Shown here: positions 1 to 64,000 of the stretch, one piece after another
Layout: every line of letters starts with the position of its first letter
How positions within the stretch are numbered: position 1 is the stretch's first letter
Source of the DNA: Candidatus Krumholzibacteriota bacterium
Lineage (GTDB): Bacteria > Krumholzibacteriota > Krumholzibacteriia > JAJRXK01
Reading direction: 5' to 3'
Length of the DNA stretch: 64,000 nucleotides
NCBI GenBank assembly: GCA_024276305.1
Contig: JAJRXK010000093.1
Location: 1-64,000, forward strand
Position numbers and translations under genes: made by a program
Notes under the pieces: model-generated
Database searches by the model: none
Seen by the model: the letters and a program-made list of their open reading frames with translations, nothing else
What the model was told of the DNA's origin: nothing

Positions 1-15
1 GAGGAAGGACCTCCC

Positions 16-699
16 ATGCTTTCCGCCGCCGAATTCGCCAGCTTGGTGCATGTCTTTCCGGCCATGGGCCAACTCGACCGCGCCACCCGAGAGGCCTTCT
101 CCTCTCGGGCCACCGCCCAAGATGCCCCCGCCGGCTTCGCGGTCTTCGAAACCGGTCAGGACTGCGAGAACTTTCTCTGGCTCATCTCCGGCCGCGTCCG
201 CGTGGTGGCCCAGTCCGAGAACGGGCGCGAGATCCTGCTCTATCGGGTCGAACCGGGCGAACTCTGCATTCTCACCACCGGCTGCCTCCTGGGCCAGGAC
301 CCCTATCCCGCACGGGGAGAGGTGGAGGTGGGCGCGCACGCGGTCTTTCTCCCGGCCACGGATTTCGAAGAGCTGATCCTGCAGTCTTCTCCCCTGCGGC
401 GTCTGGTCTTCCAGGCTCTGTCTTCGCGGATGCAGGCCCTCATGGCGCTGGTGGAAGCGGTGGCCTTTCAGAAGATCGACCGCCGTCTGGCCCGGGCCCT
501 CCTGAACCGCGCGCGCATCGCGGGACGAAGCGGCATCCCCTGCACTCACCAGGAATTGGCCGACGAAGTGGGGACGGCCCGGGAGATCGTCACCCGGATC
601 CTGGCGGGCTTCGAATCCACCTCGGCAGTCCAACTCTCCCGGCGCAAGGTCACGATCGCCGACGAGGTCCAGCTGCGATCGATCGCGGGAGCGCTCTGA
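16..699 (+). CDS. Crp/Fnr family transcriptional regulator
   Basis: 227 aa ORF; cNMP-binding-like N-terminus (GRVRVVAQSENGREILLYRVEPGE) and C-terminal HTH (TCTHQELADEVGTAREIVTRIL); Cys pair CILTTGC. Confidence 0.92.
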   Translation: MLSAAEFASLVHVFPAMGQLDRATREAFSSRATAQDAPAGFAVFETGQDCENFLWLISGRVRVVAQSENGREILLYRVEPGELCILTTGCLLGQDPYPARGEVEVGAHAVFLPATDFEELILQSSPLRRLVFQALSSRMQALMALVEAVAFQKIDRRLARALLNRARIAGRSGIPCTHQELADEVGTAREIVTRILAGFESTSAVQLSRRKVTIADEVQLRSIAGAL

Positions 700-712
700 A
701 CCTTCCGCCCAC

Positions 713-728
713 CGTGACCTTGGTCACA
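713..728. promoter_or_regulatory. CRP/FNR-type palindrome CGTGA-CCTTGG-TCACA
   Basis: Near-perfect match to TGTGA-N6-TCACA between the Crp/Fnr gene and the DUF2892 gene. Confidence 0.6.
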
Positions 729-803
729 GAGTCGGCGGTCTCCCCTCCCTACACTCTCGGCAGTCTCGATCCAGCCCCTCAACTCGCAGCGGAGGTCCGT
801 ACA

Positions 804-998
804 ATGGCGTGCAACGAGAGTCGTGTGGACCGCATTCTTCGCGTGGTTCTCGGATCGGTCCTGGTCGCCGGAGGATTCTACTTCAAGAGCTGGTGGGGGA
901 TCGTCGGGCTCGTGCCTCTGCTCACCGCCGCCATCGGCTGGTGCCCCCTCTATTCGCTCCTCGGGGTCCACACCTGCAAGGTGCCCCAGAAGAGCTAG
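804..998 (+). CDS. DUF2892 / YgaP-like small inner membrane protein
   Basis: MACNESRVDRILRVVLGSVLVAGG...GWCPLYSLLGVHTCK is typical of the family; in-frame ATG at 804 within the 714..998 ORF. Confidence 0.85.
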   Translation: MACNESRVDRILRVVLGSVLVAGGFYFKSWWGIVGLVPLLTAAIGWCPLYSLLGVHTCKVPQKS

Positions 999-1368
999 AT
1001 CGCTGGCCGGCAGGCCCCAGGTTCCCCGATCTGGTCCCGCTCGATCCCTCGTTCTGACAACGTGGACTCGAGATCGGCGGGCCTGCCGGTCACCACTCGC
1101 AGTCGGGACCGAGTCGCCGCGGACCTCCCCTTGCATTCTGCCCGTTCTCGACTCTGCATCCGTGCATTTCTGTCCGATCGCTTCTCCCGTATCCGCTCCG
1201 TGGATCCTTCGGTCTCGCGACAACTCATTGTATGCGATGGCCTTGGACTGACGGGCGTCGGTCCGGGGCACGGGAGAACATTCTTCCGCCTGCGGTCCGG
1301 AGATTGCTCCCGCGACCTCACCTGCCCAGATCATCGACACCTTTGGTCCCGCAAACGAGGTCCGAGAG

Positions 1369-2007
1369 ATGAACTGGTTTCCCGCCCGCGGCTTGCCCGT
1401 CGCGGTGATGCTCCTCACCCTCAGCTGGGTCAGCCCCGCGCCAGCCGAGATCGTGGGATCCGCCCACGACTTCCTTCAGAAGGGCTGGAACACCACCGGA
1501 GAGGTCTGCGCCACCTGCCACGTCTCCCACGATGCGGGCCGCGACTTGGGGAGCGTCGGACTTCTGTGGAATCATGGGCTGTCCACCGCCACCTACGACA
1601 TCTACCAGGGATTCGCCCTCGAGAACCCGATCGACCAGCCTCTCGGTCCCTCCAAGATGTGCCTCGGATGCCACGACGGGACCGTTGCTCTCGACTCCTT
1701 CGGCCCCGTCGACGGGAGCACCTTCATCAGCGGGGATGCCTTCCTGGGCACCGACCTCAGCGCCACCCACCCCATCAGCATCCAGTGGACGCACCGGGGC
1801 GGATCCAGAGACTGCCAGGGCTGCCACACTCCACATTCGGGGAGCGGCGGCATGTTTGGTGGACCCCTGAAGTTCATCGAGGGCCGGGTCGAGTGCCCCA
1901 CCTGTCACGAACCGCACAACGACCTCGTCTACAATCCCGGCGGGGCCTATCTCCTGCGGTTGGACAACTCCACATCGGGCCTCTGCCGTCACTGCCATGG
2001 AAAGTGA
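1369..2007 (+). CDS. Multiheme cytochrome c (doubled-CXXCH type, 5 heme motifs)
   Basis: Signal peptide; CATCH, CLGCH, CQGCH, CPTCH, CRHCH motifs. Confidence 0.85.
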   Translation: MNWFPARGLPVAVMLLTLSWVSPAPAEIVGSAHDFLQKGWNTTGEVCATCHVSHDAGRDLGSVGLLWNHGLSTATYDIYQGFALENPIDQPLGPSKMCLGCHDGTVALDSFGPVDGSTFISGDAFLGTDLSATHPISIQWTHRGGSRDCQGCHTPHSGSGGMFGGPLKFIEGRVECPTCHEPHNDLVYNPGGAYLLRLDNSTSGLCRHCHGK

Positions 2008-2049
2008 GGGCCGGCGACTCCTCCCGGAGTCGGGCCCGAGGATGGGCCT

Positions 2050-2841
2050 TCAGAGTCCCATCATCCTCCCCCCTTCCACTGGCAGGCTCACCCCGCGGAT
2101 GTAGGACGCCAGGGGGGAGGCCAGGAAGAGAATGGCTTCGCCGATCTCGGTGGCCTCACCCAGGCGACCCTCCGGAATGCCCTCGACCCAGGATTCCTCG
2201 ATCTGCTCCGGACTCCGACCGCTGCGCTGGGACAATGCCTCTTTCAAATGGGCCAGGCGGTCGGTTCCGATGTAGCCTGGCAGGACATTGTTGATCGTGA
2301 TTCCCGGGGGCAATTCCCTGGACACGGTCTTGGCCCAACCCACCATTCCTGCGCGGATGGAATTGCTGAGTCCGAGATTGGCGATGGGTTCGCGGGCCGA
2401 AGTCGAGAGAATCTGCACGAATCGTCCGTAACCCTCCTGCTGCATGAAGGGCAAGAGAGAGCGCACGAGAAAGTGCGCCGTGAGCTGGTGGCGGCTGAAT
2501 ACCTCGACGAGGTCCTCTTCGGTCTTCTCCAGAATCGGACCCGCCGCCGGACCACCGGTATTGTGCACGCAGATGTGCACGCCTCCGATTTCCTGGAGGT
2601 GATCCTGGACCGAGCGGGCAAAGTCCAGGAGCTGGTCCATGTCCGCCTCGACCCCATGAGCCGCAGGAGCCCCCCCTTCAACCAACTCGGCGCACAGGGC
2701 TTCGAGCTTGGATGCCCGTCGCGCCAAGACACTCACTTCGCAACCGGCCCGGGCCAGACACCGCGCGGTGGCTGCTCCCAGTCCACTGCTCGCCCCGCAC
2801 ACCAGGGCCCGTCGGCCCCGGAGATCGATTTCGTAGCTCAT
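2050..2841 (-). CDS. SDR family oxidoreductase
   Basis: MSYEIDLRGRRALVCGASSGLGAATARCLARAG Rossmann motif; C-terminal ASPLASYIRGVSLPVEGG; start chosen at M65 of the longer ORF. Confidence 0.88.
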   Translation of the reverse strand: MSYEIDLRGRRALVCGASSGLGAATARCLARAGCEVSVLARRASKLEALCAELVEGGAPAAHGVEADMDQLLDFARSVQDHLQEIGGVHICVHNTGGPAAGPILEKTEEDLVEVFSRHQLTAHFLVRSLLPFMQQEGYGRFVQILSTSAREPIANLGLSNSIRAGMVGWAKTVSRELPPGITINNVLPGYIGTDRLAHLKEALSQRSGRSPEQIEESWVEGIPEGRLGEATEIGEAILFLASPLASYIRGVSLPVEGGRMMGL

Positions 2842-2887
2842 CCTGGTCTCCGTCCGATCTCTGGCCTTCTCGATCCGAAGCTCGGGT

Positions 2888-4000
2888 TCACCCCTGGCCT
2901 CGCCTTGCAAATCCATAGAATTCCGGATGGTGGAGGGGAGGAAGATCCGCCTTGGCCAGGAGGATGCTGCGCACCGCCCACAACTCCGGAAAGATCCTGC
3001 CCTTGGCCGCTTCGTCGAGATAGTCCACCCCACTGCTCCCCCCGGTCCCGATCCGACGACCGATGGTTCGCTCCGTCATCCGCGCATGGCGATTGCGCCA
3101 CAGAACGAATTGCTCTTCGACTTCGACCACCGCATCGACCAGGGTACGAGGCCAGGCCAGGAGAGGCAGTTCACGATAGCTCTCGATGAACACCAGCCCC
3201 GCCCGCACCCGCCGGGCCCACGTGCGCTCCTCGGCGTCGACATCGGTGGCGAAGAGAAAGCTTCGGGTCTCTTCGACCGCGGCCGCACACTTCTCCTCGA
3301 TGGCTTCCGGACGGACCACGCTGCCCTCCACCAAACGATGCACCTGCCGGTCTTGGGCCCGAGAATATGCAGCGAGATAGTCCTCCAGAAACCGATCCAC
3401 GACCTCGGAGTCCCCAGAATCGTCCGGTCCGGAAGCCTGGACCGGGGTCCGATGCAGCCAGTCATGGAGGGTGCTCCGAAGGCTACGCTCTTCTTGCACT
3501 GCCTCCAGATGGGCGAGCACCTTCGATCCCGCGGGGGAATCAGCGGCCTTCTCCCGAATATGAGCGAGGGGATCGACCCCGCCGTAGTGCAGACGGTGGG
3601 AGTCCTCGAGACCCAAGACCAACTCCACTTCCCTCATTTGGAAACTCTGAAATCCGCTGGCCGGAATCAGCTTGTCGCGAAAGGCGAGGAAATCCTGAGG
3701 AGTGAGGGTCTCGACCACCGCCCACTGTTGGACCATGAGCTCGAAGATCCGCGTGACTCTGCGCAGGTGGTGCACCACAAGGGGAACCGTCTCCTCGGCC
3801 AGGAGTGGTGCCGCCAGGTGATCCCGGGCCTCCCTCAATTCGCGCAGCATCAACTTGAACCACATCTCGTAGACCTGGTGCACCACGATGAAGTGAAGCT
3901 CGTCGCTGCTGACCTGGGATTCGTCATCCTCGAGCCCGCCCTGCAGAGAGAGCAATTCGTCGAGGCGCAAGTAGTCCCAGTAGGTGGGTTGTCGGCTCAT
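2888..4000 (-). CDS. kynA: Tryptophan 2,3-dioxygenase
   Basis: TYWDYLRLDELLSLQ...DELHFIVVHQVYEMWFKLMLREL and GTGGSSGVDYL motifs. Confidence 0.93.
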   Translation of the reverse strand: MSRQPTYWDYLRLDELLSLQGGLEDDESQVSSDELHFIVVHQVYEMWFKLMLRELREARDHLAAPLLAEETVPLVVHHLRRVTRIFELMVQQWAVVETLTPQDFLAFRDKLIPASGFQSFQMREVELVLGLEDSHRLHYGGVDPLAHIREKAADSPAGSKVLAHLEAVQEERSLRSTLHDWLHRTPVQASGPDDSGDSEVVDRFLEDYLAAYSRAQDRQVHRLVEGSVVRPEAIEEKCAAAVEETRSFLFATDVDAEERTWARRVRAGLVFIESYRELPLLAWPRTLVDAVVEVEEQFVLWRNRHARMTERTIGRRIGTGGSSGVDYLDEAAKGRIFPELWAVRSILLAKADLPPLHHPEFYGFARRGQG

Positions 4001-4006
4001 GAAGGG

Positions 4007-4537
4007 CTACTCCGGTGGGCGTTCCCGAGTGGGGCTCCGATTGTAGGCTTCGGACTCTCCGGGGGCGATACTCAGATAGGACCACTCCGCTCCCCGCATG
4101 CCCTTGGCGAGAAATACCATCTGGCCGACATGATAGGCGCAGTGGGCCACCGACCGGTGGAGCGCTTCGATCACGGTGAGCCCTTGTCCCCGGATGGTCA
4201 CCGTCCGAGAGAGGTCCTCGTCCTTCAGGCCCTCGAGGGCCTCGAGGAGCACCTCCCATCCTCGGCGCCACTTGGCCCGAAGTTCCTCTTTGGTCACCGC
4301 CCGAGACTGGAACTCCTCCTCGCGCTGACGCCATTCCTTCTCGCCATCGGCGGTCAGAAAGTCCGTGAAGCGCGACTGAAGATTTCCCGACAGATGCCAG
4401 GCCAAGGTCGCCACCGAATTTCCGGTCTCACCTGAATCCTGGCACAGTTCCTCTTCCGAGAGCTGGTCGAAGCAGCTCTCGGCGATCTTCTGGCAGCGCT
4501 CGTATTCGCGCGTGAGTGATTCGATGGTCTTCCTCAA
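4007..4537 (-). CDS. DinB/DUF1572 family protein
   Basis: RKTIESLTREYERCQKIAES...NSVATLAWHLSGNLQSRFTDFL...HRSVAHCAYHVGQMVFLAK; TTG start overlapping the tag stop. Confidence 0.8.
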   Translation of the reverse strand: MRKTIESLTREYERCQKIAESCFDQLSEEELCQDSGETGNSVATLAWHLSGNLQSRFTDFLTADGEKEWRQREEEFQSRAVTKEELRAKWRRGWEVLLEALEGLKDEDLSRTVTIRGQGLTVIEALHRSVAHCAYHVGQMVFLAKGMRGAEWSYLSIAPGESEAYNRSPTRERPPE

Positions 4538-5103
4538 GGATTCTGCACCTCCCGATGACGAAAGCAGCCCGTGACGTGGTCGTTCACCATGCCCACGGCC
4601 TGCATGAAGGAATAGCAGACCGTCGGTCCCACGAAACGAAAGCCCCGCTTCTTGAGTTCGCGGCTCATCTCCTTCGAGACCGAAGTCGAGGACGGCAAGT
4701 CGGAGAGTTCCCGAAATCGGTGTTGGACCGGCGCTCCGTCGACCAACGACCACACCAGCTCTGCGAAATCCACGCCCTGCTTCTCGAGGGCCACGATGGC
4801 CCGAGCATTGTGAACGGTGGATTCGACCTTCAAGCGATTGCGAACGATCGCCGGATTCTGCAGCAGTCGTTCCACTCGCCGACGATCGAAACGAGCCACT
4901 TTGGCCGCGTCGAAACCGACGAAGAGTTCTCGGTAACCCTCCCTCTTGCGCAGAATGGTCAACCAGCTCAACCCCGCCTGCGCCCCCTCGAGGGTGAGCA
5001 TCTCGAAGAGGTGCTGCGGATCGTGAGAGGGGACTCCCCACTCCCGATCGTGGTAGTCGAGGTACAAGGGGTCGTCGCCGACCCAGGCACAGCGTTGCGG
5101 CAA
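4534..5103 (-). CDS. tag: DNA-3-methyladenine glycosylase I
   Basis: RCAWVGDDPLYLDYHDREWGVPSHD...LFEMLTLEGAQAGLSWLTILRKREGYRELF...RFVGPTVCYSFMQAVGMVNDH. Confidence 0.95.
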   Translation of the reverse strand: MPQRCAWVGDDPLYLDYHDREWGVPSHDPQHLFEMLTLEGAQAGLSWLTILRKREGYRELFVGFDAAKVARFDRRRVERLLQNPAIVRNRLKVESTVHNARAIVALEKQGVDFAELVWSLVDGAPVQHRFRELSDLPSSTSVSKEMSRELKKRGFRFVGPTVCYSFMQAVGMVNDHVTGCFRHREVQNP

Positions 5104-5277
5104 CTTGGCTCCTGTCGATGGGGCGAGTGCGCACTCTAGCAGGTCGCATGCAGAGCGTCACCCGATCCCGCCTGTCCGCCGCTCTACCCCTTGCCGCCCC
5201 CCGGCGCTGGGGCTAGCCTAGGCTCCTCGACTCATCGTCGAGTCGACTTCCCCACTCCGATCCTCAGGAGCTTCTCC

Positions 5278-6951
5278 ATGCGCATCGTCGAATGTGTCCC
5301 CAACATCAGCGAAGGCCGTGACCGCGCCATCATCGATGCGGTCGCCCACACCGTCGATCAGGTCGAGGGCTGCGAGCTCCTGGACATCGATCCGGGTGCG
5401 GCCACCAATCGCACCGTGATCACCTTCGTGGGGCCGCCCGAGAAAGTCGTCGATGCCGCCTTTCTCCTCCTCGCCAAGGCGCAGGAACTCATCGACATGA
5501 GCCAACACCATGGTGAGCACCCTCGCTTCGGAGCCACCGACGTCTGCCCCTTCGTCCCGGTGAGCGACGTGACCATGGAGGAGTGCGCAGACCTCGCGCG
5601 GCAGCTCGGAGAACGGGTGGGCCGCGAGCTCGACTATCCCGTGTATCTCTACGAGCACGCCGCCCGCTCTGAGGAGCGGCGCAATCTGGCGGTGGTCCGT
5701 CAGGGAGAGTACGAGGCCCTGGCCCAGAGACTCGAGGATCCCAAGTGGGCGCCGGACTTCGGGCCGGCCGAGTTTCGGCCCCGCACCGGAGCCACCGCCA
5801 TCGGAGCCCGAGAGTTCCTGGTGGCCTACAACGTCAATGTGAACACCCGCGACAAGCGCATCCCCCACCAGATCGCCCTCGCGGTCCGGGAGATGGGCCG
5901 GGCCAAGCGCGACGAGAATTGGGAGATCGTTCGCGACGAAAAGGGGCGACCGGTCAAACAACCGGGGCGGCTCAAGAACGTCAAGGGCATCGGCTGGTAC
6001 ATCGACGAATTCAAGACCGCCCAGGTCTCGATGAATCTGACCAACTTCCATGAGACTCCCCTTCACACCGTATTCTACACCTGCTGCGAGGAAGCCGAGA
6101 AGTTGGGGCTGCGGGTCACCGGGAGTGAGATCGTGGGTCTCGTGCCCTTGAAGGCGCTTACCGAAGCCGGGCGCCACTATCAGAAGAAAATGAACAAGAG
6201 CGCCGGCGTTCCGGAGGAGGAACTCGTCGACATCGCGGTGAAGACCCTGGGCCTCAACGATGTCGTGCCCTTCGACCCTCAGGAAAAGGTCATCGAGTAC
6301 CGGCTGCGCAGGAGTGAAGGTCTGCGCACCATGAAGATCACTGATTTTGCGGATCTGCTCAGCAGCGAAGAGCCGGCTCCCGGAGGAGGGAGCGTGGCCG
6401 CGCTCTGCGGCGCGCTGGCCGGAGGGCTGGCAGCGATGGTCCCCAATCTGAGTGTGGTCTGGCGGTCCCCGCGGGACTACCGCGACGAGATGAGCGCGGT
6501 CGCCGAAAAGGCCCAATCCCTCAAGGATTGGTTCCTCCTGGCCATCGATGCGGACACCGACGCCTTCCAGAAGATCATCGACGCCAATCGCATGCCCTCT
6601 TCCACGGACGAGGAACGGGCCGCCCGGACCGAATCCCTCCGCCTGGCCAACCGCGGCGCAACCCTGGTTCCTCTCTCGGTCCTCGAGAAATGCGTCGAAG
6701 TCTTCGACCTGGCTGAAGTCAGTCTGGCCAAAGGCAATCCGAATGCTCTGAGCGACGCCGGAGTGGCCGGACTCTGCGCGATGGCCGGCGCAGAGGCGGC
6801 CTACTACAACGTGCTCATCAACCTCAATTCGATGGCCGACGATGCCCAGTGGTGCGAGGAGACCCGAAATCGGGCTCAGCGTGCCCTTCAGGACGCCGAG
6901 ACCAAGGCCGCTGCACTGCAACAGAAAGTCCGGGCTCGACTCGAAAGCTGA
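5278..6951 (+). CDS. ftcD: Bifunctional glutamate formimidoyltransferase / formimidoyl-THF cyclodeaminase
   Basis: MRIVECVPNISEGRD...CPFVPVSDVTMEECADLAR...; C-terminal cyclodeaminase domain (SSEEPAPGGGSVAALCGALAGGLAAMV). Confidence 0.94.
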   Translation: MRIVECVPNISEGRDRAIIDAVAHTVDQVEGCELLDIDPGAATNRTVITFVGPPEKVVDAAFLLLAKAQELIDMSQHHGEHPRFGATDVCPFVPVSDVTMEECADLARQLGERVGRELDYPVYLYEHAARSEERRNLAVVRQGEYEALAQRLEDPKWAPDFGPAEFRPRTGATAIGAREFLVAYNVNVNTRDKRIPHQIALAVREMGRAKRDENWEIVRDEKGRPVKQPGRLKNVKGIGWYIDEFKTAQVSMNLTNFHETPLHTVFYTCCEEAEKLGLRVTGSEIVGLVPLKALTEAGRHYQKKMNKSAGVPEEELVDIAVKTLGLNDVVPFDPQEKVIEYRLRRSEGLRTMKITDFADLLSSEEPAPGGGSVAALCGALAGGLAAMVPNLSVVWRSPRDYRDEMSAVAEKAQSLKDWFLLAIDADTDAFQKIIDANRMPSSTDEERAARTESLRLANRGATLVPLSVLEKCVEVFDLAEVSLAKGNPNALSDAGVAGLCAMAGAEAAYYNVLINLNSMADDAQWCEETRNRAQRALQDAETKAAALQQKVRARLES

Positions 6952-6975
6952 GCGGCCCCTGGCGGCCAGATCGAG

Positions 6976-7923
6976 GTGGCAGCAATGAACTCGGATCAGC
7001 ACGCAGGACTGCACCGCGCTCTCCTGGCCGGAATCGCGGCGAATCTGGGAGTCGCGGTGGCCAAGTTCGTGGCCTACTCCTTCACCCACAGTGCCGCGAT
7101 GTTGGCCGAAGCCGTGCACTCCGTAGCAGACAGCACCAACCAACTCCTGCTCCTCGTCGGTTGGAAGCGCAGTCAGCGCGGTCCGGACGAGACGCACCCT
7201 CTGGGCTACTCCACCGAACGCTACTTCTGGTCCTTCGTGGTCGCGATGAACATCTTCGTTCTGGGAGCGATCGTCGCGATCTACGAGGGCATTTCGAAGA
7301 TCCGTCACCCCCATCCCGTCGAGAATGTTCCTTGGATCTTCGCCGCCCTCGCTCTTGCGCTGATCTTCGAGGGGTTCGCATTGAGGATCGCCTGGCGAGA
7401 GTTCCGCCACTTCCGGGTGGAATCCGAGGATTCGCTCTGGCAGAGCCTCCGCAATGCCAAGGACCTGTCGCTGCCGACGGTCCTCTTCGAAGACAGCGCA
7501 GCACTGCTCGGAATCTTCATTGCCGCTGTGGGAACCCTCCTGAGCCTGGTCACTCATAATGGCCTCTACGACGGTCTTGCATCCCTGTGCATCGGAATCC
7601 TGCTGCTGGTGGTCGCCTGGTTCCTGGCCACGGAAAGCCACAGCTTGCTCATCGGGGAGTCGGCGAGCGCCGAGGACCGCCGGAAGATCGAAGAGACCGT
7701 GGAGCAGCACCCCAGCGTCGATCATCTCCTGCGCCTCACCACCCTGCACCGGGGACCCGACGACTTGCTGGTCGCCATCGAAGCCGATTTCCGAGATGAT
7801 CTGACCGTGGCCGAGCTCGAAAAGGAGATCCCCCGGCTCGAAGAATCGATCCGTTCCCGAGTCCCCACCGCGAAGAGCATCTTCGTCGAAGCGCGATCGA
7901 TCTTCGGCCGGTCGCCCGAGTGA
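6976..7923 (+). CDS. Cation diffusion facilitator family transporter
   Basis: HSAAMLAEAVHSVADSTNQLLLLVG, multiple TMs, C-terminal cytoplasmic domain. Confidence 0.92.
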   Translation: MAAMNSDQHAGLHRALLAGIAANLGVAVAKFVAYSFTHSAAMLAEAVHSVADSTNQLLLLVGWKRSQRGPDETHPLGYSTERYFWSFVVAMNIFVLGAIVAIYEGISKIRHPHPVENVPWIFAALALALIFEGFALRIAWREFRHFRVESEDSLWQSLRNAKDLSLPTVLFEDSAALLGIFIAAVGTLLSLVTHNGLYDGLASLCIGILLLVVAWFLATESHSLLIGESASAEDRRKIEETVEQHPSVDHLLRLTTLHRGPDDLLVAIEADFRDDLTVAELEKEIPRLEESIRSRVPTAKSIFVEARSIFGRSPE

Positions 7924-8018
7924 TCGGCGGCCGTCGCCGAGATCGCGGTTTCAGCCCTGGCGCGGATGGGTTGGGCATCGCAACATTGGGGGAGTCCCAC
8001 AACCCGGAGACCCGATCC

Positions 8019-8819
8019 ATGCGACCACCGGCGCGACGACTTTCCACTCTATTCCTTCTCGGGCTGATGGCCCTGGCTCTCCCGAGCTCGGCCGAAGAGG
8101 AGTCTGGAACCAAGTTCTGGTTCGGGGTCCGAGCCGGCGGAGGATTCTTTGCGAAGACCGACCCCGACCAGATCGAGGCTCTGTCCACCTCCCTCTCCTC
8201 TCCCATCGCCGGCCAGCGCATCGAATTCGACCGCAAGGGTTGGGAAGTGCCGTTCGGCGCCCGACTCGGATTTCAGTTCAGGGATTGGATCCGGGTCTTC
8301 GGTCTGTTCGAACGACTCCCCTACATCCTGGAACGCGACCCCTCGGACACCGGAAGCCTGATACCTCCCACCGAGAGTGTGCGGCTCTCTCTAGGGGCAA
8401 ATGTTCTGGGAGGCGGTGTGGACTTCGTCCTCGCAGATGCCGCCTACGGACAATCTCTCATCTTCGGGATTTCCGGAGGTTATCTCTGGGCCGAGGGCAG
8501 CGACCGAGACGTGCTCTTCAACCGCAACTTCAGCGTCAAAGGAACCGGCACCTACTTCGAGCTCTCTCTCGCCGGCGAATACGAATTCAACGATGAGGTG
8601 ACCTTTCTCCCCTTCGTCGCGGTGCGAGTGGCCAAGGCCACCGACACCTCCTTCTCCCTCTCCCGCATCCTCGATCGGCAGACCACCCCCGAGCCCTTCG
8701 AAATCGACTACACCGGGGTCACCATCGGCATCGAGGGCCGCTTTCAGCTCTGGCCCTGGGGCGAGTCCGACGACAGCCGAGGCCGCGAACTCCCCGGCGG
8801 AGGTCACTGGGAGAACTGA
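8019..8819 (+). CDS. Outer-membrane beta-barrel-like exported protein
   Basis: Signal peptide (LSTLFLLGLMALALPSSAEE), alternating beta-strand pattern, aromatic-rich strands. Confidence 0.55.
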   Translation: MRPPARRLSTLFLLGLMALALPSSAEEESGTKFWFGVRAGGGFFAKTDPDQIEALSTSLSSPIAGQRIEFDRKGWEVPFGARLGFQFRDWIRVFGLFERLPYILERDPSDTGSLIPPTESVRLSLGANVLGGGVDFVLADAAYGQSLIFGISGGYLWAEGSDRDVLFNRNFSVKGTGTYFELSLAGEYEFNDEVTFLPFVAVRVAKATDTSFSLSRILDRQTTPEPFEIDYTGVTIGIEGRFQLWPWGESDDSRGRELPGGGHWEN

Positions 8820-8991
8820 ATCCCCTCGGGGGCGGGAGCCTGTTGGCGGAGGCCCCAGACCCGGATCCTCGCGAATCCATGGATCCCGCAGACGCGGAAC
8901 TGGCCGCCAGGCCGCTTTCTCCTAGATTCTTCGCTGTCAACGCAACGTTGGACCGCCCGTCCGATTCCACGCCTTCGCCAGCGGAGAGTCG

Positions 8992-10005
8992 ATGCCGAGT
9001 ACTCAGGAGAGCCCACCTCACCCGCGCCGACCGCGGCAGAGTTGGAGCGAAACCCCAGGACTGAGTCCGCGGCCGGACGGATGGCGAATGCGATTGCATC
9101 GGTCGTTGGTGGCGGCAATGAAGCGCATGCCCCGTCCGGTGATCCGTCTTGCAGCCGATGCCTACATTGCGGGCGAGACCCGAGCCGAGGCCCTTGCGCT
9201 CACCGACCGGCTTTGGAAAGAGCACGGACTCAGCTCCACTTGCGATGTGCTGGGCGAAGCCATCGACTCCGAAGAACAGGCCCAGGAATACTACGAAGAA
9301 TTCGAAGCGATGATCGAGGAGCTGACCGAGCGACGGCACTATGCCAACGCGTCGATCAAGCTCTCCGGGCTGGGACAGCTCCTCGACGAAGAACGCTGCT
9401 TCGAGAGGACCCGGGCACTCCTGGAAATCGCCCGTGACCGAGGCCAGTTCCTCCGCATCGACATGGAGGACCACACCACCACCGACAGTACTCTTGGAAT
9501 CTATCGGCGCCTGAGAGAAGTCGGGCTCGACAATTGCGGGGTGGTTCTGCAATCGAGGCTGTTCCGCACCGAGAAGGACATCGAAGACCTCGCTCCCTGG
9601 AAACCCAATGTTCGTCTCTGCATCGGTATCTATCGTGAGCCTCCGTCGGTCGCATTGCAGGACAAGACCGAGATGAAGCACCATCTCCTGACCTTGCTCG
9701 AGAAGCTGTGGACCCACGGTCAGCACGTCGGTCTGGCCACCCACGAGGAGTGGGTGATCCACGAGGCGGTCGAGCTCGCGGCGAGGCTCCACAAACCCCC
9801 GGAAGAGATGGAAGTGCAAATGTTGCTTGGGGTTCCGCGATCGAAGATCCAGCGTGAACTCTTGGATATGGGCGTCCGAGTGCGCTTGTACGTACCGTAT
9901 GGGCATCAATGGCACGCCTATAGCATGCGTCGTCTGGAGAACAACCCGGACATGTTGCGCATGGTCGCAGCCAATGTGCTGACCAAACCCTTCCGCCGAG
10001 ATTGA
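8992..10005 (+). CDS. Proline dehydrogenase
   Basis: NASIKLSGLGQLL...RIDMEDHTTTDSTLGIYRRL...QMLLGVPRSKIQREL...VRLYVPYGHQWHAYSMRRLENNPD; start uncertain (ATG 8992 or a later Met). Confidence 0.93.
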   Translation: MPSTQESPPHPRRPRQSWSETPGLSPRPDGWRMRLHRSLVAAMKRMPRPVIRLAADAYIAGETRAEALALTDRLWKEHGLSSTCDVLGEAIDSEEQAQEYYEEFEAMIEELTERRHYANASIKLSGLGQLLDEERCFERTRALLEIARDRGQFLRIDMEDHTTTDSTLGIYRRLREVGLDNCGVVLQSRLFRTEKDIEDLAPWKPNVRLCIGIYREPPSVALQDKTEMKHHLLTLLEKLWTHGQHVGLATHEEWVIHEAVELAARLHKPPEEMEVQMLLGVPRSKIQRELLDMGVRVRLYVPYGHQWHAYSMRRLENNPDMLRMVAANVLTKPFRRD

Positions 10006-10033
10006 CATCCGGCACCTGCGGAAAGGATTCGGA

Positions 10034-10780
10034 ATGAGTGACGCCAAACTGGGCGCAGCGATTCTGATCACCGGAACCGGCCTTGGAGTCGGCAAGACTT
10101 TCGTCACTGCGGGAATCGCCCGCGCCCTGCGAGAGCGCGGAGTGAATGTGGGCGTCATGAAGCCCGTCGAGGTGGGCTGGAATCCAGAGATCGACGGCGA
10201 CTGGCCCTATGACGCCGACGTACTTCGTCAGGCCGCCGGCGTCGATGATCCCCGTGAAGAGATCATCCCCTACATGTTCAAGCCCTTCGTGGCACCCCAG
10301 GTGGCCGCTCATATCGAGAAGCGCCCCATCGAGATGAGCGTCATCCACGATGCCCTGCACAAGTTGCGGGAGAAGCACGAGATCGTCCTGGTCGAAGGCG
10401 TGGGAGGTCTCGCCGTACCGCTGGACGACGGAATCGACCTTGCCACCCTGGCCGAGCACTGCAAGCTTCCGGTGTTGGTGGTTTCTCGCGCTCACCTGGG
10501 AACCCTCAACGACACCTTCCTCACCGTCCACTATGCGCGCAGCCGAGGCCTGGACGTGATCGGCGTGGTGACCAATCTCTACGATTCCTCGGTCGAGGAT
10601 GAGACCATTCCCTCGAATGTCCCGATGATCGAACAGATGTGCGACCTGAAGGTCTTCGGCCGACTGCCCCTCCAACCCCACGCGGACACCTTCGACCAGG
10701 TGGTCAAGTCCTGTAACAGTTGCCTCGACCTCGAGGCGCTGATCGAGGCCATGGGCCTGGAGGCCGCAGTCCAGGACTAG
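10034..10780 (+). CDS. bioD: Dethiobiotin synthase
   Basis: ILITGTGLGVGKTFVTAGIARALRERGVNVGVMKPVE...VLVEGVGGLAVPLDD. Confidence 0.9.
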   Translation: MSDAKLGAAILITGTGLGVGKTFVTAGIARALRERGVNVGVMKPVEVGWNPEIDGDWPYDADVLRQAAGVDDPREEIIPYMFKPFVAPQVAAHIEKRPIEMSVIHDALHKLREKHEIVLVEGVGGLAVPLDDGIDLATLAEHCKLPVLVVSRAHLGTLNDTFLTVHYARSRGLDVIGVVTNLYDSSVEDETIPSNVPMIEQMCDLKVFGRLPLQPHADTFDQVVKSCNSCLDLEALIEAMGLEAAVQD

Positions 10781-10895
10781 GCCTCCTCCCGTTGCACGGA
10801 GGATCTCTGGTCCGCGACAATGGGAACACCAGCGGCGAGCGGCGCTTCGATCCCCTGCTCCCGGATGCCGCTCATCGTTCGATTCCACCCCCTGC

Positions 10896-11591
10896 CTAGG
10901 GCTGGACGGCCGAAGTCGCCTGCGTGGCGCGATGGGCCAGGGCCTTCTCCATGGACAGAACCGCATCGGGAGTCTGACAACTCGTCGAACCGTGGTCCAC
11001 TTCGACCTTCCCGATCCGACGAGCCACCGCGATTGCCTTCCGATGCATCTTTGCATCGCGCAGACCGAGGGTGATGAGCGCTCCGTTCATGGAGTGCCGC
11101 ACCCGGTTGGGACGGTCGTGAATGGAGTCGCGGATTTCCTCGAGGTAGCGCGTGGCCTCATCATCGCCGAGGAATTCACGATCCTCACCCCGGTGGGCCA
11201 AGATATTCCAGCCCGCAGAGGAGATGAACTCGCGCCGTGAGCTCATCCACTTGACCATACGAGTCTTGGCCGTGGGCGAACGCGCGGCCAACCCGGAAAC
11301 GGCGTCGGTGAGCACATAGTTGTCGAGGACCTTCACCCACCGATCGAGCTGAGTGGCCTTGGTCTGGGATGGATCCGCAATCATCGTAGCCAAGATCCGC
11401 GCATCGTGATGGCCACTTTTCCAAAGATCGGTGACCAATTGCGGGTCGGAACCGAGCTTCTGGGCCAACTTTCCCAAGTTGGCCCTGCTCACCCCGAAAC
11501 AGGGCCCGCTCACGCCGTGACGCCCGCAGATCTTCCGGTTCTGGGCGGTGCCGAGCTCTTCGAGCTCGGCCAGCACGGTCTCCAACTTCAT
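10896..11591 (-). CDS. DNA alkylation repair (AlkD-like HEAT repeat) protein
   Basis: LGKLAQKLGSDPQLVTDLWKSGHHDARILATMIADP...LDNYVLTDAVSG...RRIGKVEVDHGSTSCQTPDA. Confidence 0.8.
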   Translation of the reverse strand: MKLETVLAELEELGTAQNRKICGRHGVSGPCFGVSRANLGKLAQKLGSDPQLVTDLWKSGHHDARILATMIADPSQTKATQLDRWVKVLDNYVLTDAVSGLAARSPTAKTRMVKWMSSRREFISSAGWNILAHRGEDREFLGDDEATRYLEEIRDSIHDRPNRVRHSMNGALITLGLRDAKMHRKAIAVARRIGKVEVDHGSTSCQTPDAVLSMEKALAHRATQATSAVQP

Positions 11592-11658
11592 CCGTCATCC
11601 TCATCGGTCGGGGAGGGAGGCCACCGAAGCTTCGGAACGCCTCAGGGGGTGGAGAGTC

Positions 11659-12510
11659 CTAGGTCGCCGACTCCTGGAACAAGTGTACATCTCGTTGAGG
11701 GAAGGGAATCGAGATGCCCTCCCGGTCGAACTCGGTCTTGATGGCCTCGTTGAGGTCGAAGCGCACGCGCCAGTAGTCGCCCGCCTTCACCCAGGGTCGC
11801 ACCACGAAGTTCACGCTGCTGTCGGCCAACTCGCTCAACTCGATGACCGGAGCGGGGTTCCCGAGCACGAGTTCATGAGAATGGACGATGCGCTCCAGCA
11901 CGGCTTTGGCCTTGGCAATGTCATCGCCATAGCCAATTCCCGCCACCATGTCGATCCGGCGGGTGTCATTCGCGCTGTAGTTCGTGATCACTCCCCCGGT
12001 GATTTCGGAGTTGGGAACGATGACCTTCTTGTTGTCGGGGGTGTGAAGGACGGTGGTGAAAATCCCGATCTCCTGCACACTGCCACTGCTCCCGCCGGCC
12101 TCCACGAAATCACCCTTCTTGAAGGGCCGGAAGATCAACAACAGCACTCCCGAAGCGAAATTCGAAAGAGAGCCCTGCAGGGCCAAACCCACGGCCAGAC
12201 CCGCCGCTCCGATCACCGCGACGAAAGAGGTGGTCTGCACCCCGAGCTTCGAGAGCATCGCGATCACCGTGAAGGCGAGGATCGCGGCTCGAACCAATCC
12301 CGACACGAAGCCGATCAGAGTGTCGTCGACCTTCGCCCGCTCCATCCCCTTGCGTGAGGCGCGCGCGAGGATGTTGGCCAGAATGCGACCCAAGATGAGG
12401 ATCGCAAAGGCTGCGATCACCCGCAGCCCGTACTTCGAGATGACTTCGATGATCTGCTGTCCGAGCAGATCGACATTGATGTTCTCCAAAGGGGAACCTC
12501 CGAGGACCAA
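11659..12510 (-). CDS. Small-conductance mechanosensitive channel (MscS family)
   Basis: GAAGLAVGLALQGSLSNFASGVLLLIFRPFKKGDFVEAGG. Confidence 0.95.
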   Translation of the reverse strand: MVLGGSPLENINVDLLGQQIIEVISKYGLRVIAAFAILILGRILANILARASRKGMERAKVDDTLIGFVSGLVRAAILAFTVIAMLSKLGVQTTSFVAVIGAAGLAVGLALQGSLSNFASGVLLLIFRPFKKGDFVEAGGSSGSVQEIGIFTTVLHTPDNKKVIVPNSEITGGVITNYSANDTRRIDMVAGIGYGDDIAKAKAVLERIVHSHELVLGNPAPVIELSELADSSVNFVVRPWVKAGDYWRVRFDLNEAIKTEFDREGISIPFPQRDVHLFQESAT

Positions 12511-12558
12511 GACCCCGTTCGGGGTCGCAAGGATATCGATGGAATTGATCGAGGCGGC

Positions 12559-14448
12559 TCAGAGTGCGCCGGAGTCCGGAACTTCCTTCCACTCCGAGCC
12601 CAAGCACTCTAACACGTCGATGGCCATCTGATAACGCCCGAAGGGCGGCATGATATAGGCACCTTGGATCCGATCACGCAGGGCGAGGAGGGCCTCCTGG
12701 GCGATCCGGATGCCTTCCTGCCGACCGGCCGCCCCCCCGCCAGCGGCCTCCATTCGGTCCAAGATCTCCGGCGGAATCTGCATGCCCGGAACGTGGGCGT
12801 GGAGAAAGGAAGCATTGCGATGGCTGGCCAGAGGCAACAAACCCATCAACATGGGAACTTCGAGATGGCGCGTGTCCTCCAGAAAACGCTCCATTACCCG
12901 CGGATCGTAGACCGGCTGGGTCATCACGAAGTCGGCCCCGTTGGCCACCTTTCTCTCCAGCCGACGGATCTCCCGGTCGTAGTCGAGGGCGGCGGGCTCG
13001 GCCCCGGTACCCGCCTCGAAGCAGGTCGCGCCCTCGGTGGGCTTGCCCGTCGGATCGATGCCGTGGTTGAAGCCATCGATCCACTTCAGCAATTCGATCG
13101 AATCGAGGTCGTAGACCGCCGTCGCATCGGGATAGTCCCCCACTTTGGGGGGATCCCCAGTGATGATCACCAGATTGCGGATCCCCAGGACATGGGCGCC
13201 CAAGAGGTCGGCCTGGAGAGCCAGGAGATTTCGGTCCCGGCAGCAGATGTGGAGCACGACCTCCATGTCGGTCTGCTGTTGCACCGCCAGCGCAGAAGCC
13301 AGATTGCTCATCCGTACCGACGCCCGAGGCCCATCGGCGGTATTGATCGCATCCACCCCCGCCGCGTGCAGTGCGCGGGCGGCCTCGACACAAGGGCCGA
13401 CATCGAGCCCCAGGGGAGGATTCACCTCCACACTCACCACGAACTTTCCCGCTTCCAGACGGCGCGCGAATTCGCTGCGCTGGCTGACCACCGGACGATC
13501 GCATCCCCCCGTCGCGTGATCTTCGCTCTGGATCCGGACGCGAGGCACCTCGGGCACTCGACTCGTGCGAGCGGCCCCTCCCATCATCCTCACCGCACCC
13601 CGCATGCTGTGAATGTGGCTCGGAGTGGTCCCGCAGCAGCCGCCCACCGCAGAGATCCCCGCTTTGAGCATGCGCCGGCCATAGACCCCGAAGAACTCAG
13701 GATTGCCGACATAGACGCTCCGGCCCTCGAGCATTTCGGGGCTTCCCGCATTGGGCTGGGCCAGAACCGGGCGACCGTGACCCAGCATTCGGAGGGCGAC
13801 GTCGAAGACCAGCTGAGGTCCCTCGCCACAGTTGGCGCCGATGACGTCCGCACCCCACTGCACCAGAGCCTCGGCCACGTCCTCGGGCTGACTCCCGTCG
13901 TGCAGAGCGAGTTCGGGCTCGAAGCGCATGGTGGCCAGGCGGGGGATCTCGGGGTGGTGCTCGAGAGCAACTTCGAGAGCGGTGCGCATCTCGCTCAGGC
14001 CCGTGAAGGTCTCGAAGAGGAAGAGATCGACTCCTCCCTCCACGAGGGCCTCGAGTTGTTGAGCGAAGGCCTCTCGCAGGCATCCCGCGTCCGGACCCAG
14101 GATTCGAGCGGGGCCCCAACCGGTGGGGCCGACCGAGCCCGCAACCCAGATGGTCTCCCCTCCCGCTTCCCGCGCCAGCTCCGCCGCAACCCGGTTGATC
14201 TCCGAAGCCCGATCCGCCAGACCGTGGGATTCGAGCCGGATGCGGTTGGCCCCGTAGCTGTTGGTGGTCAGGACCTGGGCCCCCGACTTCAGATACTCAT
14301 TGTGGACACTCCGCACCAAATCGGGCCGGGAGAGATTGAGCTCCTCGAAGTTGTTGGTGAGATAGACCCCTCGCCGATAGAACTCCGTACCGATGGCCCC
14401 GTCCATGAGGACGGGACCCGCGTCGAGGATCTCCAAGAAACGATGCAT
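12559..14448 (-). CDS. Bifunctional homocysteine S-methyltransferase / methylenetetrahydrofolate reductase
   Basis: N-terminal DGAIGTEFYRRG...GGCCGTTPSHI; C-terminal MTHFR-like (SVEVNPPLG...VVLHICCRDRN...IITGDPPKVGDYPDA...MTQPVYDP). Confidence 0.92.
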   Translation of the reverse strand: MHRFLEILDAGPVLMDGAIGTEFYRRGVYLTNNFEELNLSRPDLVRSVHNEYLKSGAQVLTTNSYGANRIRLESHGLADRASEINRVAAELAREAGGETIWVAGSVGPTGWGPARILGPDAGCLREAFAQQLEALVEGGVDLFLFETFTGLSEMRTALEVALEHHPEIPRLATMRFEPELALHDGSQPEDVAEALVQWGADVIGANCGEGPQLVFDVALRMLGHGRPVLAQPNAGSPEMLEGRSVYVGNPEFFGVYGRRMLKAGISAVGGCCGTTPSHIHSMRGAVRMMGGAARTSRVPEVPRVRIQSEDHATGGCDRPVVSQRSEFARRLEAGKFVVSVEVNPPLGLDVGPCVEAARALHAAGVDAINTADGPRASVRMSNLASALAVQQQTDMEVVLHICCRDRNLLALQADLLGAHVLGIRNLVIITGDPPKVGDYPDATAVYDLDSIELLKWIDGFNHGIDPTGKPTEGATCFEAGTGAEPAALDYDREIRRLERKVANGADFVMTQPVYDPRVMERFLEDTRHLEVPMLMGLLPLASHRNASFLHAHVPGMQIPPEILDRMEAAGGGAAGRQEGIRIAQEALLALRDRIQGAYIMPPFGRYQMAIDVLECLGSEWKEVPDSGAL

Positions 14449-14491
14449 GGCCTCTCCGGCGGGCGTCTGGGCGATCGGGAACTCGAAGCTC

Positions 14492-18383
<3,892 letters not shown>

Positions 18384-18434
18384 CCGAGGCCGACTCCGAG
18401 AGCACTGAGCGTCCGGTCCTCTCGACCGGTTGGA

Positions 18435-18463
18435 GAGCCTGAGGGATGCCCCTCGGGCTCTTT
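18435..18463 (+). terminator. Probable intrinsic terminator after thiC
   Basis: GAGCCTGAGGG-atgc-CCCTCGGGCTC (11-bp stem with one T-G wobble) followed by TTT. Confidence 0.65.
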
Positions 18464-18638
18464 GCCTGAGCGCCCCACAACCGAGGCCGAGCTCGGGCAG
18501 ATCGCAATGAGGAAAACTCAGCAACCGTCGCGAAATTCCCGGAATTGCAATTCGCGAACCCTTCCCATGCCTCCCGATTCTTCCCCGTCATCCCTTCCGC
18601 ATCCCGCCCCCTGCGGGCGGTCCGAGCTTTCCCACGGG

Positions 18639-18654
18639 TGGCACATGCCGTGCA
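18639..18654 (+). promoter_or_regulatory. Sigma-54-type -24/-12 promoter
   Basis: TGGCAC-ATGCC-GTGCA: GG and GC elements with 10-nt spacing, ~54 nt upstream of the first pilin ATG. Confidence 0.6.
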
Positions 18655-18707
18655 CAGCCCTCTAGCGAGACAGACCTTCTTGCTCCCAACCAACGAGCGA
18701 CAACATC

Positions 18708-19166
18708 ATGAACACGCGCAAGAAGACCTCCCCGCTCCCATCGAGGCCTCGGCACGGCCAGCGAGGCTTCACGCTCACCGAAATGATGGTGGCCCTCACC
18801 ATTCTCGGAATCGTCATCGCAGTCGCAGCGCCGAGTTTCCGCTCTTCCTTCGACCGGGCCCGATTCGACCGGGCCTCGAGCGAGATCCAGTCCGATGTCC
18901 GTCTGGCCGTGTCCACGGCCAAACTCAACGGTCGGGCCATTCGCCTCAGATTCAACGTGACGGGTTATACCATCGTAGACGCGGCGGACAGCACTCGTGT
19001 CTACCGCACACGCGACTACGGGAGTGACTTCATCTTGGCGGCCGACCGAAACCCCGTGGTCTTCCCTTGGGGTCAAGTCCAACCCGCGCAGGTCCAAGTC
19101 AGCAATAACCAACACACCCAGAGTTTCCGTATTCTGCCCACCGGCCGTGTCGAACTCGTGCAATGA
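18708..19166 (+). CDS. GspH/FimT family pseudopilin
   Basis: Prepilin motif QRGFTLTEMMVALTILGIVIAVAAPSF. Confidence 0.85.
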   Translation: MNTRKKTSPLPSRPRHGQRGFTLTEMMVALTILGIVIAVAAPSFRSSFDRARFDRASSEIQSDVRLAVSTAKLNGRAIRLRFNVTGYTIVDAADSTRVYRTRDYGSDFILAADRNPVVFPWGQVQPAQVQVSNNQHTQSFRILPTGRVELVQ

Positions 19167-19176
19167 GGAAGCGATC

Positions 19177-19560
19177 ATGATCCGCAATCCGTATTCACGT
19201 CGCATCCGCTCCGACCGATCCGGCTTCAGCATCGTCGAGATGATGATCGTCTTCGCGATCTTGGGCATCGCCATGATTCCCCTGGCGTCCGTTCAATTCA
19301 AGAGTCGCCACGAAATCACCGAAGCCGAGAGGCAGAGTCAGGCCACGCAACTCGCTCAAGCCCAACTCGAACTCATTCGGATGGGTGGCTTCAATGCTGC
19401 GGCCACCGATACCGTCCAGCAAGGCGTCTTCACCGTGGTCTCGGGAGCGCAGCCGGATCCGGCCAACCCCTTCTTGAGAGAACTCTCCGTTCAGGTCACC
19501 TGGAACTACAACGGGAATCAGCGATCCCTCACCCTCGCCGCGAAGCAAGCCGCACGCTAG
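19177..19560 (+). CDS. PilV-like minor pilin
   Basis: RSGFSIVEMMIVFAILGIAMIPLASVQFKSRHEITEAERQSQATQLAQAQLELIR. Confidence 0.75.
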   Translation: MIRNPYSRRIRSDRSGFSIVEMMIVFAILGIAMIPLASVQFKSRHEITEAERQSQATQLAQAQLELIRMGGFNAAATDTVQQGVFTVVSGAQPDPANPFLRELSVQVTWNYNGNQRSLTLAAKQAAR

Positions 19561-19579
19561 TGAGACGAAGGAGAGAAGC

Positions 19580-20188
19580 ATGAAAGCTCAATCGAACCTC
19601 CACCGGAAGCGCATCGGGTGCAGCGGCTTCACGATCGTTGAAATGATCATCGGCCTGGCCCTCGCGGGAGTCGCAGCCACCGTGGTATTCAGCATCTTCA
19701 TCTCCACCCAGAGCATGTACTACGACACCCGGACCCAGATGGTCTCTCAGTCCGACACTCGTGTCGTTCTGGGGATGCTCGCCCAGGAGATTCGATCCGC
19801 CGGATCGGACGTCGCTTCCATTGGAGTCGAGCGTCTGATCACCTGCGCCGGTGACACCCTGCGGGTCCAGAGCGATCTGGATGCCGATGGAATCATCGAG
19901 AGCGCCACGGAGCCCTCTGAGGACGTCACCTGGTACTACAACTCGAGCAACAACACGCTGATGCGCTCCACCGGAGCCGGTGCCATGGACGTGATGACCA
20001 ATGTGAGGGCTTTCGACCTCAACTTCCTCGACGCCCAAGGACAAGTTCTCGGTCCCATGCCCCTGAGCAGCGCCGATCGCAAGCTCGTCCGCGCAGTGCG
20101 GATCTCCATGGTCGTGGATGTCGACGACGGCATCCAACGCAACTGGACCACCACCATCGCTTTGCGCAATGACGCAGTCGTGAACTAA
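19580..20188 (+). CDS. PilW-like minor pilin
   Basis: CSGFTIVEMIIGLALAGVAATVVFSIFISTQSMYYDTRTQM. Confidence 0.78.
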   Translation: MKAQSNLHRKRIGCSGFTIVEMIIGLALAGVAATVVFSIFISTQSMYYDTRTQMVSQSDTRVVLGMLAQEIRSAGSDVASIGVERLITCAGDTLRVQSDLDADGIIESATEPSEDVTWYYNSSNNTLMRSTGAGAMDVMTNVRAFDLNFLDAQGQVLGPMPLSSADRKLVRAVRISMVVDVDDGIQRNWTTTIALRNDAVVN

Positions 20189-20199
20189 GAACGAAGGGA

Positions 20200-20739
20200 A
20201 TGGCCATGAACTCCCACTGCAAACCGCAGATCAGCGCCCGGACCGGATCGAGCACTCTCGCTTCACTGCGCAATTCCGAGGGAATCAGCCTGGTGAGTGT
20301 GATGCTGGCGCTCAGTCTGCTCGCCGTCTTCGCCCTGGTGGCGGCCAGTTTGGCCGTGAACGAACGTCGCACCGCCTTCAATGACCTCAGCCACACCCAA
20401 TCCTTCGTGGCTGCGGACTCCGGGGGCGAAGCGGCCATCGCATGGCTGATGATGAGCAATCGTCCCCCGATGATCACCGACATGGCCACCGGGAAGGTCG
20501 GCAACCAAACCATGACCTCCATGATGAGCTCGAGCTACCAAGACTTCAGCTTCGACGTGCGAATGCGTCCGGATCCGGACCCGGCCCGCATCTTCATGAT
20601 GCGTCCACGTCCCGGATACGACCCGACTCGTTACATGGATTTCTTCTACGACGTCGATGCCGCGGGCGTGGCGGGCGTCGACGGACGAAGCGACGTCAGC
20701 GTGATCGTCACCAAGCTCACCCAACTCAACTACAACTAG
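20200..20739 (+). CDS. PilX-like pilus assembly protein
   Basis: N-terminal hydrophobic segment GISLVSVMLALSLLAVFALVAASLAVNERRTA, FVAADSGGEAAIAWL; position in the operon. Confidence 0.65.
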   Translation: MAMNSHCKPQISARTGSSTLASLRNSEGISLVSVMLALSLLAVFALVAASLAVNERRTAFNDLSHTQSFVAADSGGEAAIAWLMMSNRPPMITDMATGKVGNQTMTSMMSSSYQDFSFDVRMRPDPDPARIFMMRPRPGYDPTRYMDFFYDVDAAGVAGVDGRSDVSVIVTKLTQLNYN

Positions 20740-20778
20740 ATCGAGACCCCTGAACGGCCCACGAAAGGAGCCATTCTC

Positions 20779-23490
20779 ATGAATACCCGAATCCATGCGA
20801 ACCACTGGGGGGCTCGTATCCTCGTCGGAGCAACCCTGTTGAGCCTCGGCCTCATGGGGGCCGTCCGCTCGAGCCATGCCCAATGCGACGTCCCCCTCAT
20901 CGCACAGCAGGTTTCCGTTGCCCCGAATGTCATGATCCTCCTGGACAACTCCGGATCGATGAACGAGGTCATGTACCATGAAGCCTACAACCCGGACGTG
21001 GTCTACCCAGGGGACTTCACCACCAACGCCATGTACTACGTGGGCGGAGATATGGTCTACACGACCAACGGACGGTCGGCCCAGCTCATCGTGGGACTCC
21101 ACGGACAGTGGGGCCGCTACGCCGGAAACTACCTGAACTGGGTCTACTGGGTGGCCACGGATCAGCAGCGGGCCAACATTCCCACCGTGACCCGCCAGAT
21201 GGTCGCCAATACCGCGGTCAAGGCCATCATCAACCAGGCCAACGGTCTGCGCTACGGCCTCGCGCGCTTCAACAACAACGACGGTGGCCAGATCGTCGCG
21301 CCCTGCGGAACCACCATCCCCGACCTCGAGAACATCGTCGACAACATGGTGGCGGACACCTGGACGCCGACTGCGGAAACCATGATGGACATTCTGCGTT
21401 ACTTCAAGGATCCGAGCGGCCCCATCCAGTACGAATGTCAGAAGAACTTCGTCATCGTGGTCACCGACGGCTATCCGACCCAGGACCTCAACGTTCCCAG
21501 TTGGATCGGTGACCAGGACGGTGACGGGCGCGAACCGGGCGATTGCGAGCAGATCGGTCTGCCCCCGGGATCGAATGGCCAGAATTGCTCGGACTATCTC
21601 GATGATGTGGCCTACTACCTCGCCCACAACGACATGCGGTCGGACCTCACGGGAGAGCAGAACGTCTCGGTGTACACCATCGGATTCGGCGTCGATGCTC
21701 CTCTGTTGAACGAGGCTGCCGTCAACGGCGACGGCCTGTACCGAGTGGCGTGGGATCTGAACACCCTGATCCAAGAGCTCGGGACCGTCCTGGGAGACAT
21801 CGTCAACCGCATCAGCTCCGGCGCGGCGGTGGCGGTGGTCTCGACCGAGACCGGATCCGACAGCCACCTCTACCGAGGCAAGTTCATGCCTGGAATGTGG
21901 CAGGGATTCATGGAGGCCTACTCGCTCCCCTACTCGCCCGCGAGTTCTCCCGATTGGGAAGGGGGCGCGCTTCTCCAGGGTCGTCAGTCGAATACCCGCG
22001 ACATCTTCACTTCGCTGTCCGGGAGCAAGATCTCCTTCTCGGCCAACAACGCCGCCGCCCTAATGCCCTATCTGGGGTCGGCTTCGACCGCGGAGGCGGG
22101 AGACCTCATCAACTACATCCGCGGCGACGCCATTCCCGGAATGCGAGACCGCAACGGTTGGAAGCTCGGCGACCTCGTCTACTCCACTCCGGTGGTGGTT
22201 GGACCTCCTTCGCAGTTCTACCTCACCACGAGCTACCAGTCCTTCCTCGCAGCCAACCAGAACCGGCCCAACGTGGTCTATGTGGGAGCCAACGACGGGA
22301 TGCTCCATGCCTTCGATGCCCTCTCGGGAGAGGAGATCTGGTCCTACATTCCCCAGGAAGTGCTGTGGAAGCTGAACATGTTGGCCGATCCGAACTATTG
22401 TCACCAAGCCTATGTCGACCTCAGTCCAGCCGCCTACGATGTCAATATCAACGGCACTTGGAAGACCGTCCTCTTCGGAGGTGAGCGCAGTGGCGGAAAC
22501 AGCTACTTCGCCCTCGACATCACGAACCCTCACTCTCCTGACGTGCTGTGGGAAACCTCGGTTCCGTCGATTCTCTCCTCCTATTCGGAGCCCGAACTCA
22601 TCAACAGCCAGTGGGGTCCGCTACTGTGGGCGGGCTCCGGTCCGGATCCCGCGGGTGGAGCCCATGTGGTGGGCCTGCGAGTGGATACCGGTGCCGTTCT
22701 CTTCGCCGGGACTCTGAGCACGATGAGCGGCACCAATCTCATGTCCGGAGCTGCCCCCATCGACATCGATTGGGATGGCGTCCACGACTACATCTACCAG
22801 GGCGATCTCGAGGGGAACCTGTGGCGCTTCGACTTGACCCAGGCCTCCGGAATCACCGCCGACATCGTCTTCTCGGGTGGTGGCCCCATCCAGGCCCGCC
22901 CCGCGTTGACCATCACTCCGAATGGCGATCCCGCGATCTACTTTGGAACCGGGCGCTACCTCGATGTCAACGACATCACGAACACCAGCCAGCAGTGGCT
23001 CTACGGCATCATCGATGACCTCACCGGGGCCTACTACACTCCCAGTGATCTCGTGGATCAGACCAACACCATCAATTCGATGACCGGCAATGTGGGGTGG
23101 ATGCTCCGCCTCGACAATGCGGCCGGAGAGCGCATCATCCAACCTGCGGTGGTGGTCGAGGGCGTGGTCTACGCAACCAGTTTCGCTCCGAGCTCCGCTC
23201 CCTGTCTGGCCGGAGGAGAGTCCTGGCTCTGGGCGGTGGACTACATCAACGCCGACGTGGTCCAGCCGCAGGATGGCTCCAACGTCACCCTCGGTGACCG
23301 CAGCAGCAGCCTGGGTGCGGGCGTGGCGAGTCGGCCAGTGATCAACCTGGCCGGCGAAGAGGTCATTGTTCAGACCAGCGATGCTCGTCTCAACATTCAG
23401 CAGCTCTCCATCTCTCCCCAGCGCATCAACGTGAGAGCGTGGCGTGAGCGATTCAGCGTCGATCCGGCCGTCTCCGTCACGGGCCAGTAG
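20779..23490 (+). CDS. PilC/PilY1-like type IV pilus tip adhesin with VWA domain
   Basis: VMILLDNSGSMNEVMYH MIDAS-type motif; C-terminal beta-propeller (VVYVGANDGMLHAFDALSGEEIWSYIP, FGTGRYLD). Confidence 0.9.
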   Translation: MNTRIHANHWGARILVGATLLSLGLMGAVRSSHAQCDVPLIAQQVSVAPNVMILLDNSGSMNEVMYHEAYNPDVVYPGDFTTNAMYYVGGDMVYTTNGRSAQLIVGLHGQWGRYAGNYLNWVYWVATDQQRANIPTVTRQMVANTAVKAIINQANGLRYGLARFNNNDGGQIVAPCGTTIPDLENIVDNMVADTWTPTAETMMDILRYFKDPSGPIQYECQKNFVIVVTDGYPTQDLNVPSWIGDQDGDGREPGDCEQIGLPPGSNGQNCSDYLDDVAYYLAHNDMRSDLTGEQNVSVYTIGFGVDAPLLNEAAVNGDGLYRVAWDLNTLIQELGTVLGDIVNRISSGAAVAVVSTETGSDSHLYRGKFMPGMWQGFMEAYSLPYSPASSPDWEGGALLQGRQSNTRDIFTSLSGSKISFSANNAAALMPYLGSASTAEAGDLINYIRGDAIPGMRDRNGWKLGDLVYSTPVVVGPPSQFYLTTSYQSFLAANQNRPNVVYVGANDGMLHAFDALSGEEIWSYIPQEVLWKLNMLADPNYCHQAYVDLSPAAYDVNINGTWKTVLFGGERSGGNSYFALDITNPHSPDVLWETSVPSILSSYSEPELINSQWGPLLWAGSGPDPAGGAHVVGLRVDTGAVLFAGTLSTMSGTNLMSGAAPIDIDWDGVHDYIYQGDLEGNLWRFDLTQASGITADIVFSGGGPIQARPALTITPNGDPAIYFGTGRYLDVNDITNTSQQWLYGIIDDLTGAYYTPSDLVDQTNTINSMTGNVGWMLRLDNAAGERIIQPAVVVEGVVYATSFAPSSAPCLAGGESWLWAVDYINADVVQPQDGSNVTLGDRSSSLGAGVASRPVINLAGEEVIVQTSDARLNIQQLSISPQRINVRAWRERFSVDPAVSVTGQ

Positions 23491-23514
23491 CCAAGGCCAG
23501 AAAGAAGGACCGTC

Positions 23515-24021
23515 ATGAACCATCCGATCCGAATCATGCGATCGCGCAAGGCCCTCGGTGGACTCCTCATTCTCGGACTGAGCGTCTTCCTCATAGCTCC
23601 GGTAGTGAGCTACGCCGCCGAAGTCCAACTGCGGCCCTACAACCGCGGACGAGGCCTGCAGAGCCCCGTACGCACTCCCAGCGAGCGTGACCAATCGCAA
23701 CCCACGCGGCTGAGCGGGATCTTCGAGTACAGCTACCGCGAGGGCCTCACCCTGGGTGGGCGCACGATCCAGATCACGTCGCGCACTTCGGTGTTTCCGT
23801 CCATCGACGGCAGTTCGATCCTGCCGGATCCGGCAGAGCTGCAGGGACGGAGCGCCACGATCTACGGCAGCCCGGGCCCCAATGGGGTCGAAGCGGTTCT
23901 GTTGATCCTCGATCCAGACTCGATGTACGGCATTTCGACCGAGAACCCGACGATCCAGCAGTTCTCGATCGACGGAGGAGAGCTTCTCCCCCAAGAGATG
24001 TCAGTGTCCACACCGCAGTAG
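23515..24021 (+). CDS. Exported protein of unknown function in the pilin operon
   Basis: Signal/TM N-terminus; same strand, 24 nt after PilY1. Confidence 0.6.
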   Translation: MNHPIRIMRSRKALGGLLILGLSVFLIAPVVSYAAEVQLRPYNRGRGLQSPVRTPSERDQSQPTRLSGIFEYSYREGLTLGGRTIQITSRTSVFPSIDGSSILPDPAELQGRSATIYGSPGPNGVEAVLLILDPDSMYGISTENPTIQQFSIDGGELLPQEMSVSTPQ

Positions 24022-24048
24022 GCGGGCAGAATCCGCCGGGGAACAAAG

Positions 24049-25017
24049 ATGGCGAAACAGAATCCAGCCCCACCGAAACGCTGGTGGATCGTGGCCGCGG
24101 TGATGGGGATCACCATCATCACCGCGGCGCAACTCATGAAGCCCTCAGCTTCTCCGGATTCCATCCAGTCGGTCGCAGATCAGAGCAGTGCTGAACTGTG
24201 CATCATTCCCAAGTCGCCGCTGACCTTCCACGCCTTGCGCGTGGAAGGTGCGCTGCTTCGTGCGGCCCAGCCCGGAGGATTCGAAAACGCCGTCTCTGGA
24301 GCCGCACGCACGAACATCGTGTGGTCGGTGGACGGTCGAGAAGTCCATCGAGGTCCAGAGCTGAATCCGAAGTTCTTTCGCAAGGGCAGCGTGGTCGAGG
24401 CTCGGGTCCAGGAAGTGCTTCCCGATGGAAGTGCCACCATCCAAGGGCGCGCGATGGTCCACATCGGCGACGCCCGTCCGCAGATCAAGTCGGTCACGGT
24501 CCAACGTGATCCCCAGGATCCGCGGTGGCTACAGGCTCACGTCCAAGCCGTCGACGCCGATGACGATCCCCTCACCCTCGAGTATCGTTGGTCGTGCAAC
24601 GGCAAGGCCGTTCGTCGCACTCAGGGTAGTCGCGCGTGCACCGATGGAATCGATTCCGGCCAGCACATGCAGGTCGAAGTGATAGCCTTCGACGGCCAAC
24701 TCCGCAGCGATCCCCTGACTTCGAGAGCGGTCGCCATCGACAATCACCCCCCGGAATTGATGGCGCCCCAGACTCCGCGAATGGAGAGACTCGACAACGG
24801 TGATCTCGTCGCGCACATGGTGGTGCGGGGCAGGGATCCCGATGGTGACGACACCGAGGTTGCCCTCGTCGAGGCTCCAGCCGGATTCCGCTGGGACGCC
24901 GTCGAGCAGGCCCTGGTTTGGACGATTCTCAACGGCAAAGAGGTCGTGGACGTGACTCTGCGGGTGAAAGACGCCCGAGGCGCTTCGGCCCAACGCACGA
25001 TGAGCGTCCGACGCTGA
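24049..25017 (+). CDS. Membrane-anchored protein of unknown function with Ig/PKD-like repeats, in the pilin operon
   Basis: N-terminal TM (RWWIVAAVMGITIITAAQL), two repeats of the DADDDPLTLEYRWSCNG / DPDGDDTEVALVEAPAGFRWD type. Confidence 0.6.
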   Translation: MAKQNPAPPKRWWIVAAVMGITIITAAQLMKPSASPDSIQSVADQSSAELCIIPKSPLTFHALRVEGALLRAAQPGGFENAVSGAARTNIVWSVDGREVHRGPELNPKFFRKGSVVEARVQEVLPDGSATIQGRAMVHIGDARPQIKSVTVQRDPQDPRWLQAHVQAVDADDDPLTLEYRWSCNGKAVRRTQGSRACTDGIDSGQHMQVEVIAFDGQLRSDPLTSRAVAIDNHPPELMAPQTPRMERLDNGDLVAHMVVRGRDPDGDDTEVALVEAPAGFRWDAVEQALVWTILNGKEVVDVTLRVKDARGASAQRTMSVRR

Positions 25018-25029
25018 GAGCGGCCCAGC

Positions 25030-25833
25030 TCAGGGCTGATTCCGTCCCCGACTGCGATAGAGCCAACGCAGAGACCCCATGGACGCCTTGGTCACCGGAA
25101 CCACGCCCTCCGGATGGAGAACCACCTGATCGTCACGGAAGAGGATCCGGAGAAATTGACCGTTCCCCCGCGCCGATCCATACCAGGAGTCGGTGGTCAA
25201 GAAACGCCGAGCCCGCACGCCGGAAAGGTTTCGGCCCGAGAGATCCACCGACTCTCCGGTGGGCAAGGCCAAGACCGCGGCATCCTCGACCCTGATGCGA
25301 CGAGCCAGCGCGGGAACCCCTCCGAAGAGCGCCACCGTATCCAGCGCCCCGATGCTGAAGCGGAGCGAATCCGGAGAACCGACTCCTGCGGGCACCGAAA
25401 CTCTTCCGACCCAAGTCCAGGTCGAGTCTCCTCCCGCCAACCGGTCGTCCGAAGCCACCCAGGGCAAGGGAGGCTCGTAGAAGACTCTCAGTGCAGGACG
25501 ATCGAATCCGACGAGCTGGATCTCGTTCGCAGCCGGATTCGACGGATCGGAATTGCGAAACCATTGGACCAGTCCCCCCTGGAACTTCTGGCTCCACTGA
25601 GCCCGGATCACGTCATCCCGCTGGACCACGAAGGAGTCCGCCCCGGCGTAGATCGACGAGTCCTCGAAGGACACTCCAAAACTGAGGGATACCGTGGAGT
25701 CGACCACTTCCTCGTAGAGGTAGGTCGTGCCACGAGGCACGAATCCGCCGGCCTCCGCCGTCTCCGTTCGACTCGAGCCGATCACGAATACTATCAGGAG
25801 AACGAAGGTCCGAAGGATTCTGGACGGGGGCAT
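25030..25833 (-). CDS. Exported hypothetical protein
   Basis: Signal peptide; 267 aa; no family recognised. Confidence 0.55.
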   Translation of the reverse strand: MPPSRILRTFVLLIVFVIGSSRTETAEAGGFVPRGTTYLYEEVVDSTVSLSFGVSFEDSSIYAGADSFVVQRDDVIRAQWSQKFQGGLVQWFRNSDPSNPAANEIQLVGFDRPALRVFYEPPLPWVASDDRLAGGDSTWTWVGRVSVPAGVGSPDSLRFSIGALDTVALFGGVPALARRIRVEDAAVLALPTGESVDLSGRNLSGVRARRFLTTDSWYGSARGNGQFLRILFRDDQVVLHPEGVVPVTKASMGSLRWLYRSRGRNQP

Positions 25834-25834
25834 C

Positions 25835-26839
25835 TCAGGCCTTTCGAGTGACGCGAGTCTCGTCGATGAAGCTATGGCTCTCCGCGCACCGGTGGATCCT
25901 ACGAATCTCGCGGACTCCCAATTCCTTCACGAAGAGTGCGGATTCCTGATTGTGCGAGGTTCGACTCACGGTCGTGTTGTCGGTGCAGATGGCCACCGGA
26001 ATGCCATGCTCGAGGAAAGTGAAGATGGGGTGACGTTCGCCCTTGGCCACCGCTCCAGTCTGGTAGTTGGAGGTGGGAGCACATTCGACGAGAATCTTGT
26101 CCTTGGCCATGCGCCGCAAGAGAGCCTTGTCCCGAACTGCGCTGCAGCCATGTCCGATGCGAATGCACCCCAACTCGTCGATCGCCTGCCACACATAGTG
26201 AGGCCCTTCGTCTTCCCCCGCGTGAGCCGTCAACCCCAATCCCCCTCTGCGAGCGATCTCATAGGAGGGTTGGAACAGTCCGGGGGGATTGCCTCGCTCG
26301 GCACCGGCGAGGTCGAAACCCACGACTCCGGTTCTGCCGTGAAGGTACTGGGCCTCACTGATCGCCGCCTTGGCGAGAATCTTGGCCACGTGCGGCCCAT
26401 GATGCCGCATGGCGATGATGATCAACCCGGTGCGGACGCCATACTTCGCGCGCACCTTGTTCAGGCCCGCAAGAACACTCCGGATCGCCTGACGTACCGT
26501 AAGTCCGGCGTAGACGTGAATGATCGGCGCATAGCGCAATTCGAAGGTGCGTACGCCCTGCTTCGCGGCCGCCGCTCCCACCGCCTCCGCCACCCGGGAA
26601 ATGTTTTCGTAGAATTGGGTGATCCACATGGGATAGTGGAACTTGTCGAGATAGCTGAGCAGGGAGCCCTCTTCCTCGGGCTGGAGCTGCAACAATTTTT
26701 TCATCTCCGCAAGCGAATCCACCGGATTGAGACCATATTCCTTCATGATCTTCCAAGTCACCGCGGGAGGAATGGAGCCATCGAGATGCTGATGAAGCTC
26801 CACTTTGGGCATTCTTTCGATGGACACGGGGATCTTCAT
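25835..26839 (-). CDS. Adenosine deaminase family protein
   Basis: PKVELHQHLDGSIPP, LTAHAGEDEGP, RIGHGC, VECAPTSNYQTGAV, ICTDNTTVS. Confidence 0.95.
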   Translation of the reverse strand: MKIPVSIERMPKVELHQHLDGSIPPAVTWKIMKEYGLNPVDSLAEMKKLLQLQPEEEGSLLSYLDKFHYPMWITQFYENISRVAEAVGAAAAKQGVRTFELRYAPIIHVYAGLTVRQAIRSVLAGLNKVRAKYGVRTGLIIIAMRHHGPHVAKILAKAAISEAQYLHGRTGVVGFDLAGAERGNPPGLFQPSYEIARRGGLGLTAHAGEDEGPHYVWQAIDELGCIRIGHGCSAVRDKALLRRMAKDKILVECAPTSNYQTGAVAKGERHPIFTFLEHGIPVAICTDNTTVSRTSHNQESALFVKELGVREIRRIHRCAESHSFIDETRVTRKA

Positions 26840-26929
26840 GGGCCTCCCGGCTCAGCTTGGGATTCGGTGGTCGACGATTGAAATCGGACATTGGTTCTGG
26901 GTGCCAACCTTCTCGAGAGGAATCTGTCC

Positions 26930-27649
26930 ATGATCTACGGAGTCCATCCCGTCCTCGAGGCCCTGCGGGCTCAGCGACGACACCTGAGGGCATTGTACTA
27001 CCGAGAGGGAAGCGATGCCAAAACCGTTGAGCGCGCGATCGAACTAGCCCAAGGCTGCGGCATCGCAGCCTACGGTCTGGCCAACGAAGATCTCCATCGA
27101 AAATCCGGGAGCCGCCAACACCAAGGCCTCGTTCTCGACTGCGGAGAACTCCCCAAGCTGGCGCTCAAGGAATGGCTCGCCACCGCTCCGGCCGAAAGCA
27201 CGTTGGTGGCCCTCGACCAGATCGAAGACCCCCAGAACACCGGTGGCATCGCCAGAAGTGCGAAGTTCTTCGGTGCAACGGCCTTGGTGCTCCACCGATC
27301 TCGCAGCGCTCCGCTCAGCGCGGCCGCCACCAAAGCTTCTGCGGGAGCGCTCGAAAGCTTTCCGATCGTGGAGGTCGGCAACTTGGCCCAGGCGCTTCGA
27401 AGTCTGAAGAAAGAAGGGTTCTGGATCGCAGGAAGCGCCATCGGCGAGAAGTGTCGTGACTATCGCAGGGTCGACGTACCGCGTCCCCGAGTCCTGGTCT
27501 TGGGCAGTGAGGGCAGCGGTCTCCGACGCTTGACGCGCGAACGCTGCGACGACTTGCTCTACATCCCCCGTCAGACCGAAGAAGCTGGAGGCGTCGATTC
27601 TCTCAACGTCAGTGCTGCAGCCGCAGTGTTCCTCGCTCATTGGGCCTGA
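26930..27649 (+). CDS. rlmB: 23S rRNA (guanosine-2'-O)-methyltransferase RlmB-like (SpoU/TrmH family)
   Basis: IYGVHPVLEALRA..., ALDQIEDPQNTGGIARSAKFFGA, LVLGSEGSGLRRLTRERCDDLLYIP, SLNVSAAAAVFL. Confidence 0.92.
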   Translation: MIYGVHPVLEALRAQRRHLRALYYREGSDAKTVERAIELAQGCGIAAYGLANEDLHRKSGSRQHQGLVLDCGELPKLALKEWLATAPAESTLVALDQIEDPQNTGGIARSAKFFGATALVLHRSRSAPLSAAATKASAGALESFPIVEVGNLAQALRSLKKEGFWIAGSAIGEKCRDYRRVDVPRPRVLVLGSEGSGLRRLTRERCDDLLYIPRQTEEAGGVDSLNVSAAAAVFLAHWA

Positions 27650-28378
27650 CTAAGGTTTGCGAGCCTCGTAGATCACCCCACCACCCCAACCCAGGCGCTC
27701 CTTGATCCGACGAACGCGCTCCCGACCCAAGACTCGATCGAAGAGGGCATTGAGCTTGTAGGAATTGACCACTCTCAACAGCCCGAGATCTCCTCGCGGA
27801 TCCACCGTCGTCTCACTCTCGAGGTCGAAATGCTGTCGTAAAATGTATCGTAATTCTTTTTTTGACAGCCAGTTACGAATCTGCCCGGGCTTCGGGGCTC
27901 CAATGTCGCTCCGGCGATCGTAGACGTATTTGTTGATGGTCGTCAGGATCAGGATTCCGCCAGGACGCAGCACTCGGGACATCTCGGCCACGAAGACTGT
28001 GGGGTTCTCCACATAGAAGAGGGTCTCCATGCAGATCACGACGTCGAAGGATTCTGGTGGAAGTCCCGTCTCACAAAAGTCGCCGCAGAGGAAGGTCGCA
28101 GCGGGCACACGTTCCCGAGCCGCTTCGATGGCCTTGGGCGAGATATCGATTCCCACCACCGAACCTTCGGACAACAGGCGCTCGCACAACCATCCGGTGC
28201 TGCAACCCACTTCGAGGATCTCTGGATGGTCCAGTTCCATCGCATGAAGATCCGACAACACGCGCTCGGCGCGTACTCGAATCTCTTCGCTCACGTCTTC
28301 GAAATCCACACTTCGGTAGCGAAGGTTCCAGTCGTCATAATAACGCTGCTGCTCTTCGAGGGGCGGAAGATCAGACAT
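27650..28378 (-). CDS. Class I SAM-dependent methyltransferase
   Basis: ILEVGCSTGWLCERLLSEGSVVGIDISPKAIEAAR...FDVVICMETLFYVENP. Confidence 0.87.
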   Translation of the reverse strand: MSDLPPLEEQQRYYDDWNLRYRSVDFEDVSEEIRVRAERVLSDLHAMELDHPEILEVGCSTGWLCERLLSEGSVVGIDISPKAIEAARERVPAATFLCGDFCETGLPPESFDVVICMETLFYVENPTVFVAEMSRVLRPGGILILTTINKYVYDRRSDIGAPKPGQIRNWLSKKELRYILRQHFDLESETTVDPRGDLGLLRVVNSYKLNALFDRVLGRERVRRIKERLGWGGGVIYEARKP

Positions 28379-28631
28379 GTCAATTCCTGGGTACGGGCAT
28401 GGTCGCGAAGTCGGGACACCATCCACAGCTTAGCCCATCGCCGCCCCAAATGATCCCTTTTCGTCCAATCGACAGATTCACGAATTCTGAACAAGGCCTG
28501 ATTCGGCAGGATTCGGAGTCCTGAGGGGCAATCGGAGGCCTTCGGAACTTTGTGGTCGAAAGACAACAAAATCTCTCGGCGCAGAGGGCTGCCACCCGAA
28601 GTATACTGTACGCAGCTCCAGTGCCCAGGGC

Positions 28632-30179
28632 TTGATCATGCAAACAAGGGAAAGCTCACACTCAGCGCGAATCCGCGCGTTCTCGATGGAGAACAGAGCC
28701 CTCCACCTGTGGTGGGTCGTGGGCCTCTCCTTGAGCCTGCTGGTCGGATGCAATCCTTCGGTGGGAGAAGAACCAACCCTCCCTGGAATGCACCCCATCG
28801 GTTTCGACGAACCGCAGGTCGAGCGCGACCTCCAGGACATTCGACGCAGCGGATCCTTGAAGGTACTTCTGCGAAACAGCAGTAGCAGCTATTACATCTT
28901 GCGGGGTGAGGAGTACGGCTTCGAATTCGAACTCGCCCGCGATATTGCCGAGCAGCTCGGAGTCCAACTCCAGGTCGTGCTTCCGGACAGCCAGCTTCAC
29001 CCGCTGGCCATGTTGAACAAAGGCTACGTGGATCTGGTCGCGATTCCCTTTGCCCAACAGGACCTCGACACCTACCGAGTCTCCGCCACCGCCCCCTACG
29101 ACCGCATGCGGGAGGTCCTGGTCACCCGCGAAGAGCTGCTGCCCGACCTCGGTTCGGCGAGGGATCTCGCCGGCCGAATGGTGGCCGTCCGCCATTTCTC
29201 GAGCGAGGAGCAGATCCTGCTGCGCACTCGCCAGCAGGGCATCGCGGTCGGAATCGTGATGCATCCGCCCCAGGTTTCCACCGCGGAAATCCTCGAACTG
29301 GTCGCTGACGGCACCTATCCTGCGTCTCTGGCTCCTGAAGGCGCCGCCCGTCAACAGATGCAGCTACGGGAGAATCTGCGCATCGCCTTTCCCATGAGTG
29401 GCGAGATCTCTGCCCTGTGGAGCGTCCGCTCCAACAGCTTCGAGCTGAGGGATGCGGTGAGCCAGGCTCTTCGTCGTCACTACCAGGAGACCGACGGCCG
29501 CCTGGTCCGCTCGGAATTCTACAACGTCATTCGTCAGCGTTACTACTCCGACGAACGTTTCGTTCGCAATCACGACACGCATCCCTTCCGATTCGGAAGG
29601 ACCGGGCACCTCTCTCCCTACGACGCGCTCTTCCAGAGAGTGGCCGCAGAGAATCACATGAACTGGCGACTGCTCGCCGCCATGGCCTTCCAGGAGAGTC
29701 GATTCGATCCCCTTCAGAAATCCTGGGCCGGAGCGGTGGGGCTCCTCCAACTTCGCCCGAGCACCGCCGGAGTGAGCGAAGAGCAATTGATGGATCCCGA
29801 GATCAATGTGCCGCTGGGAGCCCAACACTTCCGTTCGCTCTACCAGGCCTATTCCTACCTCGACCCCTCCGAACGTTTGAGTTTCGCGCTGGCCGCCTAC
29901 AACTGTGGAAAGGGGCATCTCGACGATGCCCGCATGCTCTCGATCATGCGCAACCTCGATCCCAACGTGTGGAAGGGAAGCGTCCGAGAGAGCCTGTTGC
30001 TCCTGCAGAAACCCCAATATCACGCGCGTACTCGATACGGCTTCGTGCGCGGCGAGGAAACGGTCAATTACGTCGAAGAGATCCTGCGACGTTATTCCCT
30101 GCTCCAACAGCTCGCACCCGAAGTTCCCGCGGTAGCCGCCGTCGGTTCTTTCGGCGACGGACACGGGGCCTCGGACTGA
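28632..30179 (+). CDS. mltF: MltF-like lytic transglycosylase (solute-binding domain plus SLT domain)
   Basis: LLVGCNP lipobox; SBP_bac_3-like region; SLT motif NWRLLAAMAFQESRFDPLQKSWAGAVGLLQLRPSTA, AAYNCGKGHLDDA. Confidence 0.88.
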   Translation: MIMQTRESSHSARIRAFSMENRALHLWWVVGLSLSLLVGCNPSVGEEPTLPGMHPIGFDEPQVERDLQDIRRSGSLKVLLRNSSSSYYILRGEEYGFEFELARDIAEQLGVQLQVVLPDSQLHPLAMLNKGYVDLVAIPFAQQDLDTYRVSATAPYDRMREVLVTREELLPDLGSARDLAGRMVAVRHFSSEEQILLRTRQQGIAVGIVMHPPQVSTAEILELVADGTYPASLAPEGAARQQMQLRENLRIAFPMSGEISALWSVRSNSFELRDAVSQALRRHYQETDGRLVRSEFYNVIRQRYYSDERFVRNHDTHPFRFGRTGHLSPYDALFQRVAAENHMNWRLLAAMAFQESRFDPLQKSWAGAVGLLQLRPSTAGVSEEQLMDPEINVPLGAQHFRSLYQAYSYLDPSERLSFALAAYNCGKGHLDDARMLSIMRNLDPNVWKGSVRESLLLLQKPQYHARTRYGFVRGEETVNYVEEILRRYSLLQQLAPEVPAVAAVGSFGDGHGASD

Positions 30180-30185
30180 ACCCTC

Positions 30186-30428
30186 TCAGAGTTCCTTGTG
30201 CGACCCATCGCAGAAGGGATCCGCCGTTTGATTGTGCTTGCATCCGCAGAGCGCAACCTTCTTGTCCTCCTCGAGCTCGAAGAGAATGGGGCCCAGGCCG
30301 GTCCCCTTGTGGGAGCCGTCGCAGAAGGGCTCCTTCTCCGATCGCCCGCATGCGCACCAGGCGTACTTGCCGGCCTCGAGGTCGAGGACATGGGGAGACT
30401 TCTGAGCACATCTCGGTTCTTCGGACAT
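30186..30428 (-). CDS. CDGSH iron-sulfur domain protein
   Basis: Two CxCxn..FCDGSHK motifs (CACGRSEKEPFCDGSHKG; CGCKHNQTADPFCDGSHKE). Confidence 0.93.
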   Translation of the reverse strand: MSEEPRCAQKSPHVLDLEAGKYAWCACGRSEKEPFCDGSHKGTGLGPILFELEEDKKVALCGCKHNQTADPFCDGSHKEL

Positions 30429-30642
30429 CGCAACTCCTGAAGTCGAGACCCAAAGGGGTCAATAGAGCGGGGGTTGATCTGGGCGAGAGATGCTAGCGCG
30501 AAATCGTCTCGGCTCCTAGCTCCTTGGTGGACAGCGACCGAAATTCGGTCGATCGAGAAATCCGGCGCTTCTCGGGCTTTTCTTCTATACTCGGTCCTCC
30601 CCCGGCCCGGATCCTCACCTTCCCGCACCCGAGGCAGGTCCC

Positions 30643-33471
30643 ATGGCTGCTTCTCTCTCCGAGCACCCCTACGCCAGCTTCATCCACCGGGTGGAGAAGC
30701 CCGCTCGTTACCTCGGGGGGGAATTCCACCAAACGGTCAAGGATCCGAAGACCGTACGGCTCTCATTGGCCTTGGCCTTCCCGGACCTCTACGACATCGG
30801 AATGAGCCACCTGGGAACCAAGATTCTCTACTCCCTGGTGAACAAGGAACCCGACCTCCTCTGCGAAAGGGCCTTCGCCCCCTGGCCGGACATGGAACGG
30901 GAGCTGCGCGACCGCGGCTTGCCGGTGCTCAGCTGCGAGAACCGTCGTCCCCTGCGCGACTTCGACGTCCTCGGATTCTCGCTTCAGTACGAGCTCACGT
31001 TCACCAACCTGCTGAACCTCCTCGACCTGAGCGGGATCGCGCTGCGCTCCGACCAGCGGCGGGAAGAAGATCCGATCATCCTGGCGGGAGGGCCCATCGC
31101 GACCCAACCCGAGCCGATGGCTCCCTTCGTCGACGCATTCCTCATCGGCGACGCCGAGGCGATCCTTCCCACTCTGCTGCGCACGATCGCCGAGGGGCGC
31201 GAGGCGGGAGTCTCGCGGCAGGAGATCCTGGTCTCGCTGGCCCGACTCGGCGGACTCTACTGTCCCGCTCTCTACGAAACGGCGGTGGACCCGCGCAGCG
31301 GTTTCGAAGTGGTCACCGGGCCGAAGATCGACGAGGTTTGCGCACGACCGAAGCGCCAAATCGTCGAGAACCTGAGCGACTATCCTTTTCCTGACGACAG
31401 TCCGGTGGCTGCAGCCCAGGCGATCTTCGATCGCATGAGTGTCGAGATCGCCCGCGGCTGCACCGAAGGTTGTCGCTTCTGCCAAGCCGGGATGATCTAC
31501 CGACCGGTCCGGGAGCGAGATCCCCAGGACGTCATCGACACGGTCCTGCGCGCGGTCGACAAGGGCGGCTACGACGAAGCCGGACTCACCACTCTCTCGA
31601 CTGCGGACTACAGCTGCATCAGTCCGCTGATGAGCGAACTCATGAAGGAACTGCGAGCTCGCAAGGTCTCGCTGAGCGTGGCCTCGCTGAGAGCCTACGG
31701 CCTCGACGAGCCCACTCTCGACGAAATGGCCAGCTACCGGGCCCAGGGATTGACCTTTGCTCCGGAAGCGGGCACTCAGCGGATGCGAGACGTCATCAAC
31801 AAGAACGTCACCGAAGAAGACATCACCCGAACTGCGCACCGGATCTACGAGCGCGGCTGGAAACGGATGAAGCTCTACTTCATGATCGGTCTGCCCACTG
31901 AAGAAGATGAAGACGTACGGGGCATCATGGACCTGGGCCATCGAATGAAAGAGATCGGCGCGAAGTACCAGGGACGTCGCGCCGAGATCACGGTCAGCGT
32001 GAGCAGCCACGTGCCCAAGCCCCACACTCCCTTCCAGTGGGTGGCCATGGACTCTCTCGAGGAGATCGAACGCAAACAGGACCTCCTCCAGGAACAGGCT
32101 CGGCGTCACCGCCTCGAGTTTCGTCGCCACGACCCCCGGACCAGCATGCTCGAGGGCATTCTAGGCCGAGGGGATCGTCGGGTGGCCACGGTGATCGAGA
32201 AGGCATTCCTGAAGGGTTGCCGCTTCGACGGCTGGGACGAGCACCTCGACTGGCAGGCGTGGGTCGAAGCCATCGAGGAGAGCGGCATCGATCCCTCCCT
32301 CTACCTCGGAACCATCGCCCTCGATGCGCGCACTCCCTGGGATCACCTCGACATGCAGCTCGAGGAGCGTTTCCTCCAGACCGACTACAAACGAGCCATG
32401 GCCAGCAAGCTGAGTCCGCCCTGCGGCAAGCCGGCCGGAGCCCAGGTTCATCCCGCGGATCTCCAGTCTCACGATGCGGACACCCGGCGTTTGGTCTGCT
32501 ACCACTGCGGAGTCGCCTGTGACCTCGAGGGCATGCGCGAGGAGCGTCGAGACTTTCTGGAGAAGCTGCGCGCCTTCGAACCCCGCAGCGGCGACCGAGC
32601 CCGAGCCACCCGCGAGGCCAAGCAGGAGCGCATCGCCAGGGGCGCCGCACCCCACCAGCTGGATCAAGGCGAAGCCCTCCGGCTTCGTTTCACCATGCGC
32701 AAATTCGGCGCGGACTCCATGACCGGTCACCTCGACCTGGTCCGCAAGCTCCCCCGCATCTTCCGGCGCGCGGGGGTGGAGGTCTTCTACACCGAGGGAT
32801 ACCACCCCAAGCCCTCGATTGCCTTCGGTCCGGCCCTGCCCCTGGGAGTTCAGGGCCTGGCCGAGCCCTTCGAGATCAAGTTGGTGCGCCGAGTCGACGC
32901 CACGGGGCAGGACCAGAGGCCCGACCCCGCAGAATTGCTCCGCCGCCTCAACGCGGTGGCCGAATCGGGGATCGAATTCATGTCCTGCGAGATCCTCGAG
33001 GAGGGCAGCGGCAGGCTGGGACGATTGCTCTCGGAGGCCGAGTACCTGGTCCGGCCCGACTTCCAGCCGCGGCCGGACCTCGATCGGATTCGGGCCGCAC
33101 TGGACCGTTTCCGCCGGGCCGAGAGCTGGCCTCTCCTTCTGTCGCGCAAGCGCAAGGAACACCCCATCGACCTGCGGCAGACCGCTCCTCAGGTCGATCT
33201 CGTGGACCCGTCTGCATCGAAGGAGATTGATCTGTCCTGGCTCCCCTCCCCGCAGGCGCCGACCTTTCGGCTGCGCCTCCGACTGGGAGGAAGTGCCCAG
33301 GTGCGTCCAGAGGAAGTGCTGCGCGCGGTGTTGAAGGAGGATCCCTTCGACCTCCCCCCGGTGCGCATTCTCCGCCTGGGCTTCCGCATCGCTCCCCCGC
33401 CTCCGCCCCCGCCGGAAGAGGCCTCGAAAGTTGGGGAGAAACACCTTCAGGAACAGGGCCAATTCGGCTAG
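30643..33471 (+). CDS. TIGR03960-type B12-binding/radical SAM protein fused to a DUF2344 domain
   Basis: EIARGCTEGCRFCQAGMIYRPVRER radical SAM CxxxCxxC; C-terminal RFTMRKFGADSMTGHLDLVRKLPRIFRRAGVEVFYTEGYHPKPSIAFGPALPLG. Confidence 0.92.
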   Translation: MAASLSEHPYASFIHRVEKPARYLGGEFHQTVKDPKTVRLSLALAFPDLYDIGMSHLGTKILYSLVNKEPDLLCERAFAPWPDMERELRDRGLPVLSCENRRPLRDFDVLGFSLQYELTFTNLLNLLDLSGIALRSDQRREEDPIILAGGPIATQPEPMAPFVDAFLIGDAEAILPTLLRTIAEGREAGVSRQEILVSLARLGGLYCPALYETAVDPRSGFEVVTGPKIDEVCARPKRQIVENLSDYPFPDDSPVAAAQAIFDRMSVEIARGCTEGCRFCQAGMIYRPVRERDPQDVIDTVLRAVDKGGYDEAGLTTLSTADYSCISPLMSELMKELRARKVSLSVASLRAYGLDEPTLDEMASYRAQGLTFAPEAGTQRMRDVINKNVTEEDITRTAHRIYERGWKRMKLYFMIGLPTEEDEDVRGIMDLGHRMKEIGAKYQGRRAEITVSVSSHVPKPHTPFQWVAMDSLEEIERKQDLLQEQARRHRLEFRRHDPRTSMLEGILGRGDRRVATVIEKAFLKGCRFDGWDEHLDWQAWVEAIEESGIDPSLYLGTIALDARTPWDHLDMQLEERFLQTDYKRAMASKLSPPCGKPAGAQVHPADLQSHDADTRRLVCYHCGVACDLEGMREERRDFLEKLRAFEPRSGDRARATREAKQERIARGAAPHQLDQGEALRLRFTMRKFGADSMTGHLDLVRKLPRIFRRAGVEVFYTEGYHPKPSIAFGPALPLGVQGLAEPFEIKLVRRVDATGQDQRPDPAELLRRLNAVAESGIEFMSCEILEEGSGRLGRLLSEAEYLVRPDFQPRPDLDRIRAALDRFRRAESWPLLLSRKRKEHPIDLRQTAPQVDLVDPSASKEIDLSWLPSPQAPTFRLRLRLGGSAQVRPEEVLRAVLKEDPFDLPPVRILRLGFRIAPPPPPPPEEASKVGEKHLQEQGQFG

Positions 33472-33482
33472 GATCCCGAATC

Positions 33483-34238
33483 ATGCGACCCCGTGACCCC
33501 CACACCCCCCCCTCGCGTCTCGGATGGCTCTGGATGGTCTGCGCCGAGGCCCGGGATCCCCGCCAGACCCGGCGGGGACAGAGACCCGTCGAAGTCCCGA
33601 ATGAAATCCTCGATTCGCGGCGGTCGAGCTGGGAGAATTGGCTCCTGGGCCGCACATATATCAACGAAGATCGATCCATTCAAGCTGCGCTCCGCGAGGG
33701 ACCGCAGGTCGCCGAATGGATATGCCTGCTGTCGGAGTCCTTCCATCCGCTGCGATGGACCTTCGGCCTGGGATTCGGCGAAGTCCGGGGAGAGAAAGAC
33801 GAAGAGGGCAGAGTCCATCTCGGCGGCGCGGCGGTCGATGAAGCCCGCCAAGCCCTCTGGGAAGCCCGGCGACACCGAGGAGCCGCCGTCGTGCGGGGCA
33901 TCGGCGCGGCCGAAGCGGGGGCGCTGGCCTCCCTCTTCGACCTCCAGAGCGAAATCCGTCGACGGTGGACTCTGCGGCAGGCGGAAACCGTGGTCCTCGC
34001 GCGATCCCACTCCGGCCGTGAAGTCGCCGAGATCTTGGGGGTCGGGCCCTCCGTGGTGAGCGAATGCCTGAGCGCGGCTTCCTACCGGGCCCTGCGCCGG
34101 TCCGAGACCGCGGCCGCTCAACTCCTGGGATGCTACGGGGGACGTCTCCACCTCGACCTCGAGGGCGAGCGCCTTTGCTTCCCGTCGATCACCGAGTCGG
34201 TGGGAAATGTGCGCCCTCAGTCCTTGGTCTCCGAATAA
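33483..34238 (+). CDS. Possible SatD-like protein with a C-terminal HTH
   Basis: FGLGFGEVRGEKDEEGRVHLGGAAVDEARQALW resembles SatD; HTH-like SGREVAEILGVGPSVVSECLSAASY. Confidence 0.45.
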   Translation: MRPRDPHTPPSRLGWLWMVCAEARDPRQTRRGQRPVEVPNEILDSRRSSWENWLLGRTYINEDRSIQAALREGPQVAEWICLLSESFHPLRWTFGLGFGEVRGEKDEEGRVHLGGAAVDEARQALWEARRHRGAAVVRGIGAAEAGALASLFDLQSEIRRRWTLRQAETVVLARSHSGREVAEILGVGPSVVSECLSAASYRALRRSETAAAQLLGCYGGRLHLDLEGERLCFPSITESVGNVRPQSLVSE

Positions 34239-34636
34239 CCCACCGCCACCAGGAAGCAGCTCCCGTCGGCGATGGTCTCCAGACCCAGCTCGGCGGCACG
34301 GGCCACCGCTGCAGGGCTCTCGGCGCCGGGCTGCATCCAAAGGATTTCGACCCCCGCCGCCGCCGCTTCTTCCACCACCTTTTCGGTGACTCGCGGAGGA
34401 GTGATCACCGAGATCGCTCGCGGCACCGACGGGAGTTCGGACAGACTGGCGAAGGCGGGATGGCCTTCGACCTCGGTCGCCTGGGGATTGATGGGCCAGG
34501 CCTCGCGCCCACTCTGGAAGTAGGCGCGCAGAACTTTGTTCCCGTACTTCTCGCGATCGGCCGAAGCCCCGACCACGGCGTAGGGTCCTTGGGCGAGGAA
34601 ATCCTCGATGATCTCGGGAATGCTTCGCGTCGACAT
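34217..34636 (-). CDS. CoA-binding domain protein (YccU-like)
   Basis: YAVVGASADREKYGNKVLRAYFQSGREAWPINP...ISVITPPRVTEKVVEEAAAAGVEILWMQPGAES. Confidence 0.92.
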   Translation of the reverse strand: MSTRSIPEIIEDFLAQGPYAVVGASADREKYGNKVLRAYFQSGREAWPINPQATEVEGHPAFASLSELPSVPRAISVITPPRVTEKVVEEAAAAGVEILWMQPGAESPAAVARAAELGLETIADGSCFLVAVGYSETKD

Positions 34637-34761
34637 CCGCCACACCTCCTGGACGACAAGGCAGTCATGGACCATGGATCTCCTACAGGCTAATTCCGCC
34701 GGAGAGCCCTGCCAATGGATGCCCTCTTGCGGCGTTTCGGCAAGTGCGCGAGAGTGTGCCC

Positions 34762-35481
34762 ATGGCACTCAATCCCCATACGATCTACTACGGAATCGAC
34801 GGCGAACGACAGGGACCCGTCGACGTGCAGACCCTGCGAGAGATGATCCGTGCGGGTCAACTCCTGGCCCACGACTTCGTGTGGGACGAGGACCTGGAGG
34901 ATTGGGTCGAGATTGGCCGATACGAAGAGTTGCACGATGAAACTCCCTGGCGCGAAGGCCTTTCGCCCGCTCTCGAGGCACTCCCCCCGGATCACCCTTC
35001 GGTACGCCGGGATCCCGCCCCCCTGGCCTACGCGGGTTTCGGAGGCCGACTCGTGGCCTGGATCATCGACCTCTTCGTACTGATGCCCCTGACCTTCCTG
35101 TGGCAGAGCGAGATCCAGGACCGAATGGGAATGCAGTTCTCCGATGTCCTCTTCGGTCCCACCTCCACCGACCCCCAGGTCGCCCTGGCCCAGTTGAAGT
35201 TCCTCTTCGTGGGCCAAGTCGGAGTGCTACTGATTCGTTGGGTCTACTATGCGACTTTCGAGTCGTCGCAGTGGCAAGCCACCCCGGGCAAGAAGCTCAT
35301 GCGGCTCGTGGTCACCGATGAACGGGGCTACCGATTGACCTTTGGGCGGGCCAGCGGCCGCCTCTTCGCGAAACTCTTGAGCGAGCTCACGCTGTTCTAC
35401 GGCTTCCTCATGATCGCCTTCACGGAACGGCACCAGGGCTTGCACGACAAAGTCGCGCGCACCCTGGTGCTGCACCGTTGA
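34762..35481 (+). CDS. GYF_2 and RDD domain membrane protein
   Basis: YYGIDGERQGPVDVQTLREMIRAGQLLAHDFVWDEDLEDWV; RDD region AGFGGRLVAWIIDLFVLMPLTF...WQATPGKKLMRLVVTDERG. Confidence 0.88.
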   Translation: MALNPHTIYYGIDGERQGPVDVQTLREMIRAGQLLAHDFVWDEDLEDWVEIGRYEELHDETPWREGLSPALEALPPDHPSVRRDPAPLAYAGFGGRLVAWIIDLFVLMPLTFLWQSEIQDRMGMQFSDVLFGPTSTDPQVALAQLKFLFVGQVGVLLIRWVYYATFESSQWQATPGKKLMRLVVTDERGYRLTFGRASGRLFAKLLSELTLFYGFLMIAFTERHQGLHDKVARTLVLHR

Positions 35482-35500
35482 TCCTCGGCGCTCTCTCGGT

Positions 35501-36931
35501 TCAGCCGCCGAGTGGTCCCAACGCGAGGTAGAAGCTCTGCCCACCACGGACCACGAGCAAGAGGACCGTGTCTTTCTCCTCGGCCGCCTTCTTCAGGATC
35601 TTTCGAAGATCTCGGGCCGAACTGACCTTCTGTCGGGCCACTTCCACGATCAGATCGCCGGTGCGCAGCCCCGCTCGCTCCGCCGCGGATCCCGGATCGA
35701 CCGCCACCACCACCGCTCCCTGACGGTCCGCATCGACACCCAGACGCTGCGCCAGCCTCGCATCGAGGTCATCCACCCGGAATCCACCGGTGTCGAGGAC
35801 CTGCCCGTCTCCCCCGTCGACTGCGGCCACATCGCCGTCCAGAGGACGTTCGCCGAGGACGACTTCGATCTTCTTGGGCTTGCCATCTCTCAAGAGCTCG
35901 AGTTCCACTCGATCTTCGGGGTTGAGGTGCCCGATCTCGGTACGGAAGAGAGGCATCGACTCGACTTCCTCTCCATTGAGCCGGGTGATGATGTCTCCGC
36001 GGTGCAGACCCGCCTTCTGGGCCGGACTGTCGTCGATGACCTCACTGATGAGGACTCCCCGATGCACATCGACCCCTGCGGCCCGAGCCAATTCGGGAGT
36101 GAGCTCCTGAGGATAGACTCCGAGATAGCCCCGCACCACGCGGCCGCGATCCCGCAGGCTCTCGATGACGTCCTGGACCAGATAACTCGGGATGGCGAAG
36201 CCGATTCCCTGACTTCCTCCACTGCGACTGACGATCGCGCTGTTGATTCCCACCACCTCCCCGTCGAGGTTGACCAAAGCCCCCCCGGAATTGCCCGGAT
36301 TGATCGAAGCGTCGGTCTGGATGAAGTCCTCGTAGTTGACCATACCCAGGCTGCGCCCCTTGGCGCTGACGATGCCCCGGGTGACGGTCTCGCCGAGACC
36401 AAAGGGGTTGCCGATGGCCAAGACCGCGTCCCCCACCCGAAGCTTCTTGCTGTCGGCCCAGCGCACCGCGGGTAGATCCTGGGCCTCGACCTTCAGCAGC
36501 GCCAAGTCACTTGCGGCATCCGTACCCACGATCTTGGCCTCGAGCTCCCGACCGTCGGGAAAGCCGATCTTGACCTCATCGGCTCCATCGACCACGTGGT
36601 TGTTGGTCACGATGTAGCCATCGGAGGAATAGATCACCCCCGAGCCCAGGCTCTTCTGAGTCCTCTCGTCGGGCTGGGGATGGCCGAAGTCCGGGTCGCC
36701 GAAGAAGCGGCGAAAGAAGGGGTCGTTGAAGAGCTGACTGGGACCGCGGCTGACCTCCACCCGGCGGGTGGAGAAGACGTTGACGACGCTCGGAGAGATC
36801 TGTTCCACCACGTCAGCCACGCTCCAGCTTTCCACCGACCGACTTTCGACCGCGGCACTGGGATGATCATGGGCACCGACGATCGCAATCGCGGCAACGA
36901 GCAGTCCGGCGAAGAGAATCCTGGTCTTCAT
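35501..36931 (-). CDS. Do/DegQ family serine endoprotease with two PDZ domains
   Basis: GSGVIYSSDGYIVTNNHVVDGADE, QTDASINPGNSGGALVNLDGEVVGINSAI, two PDZ regions. Confidence 0.95.
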   Translation of the reverse strand: MKTRILFAGLLVAAIAIVGAHDHPSAAVESRSVESWSVADVVEQISPSVVNVFSTRRVEVSRGPSQLFNDPFFRRFFGDPDFGHPQPDERTQKSLGSGVIYSSDGYIVTNNHVVDGADEVKIGFPDGRELEAKIVGTDAASDLALLKVEAQDLPAVRWADSKKLRVGDAVLAIGNPFGLGETVTRGIVSAKGRSLGMVNYEDFIQTDASINPGNSGGALVNLDGEVVGINSAIVSRSGGSQGIGFAIPSYLVQDVIESLRDRGRVVRGYLGVYPQELTPELARAAGVDVHRGVLISEVIDDSPAQKAGLHRGDIITRLNGEEVESMPLFRTEIGHLNPEDRVELELLRDGKPKKIEVVLGERPLDGDVAAVDGGDGQVLDTGGFRVDDLDARLAQRLGVDADRQGAVVVAVDPGSAAERAGLRTGDLIVEVARQKVSSARDLRKILKKAAEEKDTVLLLVVRGGQSFYLALGPLGG

Positions 36932-37096
36932 GGCGCACCTCTCGATTCTGGGGACATGTGCGGGCTCAAGAAGGGCGAGTCATCGTCGGATCTCGGCCGA
37001 GATGGCAGCCGGGCCTTCAACGGGACGCGAGGGGAAGAGTTCCCGATGATTCCGGGAGTTCAGCCCTGCGCCTCGGGAAGGCCCTCCACGCAAGAA

Positions 37097-37118
37097 GCCG
37101 CACCCCTGGGGATGCGGC
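37097..37118 (-). terminator. Probable hairpin terminator
   Basis: GCCGCACCCC-T-GGGGATGCGGC stem with a single-nt bulge, just past the stop of the minus-strand gene ending at 37152. Confidence 0.5.
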
Positions 37119-37151
37119 CTCGGCAACCGAAGACCTCGGGAAGAAGAGTCA

Positions 37152-37916
37152 CTAGCTCTCGCTTCTCTCGATCCATCCGTGCATGCGCAGAGCCTGAAGG
37201 ACCCCCTTGGGACCATCCTCCTCCAATGCGAAGGCATTGTGGAAGCGACTGGCGTGGGCCCGCAGCGACTCGGGAGCGTGGGCGAAGGCCGCACCCTTCC
37301 ATCCCCGTCCGAACATGCATTCATCCCCGGTCTGCTCCGCGATGATGAGCACATTGTCCGGATGGATGTTCTTCTCCACGAGGTAGCGGCCGAGGGTGGT
37401 GCCCTTCTCGATGCCGAAGGGCAAGAGGTTGTACTCGCCCTCGCCCCGGGGCTGGACGTGGCAGCCGATCTCCTTGGCCTTCTCGGCCACCTCATCCACC
37501 GCTTCCTGCGTCGAGGCCTTGAAGCCCTGACGGCAATGGGCGTTGTCGTCGATGAGCTCCACGCCTTCCACACTCGACAGTGTCTTCTGCGCGGCGTCCT
37601 TGCCCGGCCACAGCTGAATGATGTCCCTCTGTAGGGGCTCGATGGTGGCGGAGCCATCACCTTTGAGGAGGGTCGTGCCACTGTCGGCCATGAACAGCTC
37701 CGGCACCGGCAACTCCGCCGAGGCGGCGAGCTTGATGAGGTTTTCGGCTGAATCGTGACTCATGTACATGAGTCGGACGTCGTCGGCATTGGTCTCGAGC
37801 AATCCGAAGAGTTCTTCGCGCGAAGCCGCGTCGGCGCTGGCAAAGCTCTCGTCGAGGTCGATGGCCAGAAAGAGGGGACGCGTGAGTTTCGCACTCTGCA
37901 GCGAGGTGTCGGTCAT
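37152..37916 (-). CDS. HAD superfamily (sucrose-phosphatase-like) hydrolase
   Basis: FLAIDLDESF DxD-like motif; FMADSGTTL; GRYLVEKNIHPDNVLIIAEQTGDECMF. Confidence 0.6.
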   Translation of the reverse strand: MTDTSLQSAKLTRPLFLAIDLDESFASADAASREELFGLLETNADDVRLMYMSHDSAENLIKLAASAELPVPELFMADSGTTLLKGDGSATIEPLQRDIIQLWPGKDAAQKTLSSVEGVELIDDNAHCRQGFKASTQEAVDEVAEKAKEIGCHVQPRGEGEYNLLPFGIEKGTTLGRYLVEKNIHPDNVLIIAEQTGDECMFGRGWKGAAFAHAPESLRAHASRFHNAFALEEDGPKGVLQALRMHGWIERSES

Positions 37917-38073
37917 TTCGACTCCGTTGTCCACCGGCCGTGGCCGCCGGGGAAATTGGGGCAATGCACGGCCGCGTTCGAAGGTTCTGCGCGGCCCGGG
38001 GCGCACGGTCGCAGCTGTGCGCAACAGCCTGCAATAGTAGGTCACGAGGCCAGGATTCGCAAGGAGGCGGGGG

Positions 38074-39192
38074 CTAACGCTCGGTCTGCGCCACCTGGCG
38101 GGGCAGGTCCTGCCACCGCTCCATCCAGGCCTTTCGCTCCCGCACCACCGCCTTGCGATCGAAGAAGGCCAGGTCCTCCGGCGGCAATGGCGAGGGCCGA
38201 TCGAGGTAGGGCGGAGGAGGTACATCCCGGCGGAGTGGCACCCGGTATCCCACCCGGGCCTGGATTCGGGCGGCTTCGGCCCCGGTGAGGAAGCGGACCA
38301 GGGACCGGGCCGCCTCCTGATCTCGAGCCCATTCGAGCACACTCACTCCGCCGATCTCGTAGCCGGTCTGGCGGGGGATGTGCAACTCGACCGGAATCCG
38401 ATCACGCTCGCGGCGACGCCACACATCATGAGCCCAGGCCACTCCCAGGTCCTTGGTCCCCCGTGCGATCTGGGTGATGGTGTCTTCGGACCGGACCTCG
38501 AACTGCGCTCCTTGGCGGAGCAGGCCTTCCAGAAAGGCCCAACCTCGGTCCGGATCGGCGGCCCGCTGAATCTGAGTGGCCATGAACACCAGCCCGCCTC
38601 CGGAGGTGGCCGGAGACGGAATGGTGACCCGGTTGCGGAAACGGGGGTCGAGGAGGGTGATCCACTCCGGGGGCCGGGTCCTCAATTCGGGGAGGGGCCG
38701 GTGAATGATCGCCAGGTAGCCCACGTAGATCGGCGTCCACAGCGCCTGCGGGTGGTCCCATTGATCTAGTCGTTGATCATCATTATCGGGAGTACATGCC
38801 AGGCTCAGACCCTTTTCGGCGAGCTGGTCGTGGATCTCCACCGTGCCTCCCAAGAGGAGATCTGGCTGCAACCGCTTTTCCAACAGCAAGTTTACGGCCT
38901 CTTGGGCCCCTCCGGCGAAGGGGTCGACCTCGCAGACGATGCCCGTCTGGGCCTGGAAGGCATCGAGAAGGGCATTGGTGGTCTCGGCGTCCAGAACCGA
39001 GAGCACTCGGAGGTGGCGAGCGCCGTGGGCGAAGGGCTCCATCCTCCACGCCGCGGCCGTCAATCCCCCGAAGAGGATCAGCCAGAGGGCGATCCCCACC
39101 GCGCGAGGGCGTCGGTGCCAGAGGGGGTGGGCCGAAAGCCCCACCACCACTCCCGCCAATGCCATCAGGACCAAGACCGTAGACGACTCCAA
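38074..39192 (-). CDS. Extracellular solute-binding protein (Fe/thiamine-type periplasmic binding protein)
   Basis: N-terminal TM; LRVLSVLDAETTNALLDAFQAQTGIVCEVDPFAGGAQEAVNLLLEKRLQPDLLLGG...VTIPSPATSGGGL. Confidence 0.8.
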   Translation of the reverse strand: MESSTVLVLMALAGVVVGLSAHPLWHRRPRAVGIALWLILFGGLTAAAWRMEPFAHGARHLRVLSVLDAETTNALLDAFQAQTGIVCEVDPFAGGAQEAVNLLLEKRLQPDLLLGGTVEIHDQLAEKGLSLACTPDNDDQRLDQWDHPQALWTPIYVGYLAIIHRPLPELRTRPPEWITLLDPRFRNRVTIPSPATSGGGLVFMATQIQRAADPDRGWAFLEGLLRQGAQFEVRSEDTITQIARGTKDLGVAWAHDVWRRRERDRIPVELHIPRQTGYEIGGVSVLEWARDQEAARSLVRFLTGAEAARIQARVGYRVPLRRDVPPPPYLDRPSPLPPEDLAFFDRKAVVRERKAWMERWQDLPRQVAQTER

Positions 39193-39266
39193 GGATCCCT
39201 CCAGGGTGACCTTCCGAGGCAGACCACCCCACAGTAGGGTTCTGCGGCACTGGGAGCAAGCAGAGC

Positions 39267-39478
39267 GTTGTGTCTCGGAAATTGTTGATGGTTGAGTGCG
39301 AGAAGACCCCGGCTGCGTGAGGTGCCGGGGTCTTCTGCTCGACGAGCGGAGTACTCTGGCTGGAGCAGCTCAAGCATGCCCTTTTCCACGGCCTTGGGGA
39401 TCCGGTCGACCATGTCCATGATCCCGGACAGCGCACGAATCAGGCGCAACAGGCCATCAACAATTTCCGAGACACAAC
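39267..39478. mobile_element. MITE-like element with perfect 25-bp terminal inverted repeats
   Basis: GTTGTGTCTCGGAAATTGTTGATGG at 39267-39291 and its exact reverse complement at 39454-39478; 212 bp total. Confidence 0.7.
39301..39336. terminator. Perfect 13-bp stem-loop inside the MITE-like element
   Basis: AGAAGACCCCGGC (39301-39313) / GCCGGGGTCTTCT (39324-39336), 10-nt loop. Confidence 0.5.
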
Positions 39479-39482
39479 TAAC

Positions 39483-39881
39483 TCAGTCCCGCACTGCGAA
39501 TCCGGGGAGGAGTTTGGTCAGTTCGGTCTCGACCCTGGCGTAGAGCCCCTCGAGGTCCTGCATCCAATCCGCGGCCCGCGAGAGTTCTCCTTCCTCGCCC
39601 ACCCGTTGCAATTCTGCCGCGACCTCGGAGAGCCGGAGTGCCCCCACATTGGCCGCAGCGCCCTTGAGGGTGTGGGCCTTCAATCGCATCAATTCTGCTT
39701 GATTCGTTTCCACGGCCTCCTGCATCCCCGCCACGCAGTCGCGGTAGGTGCAGGCGAAGGAGGTGAAGAGATCACGCACGAAAGAATCGTCGTCACCGTC
39801 GTTGAGCTCGAAGAGAGTCTCCACCGTGGTCGGGTCGAGCGCGGGCTCATCGGTCCGGCTGAAGGCAGGCGTCGTAGGCAT
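39483..39881 (-). CDS. Hpt (histidine phosphotransfer) domain protein
   Basis: LMRLKAHTLKGAAANVGALRLSEVAAELQRVGEEGE. Confidence 0.9.
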   Translation of the reverse strand: MPTTPAFSRTDEPALDPTTVETLFELNDGDDDSFVRDLFTSFACTYRDCVAGMQEAVETNQAELMRLKAHTLKGAAANVGALRLSEVAAELQRVGEEGELSRAADWMQDLEGLYARVETELTKLLPGFAVRD

Positions 39882-40160
39882 GGGAGATCCTTTGATGACA
39901 CTAGCTCGAGGTGGCCGAGCGGGCCGGTCGGTTTGTGGGGGCTTTCCCCGCAAACTCGATATCGGCCGATGCGAGGCCGAGCTTTAGGAAGGAATCGCGG
40001 TCGGGGATGGAATGGCGCGGCGAAGCAGGGATGAGAGTGCATCGGTGCAATCCTCACCGATCCTTATTAGACTAGACCACACCGGAGATCAGGACGTATC
40101 CGGTCGGGCAGGGAAGAGATCTGCCGGCCGCAGGAAACGAAGAAGAGAGTGAGGGGGGCC

Positions 40161-41447
40161 ATGTCCGAAGTCGCAAAACTCGTCGTGGGCGAGAATACCT
40201 ATGAGTTGCCGATTCTGGAGGGAAGCGAGGGCGAACGCGCCATCGACATCTCGAAGCTCCGCGCCCAAAGCGGACTCATCACCCTCGATCCAGGCTTTGC
40301 CAATACTGGAAGCTGCCAGAGCTCGATCACCTTCATCAACGGCGAAGAGGGAATTCTGCGCTACCGCGGCTACCCCATCGAAGAGCTGGCGGAGAAGAGT
40401 TCCTTCCTCGAGACCTCCTATCTGGTCCTGAACGGCGAGCTTCCCACTGCGGCGGAACTCGCACGATTCGAAGAGGAAATCACTCTGCACACCCTGATCC
40501 ACGAGGATGTGCGGCACATGTACCAGGCCTTCCCACTCAAGGCCCATCCCATGGCGGTGGTCTCCGCGCTGGTCGGATCCCTGGCGACCCTCTATCAGGA
40601 CGAGCTCGATCCTCTCAATCCCGAGCACGTCCAGTTGCAGGTGCGAAGGCTCATCGCCAAGTTGCCGACGATCTGCGCCTGGGCCTACAAATACAGTGTG
40701 GGGCATCCCTTCGTGTACCCCCGGAACGACCTGGGCTATGCGGAGAACATCCTGCACATGATGTTCGCCAATCCGGCCGAGACCTACGAAGTGCATCCCG
40801 CCGTCGCCAAGGCCATCGACACTCTGCTGATCCTCCACGCCGACCACGAACAGAATTGCTCGACGAGCACCATGCGCCTCGTGGGCAGCTCGCACAGTAA
40901 CCTCTTCGCCTCGGCTTCGGCGGCCATCGGCGCCCTCTGGGGGCCTCTCCACGGAGGAGCCAACCAGGCGGTCATCGAGATGCTGACGGAGATCGCGGCG
41001 GAGGGGCTCAGTGGCCGGGAGTACCTCGACCGGGTCAAGGACGATCCCAACACCCGTCTCATGGGCTTCGGCCATCGGGTCTACAAGAACTACGACCCGC
41101 GGGCCAAGGTTCTGAAGGGAATGACGAGGGAGGTTCTCGAGGCCATCGGTCAGAGCACTCCGCTCCTCGACATCGCGATGCAGCTCGAAGAAGTCGCGCT
41201 CAGCGACGACTACTTCGTCAAGCGGCGGCTCTACCCGAATGTGGACTTCTACAGCGGCATCATCTACCAGGCCATCGGGATTCCGGTCAATATGTTTACG
41301 GTGTTCTTCGCCCTGGGACGGATGCCCGGGTGGATCGCCCACTGGCTCGAGATGCACGCCGATCCCGCCGCTCGCATCGGCCGACCGCGTCAGATCTACA
41401 CTGGAGCCACCCAGCGCCCCTACCAGGATCTCTCCAGCCGCGGTTGA
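40161..41447 (+). CDS. gltA: Citrate synthase (type II)
   Basis: LDPGFANTGSCQSSITFINGEEGILRYRGYPIEELAEKS...LHADHEQNCSTSTMRLVGSSHSNLFAS...GFGHRVYKNYDPRAK. Confidence 0.97.
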   Translation: MSEVAKLVVGENTYELPILEGSEGERAIDISKLRAQSGLITLDPGFANTGSCQSSITFINGEEGILRYRGYPIEELAEKSSFLETSYLVLNGELPTAAELARFEEEITLHTLIHEDVRHMYQAFPLKAHPMAVVSALVGSLATLYQDELDPLNPEHVQLQVRRLIAKLPTICAWAYKYSVGHPFVYPRNDLGYAENILHMMFANPAETYEVHPAVAKAIDTLLILHADHEQNCSTSTMRLVGSSHSNLFASASAAIGALWGPLHGGANQAVIEMLTEIAAEGLSGREYLDRVKDDPNTRLMGFGHRVYKNYDPRAKVLKGMTREVLEAIGQSTPLLDIAMQLEEVALSDDYFVKRRLYPNVDFYSGIIYQAIGIPVNMFTVFFALGRMPGWIAHWLEMHADPAARIGRPRQIYTGATQRPYQDLSSRG

Positions 41448-41467
41448 CCGCGAACCTCACGGAATGG

Positions 41468-41492
41468 CCACAGCCCTGGGCGAGGGCTGTGG
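41468..41492 (+). terminator. Hairpin terminator after gltA
   Basis: CCACAGCCCT-gggcg-AGGGCTGTGG perfect 10-bp stem. Confidence 0.6.
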
Positions 41493-41567
41493 TAGAATCG
41501 ACAAGATTCCCGTCGCGCGGTTCATGATGGCCGCGCGACATGTCGAACCCATCCGGGAGTTCCACCC

Positions 41568-42206
41568 ATGAGACTATTGCTCAAGACCCTGGCCACCGTC
41601 GCCCTGGTGGCCTTGACCATCGCCCCCGCCTTCGCCCAGTCGGAGAATTGCGTGTTCTTCTCCGAATACGTCGAGGGAAGCAGCAACAACAAGGCCCTCG
41701 AGATCTTCAACGGAACTGGCGCGCCACTGGACATGGGTCGGGTGACCGTCGAGCGCTACAACAACGGCGCCACGACCCCCGGTTCCACGAATGTCCTCGC
41801 CGGCACCACCATTCCCGTGGGCGGCGTCTACGTCATCGTCAACGCCTCCGCTGCTCCCGAGCTGCTGGCCCTCGGAGATGCGACCTATACCAGCTCGACC
41901 TGGTTCAATGGGGACGACACCATCGTCCTCCTCCTCGACGGCCTCGTGGTCGACGTCATCGGGCAACTGGGCTTCGATCCGGGGACCCAGTGGGGAACGG
42001 GAACCTGCACCACCAAGGAGCACACCCTCCGCCGCAAGGTCGACATCTGCTGCGGTGACACCAACTCCGCCGATGTCTTCGATCCCGCGGTGGAGTGGGA
42101 CTGCTTCGCTCAGAACGACTTCACGGACGTCGGCCAACACGCCAGCAATTGCGTCGCGGTTCCGGTCGACGAGAGCAGCTGGTCGAGCGTGAAGGTCCGC
42201 TTCTGA
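41568..42206 (+). CDS. Secreted lamin-tail (LTD) domain protein
   Basis: Signal peptide; VFFSEYVEGSSNNKALEIFNGTGAPLDM...YVIVNASAAPELLALGD...GDDTIVLLLDGLVVDVIGQLG. Confidence 0.8.
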   Translation: MRLLLKTLATVALVALTIAPAFAQSENCVFFSEYVEGSSNNKALEIFNGTGAPLDMGRVTVERYNNGATTPGSTNVLAGTTIPVGGVYVIVNASAAPELLALGDATYTSSTWFNGDDTIVLLLDGLVVDVIGQLGFDPGTQWGTGTCTTKEHTLRRKVDICCGDTNSADVFDPAVEWDCFAQNDFTDVGQHASNCVAVPVDESSWSSVKVRF

Positions 42207-42231
42207 TTCTGGTCTGGATCCAACCTGATGA

Positions 42232-42264
42232 GAAGAGGCCGGAGCACCCCGCTCCGGCCTCTTC
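42232..42264. terminator. Bidirectional hairpin between convergent genes
   Basis: GAAGAGGCCGGAGC-acccc-GCTCCGGCCTCTTC perfect 14-bp stem. Confidence 0.7.
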
Positions 42265-42302
42265 GTGTTCGGCGATGGGCCGTGCGGGCCGACTTCAGCT
42301 CT

Positions 42303-44585
42303 TCACTGCGAGAGAGTTTGGGCCCATTGTCGCGCGGCCCGCACCTTGGGCGTGTCGTCGGCCTGCTCCCAGCACCGAAGGGCCCGATCGAGGTGCTTCC
42401 GAGCTTCACCGATGCGGTCCCGGTCCAATTCCACCAAGGCCATCTCGTAGTTGAGCTCACCATGCGCGGGATAGATCCTCAGCCCCTCCTCGAGAGCATC
42501 ATGAGCATGGTCCAGCTCTCCCATCGCGCGCAAGCTGCGACCCAAACCGATGTACTGGTGAATGCGACCTCGACTTTCACCGAGGGATTCTCTCCAGAGC
42601 TGTGACGCGCGCTCCGGATCCCCATCGAGCTCCGCCAGTCGAGCTCGAGCCCCGACCACCAGGCGCTGGAGATCCGCCAGACCGAATTGATCGATGGTCC
42701 CCTGCATCTCTTCGATGGCCCGGCGCGCATCCTCCCTCCGGTCGGCGTTGAGGTAGATCGGCGTACGGCCGAAGGAGATGAAGGCGGCGAGAGGCGGGGA
42801 GAGCTGGTCACTGATCCGGTCGAGTGCCTCGAGTCCCTCGTCGTAGAGCATAGCGTCGCCGTAGATCGAATAGCCCATTGCGGTCATGATCTGGAATTGA
42901 GCGGGCGGATAGACCTGCTCGGCCACCTCCTGCCATCGCCGGAAGAACTCGATCGCTCGTGAATACTGTGCCCTCGCGCTGCAATAGGAGCGATAGCGAG
43001 ACAGTACGCCCGCTCGCTCCGCGTCGGTGCGGGCGCGGTCGAGGCCCTCGCCATAGGTCGCTTCGGCTGCGGCGAACTCCCCGATCTTGGCCTGGAGATC
43101 ACCAAGGGATCCCAGAATGTCCAAGTTGGCCGGATCCACCAATGCCGCCCGGTCGAGGGTGCGTCTCGATTCCTCCAACTGCCCCTGCAATTCATAACAG
43201 GTGGCCAGGGAAACCAGACCATCCGCCGACTCCGGATAGAGTTCGGTGTAGCGGGCGAAGGATTCCAACGCGCGGTCGAAGTCGCCTCGGTCCTGATAGA
43301 GCTTTCCAAGGTCGCGCCAAGGTTCGCCATCGGAGGGATTCAAGCGAATCAGATCCTCGTACATCCGCACCGCATCGTCCGGACGTCCTCGCAACTTGTA
43401 CTGAGGGGCCAGAATCCGTTTCGGGAGCAGATCGTCCGGCATGACCTTCTCCCACCGCTCGAGCACCGCAATCCCCCGGTCCCCCTCTTCGCGATGAAAG
43501 TAGTAACTGGCCCTCAACAGGTTCTGGAGTCGCTCGGGCACGCGGTAGGCATTCTGAATGGCCGCCTCCATCGCCGCATCCGCGACCTCGGGCAAACTCA
43601 GGTTCGAGGCGGTGGAATAGAGGTTGAATTGGGCGAGGGCGAAGGTCGGATCCAGACGCACCGCCTCCAGGAGGTGGTCGTAGGCGGTCTGGTAGTCGTT
43701 CTGCCAGAGCATCGACTCCACCGCCAGTACGAAGGCGTGCAGAGCCTCGAGCGAGCTGGTGGCCAGGTCTGCCACCGGCAGATCCGGAGACCGCGCAAAA
43801 CTCGCCTCGGCAATCCCTGCTCCCCGACGGATTTCCACGCTCAACCGATCCACGAGGTGGAAGAGATCCGGATCGCTCACTCCTCCGCTGGCATGTTCCC
43901 TCCCCGAGGCACTCTCGTAGATCTCGTAGTGGACCGAGTACTCTTCCTCCACTCGCTCCAGGCGACAACGCAGAAAGAATTGCGAATGGGTGTCTTGGGC
44001 AATCTTGCGCTGCAGAGGACGAGGGATGCGAGACAAGTCCTCCACTCCTGCACGACGCGCGGCCTCGGCATGTTCGAAAGAGGAGCGAAGTTCGACGAAG
44101 GGATCCTGGCTGAGGTCCAATTCCAGGAGATAGGCCATCCCCGCCCTCAACCAGTCTTGGTCCATTCTCTCCGCGGACATGTCGAAGGGAAAACTCGCGA
44201 TCGATGTCCGGTAGTTGGCTCGGGGGCGCGGCACCTCACTGGTGGTTCCGTCATCGTTTTCGACGATCACGGTCTCGAGGACGGCCCCGAAATCGGCGTG
44301 GCCGAAGACGGCCGCCATCACTGCCATCGCGAGAAGCAAGTTGGTGAGCACCGAGAAGATCTGTCCCCGGCTGAAGCGATCGGGGCCGGGGGCTCCATGA
44401 GTCCAACCCACCACCAACACCGAGGGCAGCAAGACCAGGATGGCGAGTCCGGTGAAATCGACCCAGGTCGGGGAGAGCGCGTAGCGCATCTCCAAGAACT
44501 CCACGAACTGGACCAAACCCCATCCGGTGACGAGGTAGGCAACGAGAATCTGAGCTACGCGTCGGCGTAGGAGTTCTCGAATCAC
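42303..44585 (-). CDS. Membrane-anchored TPR protein
   Basis: N-terminal RRRVAQILVAYLVTGWGLVQFVEFLEMRY and further TMs; many TPR units in the C-terminal half. Confidence 0.8.
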   Translation of the reverse strand: MIRELLRRRVAQILVAYLVTGWGLVQFVEFLEMRYALSPTWVDFTGLAILVLLPSVLVVGWTHGAPGPDRFSRGQIFSVLTNLLLAMAVMAAVFGHADFGAVLETVIVENDDGTTSEVPRPRANYRTSIASFPFDMSAERMDQDWLRAGMAYLLELDLSQDPFVELRSSFEHAEAARRAGVEDLSRIPRPLQRKIAQDTHSQFFLRCRLERVEEEYSVHYEIYESASGREHASGGVSDPDLFHLVDRLSVEIRRGAGIAEASFARSPDLPVADLATSSLEALHAFVLAVESMLWQNDYQTAYDHLLEAVRLDPTFALAQFNLYSTASNLSLPEVADAAMEAAIQNAYRVPERLQNLLRASYYFHREEGDRGIAVLERWEKVMPDDLLPKRILAPQYKLRGRPDDAVRMYEDLIRLNPSDGEPWRDLGKLYQDRGDFDRALESFARYTELYPESADGLVSLATCYELQGQLEESRRTLDRAALVDPANLDILGSLGDLQAKIGEFAAAEATYGEGLDRARTDAERAGVLSRYRSYCSARAQYSRAIEFFRRWQEVAEQVYPPAQFQIMTAMGYSIYGDAMLYDEGLEALDRISDQLSPPLAAFISFGRTPIYLNADRREDARRAIEEMQGTIDQFGLADLQRLVVGARARLAELDGDPERASQLWRESLGESRGRIHQYIGLGRSLRAMGELDHAHDALEEGLRIYPAHGELNYEMALVELDRDRIGEARKHLDRALRCWEQADDTPKVRAARQWAQTLSQ

Positions 44586-44674
44586 AACGCCGCGCCGTTG
44601 GGCTGTATGAAGAAGCTTCCCGTCATGGGCCGATGTTCCCAGAAGCCTCTCCCGGGGTCAAGTCGGGCCCACCT

Positions 44675-46588
44675 TCATCGCAACAGGGTGATGCGGCGAG
44701 TGTCCTGCTGGTCGAGGGCTCGAAGGCGCAGCAAATAGACTCCGCTCCCCACCTCACGGCCCGAAGAGTCCCGTCCATCGAAGAGTACCGCAGAGACTCC
44801 GGCCCCACGCCAACCCAATTCCCAATCGCGGACCCGACGGCCGGCCAGGTCGAAGAGCTCCAACTGCACCTCGCCGGGACGGTCGATCTCGAAGCGAATC
44901 TCGGTCCGGGGATTGAAGGGATTCGGGCGATTGCCCAGAAGCCTGACCCTCGATGCCCGCCCTGAACGCGGGGCCGCAGTGACCCCGCCGAGCTGGACCA
45001 CCAAGCCGGAGCCGTCGTGATCGACGACACAGAGTTGGGACCCCGCATCGAAGGTCCACTGACCGTGGGCCCCCGAATCCGCCTGGGCCACCCACTCTCC
45101 ACCGATGCGCACCCCCGACGGGGCTTGCGCGAGCTTGAGGGTCACTCGGGCGGGGCCGCTCCAAAGGGTCTCGATACGGGTGGGGCCGTAGACCACCGTC
45201 GTCGGCGAGGCTCCGTCCACCCTCAGAATGTGGTTCTCGTTGGCCGGCGCGAGGTCCGGCGCGTAGGCGAAGGCCTCGAGGAGGTAGAGCACCGTGTTGA
45301 AATTCTGCTCGTACCAGGTTTCGAAACCGAATCCCGGTTGGGAGAGCTCCCGAATGGTGGTCAGCATCCTCCCATCGTCGGAGGGCACGCTGCTCGCCGG
45401 AGCTTGACCATAAGTGAGGGTGTGGAGAGCCTCCCTCCCCAGTACCGCCCAGGTCGAATCGTAGAGAGCTGTCCCCTGCGTCGCCTCCGCCAGTTGCAAT
45501 TGGAGGAGCGCCCACTGCCCGGTCGCCGCATAGGTCGAATTCATCCAGGCCTGCCACTCCAGAAGAGCGGGAGCGTAGAGCCCATTCCCGTTCTGGATCC
45601 CATCGGGGGCCACGAAGATCGCCGTGGTGGTGTCGCGAATGGTGATCGCCATTTCCACATCCCCCGGCTGATTCCTGGCGATCAGGGCCGACGCGGTGCG
45701 TTCGGCGCTGTAGTGATCTCCCAGTCCCACGGACTCCGAACCGATGTCTTCGTAGAATCCCTCCCAGTGCATGTAGTCCGCACTGGCCGGATTCAGAGGA
45801 TTGTTCCAGAGCCAGGCCCAGGCCGCATCCGAAGCCGCGGTGTAGACCGGATTCGAGGTGCGCGCACCCATCTCCCCGAGCAAGAGGGCCGCCGGCACGA
45901 TGTGGCTGGTGTAGTCCTGCCGTACCAGACCGTCGGAGGGGCGGACCCGAAAGGGCCACCGTCCCGCATCCGCGACTCCGCCGCTCATCTGGGTGGCCAC
46001 ATAGGTGTCCGCGATCTCGGTCGCGGCCTGCAGGTAGAGAGCGTTGGCGGTGATGTCGTAGAGCCGAAGACATCGCAGACCGAACATGCCCGGCTTGTCG
46101 GACATGATGGAATCACCGTCGAAACCGCCTCCCATCACTCCATCGGTCTGCGTGCTGTAAACCCAATTCGCATAGAGATCGGTGGCCGGAGTCCGGCGCG
46201 CGATGAGCCATTGGGCCATTTGCTCCGCCCGCCCGAGCGCGGCGGTATCTCCGCTGTAGACCCACCAGTCCAAGAAGGCGTCGATCGCGACCGACGCCGT
46301 GTAGCCCGGATAGCTGATACTGGCATAACCCGGATAACCCACGGTACTGCTCCGCAGACGATCGTTGTGGCGGATGGCGTAGTGGTAGAAGTAGGGCGGC
46401 GCGACCGGGGCGAGAGGATCGTTGTCGTAATTGCGGATCCCGCCGATTCCGATGTCACTCTCGAGGAAGGTCATGACTTCGGCCGCGACCTGGGCGTGAG
46501 CCTTGAGCGGAGAGAGGGCCGCCGAGGCCCGAGCCGGCAGGAGGAGCGGCAAGAGGATGCAGAGCAGGAGTCGTGATGAGCGATTCAT
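44675..46588 (-). CDS. Secreted (alpha/alpha)-barrel-like protein with NPFNP/FlgD-like C-terminal domain
   Basis: Signal peptide; C-terminus RLLGNRPNPFNPRTEIRFEIDRPGEVQLELFDLAGRRVRDW...GVYLLRLRALDQQDTRRITLLR. Confidence 0.65.
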   Translation of the reverse strand: MNRSSRLLLCILLPLLLPARASAALSPLKAHAQVAAEVMTFLESDIGIGGIRNYDNDPLAPVAPPYFYHYAIRHNDRLRSSTVGYPGYASISYPGYTASVAIDAFLDWWVYSGDTAALGRAEQMAQWLIARRTPATDLYANWVYSTQTDGVMGGGFDGDSIMSDKPGMFGLRCLRLYDITANALYLQAATEIADTYVATQMSGGVADAGRWPFRVRPSDGLVRQDYTSHIVPAALLLGEMGARTSNPVYTAASDAAWAWLWNNPLNPASADYMHWEGFYEDIGSESVGLGDHYSAERTASALIARNQPGDVEMAITIRDTTTAIFVAPDGIQNGNGLYAPALLEWQAWMNSTYAATGQWALLQLQLAEATQGTALYDSTWAVLGREALHTLTYGQAPASSVPSDDGRMLTTIRELSQPGFGFETWYEQNFNTVLYLLEAFAYAPDLAPANENHILRVDGASPTTVVYGPTRIETLWSGPARVTLKLAQAPSGVRIGGEWVAQADSGAHGQWTFDAGSQLCVVDHDGSGLVVQLGGVTAAPRSGRASRVRLLGNRPNPFNPRTEIRFEIDRPGEVQLELFDLAGRRVRDWELGWRGAGVSAVLFDGRDSSGREVGSGVYLLRLRALDQQDTRRITLLR

Positions 46589-46656
46589 GGAAACCCAGGG
46601 GCAGAGGGACGAATGGGTCCGTCCATGCTAGCACAAATCGGACGCGGTGAGGCCGT

Positions 46657-48087
46657 TCAGGCCTCGAATTGGCGGCGCAGCTGCTCGACCAGCGACGCTC
46701 GCGGCACCCGGAATTGGCCGGGGCGTTCCTCGATCCACTGATCTCGATCGCTCACCGCAGCGGAGGCCTTCTTCCCCTCGTCGAGGTCCTTGACCGTGAC
46801 CTCACCGGCTTCGAGCTCATCGCTCCCCAAGATGACCGCGAAAGGAATCTTCCAATCACTGGCGTACTTCAGCTGGTCGCCCAGCTTGGCTTTGGGCTTG
46901 AGGTAGATCTCCGCCCGCAGTCCGGCCTGGCGCAACTCGGTCACCAGGCTCAGATACTCGGCCAACATCTTGCGATCCATGGTGGTCACCAGAACCTGGG
47001 TCCCCGATCGATCCAGAGACTCGGCGCGGAGGGCATCCAGGGCGGCCAGCAATCGATCCACACCGATCGACGCGCCCACCGCCGGCAACTGCTCCCCACT
47101 GAAGCGTGAAACCAGTTCGTTGTACCGACCGCCCCCCATGATGCTTCCGAATTCGGGGAGGTCGTCGAGAGTCGCCTCGAAGATCGGACCGGTGTAGTAA
47201 TCCATTCCCCGAGCCAGACGGGGTGCAAAGCGGATCCGCTGCGTCGGTGCTCCCAGGGCCTGCACGAAGGTGCGCAGCTGCTCGACTTGGTTCAGCGCCT
47301 CGTCGGCTCCCTTGACTCCGTCCAGATGATCCCGAATGCGCGCCAATAGCTCGTCGTCCTCGTCGCCATCGATCTCCAGGAAATCGAGCACCGCGTCGAT
47401 CTGCGATTCCGGCAGGTCCAGGCCCGGGATCCTGGCCCCGCTCTCCGCATCGGTGCGCCCTGCGCCAAGCTCGCAGCGCACCCCCTCCATCCCGATCTTG
47501 TCCCCCTTGTCCAGAACCCGAATCACCGCGATGAACATCTTCGGGTCCACACCAGACCGGGTGAGGACCGCGTTGAGAATGCCTCGGTGGTTCCAGTGGA
47601 TGTGGTAGCCGGGCAATCCCAGGGCCTCGAGCACTTGGCCCATGGCCACCAGGATCTCGGCGTCGGCCATCATCGACGGAGTTCCCACCACATCGATGTC
47701 GAATTGGGTGAACTCCCGAAAGCGTCCGGCGCCCGGCTTGTCGATTCGGAAGACCGGGCCCGTCTGATAGCGCTTGAAGGGCCGACGCAGTTGGGGGTTG
47801 GCGGCCACGAAACGGGCGAGGGGGACCGTCAGGTCGAAGCGCAGCCCGAGATCGACATCCTCTTCTGCGTGGTGCCAGGTGAAGATGCGCTGGGAGGTCT
47901 CGCCGGCCTTCGACCCGGTCAGCGTCGATGCGAATTCGACCACTGGAGTTTCGAGCGGCCGAAAGCCGAAGGTCTCGAAGACGGCACGCGCCGTCTCGAC
48001 CAGAGCCTGCCGCTCTCGGACCGAGCGCCCCAGTTGATCCCGCATGCCCTTGACCAGGCGCGGCTCGATGCGCTTTCCCTTGGACAT
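46657..48087 (-). CDS. hisS: Histidyl-tRNA synthetase, resembling the divergent alphaproteobacterial type
   Basis: GLRFDLTVPLARFVAANPQLRRPFKRYQTGPVFRIDKPGAGRFREFTQFDIDVVGTPSMMADAEIL...RLARGMDYYTGPIFE. Confidence 0.9.
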   Translation of the reverse strand: MSKGKRIEPRLVKGMRDQLGRSVRERQALVETARAVFETFGFRPLETPVVEFASTLTGSKAGETSQRIFTWHHAEEDVDLGLRFDLTVPLARFVAANPQLRRPFKRYQTGPVFRIDKPGAGRFREFTQFDIDVVGTPSMMADAEILVAMGQVLEALGLPGYHIHWNHRGILNAVLTRSGVDPKMFIAVIRVLDKGDKIGMEGVRCELGAGRTDAESGARIPGLDLPESQIDAVLDFLEIDGDEDDELLARIRDHLDGVKGADEALNQVEQLRTFVQALGAPTQRIRFAPRLARGMDYYTGPIFEATLDDLPEFGSIMGGGRYNELVSRFSGEQLPAVGASIGVDRLLAALDALRAESLDRSGTQVLVTTMDRKMLAEYLSLVTELRQAGLRAEIYLKPKAKLGDQLKYASDWKIPFAVILGSDELEAGEVTVKDLDEGKKASAAVSDRDQWIEERPGQFRVPRASLVEQLRRQFEA

Positions 48088-48118
48088 GGGATGGGCCCGG
48101 ATTCAGCGGAAGTAAGAA

Positions 48119-48195
48119 TGGTACTGGCGGGTGGATTCGAACCACCGACCCCCAGATCCACAATCTGGTGCTCTAACCAACTGAGCTACGCCAGC
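48119..48195 (-). tRNA. tRNA-His (anticodon GTG), encoded CCA, A73, G1:U72
   Basis: GCTGGCGTAGCTCAGTTGGTTAGAGCACCAGATTGTGGATCTGGGGGTCGGTGGTTCGAATCCACCCGCCAGTACCA folds into a full cloverleaf. Confidence 0.95.
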
Positions 48196-48270
48196 CCACG
48201 GATCTCACAGTAAAGCGCCGCCCCAGAGGGGTGTCAAGGCGAGGCGGAGCCACCCAGCCCGTCCCCCGGC

Positions 48271-49695
48271 TCAGCTCCCATCGGACTCCGGAAGGGCTTG
48301 GCCGGTGACTTCGAGCAATTCCCACTCGTCCCAGACCTCACGAACTCGCCAGGGCACCGAGCCCAGATCTTCGGCGATCTGATCGTGCTTGCGACGCGGG
48401 GACAGAATCACATCGCCCGGGTGCAAGCGCTGGGCCAGATCCCAATCATCGGCCCACCACTGATGCCGCTGCTGCGGCGTCGCGAAACGCAGCTCACGAT
48501 GAAGATTCCGGGTCGCCACCGACCGCCCCAAGTAGAAGGGCAGGCTCTCGGGAAGAGTGTGGTTGACGATCACCTGCTCGGCCCCCGGAGGAATGGCCTC
48601 GGCGAGTTGACGGGTGACCGGCCAGATGCTCTCGACCCGGGACAATCCCAATGGCAGCAGAAGCATCAACCCCAGGGCCAGTCCGCAACGCTGGCGCAGC
48701 CATCGCGCCGGCTCGACTCGGGCCGCCAGAATGGCCAAGAAGATGACCAATGGGAGCAAGTAGTTGGGCCGCTTGGATACACTCCACTGCAGCACCAGCG
48801 CTGGCAGCAGGATGCAAAGCCAGAGGAGAGAGGTCGTGGTTCTCCTTCTCAGCTCCTGGCGCAGGGCGCGCAGCGCTTCGGGAATCCAGGGAAGCACCAT
48901 CAAGGGCAGCACCACGAGGTAGTACCACCACGCTTCGCTTCGGGCGTGGTGGTTGGTCAGAACGCGGTCGTGGGTCTCCGCTCCCATCCAGTAGTCGAGA
49001 ATCCCAGGATGCGCGTGGCGCGCCCACGCGAACCAGGGCCAGGCCAGGACGATCCCGCAGGCGAGAGAGAGCCCGAGCACGGCCGCCGCGCGTCGGTGGC
49101 GCAGCGGGTGACGAAGCCACCAAAGCACCGCGGGCAGAAGAGTCCACAGGAAGATGATGTGGCCCTTGGCCAGAATCCCGACCGCGAATCCCACCGCGCC
49201 CACCGAGACTCGCAGGGCCATCTTTCGGTCGGAGTCCATCACCGACCAGATCACCGCCAGAATGCCTGCGGCCAGATGGACGTCTCCGCTGGGAAGTCGT
49301 GCCTGCCCGACGAAGAGAGGGGAGGCCAGGAGCAGGAAGGTCAGACGCGAGCTTTCGACCGGAGAAGCTCCTCGGCTGCGCCCAATGGCGAGGGCCAGCA
49401 GGAGCGCGATCCACGCCGCCACGGTGGCCGGCAAACGAGCCGCCCATTCTCGATCGGGCAGAAGCTTCAAACTCGCGGCGATGGCCCAATAGGCCCACGG
49501 GGGTTTGGTGAAGTGGGGAAGCCCATCGAAATTGGGTTCGAGCCAATTCCCGCTTCGGACCATCTCCGCTCCGACGGAGACATAACGGCCCTCGGTGCTC
49601 TCGGTCAGTGGAGTCCAGGCCAGACCGGCCAACCACAATCCCACCCCGAGGACCAACCACCCCCAGCGGACCCCTTTCCTCGACTCCCGCCTCAT
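48271..49695 (-). CDS. Glycosyltransferase family 39 (ArnT-like) membrane protein
   Basis: TESTEGRYVSVGAEMVRSGNWLEPNFDGLPHFTKPPWAYW; many TMs. Confidence 0.87.
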   Translation of the reverse strand: MRRESRKGVRWGWLVLGVGLWLAGLAWTPLTESTEGRYVSVGAEMVRSGNWLEPNFDGLPHFTKPPWAYWAIAASLKLLPDREWAARLPATVAAWIALLLALAIGRSRGASPVESSRLTFLLLASPLFVGQARLPSGDVHLAAGILAVIWSVMDSDRKMALRVSVGAVGFAVGILAKGHIIFLWTLLPAVLWWLRHPLRHRRAAAVLGLSLACGIVLAWPWFAWARHAHPGILDYWMGAETHDRVLTNHHARSEAWWYYLVVLPLMVLPWIPEALRALRQELRRRTTTSLLWLCILLPALVLQWSVSKRPNYLLPLVIFLAILAARVEPARWLRQRCGLALGLMLLLPLGLSRVESIWPVTRQLAEAIPPGAEQVIVNHTLPESLPFYLGRSVATRNLHRELRFATPQQRHQWWADDWDLAQRLHPGDVILSPRRKHDQIAEDLGSVPWRVREVWDEWELLEVTGQALPESDGS

Positions 49696-50453
49696 CGTCG
49701 GGCTTCGTACTCTCGGAGGAAGCGACGGACGCGGAGGAGGTCGCGGGCCGACTTCAATCCTCGACCCAGGTTGGTGTACTTGCTCTCCCCGTGCTGACGG
49801 GGATGGTGAGAGACCGGTACCTGCGCAATGCGGGAACCCATTCGCTCGATCACCGCCGGCAGATAACGGTGCATGTTGGGCAAGGGAGGGATCTGCCGCA
49901 ATACTGCTGCTTTCACCACCCGGGTGCTGCACCCCACATCGATGATGGTGTCGTGGAGCGATGCTCGCCGCACCGCATTGGCGAATCGGCTGGCCCAGCG
50001 ACGACCCAGAGAATCCCGCCGCTGGGCCCGGATTCCCAGCACCGCATCATAACCCTGTTGGGCCGTGCGGTAGAGATCGGGCAGATCCTGAGGGTCGTTC
50101 TGCAAGTCGCCATCCAGGTGCGCGATCCACGTCCCCTTCGCCAGCGCCAGACCGTCCCACAGCGCCGGGGTCTGTCCTCCGCGTTCGGGCCGCCGCAACA
50201 CCTTCAGACGGGGATGATCCGTCTGCAGCTCCGCGAGCACTTCCGCACTGCCATCGCTGGATCCATCGTCGACAATGATGAATTCGGCCGAAGGAATCGA
50301 GCCGTCGGGAAGGCTCTTCTCGAGGCGAGCCACGAGTTCGGGCAGCGAGTCTCGTTCATTCAGACAGGGAATGACGACCGAGAGGAGGGGGAGACGACTG
50401 TCGGAGTGGCCGGTGATGAGCGTGTCCTTGGCCCGGGAATGGAAGTGGCGCAT
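49692..50453 (-). CDS. Glycosyltransferase family 2 (dolichyl-phosphate mannose synthase-like)
   Basis: LLSVVIPCLNERDSLPELVARLEKSL...FIIVDDGSSDGSAEVLAEL...GTWIAHLDGDLQNDPQDLPDLYRT; 4-bp overlap with the GT39 gene. Confidence 0.93.
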   Translation of the reverse strand: MRHFHSRAKDTLITGHSDSRLPLLSVVIPCLNERDSLPELVARLEKSLPDGSIPSAEFIIVDDGSSDGSAEVLAELQTDHPRLKVLRRPERGGQTPALWDGLALAKGTWIAHLDGDLQNDPQDLPDLYRTAQQGYDAVLGIRAQRRDSLGRRWASRFANAVRRASLHDTIIDVGCSTRVVKAAVLRQIPPLPNMHRYLPAVIERMGSRIAQVPVSHHPRQHGESKYTNLGRGLKSARDLLRVRRFLREYEARR

Positions 50454-50636
50454 CGAGGGGGCTCAGATTAGTGCCGCCCCCACCCCGCAGCAAGGTCCTT
50501 CGCGGGAGTCCGCGAGGACCCCAGGCCCAGGACCTCCCCTCCCAAGATCGGCTTCGCGCCGGAGATGCTTCGGCGTATGGTGGGTGAACGCACCAAAGAT
50601 CGATTCCAGCGAGTGTTCGACAAGGAGAGATCGCCG

Positions 50637-52304
50637 ATGTCCTCGCAGAAGACGCCGCGCACGGCCACTCATACCCCCCGCATCCCCGGCATCGTGGAGA
50701 AGTGGTCGGTGAAGGCCTTCTACACCACGGCCTTGGTTGGCTGGCTGATCGTGGCGGCCCTGAGCTGGATCCATCCCTGGTTCGGCCTTCTCGCCATCGG
50801 CCAGTTGATCTTCACCGCCATGGGGATCGAGGACCGGGTCCAGACCCGCCACGCGGTCCGCCGCAACTTTCCGGTACTCGGACGCTTTCGCTATACCCTC
50901 GAAGGTCTCCGCAACGAACTTCGGCAATACTTCTTCGAAGAAGACGACGACGAGAACCCCATCAGCCGAGAAAAACGCGCCATCGTCTACGCCCGATCGA
51001 AGAATCAGCTCGACACTCTGCCCTTCGGCACGAGGCACGATGTCTATCGACAAGGATACGAGTGGATCAATCACAGCCTCAACGCACGCAACGCATCGGG
51101 CGAGGAGTTGCGGGTCCGCATCGGCGAACACAGTTCCTGCACTCAGCCCTACGACGCATCCCTGCTGAACATCTCCGCCATGAGCTTCGGTTCTCTGAGT
51201 CGCCATGCCATCGAGGCCCTGAACCGAGGAGCCAAGGCCGGGGGCTTTTACCACAACACCGGCGAGGGAGGAATCTCACCCTACCACCAGCGGGGTGGAG
51301 GGGATCTGGTGTGGCAGATCGGCACCGGATACTTCGGTTGCCGTGGCCCGGATGGCGGATTCGATCCCGACCGATTTCGAGAGAGCGCGAAGTCCCCTCA
51401 GGTGAAGATGATCGAGATCAAACTGTCGCAAGGAGCCAAGCCGGGCCACGGCGGGATCCTCCCCGCGCAGAAACTCACCGAAGAGATCGCCGCAATCCGC
51501 GGCGTCCCCATGGGACAAGACGTCCTCTCTCCGCCCGCGCACGATGCCTTCGATGACCCCACCGGCCTGCTTCATTTCGTCGAGAATCTGCGCGAGCTCT
51601 CCGGAGGCAAGCCCGTCGGCTTCAAACTCTGCATCGGCAATCCCACCGAATTCCTGGGAATCCTCAAGGCCATGGTCGAGACCGGAATTCGACCCGACTT
51701 CATCACCATCGACGGCGGAGAGGGCGGCACCGGTGCGGCTCCGCTGGAGTTCAGCAATTCCGTGGGAACACCCCTGATCGATGGTCTGGTCTTCGCCAAC
51801 CACGCCCTGGTCGGAGCGGGGCTGCGCGACCAGGTGAGGATCATCGCGGCCGGAAAGATCACCACCGGATTTCATATCGTGAGATTGCTCGCTCTGGGAG
51901 CAGACCTCTGCAATGCAGCCCGGGCAATGATGTTCGCGCTGGGTTGCATCCAGGCTCTCAAGTGCAACAGCAACCATTGCCCGGTGGGAGTCGCCACCCA
52001 AGATCCCGGACTCGTCCACGGGCTGGTGGTGGAAGACAAGGCGCCTCGAGTGGCCGAATTCCACCGCAAGACCATCGAATCGGCCTACGAGCTCCTGGGA
52101 GCTGCGGGGTTGGAGAGCCCGGCTCAATTGTGCCCCCATCACCTCCTGCGACGGGACGGTGCCGGGCAGGTCAGAAGCTACGAAGAGCTCTATCCCACTC
52201 CGCCTTCGGGGAGCCTGCTCAATCGCGAGGGTCCGTCGCGGATGCAATTGCTGTGGGATTCTGCGACGTCGAATCGTTTTGGACCGGGGCTCCGCAGCTC
52301 CTGA
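50637..52304 (+). CDS. FMN-binding glutamate synthase family protein
   Basis: ISAMSFGSLSRHAIEALNRGAKAGGFYHNTGEGGISPYH...FITIDGGEGGTGAAPLEFSNSVGTPL...CIQALKCNSNHCPVGVATQDP. Confidence 0.93.
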   Translation: MSSQKTPRTATHTPRIPGIVEKWSVKAFYTTALVGWLIVAALSWIHPWFGLLAIGQLIFTAMGIEDRVQTRHAVRRNFPVLGRFRYTLEGLRNELRQYFFEEDDDENPISREKRAIVYARSKNQLDTLPFGTRHDVYRQGYEWINHSLNARNASGEELRVRIGEHSSCTQPYDASLLNISAMSFGSLSRHAIEALNRGAKAGGFYHNTGEGGISPYHQRGGGDLVWQIGTGYFGCRGPDGGFDPDRFRESAKSPQVKMIEIKLSQGAKPGHGGILPAQKLTEEIAAIRGVPMGQDVLSPPAHDAFDDPTGLLHFVENLRELSGGKPVGFKLCIGNPTEFLGILKAMVETGIRPDFITIDGGEGGTGAAPLEFSNSVGTPLIDGLVFANHALVGAGLRDQVRIIAAGKITTGFHIVRLLALGADLCNAARAMMFALGCIQALKCNSNHCPVGVATQDPGLVHGLVVEDKAPRVAEFHRKTIESAYELLGAAGLESPAQLCPHHLLRRDGAGQVRSYEELYPTPPSGSLLNREGPSRMQLLWDSATSNRFGPGLRSS

Positions 52305-52353
52305 CGGCATTCTCGTTTTTCTTCGGCTCGACCGAGCCTTGGTGGGGAACCGC

Positions 52354-52440
52354 TCAGGTCGGAACTCCCAGTCGAGGCAGAACCCAGTACTGCAGCCCGA
52401 CATAGGCCACGAGCACTCCAACCACCATCAGAGCATCCAT
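52354..52440 (-). CDS. 28-aa single-TM small protein (MDALMVVGVLVAYVGLQYWVLPRLGVPT)
   Basis: ATG preceded by AAAGGA at good spacing; hydrophobic TM; divergent from the gene at 52597. Confidence 0.5.
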   Translation of the reverse strand: MDALMVVGVLVAYVGLQYWVLPRLGVPT

Positions 52441-52596
52441 GTCGATCCTTTCGTAGTGAGGACAGTATAGGCGATACGTGACCATTCCGCGTCCGTGACC
52501 GCAGAACGCCCTGATCCCGAAGACTCCCGATCGGGAGTTCGCGGTCCAGATCCGAAGAATGCCATAGCATATTGTTCCACTGCAGAAGGGCAGGTC

Positions 52597-55500
52597 ATGA
52601 TTCGTCCCATCCTCACCCGCTGGACCATTCTGGGCATCGTCCTTCTTCTCTCGACTCCGGCCCACTCCATCCCCATCTCCGCATCACCGATCCGAGCGGA
52701 GACGAGCTCGGCCCGCACCTGGATCAGCAGCCGCCACGAGACCGGCGACGCTTCGGCCAAGGCCGCCGTCGACTCCTTCTACCTCTACGGCGGGCCGGGC
52801 ACCCTCCAGGGAAAGTTCTTCGAAGCCCTCAACTCCTCTCCCACTAGCTGGACCGGTGTCGATCGCACCGACCAGCCGATCTACTGGCAGGTCTCGACCT
52901 TCAACGCCGAGACCCTCGCGAACCACGGAGCGGGCAACCATGCCGCCTGGTGCGGTCAGAGCGCAGCCCAGCAGCCAGGTTGGGCCACAGGACCGGGCTA
53001 CGGCAAGCGTTGGAATCAGACTCTCCTCTTCGAGAGTCCCGCCCTCGCCGATCCCAGTGCGGGACAGACCGTGAGCCTGGACTTCGTATTCCACTACGAC
53101 ACCGAAACGGCCTACGATTTCTTCAGCGTCGAAAGGGATTCCTCGGGAAGCTGGGTCGAAGCCATGTCCATCTCGGGGACCGACCGCGATGCTTCCGACG
53201 CATTCCCTGCGCCCGGCGTCCGCTATTCTGCGGTGGCCCAGCGCGCGCTGACCTATGCCGGGGGAGACTACGGAGGAAGTGGAGGCGACCGAATCCGACT
53301 ACGACTGCGGTTCCGCTCTGACTTCGGCTACGATGACGAAGATGGTCGATTCGATTCGGTGGCCGGCGCGGTCCAGGTCGACGACATCGCGGTGACCTGG
53401 TCCGATGGGAGCGACTTCGAGGACTTCGAGAGCGGAGACTTCTCCGGATCGTGGCGTCCCCAGAAGCCTCCCTTTGTCGGCGATTTCTCCCGGATGTGGC
53501 CCCAGTTCCGGGACTACGGCCTCGATCTCTGCCATGAGAACCTGAGCTCGGTGGTGGGCTTCGTCGATGCGGGGCAGGTGGTCCGCAATGCCGCCAGCGC
53601 TGCGGACATTCCCGGCTATCCCACGTCTACCGGGGGTGAGACCTCCGCCACCGCCGCTTCCACCCTCGGAGGCTGGGTGGTCAATTACCACGGTGGGTTG
53701 AGCCAAGTCCTCGGCCCTCGGAACGAACTCCCGCTCTCGAACGAAGTCTGGAGTCCGGAGATTCTCTGGGATCTCCCCGGTACCGCCGACGACGGCCCGG
53801 AGGTTTCGGGAGTCCTTCTTCGTTTTTCGGTATGGGCCGATCTTCCCTTCGAGAACGGTCTCTTCTACCTCTGGCATATACGAACATCGCCCGATGGCCT
53901 GAACTGGTCCCCGTGGGTCCACGACTGGACGATCTACTTCGACGAGGGATTCCCCCACTGGGTCTCCCGCGAATTCGATGTCTCGGCGATGCTTTCCCGG
54001 CCCTTCGAGCGAATCCAAGTCGCGCTGGGAGTCATCGAATCCGTCTTCGGTGGAACCATCGGTGACGACGCCACCGCCTCTCCGCTCTTCGACAACGTGG
54101 CGCTCCTGAAGTATCGCCTCCAAGGCCCGGTGATCTCCGCCCGAGAGAGGCACCTCGCCAACGACGGATTCCCTGTCTCGGGAGAGATCGACGTGAGCAC
54201 CACGGCCGCGCGCGACGCCTTGGATATCCCCTTCGACATGGCGGCGAATGTCGCCTCTGGGAATTCTCCGGTGGATGCCGGCGATTCCGTCGTCGTGAAG
54301 GCCGTGGCCCAGATTCCCGGCACCACGCTGGCTGACCTGCGGATGGTCTGGATCCTCGACCGCAATCCTCTCTTCGAAGATGCGATTCGGACGCCCCCCT
54401 CGAGGTCCGTCGACCAGAATGTCGTCCTCGGACCCACGCAGTGGTCGGGAGAGGTCCTCGCCTCCCCCTCCGCCGCATCGCAACCCGACGAATCCAGCTT
54501 CGACCTCCCCGATCAGGATTTCTTGTACCCCGGAGATGTCCTGCGCTACTACTTCCGAGCCACCGACAGCGATGGACGCGTGTCCACCCTTCCTTCGAAC
54601 ACAACCGGCTTCTCGGACGAAAAGGGCTACGATCGTGTGTTCACGATCCACGGCCTGCCTTCGATCACCGATGCCGCCGGAGCTCAACCTTCGATCCTGG
54701 CGTGGATCGACTTCGGACATCGCGAAGGTGAAGCCGAAGTCCTCACCGCATTTCGGCAACTCGACCTCGTCGAAGGCCGGGACATCGACCTCTACACCAC
54801 CATGGCCGCAGAGAGGAGACTCTCGAATGGGTTGGGATCTGCCGGAGTCCACGGCGCGACCGCGGCCCAGCTCGACGGCTACACCACCCTCCTCTACTTC
54901 GCCGGAGAATTGGACGGCACCATTCTTGGAGACGGTGGACATTCCTTCCCCTACACCAGGCCCGATGACATCGGACTTCTCACCGCCTGGCGAGACCTGG
55001 CCGGGGCACGCAGCATCCTCTTCTTCGGAGACAATGTGTCGAGTTCGCTTTCCGCGCCGGGAAGTGCGGGCTCGGCCTTTCTCGAGACCGTGATGGGAGT
55101 CGAGGTCGTCGGTCAAGACATCACCCGTGCCATCAACGGATGGAGAATCCCCGACGTGCGACCGGTGGTCGCGACCAGTTTTTCCACGAACTTCCTTCTG
55201 ACCGGAAACTGCCCCGACAACAACAGTTTCGATGTGATCAAGCCCCTCGTGGGCTCGGTGACCGGGCATCGATTCTGGGATCCCAGGACGAACTCCGCCT
55301 ATCTCACCAACAACATCTCTGCTTCGGTGATCTACGACACCTCGAGTTCATGGCCCGCCCTGGACCGCAAGCTCTCCATCACCTTCCCCTTCAGTTTCCG
55401 CAGCGTTCAGCTCCCCATGCGCAAGGCCGCAGTCAATGCCTCCCCCCGAGTCTGGCTCCTGAGCGAGGCGCTCGACTTCGCGGGGATCTGCTGTCTGTGG

Positions 55501-55806
55501 GGAAGTCCCGACCCAGTGGCCACGCCCGCTGCTCCCGAACGCAGTCTCGCCATCTTCCCCAATCCCTTCAACCCCGTCACGACCCTTCGATTCACCGGCC
55601 TGCGAACGGGAGACGAGGGATTCGTGCGCATCTACAACCCCCGCGGACAACTCGTGGTCACGCTCCACCAGGGAACGTTCACCCATTCGACCTTCCTGTG
55701 GGATGGAACCAATGCCGAAGGACGCAGTGTGGCCAGCGGGATCTACATGGTCGAGGCACAGGCCGGGGACTTCCACCAGATCACCAAAATCGCATTGCTG
55801 AAATGA
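52597..55806 (+). CDS. Large secreted protein with FlgD-like/NPFNP C-terminal sorting-type domain
   Basis: Signal peptide; C-terminus IFPNPFNPVTTLRFTG...VRIYNPRGQLVVTLHQG...SVASGIYMVEAQAGDFHQITKIALLK. Confidence 0.75.
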   Translation: MIRPILTRWTILGIVLLLSTPAHSIPISASPIRAETSSARTWISSRHETGDASAKAAVDSFYLYGGPGTLQGKFFEALNSSPTSWTGVDRTDQPIYWQVSTFNAETLANHGAGNHAAWCGQSAAQQPGWATGPGYGKRWNQTLLFESPALADPSAGQTVSLDFVFHYDTETAYDFFSVERDSSGSWVEAMSISGTDRDASDAFPAPGVRYSAVAQRALTYAGGDYGGSGGDRIRLRLRFRSDFGYDDEDGRFDSVAGAVQVDDIAVTWSDGSDFEDFESGDFSGSWRPQKPPFVGDFSRMWPQFRDYGLDLCHENLSSVVGFVDAGQVVRNAASAADIPGYPTSTGGETSATAASTLGGWVVNYHGGLSQVLGPRNELPLSNEVWSPEILWDLPGTADDGPEVSGVLLRFSVWADLPFENGLFYLWHIRTSPDGLNWSPWVHDWTIYFDEGFPHWVSREFDVSAMLSRPFERIQVALGVIESVFGGTIGDDATASPLFDNVALLKYRLQGPVISARERHLANDGFPVSGEIDVSTTAARDALDIPFDMAANVASGNSPVDAGDSVVVKAVAQIPGTTLADLRMVWILDRNPLFEDAIRTPPSRSVDQNVVLGPTQWSGEVLASPSAASQPDESSFDLPDQDFLYPGDVLRYYFRATDSDGRVSTLPSNTTGFSDEKGYDRVFTIHGLPSITDAAGAQPSILAWIDFGHREGEAEVLTAFRQLDLVEGRDIDLYTTMAAERRLSNGLGSAGVHGATAAQLDGYTTLLYFAGELDGTILGDGGHSFPYTRPDDIGLLTAWRDLAGARSILFFGDNVSSSLSAPGSAGSAFLETVMGVEVVGQDITRAINGWRIPDVRPVVATSFSTNFLLTGNCPDNNSFDVIKPLVGSVTGHRFWDPRTNSAYLTNNISASVIYDTSSSWPALDRKLSITFPFSFRSVQLPMRKAAVNASPRVWLLSEALDFAGICCLWGSPDPVATPAAPERSLAIFPNPFNPVTTLRFTGLRTGDEGFVRIYNPRGQLVVTLHQGTFTHSTFLWDGTNAEGRSVASGIYMVEAQAGDFHQITKIALLK

Positions 55807-55845
55807 GGAATCCAGGCCGGAGGGCGATCGAAGCCTAGTGCCGAG

Positions 55846-58374
55846 CTACTCGGGACCCGGCCGCACGAGGTTCGGATCGAGGTCGCGGGCCCGCCGTAAG
55901 AGCTGGCGCGCCCGATCTTCGTCGCCTGCGCTTCCCACGGCCATGGCCAACTGATACAGAGCGATGGCATGGTCCGGCTGAAGCTCGAGGACCTGTTCGT
56001 AGAGAGGGATCGCGTCCTCGAAGCGCCCGAGCCGGTGGTACAGACTCCCCAAGCTCAGTAACAAGGACACATCTTCGGGAGCCAGCTCTCGAGCTCGTTT
56101 GAACTGGCGCAGAGCGGCGTTGCTGTGTCCCATCTCCGCATTGAGATTGGCGAGCATCGCGTAGCCATCGGGAGAGTTGGGCCGGAGGAGGACGAGCTCT
56201 TCGAAACTCCGGCGGGCTCCTTCCCGATCTCCGGTCATGGCCTGAGCCACTCCGAGATTGCCGAGGATCGCCGGGTCGTCGGGACGCAATGTCGCGAGCT
56301 CTCGCAGCACGACGAGTGCTCGGCCGGCCTTTCCCAGTTTCAGATCGATCCCCGCTTGCTCCGCCCGCACTTCCGTCACCGGTCCGGCTCGGTCGAGAAA
56401 AGCCCCGAGACGGCGCCGAGCTCCCCGAAGATCTCCGCGAGTCTGGTCCATTCCCGCCAAGCGCAGGACCGATTCGCGGTGGAGGGGATCGAGTGAGAGG
56501 GTCCGCTCGAATTCCCGCCGCGCCCGGGACGAATCTCCTTCTTCTTCGGCCACCATCCCCCGGTAGAAGTGAGCCGTGGCGAGGCGATCGTCCAGCTCCA
56601 ATGCCCGGTCCAGGGACGCGATCCCCACGGCCCGGTGATCCGAACGGTATTGGGCAAAGCCCAGCCCCGCCCATCCCATGGCCCAGTCCTCACGAAGCTC
56701 GATTCCCTGGCCGAAGACTTCGGCGGCCTCAGCATCCCTTCCCGCGTGGCCGAGGGCGAGGCCATAGTCCTCGATCACCTCCAGATTCGTGGGCGCTTCC
56801 TCTCGCAATTGGGCGTAGACCGCGAGAGCCGCGTCGAAGTCTCCGGCCAGGGCGTGGACCTGGGCCAGATTCAGCTTCGCCTCGAAGTGGTCGGGACGGA
56901 CTTCGAGTTGCCTCCGCAGCACCTCGGCCGCACGGTCGTATTCCCCCTGTTGCTGATAGACCACGGCCAGATTGATGGCGTTCTCGGCGGCCATGGCTTC
57001 ACCGGACGATTCTCCTGCACCTTCCGAAGTCCCATCCCCACCGGAGATGTAGCCCAGAGATCGCAACATCTCTTCGAGCTGTCTTCCCGATTCGGCATCC
57101 GCAGCTACCATCTCTCCGCGCTTCCAAGGGCCGGTCTCGTAGGTGTCGACCACAGATTGCGGATGGGCCCTCAGGTAGCCCTCCGAAAAGGCCTGCCTCA
57201 ACACCTGTCCGCGCATGTCCTGCGCCACCGGCAATCCCAATAGATAGAGCGCGGTGGGAGTGATGTCGTAGATGCTCGCACCTCGAAGCTCCAAACCCTG
57301 GGGGATGGCTGGGCCGGAGATCACCACGATTCCGTCGTTAATGTGAGAGGCGTCGGCGCGATCCACCGAGAACTCGGTCTCACGAAGGCGCTCCTCACCT
57401 TGGCGAAAACCGTGGTCGGAGACGACCATCACCGTGGTGCGAGGGCCTCGCCTGGCCAGGATCTCCCCGAGAAGCTCGTCCTGATATTCCCAGTATCCCT
57501 CCACCGCGTCCCGGAATGCCTCGTAATCCACCGCGTCGATCCAAGGTGATCGAGGCGGCATGTACTGGCCGAAGAGATGCTCCACCGCGTCGGTTCCCTC
57601 GTAGTAGAGGGCGAAGAAATCGGGACGCCGCCGGCTCAGCGCTTCGAGAGCGACATCGGTGTAGCCCCGAGCGGTGGCGATCGCCTGTCGCAGATGGGGG
57701 ATAGGGCCGCCGAAGGGACCGCGCGCGGCATCGAAGCCCAGTCGCGCCGCCGGCAGATGGACCATGCGCTGGAGCGTCTCGGCGGACAAGGCCTGGGGAT
57801 CGGGCATGGTCTCGAGCACCCAGGGCTCCCAGCTCGAGGGCCACACCTTGGCGCCACCTTCGACCGGACGGCCGCTCACTCCGAAAGAGTGCCATCCCAC
57901 GTAGTCGCTCACCAAGAATCCGCGGACGGGCTCCACCGGCCAGGTCGCCCACCAGCCGACGACTCCCACCTCGAGCTGCGCCTCCGAGGCGATGGTCCAC
58001 AGAGCGCGGACCTTCCGGTTCCAGCTGCTGATGGGAATCTTCTCTCCGGTCGGCGAGTCGGTCATGAACCAGGTGATCCCATGATCATCGGCAGACTTGC
58101 CCGTGGCCATACTGGTCCAGAGAATCGGCGAGAGCATCGGCTTGTCACTGCGAAGCCGGCCGAAGGCTCCCTCGCGACGGAGCTGTGCGAGATGCGGCAA
58201 TCGGCCGGCTGCGATCATGGGATCGAGGAGGTCCCAATCGGCCCCATCGAGTCCCACCAACCACACTTCGTCGCGATCTTCGGTCCCCGCGCAGGCACCC
58301 AGCTGCAGAGACAGAGCGCCGAGAGTGACCACGAGGACGGCCCGCATCACAGACGCCAAGGAGAAGGAACGCAT
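55846..58374 (-). CDS. Alkaline phosphatase-superfamily (type I phosphodiesterase-like) lipoprotein fused to TPR repeats
   Basis: Lipobox LQLGACAG; VWLVGLDGADWDLLDPMIAAGRLPHLAQLRREGA, TVMVVSDHGFRQGEER; C-terminal TPRs. Confidence 0.85.
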   Translation of the reverse strand: MRSFSLASVMRAVLVVTLGALSLQLGACAGTEDRDEVWLVGLDGADWDLLDPMIAAGRLPHLAQLRREGAFGRLRSDKPMLSPILWTSMATGKSADDHGITWFMTDSPTGEKIPISSWNRKVRALWTIASEAQLEVGVVGWWATWPVEPVRGFLVSDYVGWHSFGVSGRPVEGGAKVWPSSWEPWVLETMPDPQALSAETLQRMVHLPAARLGFDAARGPFGGPIPHLRQAIATARGYTDVALEALSRRRPDFFALYYEGTDAVEHLFGQYMPPRSPWIDAVDYEAFRDAVEGYWEYQDELLGEILARRGPRTTVMVVSDHGFRQGEERLRETEFSVDRADASHINDGIVVISGPAIPQGLELRGASIYDITPTALYLLGLPVAQDMRGQVLRQAFSEGYLRAHPQSVVDTYETGPWKRGEMVAADAESGRQLEEMLRSLGYISGGDGTSEGAGESSGEAMAAENAINLAVVYQQQGEYDRAAEVLRRQLEVRPDHFEAKLNLAQVHALAGDFDAALAVYAQLREEAPTNLEVIEDYGLALGHAGRDAEAAEVFGQGIELREDWAMGWAGLGFAQYRSDHRAVGIASLDRALELDDRLATAHFYRGMVAEEEGDSSRARREFERTLSLDPLHRESVLRLAGMDQTRGDLRGARRRLGAFLDRAGPVTEVRAEQAGIDLKLGKAGRALVVLRELATLRPDDPAILGNLGVAQAMTGDREGARRSFEELVLLRPNSPDGYAMLANLNAEMGHSNAALRQFKRARELAPEDVSLLLSLGSLYHRLGRFEDAIPLYEQVLELQPDHAIALYQLAMAVGSAGDEDRARQLLRRARDLDPNLVRPGPE

Positions 58375-58542
58375 CGGCGATTCACCTGGGGGAGGGTGCG
58401 GAATCCAGACCACCTGCGGTGGACCCTCGGAGCATCCGGGATCCTCTCTCCTACGGCAAGAGTGAGGAGGAGGTTCGGAGTGTCCCTTGCCATTTCTCGC
58501 CGCCATCGGGTAATCCTTCTTCACCCCCTCGAGGAGCTCTCC

Positions 58543-59265
58543 ATGTGGAAGACCGCGACCCTGCGCCGCCTGCACCGCCGCCTGGGCCTGTTCATCGGCA
58601 TTCAGGTACTGCTGTGGGTCTCCACCGGAATCTACTTCGCGTGGACCGACATCGATGAGATTCACGGGGACCATTTGCGCGGTCCCGCCTCCCAAATCGA
58701 CTTCGATGAGAACTGGATCTCTCCCTCACGGGCCGCCACGACCCTCGGGCCGGCCTATCGCAATCTGGCCGGCCTCGAACTCGTGCGAATCGCGGGATCT
58801 ACCTTCTACCAGCTCCATTCGGCCCAGGAGCCCGGCCGGATGGCTTTGGTCGATGTGCACACCGGCGTCGTGCGCCCTCCCCTCGACCGCAACGAGGCCA
58901 TGGACCTCGCCCGGGAACACTTCGTCCCCGACGGCCGCATCGTGAACGCGGTCCTTCTCGAGAGCGCCGATGTGGGCGCGCACCACGAATACCGAGGCGG
59001 ATCACTTCCCGCCTGGAGAGTCGAATTCGATCATCCTTCCAAAGTGCATGTCTACGTGAGTGCCGAAGGTGGCGAGGTCACCAAGTTTCGGACCCGCAAA
59101 TGGCGTATCTTCGACTTTCTCTGGATGCTGCACACCATGGACTACCTGGGGCGCGACGACATCAACAACCCCCTGTTGCGCAGCGCTTCACTTCTGGCTC
59201 TGCTGTTGGTGATCACGGGATTCTGGTTGTGGCGCAGGACTCACCGTCCCCGATCTCGGGGCTGA
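58543..59265 (+). CDS. PepSY domain membrane protein
   Basis: LRRLHRRLGLFIGIQVLLWVSTGIYFAW...AWRVEFDHPSKVHVYVSAEGGEVTKFRTRKWRIFDFLWMLHTMDY. Confidence 0.85.
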   Translation: MWKTATLRRLHRRLGLFIGIQVLLWVSTGIYFAWTDIDEIHGDHLRGPASQIDFDENWISPSRAATTLGPAYRNLAGLELVRIAGSTFYQLHSAQEPGRMALVDVHTGVVRPPLDRNEAMDLAREHFVPDGRIVNAVLLESADVGAHHEYRGGSLPAWRVEFDHPSKVHVYVSAEGGEVTKFRTRKWRIFDFLWMLHTMDYLGRDDINNPLLRSASLLALLLVITGFWLWRRTHRPRSRG

Positions 59266-60032
59266 TCTTCGAGTTTCCGCAGAAAGAGCCTCACCGCCGA
59301 CCAGGTCGAATCCACCTTGGCTTCGACCCGCGACTCCACCAACATCGACGCACCGTGGACCGCGGGGTTGGCCACGAAGACTTGGTGACCCTGCTGACGA
59401 AAGAGCCGCATTTGGCGCTTCACCGCGTCGTATCGCATCTCCTGCTGAGGTCGGGCGACGAAGACCGGTACCTCGATCGCTCCGGAGAGTTCTTCTCCGC
59501 TGCACTTGGTCAACGGCCCCCCGGTCGCTGGCGAGAAGGAGAGCACGCCAGCTAGCATCGGAGGCCGAGCGGCCGCCAAGCGCAGCACCAGGGCTGCACT
59601 ATAGCTGCTGCCCACGATCACCAGCGGCCGATGCGGGCGAAGGGCATGCACATAGGCGTAGGCCGCCTCGAGGTCGGGATAAGCCTCGCAGTATCCCGAC
59701 GACACTCCCAACTGCTCGACCGTTTGATTGATGCCACCGAATTGCCGTCCTCCGCTGCGCTGATCCACCACGAAGACCTCGTAGCCCTCTCGATTGAGGT
59801 GGTGTGCGATGGGAGCGTATTCGCCTCGCCCATCTCCACGAGCCTGGTGGAAACAGAGGATCAATTCTTGGTGCCGAAGTTGGACCGGCGAGTAGAGATA
59901 GCCAAAGAGTTGGACCCCGTCGCCCGCCGTGAATCGGTGTTCCTGAGGAGAATCCGCAGTGTCGGCCAGGGCCGGGCCCGCGAGGACCGCAATCCAGAGG
60001 GGCCAGAGCCAGACTTGGGGAGTGCGGCCCAT
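59241..60032 (-). CDS. Secreted alpha/beta hydrolase
   Basis: Signal peptide; LILCFHQARGDGRGEYAPIAHHLNREGYEVFVVDQRSGG...LVIVGSSYSAALVLRLAA. Confidence 0.8.
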   Translation of the reverse strand: MGRTPQVWLWPLWIAVLAGPALADTADSPQEHRFTAGDGVQLFGYLYSPVQLRHQELILCFHQARGDGRGEYAPIAHHLNREGYEVFVVDQRSGGRQFGGINQTVEQLGVSSGYCEAYPDLEAAYAYVHALRPHRPLVIVGSSYSAALVLRLAAARPPMLAGVLSFSPATGGPLTKCSGEELSGAIEVPVFVARPQQEMRYDAVKRQMRLFRQQGHQVFVANPAVHGASMLVESRVEAKVDSTWSAVRLFLRKLEDQPRDRGR

Positions 60033-61282
60033 CACCCTCCCATCATGGGAGCCAGAAACAGCTGCGTCCCATTCGAGTCGAAGTCGATGCGAGCCGTGCC
60101 ATTCTGGAAGGGGCGCTCGTAGCGAACTCCTCCTCCCGGCAAGTCCAGACGCTGGAGGGCACCGGTCGGCATGCCCAAATCGACCCCGACCGGGTCGCGT
60201 CCCCAGTAGTCGCCCCAACGGCTGCTCCGGTTCACGTAGGGAAGACCCGTGAGCAGACTCGCGACCCTCCGGAAACGGACGTCCCCCACTCGGAAGGGGG
60301 CCTCCGACTCCAGCAAACTCCAGATCCTGCCGCGGCGGGGAGTGAGGCGATTCCGAGAGTGGTCGATGGCCATCTCCAGACCGAAGAGATCGGTGTAACC
60401 CCAAACCGTCCGCGGGAAATGCTGATAGACGATGCCCGCCATGAGTCCTGCCGCCTCTTCATCTCGGATTCCCAAGTCGCCGTTTGCCACCTGGACCAGG
60501 CCCGGTCCGAAGCGTCCTTGGAGTTCACGCAGGAGTTCGCGCTGCCATTGCCGCCAAATCGCGATGTCATCGGGGTCGGACTGTGCCCCCACTCCGTCGT
60601 GGTCGAGGTCCACATCTTCCGTCGTCCCCGCGACCGGTCCATCGGGATAGAGCCAGGGAGAAGTGGACATGTACTCGTGGTAGAAGCCGTCGATCGCCCC
60701 AGGGTACTTCTGGGCATAACGTGCGATCATGTTCACATGTTCGACCAGCAGCTCCCGGCTCATCGAAGTGCCGCCATCGGTGGGATCGATCATCTGCGAC
60801 TGAGACCACATCATCGCCGGTTCTCCGGCCAAGGTCTCCAGCAGATGAGGAGCCCAGAGATCTCCCTGCTCCGCCGCGAAGGGGAAGAGAGCTCGGACTT
60901 CTGGATCGTCCCAGGCCTGGTGTCGAGCCAGAACTTGATGCAGGCCCAGCACGATGACATCGGGGTTGAGGCGACGAATCCGGGCGATGTTCGCCGCGCC
61001 ATCGTCGGTGAAGATCGCGGTCAGCGACAATACGATCACATCAAAACTCGCCATGTCCTCGATGTGCTCGGCCATGAAGTCGTTGCGAAGAATATTGCTG
61101 CTTCGGTCTTCATAGGCTTGGGAGGGGAGATCCGGTGGCGAGGGCTCGAAGGTCGGAACCTGCGGCGCAGGGACGATCTCCAGAGGCGGATCATCCACCG
61201 GCTGGGTCGTGCAACCCATCGCCGTCACCGCGACGAGGACCAGGATCGCCAGGGGGCACTTCGTGACCGAGTGACTCTGCAT
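60032..61282 (-). CDS. Lipoprotein, putative glycoside-hydrolase-like TIM-barrel
   Basis: Lipobox AVTAMGCTTQ; NPDVIVLGLHQVL, GAIDGFYHEYMSTSPWLYPDG, DLDHDGVGAQSDPDDIAIWRQWQRELLRELQGRFG. Confidence 0.6.
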   Translation of the reverse strand: MQSHSVTKCPLAILVLVAVTAMGCTTQPVDDPPLEIVPAPQVPTFEPSPPDLPSQAYEDRSSNILRNDFMAEHIEDMASFDVIVLSLTAIFTDDGAANIARIRRLNPDVIVLGLHQVLARHQAWDDPEVRALFPFAAEQGDLWAPHLLETLAGEPAMMWSQSQMIDPTDGGTSMSRELLVEHVNMIARYAQKYPGAIDGFYHEYMSTSPWLYPDGPVAGTTEDVDLDHDGVGAQSDPDDIAIWRQWQRELLRELQGRFGPGLVQVANGDLGIRDEEAAGLMAGIVYQHFPRTVWGYTDLFGLEMAIDHSRNRLTPRRGRIWSLLESEAPFRVGDVRFRRVASLLTGLPYVNRSSRWGDYWGRDPVGVDLGMPTGALQRLDLPGGGVRYERPFQNGTARIDFDSNGTQLFLAPMMGG

Positions 61283-61822
61283 GGCGGTCTTCCTTCGTGG
61301 TCGCCGATCTGGGCATGATCGGGCGCGATGGGGAGCAACCTGGAATCAAGGAGCAATCGCCGAATCGGACTGCACGAATCGTTCCAGGGGACGGGGTGAG
61401 GACCCCTTCCCCCCGACTCTCGCAGGGCAAAGCATGCTTCCCCTGCACCCAGAATAGTCGGAAGAGGAGGCCGACGCGATCGGAGGCTGGATCCTGTTCG
61501 ACGACCGCCTGAGAATCAGTGCTCGTGAGCTTGTAGCCTAGGCAACCAGAGCATTGGCGGGCGGAGTCGAATTGCGCCACAGAACCACAGCGAACTCAAG
61601 TCGCCCCCGTCCTCTGATTCTGTTCGGTGTAGCCATACTCATAACCCTCTGGAGACTCGAGTCCCACGCGAACGCTGTGTGAATCCAGCTGTTGAACCAG
61701 GCCGCGTGACGCGCTAGCCTGACAATCCGCATCCGGAGACTGCGTCAGAGAATTGCCACAAGATCCGGGACGGGACCTCATTTTGTGATCTTACAATACT
61801 AGCAAGGATCCTGCAGCGCGGC

Positions 61823-64000
61823 ATGAGACTCTCACAACAGTTCTTCGAGTTCTTGGAAAACCGAAAGCTCTCTTGCCCCACCGGCAGGCCCCTCTACAGC
61901 TATCGATGTACGGCACGTGAGTTCGAGGAACTGCGCGTCGTCTTGCAGGGTGAACTTCCGCCGACGATCGGGTACCAGAACCACTTTTGGAGGGCTCTCT
62001 TTTGCCTGTACGTAGCGGAGTGGTGGAACAGAAATCATACGGGCGGTCCATGGAAATGGGGACATGCACTCGAATCGGTGGGTGCTGCCGTCCTTGCTCC
62101 GGGGGAAGCGGGTTACGTGTACCTCGGGGAAGTTGTCGTCAAAGGGCTCAAGGTTTGGCGGAGAAATGTTCTCACAAGTTCTTGCAGGAACCTTTACTTG
62201 TTCACCCTTGCTTGTGAGGGCGGGCTCCCGATGGGGATGGTCGGCGACACGACCCGCCAGTCCAGTCTCCGGACGTACTTTCGGAAGATCCTGGAAGTGA
62301 TTGACCGCGGTTCCGAGGAACAATTTCGAGAGTACACAGAACTGTTTGCATCGCACCTACCACGAAGTCTTCGTCAGGATGTCGTATACGAACTCAGCAC
62401 CAAGCTATTGATGGAAGTTCACAGACTCGCCCAGATCATTGACAACGACTCGGACCCAGTGGAGTGGCTCGACTCGAATCATCCTGATTGGAAAAACGCT
62501 CTTCCCTTGCGTTTGACCGAGAACACGGCCCGGTCATTCATGAGAGCGCTGCTGGGCCATGCGGTAGCTGTTCAGCGTAACTACGGCACTCGTATCCAAT
62601 GGCGGAGAAACCTCCGCCGATACGGCCGCGGATGGGTTCTCGAGGGTGGGTGGGCGCTACCGAGGCGAGTCACGGAGCCGCAGATGCGAGAGCTTTTCGC
62701 GGATCTCTTCAAAGCTGATCTGGGAACACCACACGGCCCGTCTCATTGCGAACTCGGTTCAGAGTCGCCTGATGGGGATTATGTAGGCCTTGCGATCGGC
62801 ATGCGCGTTGAACGAGATGGCGCTACGGTCTTCGACTTGGACCCAAAGCAGGGATATGCGCTAGTAACGAGAGGAGTGGGTGCGGCGAGGGGGCGTGCAC
62901 TCGTGGTCCGAACTGGGAGTATCAAGGCGATTGCCTGTGGCGCGGAAGGAACGACCGAACTGGGTCCTGGCCCGTGGGTATTCGAGGATGAAGACTCCGA
63001 GGGCGTTGCCAGGTACTTCGGAGAGGGTGTGTCGAAGATTGGAAGGAGCTCGATCCTGGTTGCGTGTACGGCAGACGCACTATGGGAGCCGGGGGAGGGT
63101 GCGTCTGTGGAAGAATGTGGCCGACTCGAAGGAATGGGACGGATCGTTTATCGGGTCTCAGGCAGTGCGCTCTTGCTGTGTACTCTTGGGAATGATCCAG
63201 AAGAACTGGTAGAGATTCGCTTTCGAACCGGAGCCGGCGGAGTGATTACTGGGGGGAGCTACTCCCTCACCGGGCCCATTCTACGCGGAACCGTGGGCAA
63301 AGCAACAATCTATGAAGGTGTACCAAAGCTACGATGGTACCCGTCGGATCCGGAACAGCCCCCCAGAACGATCGAGGCCACGGACATTCGCTGGCGTCCA
63401 CAACACCAAGACACCCGATCATGGTGCCGTGATCCGAGCTCGTGTCTTGGGGATGTCATTCTTCGCTACTCAGTGGATGGCGTGCCGGTCTATCAAGGGA
63501 AGATGTGCGTTGCGCCGCGACACGCGACCATCATCACTCGCCCATCTGCTTCGGAGGTTGGAAGTGTCGAGTTGAGGAATTGGCAGGCGTCTACCGTCAC
63601 CGCACACGCTGCCCTCGACTCATCCACAGAGATGTCAGCGCGCCTCGCGAACGGAACAGCAACTGTTTCGGTTCCAAGCAACACGGATCCGCAGCAACTG
63701 ATCTCGATCGACTGTCAATGGCCTGCGCTTTCCATAGCGGGCAGCAGCAAGACTCCGTCGGTGTTTCGTCGACGGGCGAAACTACAGGTCACACCCCCAG
63801 TACTCAGTGCACAGTTTCGGGCGAGCGACGGTCGAGCGATTCCGTGGGACTCGACCCTCACACTTGAGCAGCTCGCAATGGTCCGAGCTGATGTGTTCTT
63901 GCCTGGCCACCACGCGGACACCTTTGTTGAAGCCTCGTACCGCGGAAGCTCAAATGTGCCGACTGAGTGGCTGAGATGGAGAATCGAAATCGACCCCGAG
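61823..64000 (+). CDS. Partial large protein (726 codons, open at window end), STY4851/ECs_5259 (YjiT)-like
   Basis: Uninterrupted hand translation MRLSQQFFEFLENRKLSCPTGRPLYSYRCTAREFEELRVVLQGELPPTIGYQNHFWRALFCLYVAEWWNRNHTGGPWKWGHALESVGA... to ...EWLRWRIEIDPE, no stop before 64000. Confidence 0.7.
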   Translation, partial: MRLSQQFFEFLENRKLSCPTGRPLYSYRCTAREFEELRVVLQGELPPTIGYQNHFWRALFCLYVAEWWNRNHTGGPWKWGHALESVGAAVLAPGEAGYVYLGEVVVKGLKVWRRNVLTSSCRNLYLFTLACEGGLPMGMVGDTTRQSSLRTYFRKILEVIDRGSEEQFREYTELFASHLPRSLRQDVVYELSTKLLMEVHRLAQIIDNDSDPVEWLDSNHPDWKNALPLRLTENTARSFMRALLGHAVAVQRNYGTRIQWRRNLRRYGRGWVLEGGWALPRRVTEPQMRELFADLFKADLGTPHGPSHCELGSESPDGDYVGLAIGMRVERDGATVFDLDPKQGYALVTRGVGAARGRALVVRTGSIKAIACGAEGTTELGPGPWVFEDEDSEGVARYFGEGVSKIGRSSILVACTADALWEPGEGASVEECGRLEGMGRIVYRVSGSALLLCTLGNDPEELVEIRFRTGAGGVITGGSYSLTGPILRGTVGKATIYEGVPKLRWYPSDPEQPPRTIEATDIRWRPQHQDTRSWCRDPSSCLGDVILRYSVDGVPVYQGKMCVAPRHATIITRPSASEVGSVELRNWQASTVTAHAALDSSTEMSARLANGTATVSVPSNTDPQQLISIDCQWPALSIAGSSKTPSVFRRRAKLQVTPPVLSAQFRASDGRAIPWDSTLTLEQLAMVRADVFLPGHHADTFVEASYRGSSNVPTEWLRWRIEIDPE

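Follow-up and report, generated by a model that had tools for sequence, protein, structure and literature searches.

The long open reading frame at the right-hand end of the window, the whole 64,000-nucleotide stretch that was analysed (bases 1-64000 of contig C78), encodes a protein that, judging from its profile matches, is DruH of Druantia type III, and the locus is a further copy of a known type of two-gene anti-phage system, not a new kind of system. We consider it very likely that this Druantia III was acquired horizontally and that its druH gene has been cut by a mobile element, leaving a locus that is probably inactive as defence. Specifically, the frame would cover the first three quarters of druH, which encodes the sensor subunit in a druH-druE system, and a mobile element after approximately codon 832 would leave the C-terminal domain out of frame and cut off from druE. 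We infer that the repeat described below is an insertion sequence, that druE once lay downstream, as relatives with two-gene systems suggest for this genome as well, and that function has been lost.

From its ATG at 61823 on the + strand, the frame is open for 726 codons and reaches base 64000, exactly as the sequence-only reading had reported, and the motifs quoted in that reading are present. The contig comprises 64,460 bases and thus continues for 460 bases beyond the window. The frame terminates there at a TGA (codon 849, contig position 64367-64369), 91 bases short of the contig end, yielding a product of 848 residues; DruH-like sequence extends outside the window to approximately contig position 64318 (codon 832). 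On the strength of its profile scores, given below, the frame is a genuine gene rather than a chance frame. The features are collected in Table 1.

Table 1. Features of the druH locus and of the repeat ends in the assembly
Feature	Location	Strand	Basis or remark
druH 5′ part (Druantia type III, YjiT/STY4851 family)	61823..64000	+	Codons 1-726; NF038336, PADLOC DruH3, 9tud and own-profile matches
Best-conserved N-terminal DruH region, approximately codons 8-291, including the surface on which defence by E. coli DruH depends	61844..62695	+	Alignment with 9tud residues 15-293
Lowered-GC stretch, likely acquired DNA	61500..64000	.	Starts approximately 320 bases upstream of druH; GC 54-60% versus 60-68% upstream
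End type one	C61 end, C73 start, C78 end, C86 start		Behind YTAR sites
End type two	C37 start, C42 end, C54 end		Behind YTAR sites

A search of NCBIfam with the 726-residue protein returned a single match, NF038336 YjiT_fam (STY4851/ECs_5259), at 300.5 bits (2.5e-89), twice the curated cut-off of 150 bits; the same profile scored 316 bits in the genome search. The match covers profile positions 4-717 of 1,090, the C-terminal third being unmatched because the frame enters the repeat. In PADLOC, ten DruH3 models match, the best at 1.4e-43, and no other defence family does; a Pfam search of the 726-codon protein gave no match. A single-sequence search identified one credible relative in the PDB, DruH (9tud_A, 3.4e-31), and a profile that we made from 42 full-length DruH proteins scores 444 bits across codons 5-825. 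The profile checks proposed in the sequence-only reading thus uphold its assignment to the STY4851/ECs_5259 family, but what it called a poorly characterised family is DruH, which has a known partner, DruE, an experimental entry in the PDB (9tud), and a literature of its own.

Two papers from 2026 describe DruH of Druantia type III, a member of the YjiT family (PMC13192584, PMC13316683). The N-terminal region of E. coli DruH contains J-like and Ig-like folds, its C-terminal domain lies at a dimer interface with bound nucleotide, and its nuclease activity requires dimerisation; DruH has been proposed to sense infection, with the YprA-like helicase-nuclease DruE acting downstream of it (PMC13192584). 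In M. smegmatis, defence requires both DruH and DruE and is abolished by point mutations in the C-terminal part of DruH, and the system occurs across Actinobacteria (PMC13316683). The two papers disagree as to the existence of a stable DruH-DruE complex.

Comparison with E. coli DruH reveals that the N-terminal region is the best-conserved part of the protein. Of 14 positions in the N-terminal surface of E. coli DruH for which loss of function has been published (PMC13192584), 11 are identical here, including W88, W115, G136, and G137. Overall identity is only approximately 22% (164 of 743 aligned positions) and, unlike E. coli DruH, the window's frame lacks the C-terminal domain and has no DruE that could be found in the assembly. 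Identity to the aligned DruH relatives is 19-33%. A predicted structure (pLDDT 80, pTM 0.57) has helices up to approximately residue 253 and strands beyond, and as a model it supports a helical N-terminal region followed by a beta-rich middle region. A fold search with it returned Ig-like matches only, at a TM of approximately 0.1, and DruH was absent from its results.

Scanning GTDB genomes with a three-sequence alignment query revealed 45 related loci, where a single-protein query of GTDB genome contigs gave no match. In 38 of the 45, the gene that immediately follows druH on its strand encodes DruE; six of the other seven have a contig end within approximately 300 bases of the DruH frame, and the seventh (L068) holds a 115-residue DruH remnant. 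The partner of the window's druH, which the sequence-only reading took to be unknown, is therefore predictable as DruE, in line with that reading's expectation of a defence protein beside a large helicase. DruH-DruE pairs occur in Alpha-, Beta-, and Gammaproteobacteria, Bacteroidota, and Rhodothermota, six plasmid loci carry the same pair, and Myxococcota and Acidobacteriota yielded DruH that lies at a contig end or is reduced to a remnant; together with the actinobacterial systems, this distribution removes the novelty that had been attached to an occurrence outside enterobacteria. A search of phage sequences for DruH gave no match. An undescribed system whose partner is unknown, for which that reading had called the locus the best candidate, would agree with a partner not being seen in the assembly, but the protein matches DruH models only and the partner in relatives is DruE, and we regard this possibility as exceedingly slight.

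The nearest full-length relative found, from Proteobacteria bacterium Centralia_MAG_231, shares 30% identity over residues 7-836, but has 1,138 residues and is followed by a full-length DruE. The M. smegmatis system (MSMEG_1253-1254; PMC13316683) likewise places DruH outside Proteobacteria in a two-gene order, DruH then DruE, and differs, by its description and not by sequence comparison, in having an intact DruH of 1,132 residues with an overlapping DruE. Three further relatives (L034, L048, and L055) have damaged druH frames that, like the window's copy, end prematurely, with 64-307 bases left to the contig end.

The sequence-only reading had advised looking past base 64000 for a helicase or nuclease partner; the contig does continue there, but with a repeat and without DruE. 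The match to our DruH profile stops at codon 825, and the repeat starts at codon 833 (contig position 64320). The 141 bases from that position to the contig end recur without a mismatch at C61:11816-11956, and they also match C86:1-131 (100%) and C73:1-107 (99%). Each of the four copies lies at the end of a contig; the boundary is constant, the orientation relative to the flank does not vary, and the flanking sequences are unrelated. The druH frame is undamaged up to the repeat, and its stop codon falls 16 codons inside. On contig C73, a response-regulator-like gene also receives the tail ARTIHDSELTGQESA from the repeat, indicating that the tail is not part of DruH. The codons from approximately 833 on are, by these sequence matches, a multi-copy repeat outside DruH. 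A frameshift behind the early stop was also considered, since a peptide encoded downstream of the stop in a different frame, GIGLIDVSGFERTRRTRS..., resembled the start of the C-terminal domain by eye; the idea was dropped because the peptide has no profile score and the stretch is the repeat. A frameshift or stop just past base 64000 with housekeeping neighbours had been named in the sequence-only reading as a finding that would refute it, and this partly applies: a stop is present, in what is probably the end of a mobile element, and the upstream genes are non-defence genes.

The preserved frame, with its stop 16 codons into the repeat, could also be read as a naturally short, functional DruH without a C-terminal domain, its last 16 residues supplied by the repeat. 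We regard this as very improbable: 36 of the 38 DruH proteins adjoining DruE have 1,086-1,329 residues, the two exceptions being a frameshifted copy (L047) and a copy whose frame starts 21 bases from the contig start (L067); defence in M. smegmatis depends on C-terminal residues, and in E. coli such residues lie at the dimer interface; and the same tail terminates an unrelated gene. In the frameshifted copy, druH changes frame at approximately residue 640 and is followed by a full DruE.

Examination of the contig ends revealed two end types. In the first, the shared sequence opens with YTAG, followed by CCCGGACTATTCATGA. In the second, located near the ends of C37, C42, and C54, CCCGGATTATTCATGA or CCCGAATTATTCATGA is followed by a different sequence. 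The two end types agree at 15 of 16 terminal bases, CCCGGA[C/T]TATTCATGA, and the flanks are YTAR in all seven cases (CTAG, TTAG, CTAA, TTAA). The assembly yielded neither a complete copy of the element, nor a transposase belonging to it, nor a proven target duplication, and because a complete copy is absent, we only infer that the two end types probably represent the two ends of a single insertion-sequence-like element, whose target would be the four bases YTAR. The repeats at contig ends are thus probably a mobile element that breaks this assembly. The CTAG and the TTAG/CTAA flanks suggest that C73 with C37, and C61 with C54, may be the two sides of single insertions.

Transposases of the PF13701 (IS1380) type occur elsewhere in the genome. 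In particular, C14:1-1530 (L104) contains a complete-looking insertion sequence, with a 472-residue open frame matching PF13701 and inverted ends, CCCCAATTCGTCAAAAACTC, followed by CTAG.

Profile searches of the assembly for a further stretch of DruH found none, and a search with the DruH C-terminal domain alone, made without a positive control, also found none. Queries with a DruE protein and with a DruE profile did not find DruE in the assembly, returning only weak matches to helicase motifs. Since the assembly is a draft of 119 contigs, the C-terminal part and druE may be absent from the assembly rather than from the genome. One candidate for the missing end of druE was a 443-residue frame at the start of contig C87, which matches the DruE profile weakly. 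Its MZB and Peptidase S24 domains, its best PADLOC match, which is to DruE of type I, and its host-like GC make it more likely to be another YprA-like helicase. The frame (C87:2-1333, L095) would be the 3′ end of a YprA-like helicase gene, carrying an MrfA Zn-binding (MZB) domain and, after it, a region ending in a Peptidase S24-like domain; the 5′ part lies off the contig. The joining of an MZB helicase end to an S24 domain is, to our knowledge, unusual.

The main rival to an insertion that disabled the system is that most cells hold an intact, working Druantia III, and that the contig end represents a minority insertion or a wrong assembler path, with the rest of druH and druE unassembled or unbinned. 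The draft state of the assembly, the position of the break at a repeat, where assemblers choose paths, the retention of most key N-terminal positions, and the undamaged frame are in keeping with it. Against it, the boundary in druH is the same as in the three other contigs and has a YTAR target like theirs, as expected for a real insertion and not for a chance misjoin, and the searches recovered no contig carrying the remainder of druH or druE. We therefore consider an intact system unlikely, and prefer a druH gene cut by the element.

If the system were intact, DruH would use its N-terminal surface and Ig-like region to detect a structural protein made late in phage infection, would dimerise through its C-terminal domain, and would nick DNA, exposing single-stranded DNA onto which the helicase-nuclease DruE would load. 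The mechanism is taken from work in E. coli and M. smegmatis; at this locus, the N-terminal and middle regions of DruH are the parts seen. Because the element removes the C-terminal domain from the frame and separates druE, the 848-residue product is probably inactive. M. smegmatis DruH is toxic by itself and is neutralised by DruE (PMC13316683), so that loss of DruE would favour inactivation of DruH, an idea that the locus fits. We rate it as highly doubtful that the 848-residue protein, lacking the C-terminal domain and DruE, continues to be produced and serves an independent role, for example as a sensor or regulator coupled to another YprA-like helicase of the genome. A striking open frame thus resolves into a known family, and provides an example of a Druantia III apparently broken by a mobile element.

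Two plasmids carry Druantia III systems that are damaged by insertion sequences, as the window's copy probably is, but by different elements at different insertion points. In pMAQU02 of Marinobacter nauticus (L008:12403-18717), an IS1380-like transposase is located between two helicase pieces, and in pR4WN_1BD1 of Acinetobacter sp. (L009:8974-11194), an IS3 transposase is located beside a shortened, 1,071-base druH.

Composition, phyletic distribution, and phylogeny together support a horizontal acquisition of druH. The gene has 57% GC and a GC3 of 0.61 (0.607), against 63% GC and a GC3 of 0.75 in the comparison, and three neighbouring genes have GC3 values of 0.743-0.755. Among the 82 genomes of the phylum searched, this genome is the only one with DruH, so that the locus adds a divergent DruH from a phylum with no other among those genomes. 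In a quick tree, the protein forms a long branch, nearest to a proteobacterial MAG sequence with moderate support, and the tree does not single out a donor.

PADLOC gave no match for three upstream genes (59241-60404 on the - strand, 60032-61282 on the - strand, and 52495-55806 on the + strand), and a defence island is thus without support on the readable side. Relatives of a neighbouring gene occur in three genomes of the family; in a same-genus genome, the surroundings of its relative are unlike the window, and no empty site could be defined. Between the gene at 60032-61282 and druH, approximately 540 bases (61260-61822) hold no convincing gene, and GC begins to fall there; this segment is possibly the edge of the acquired DNA.
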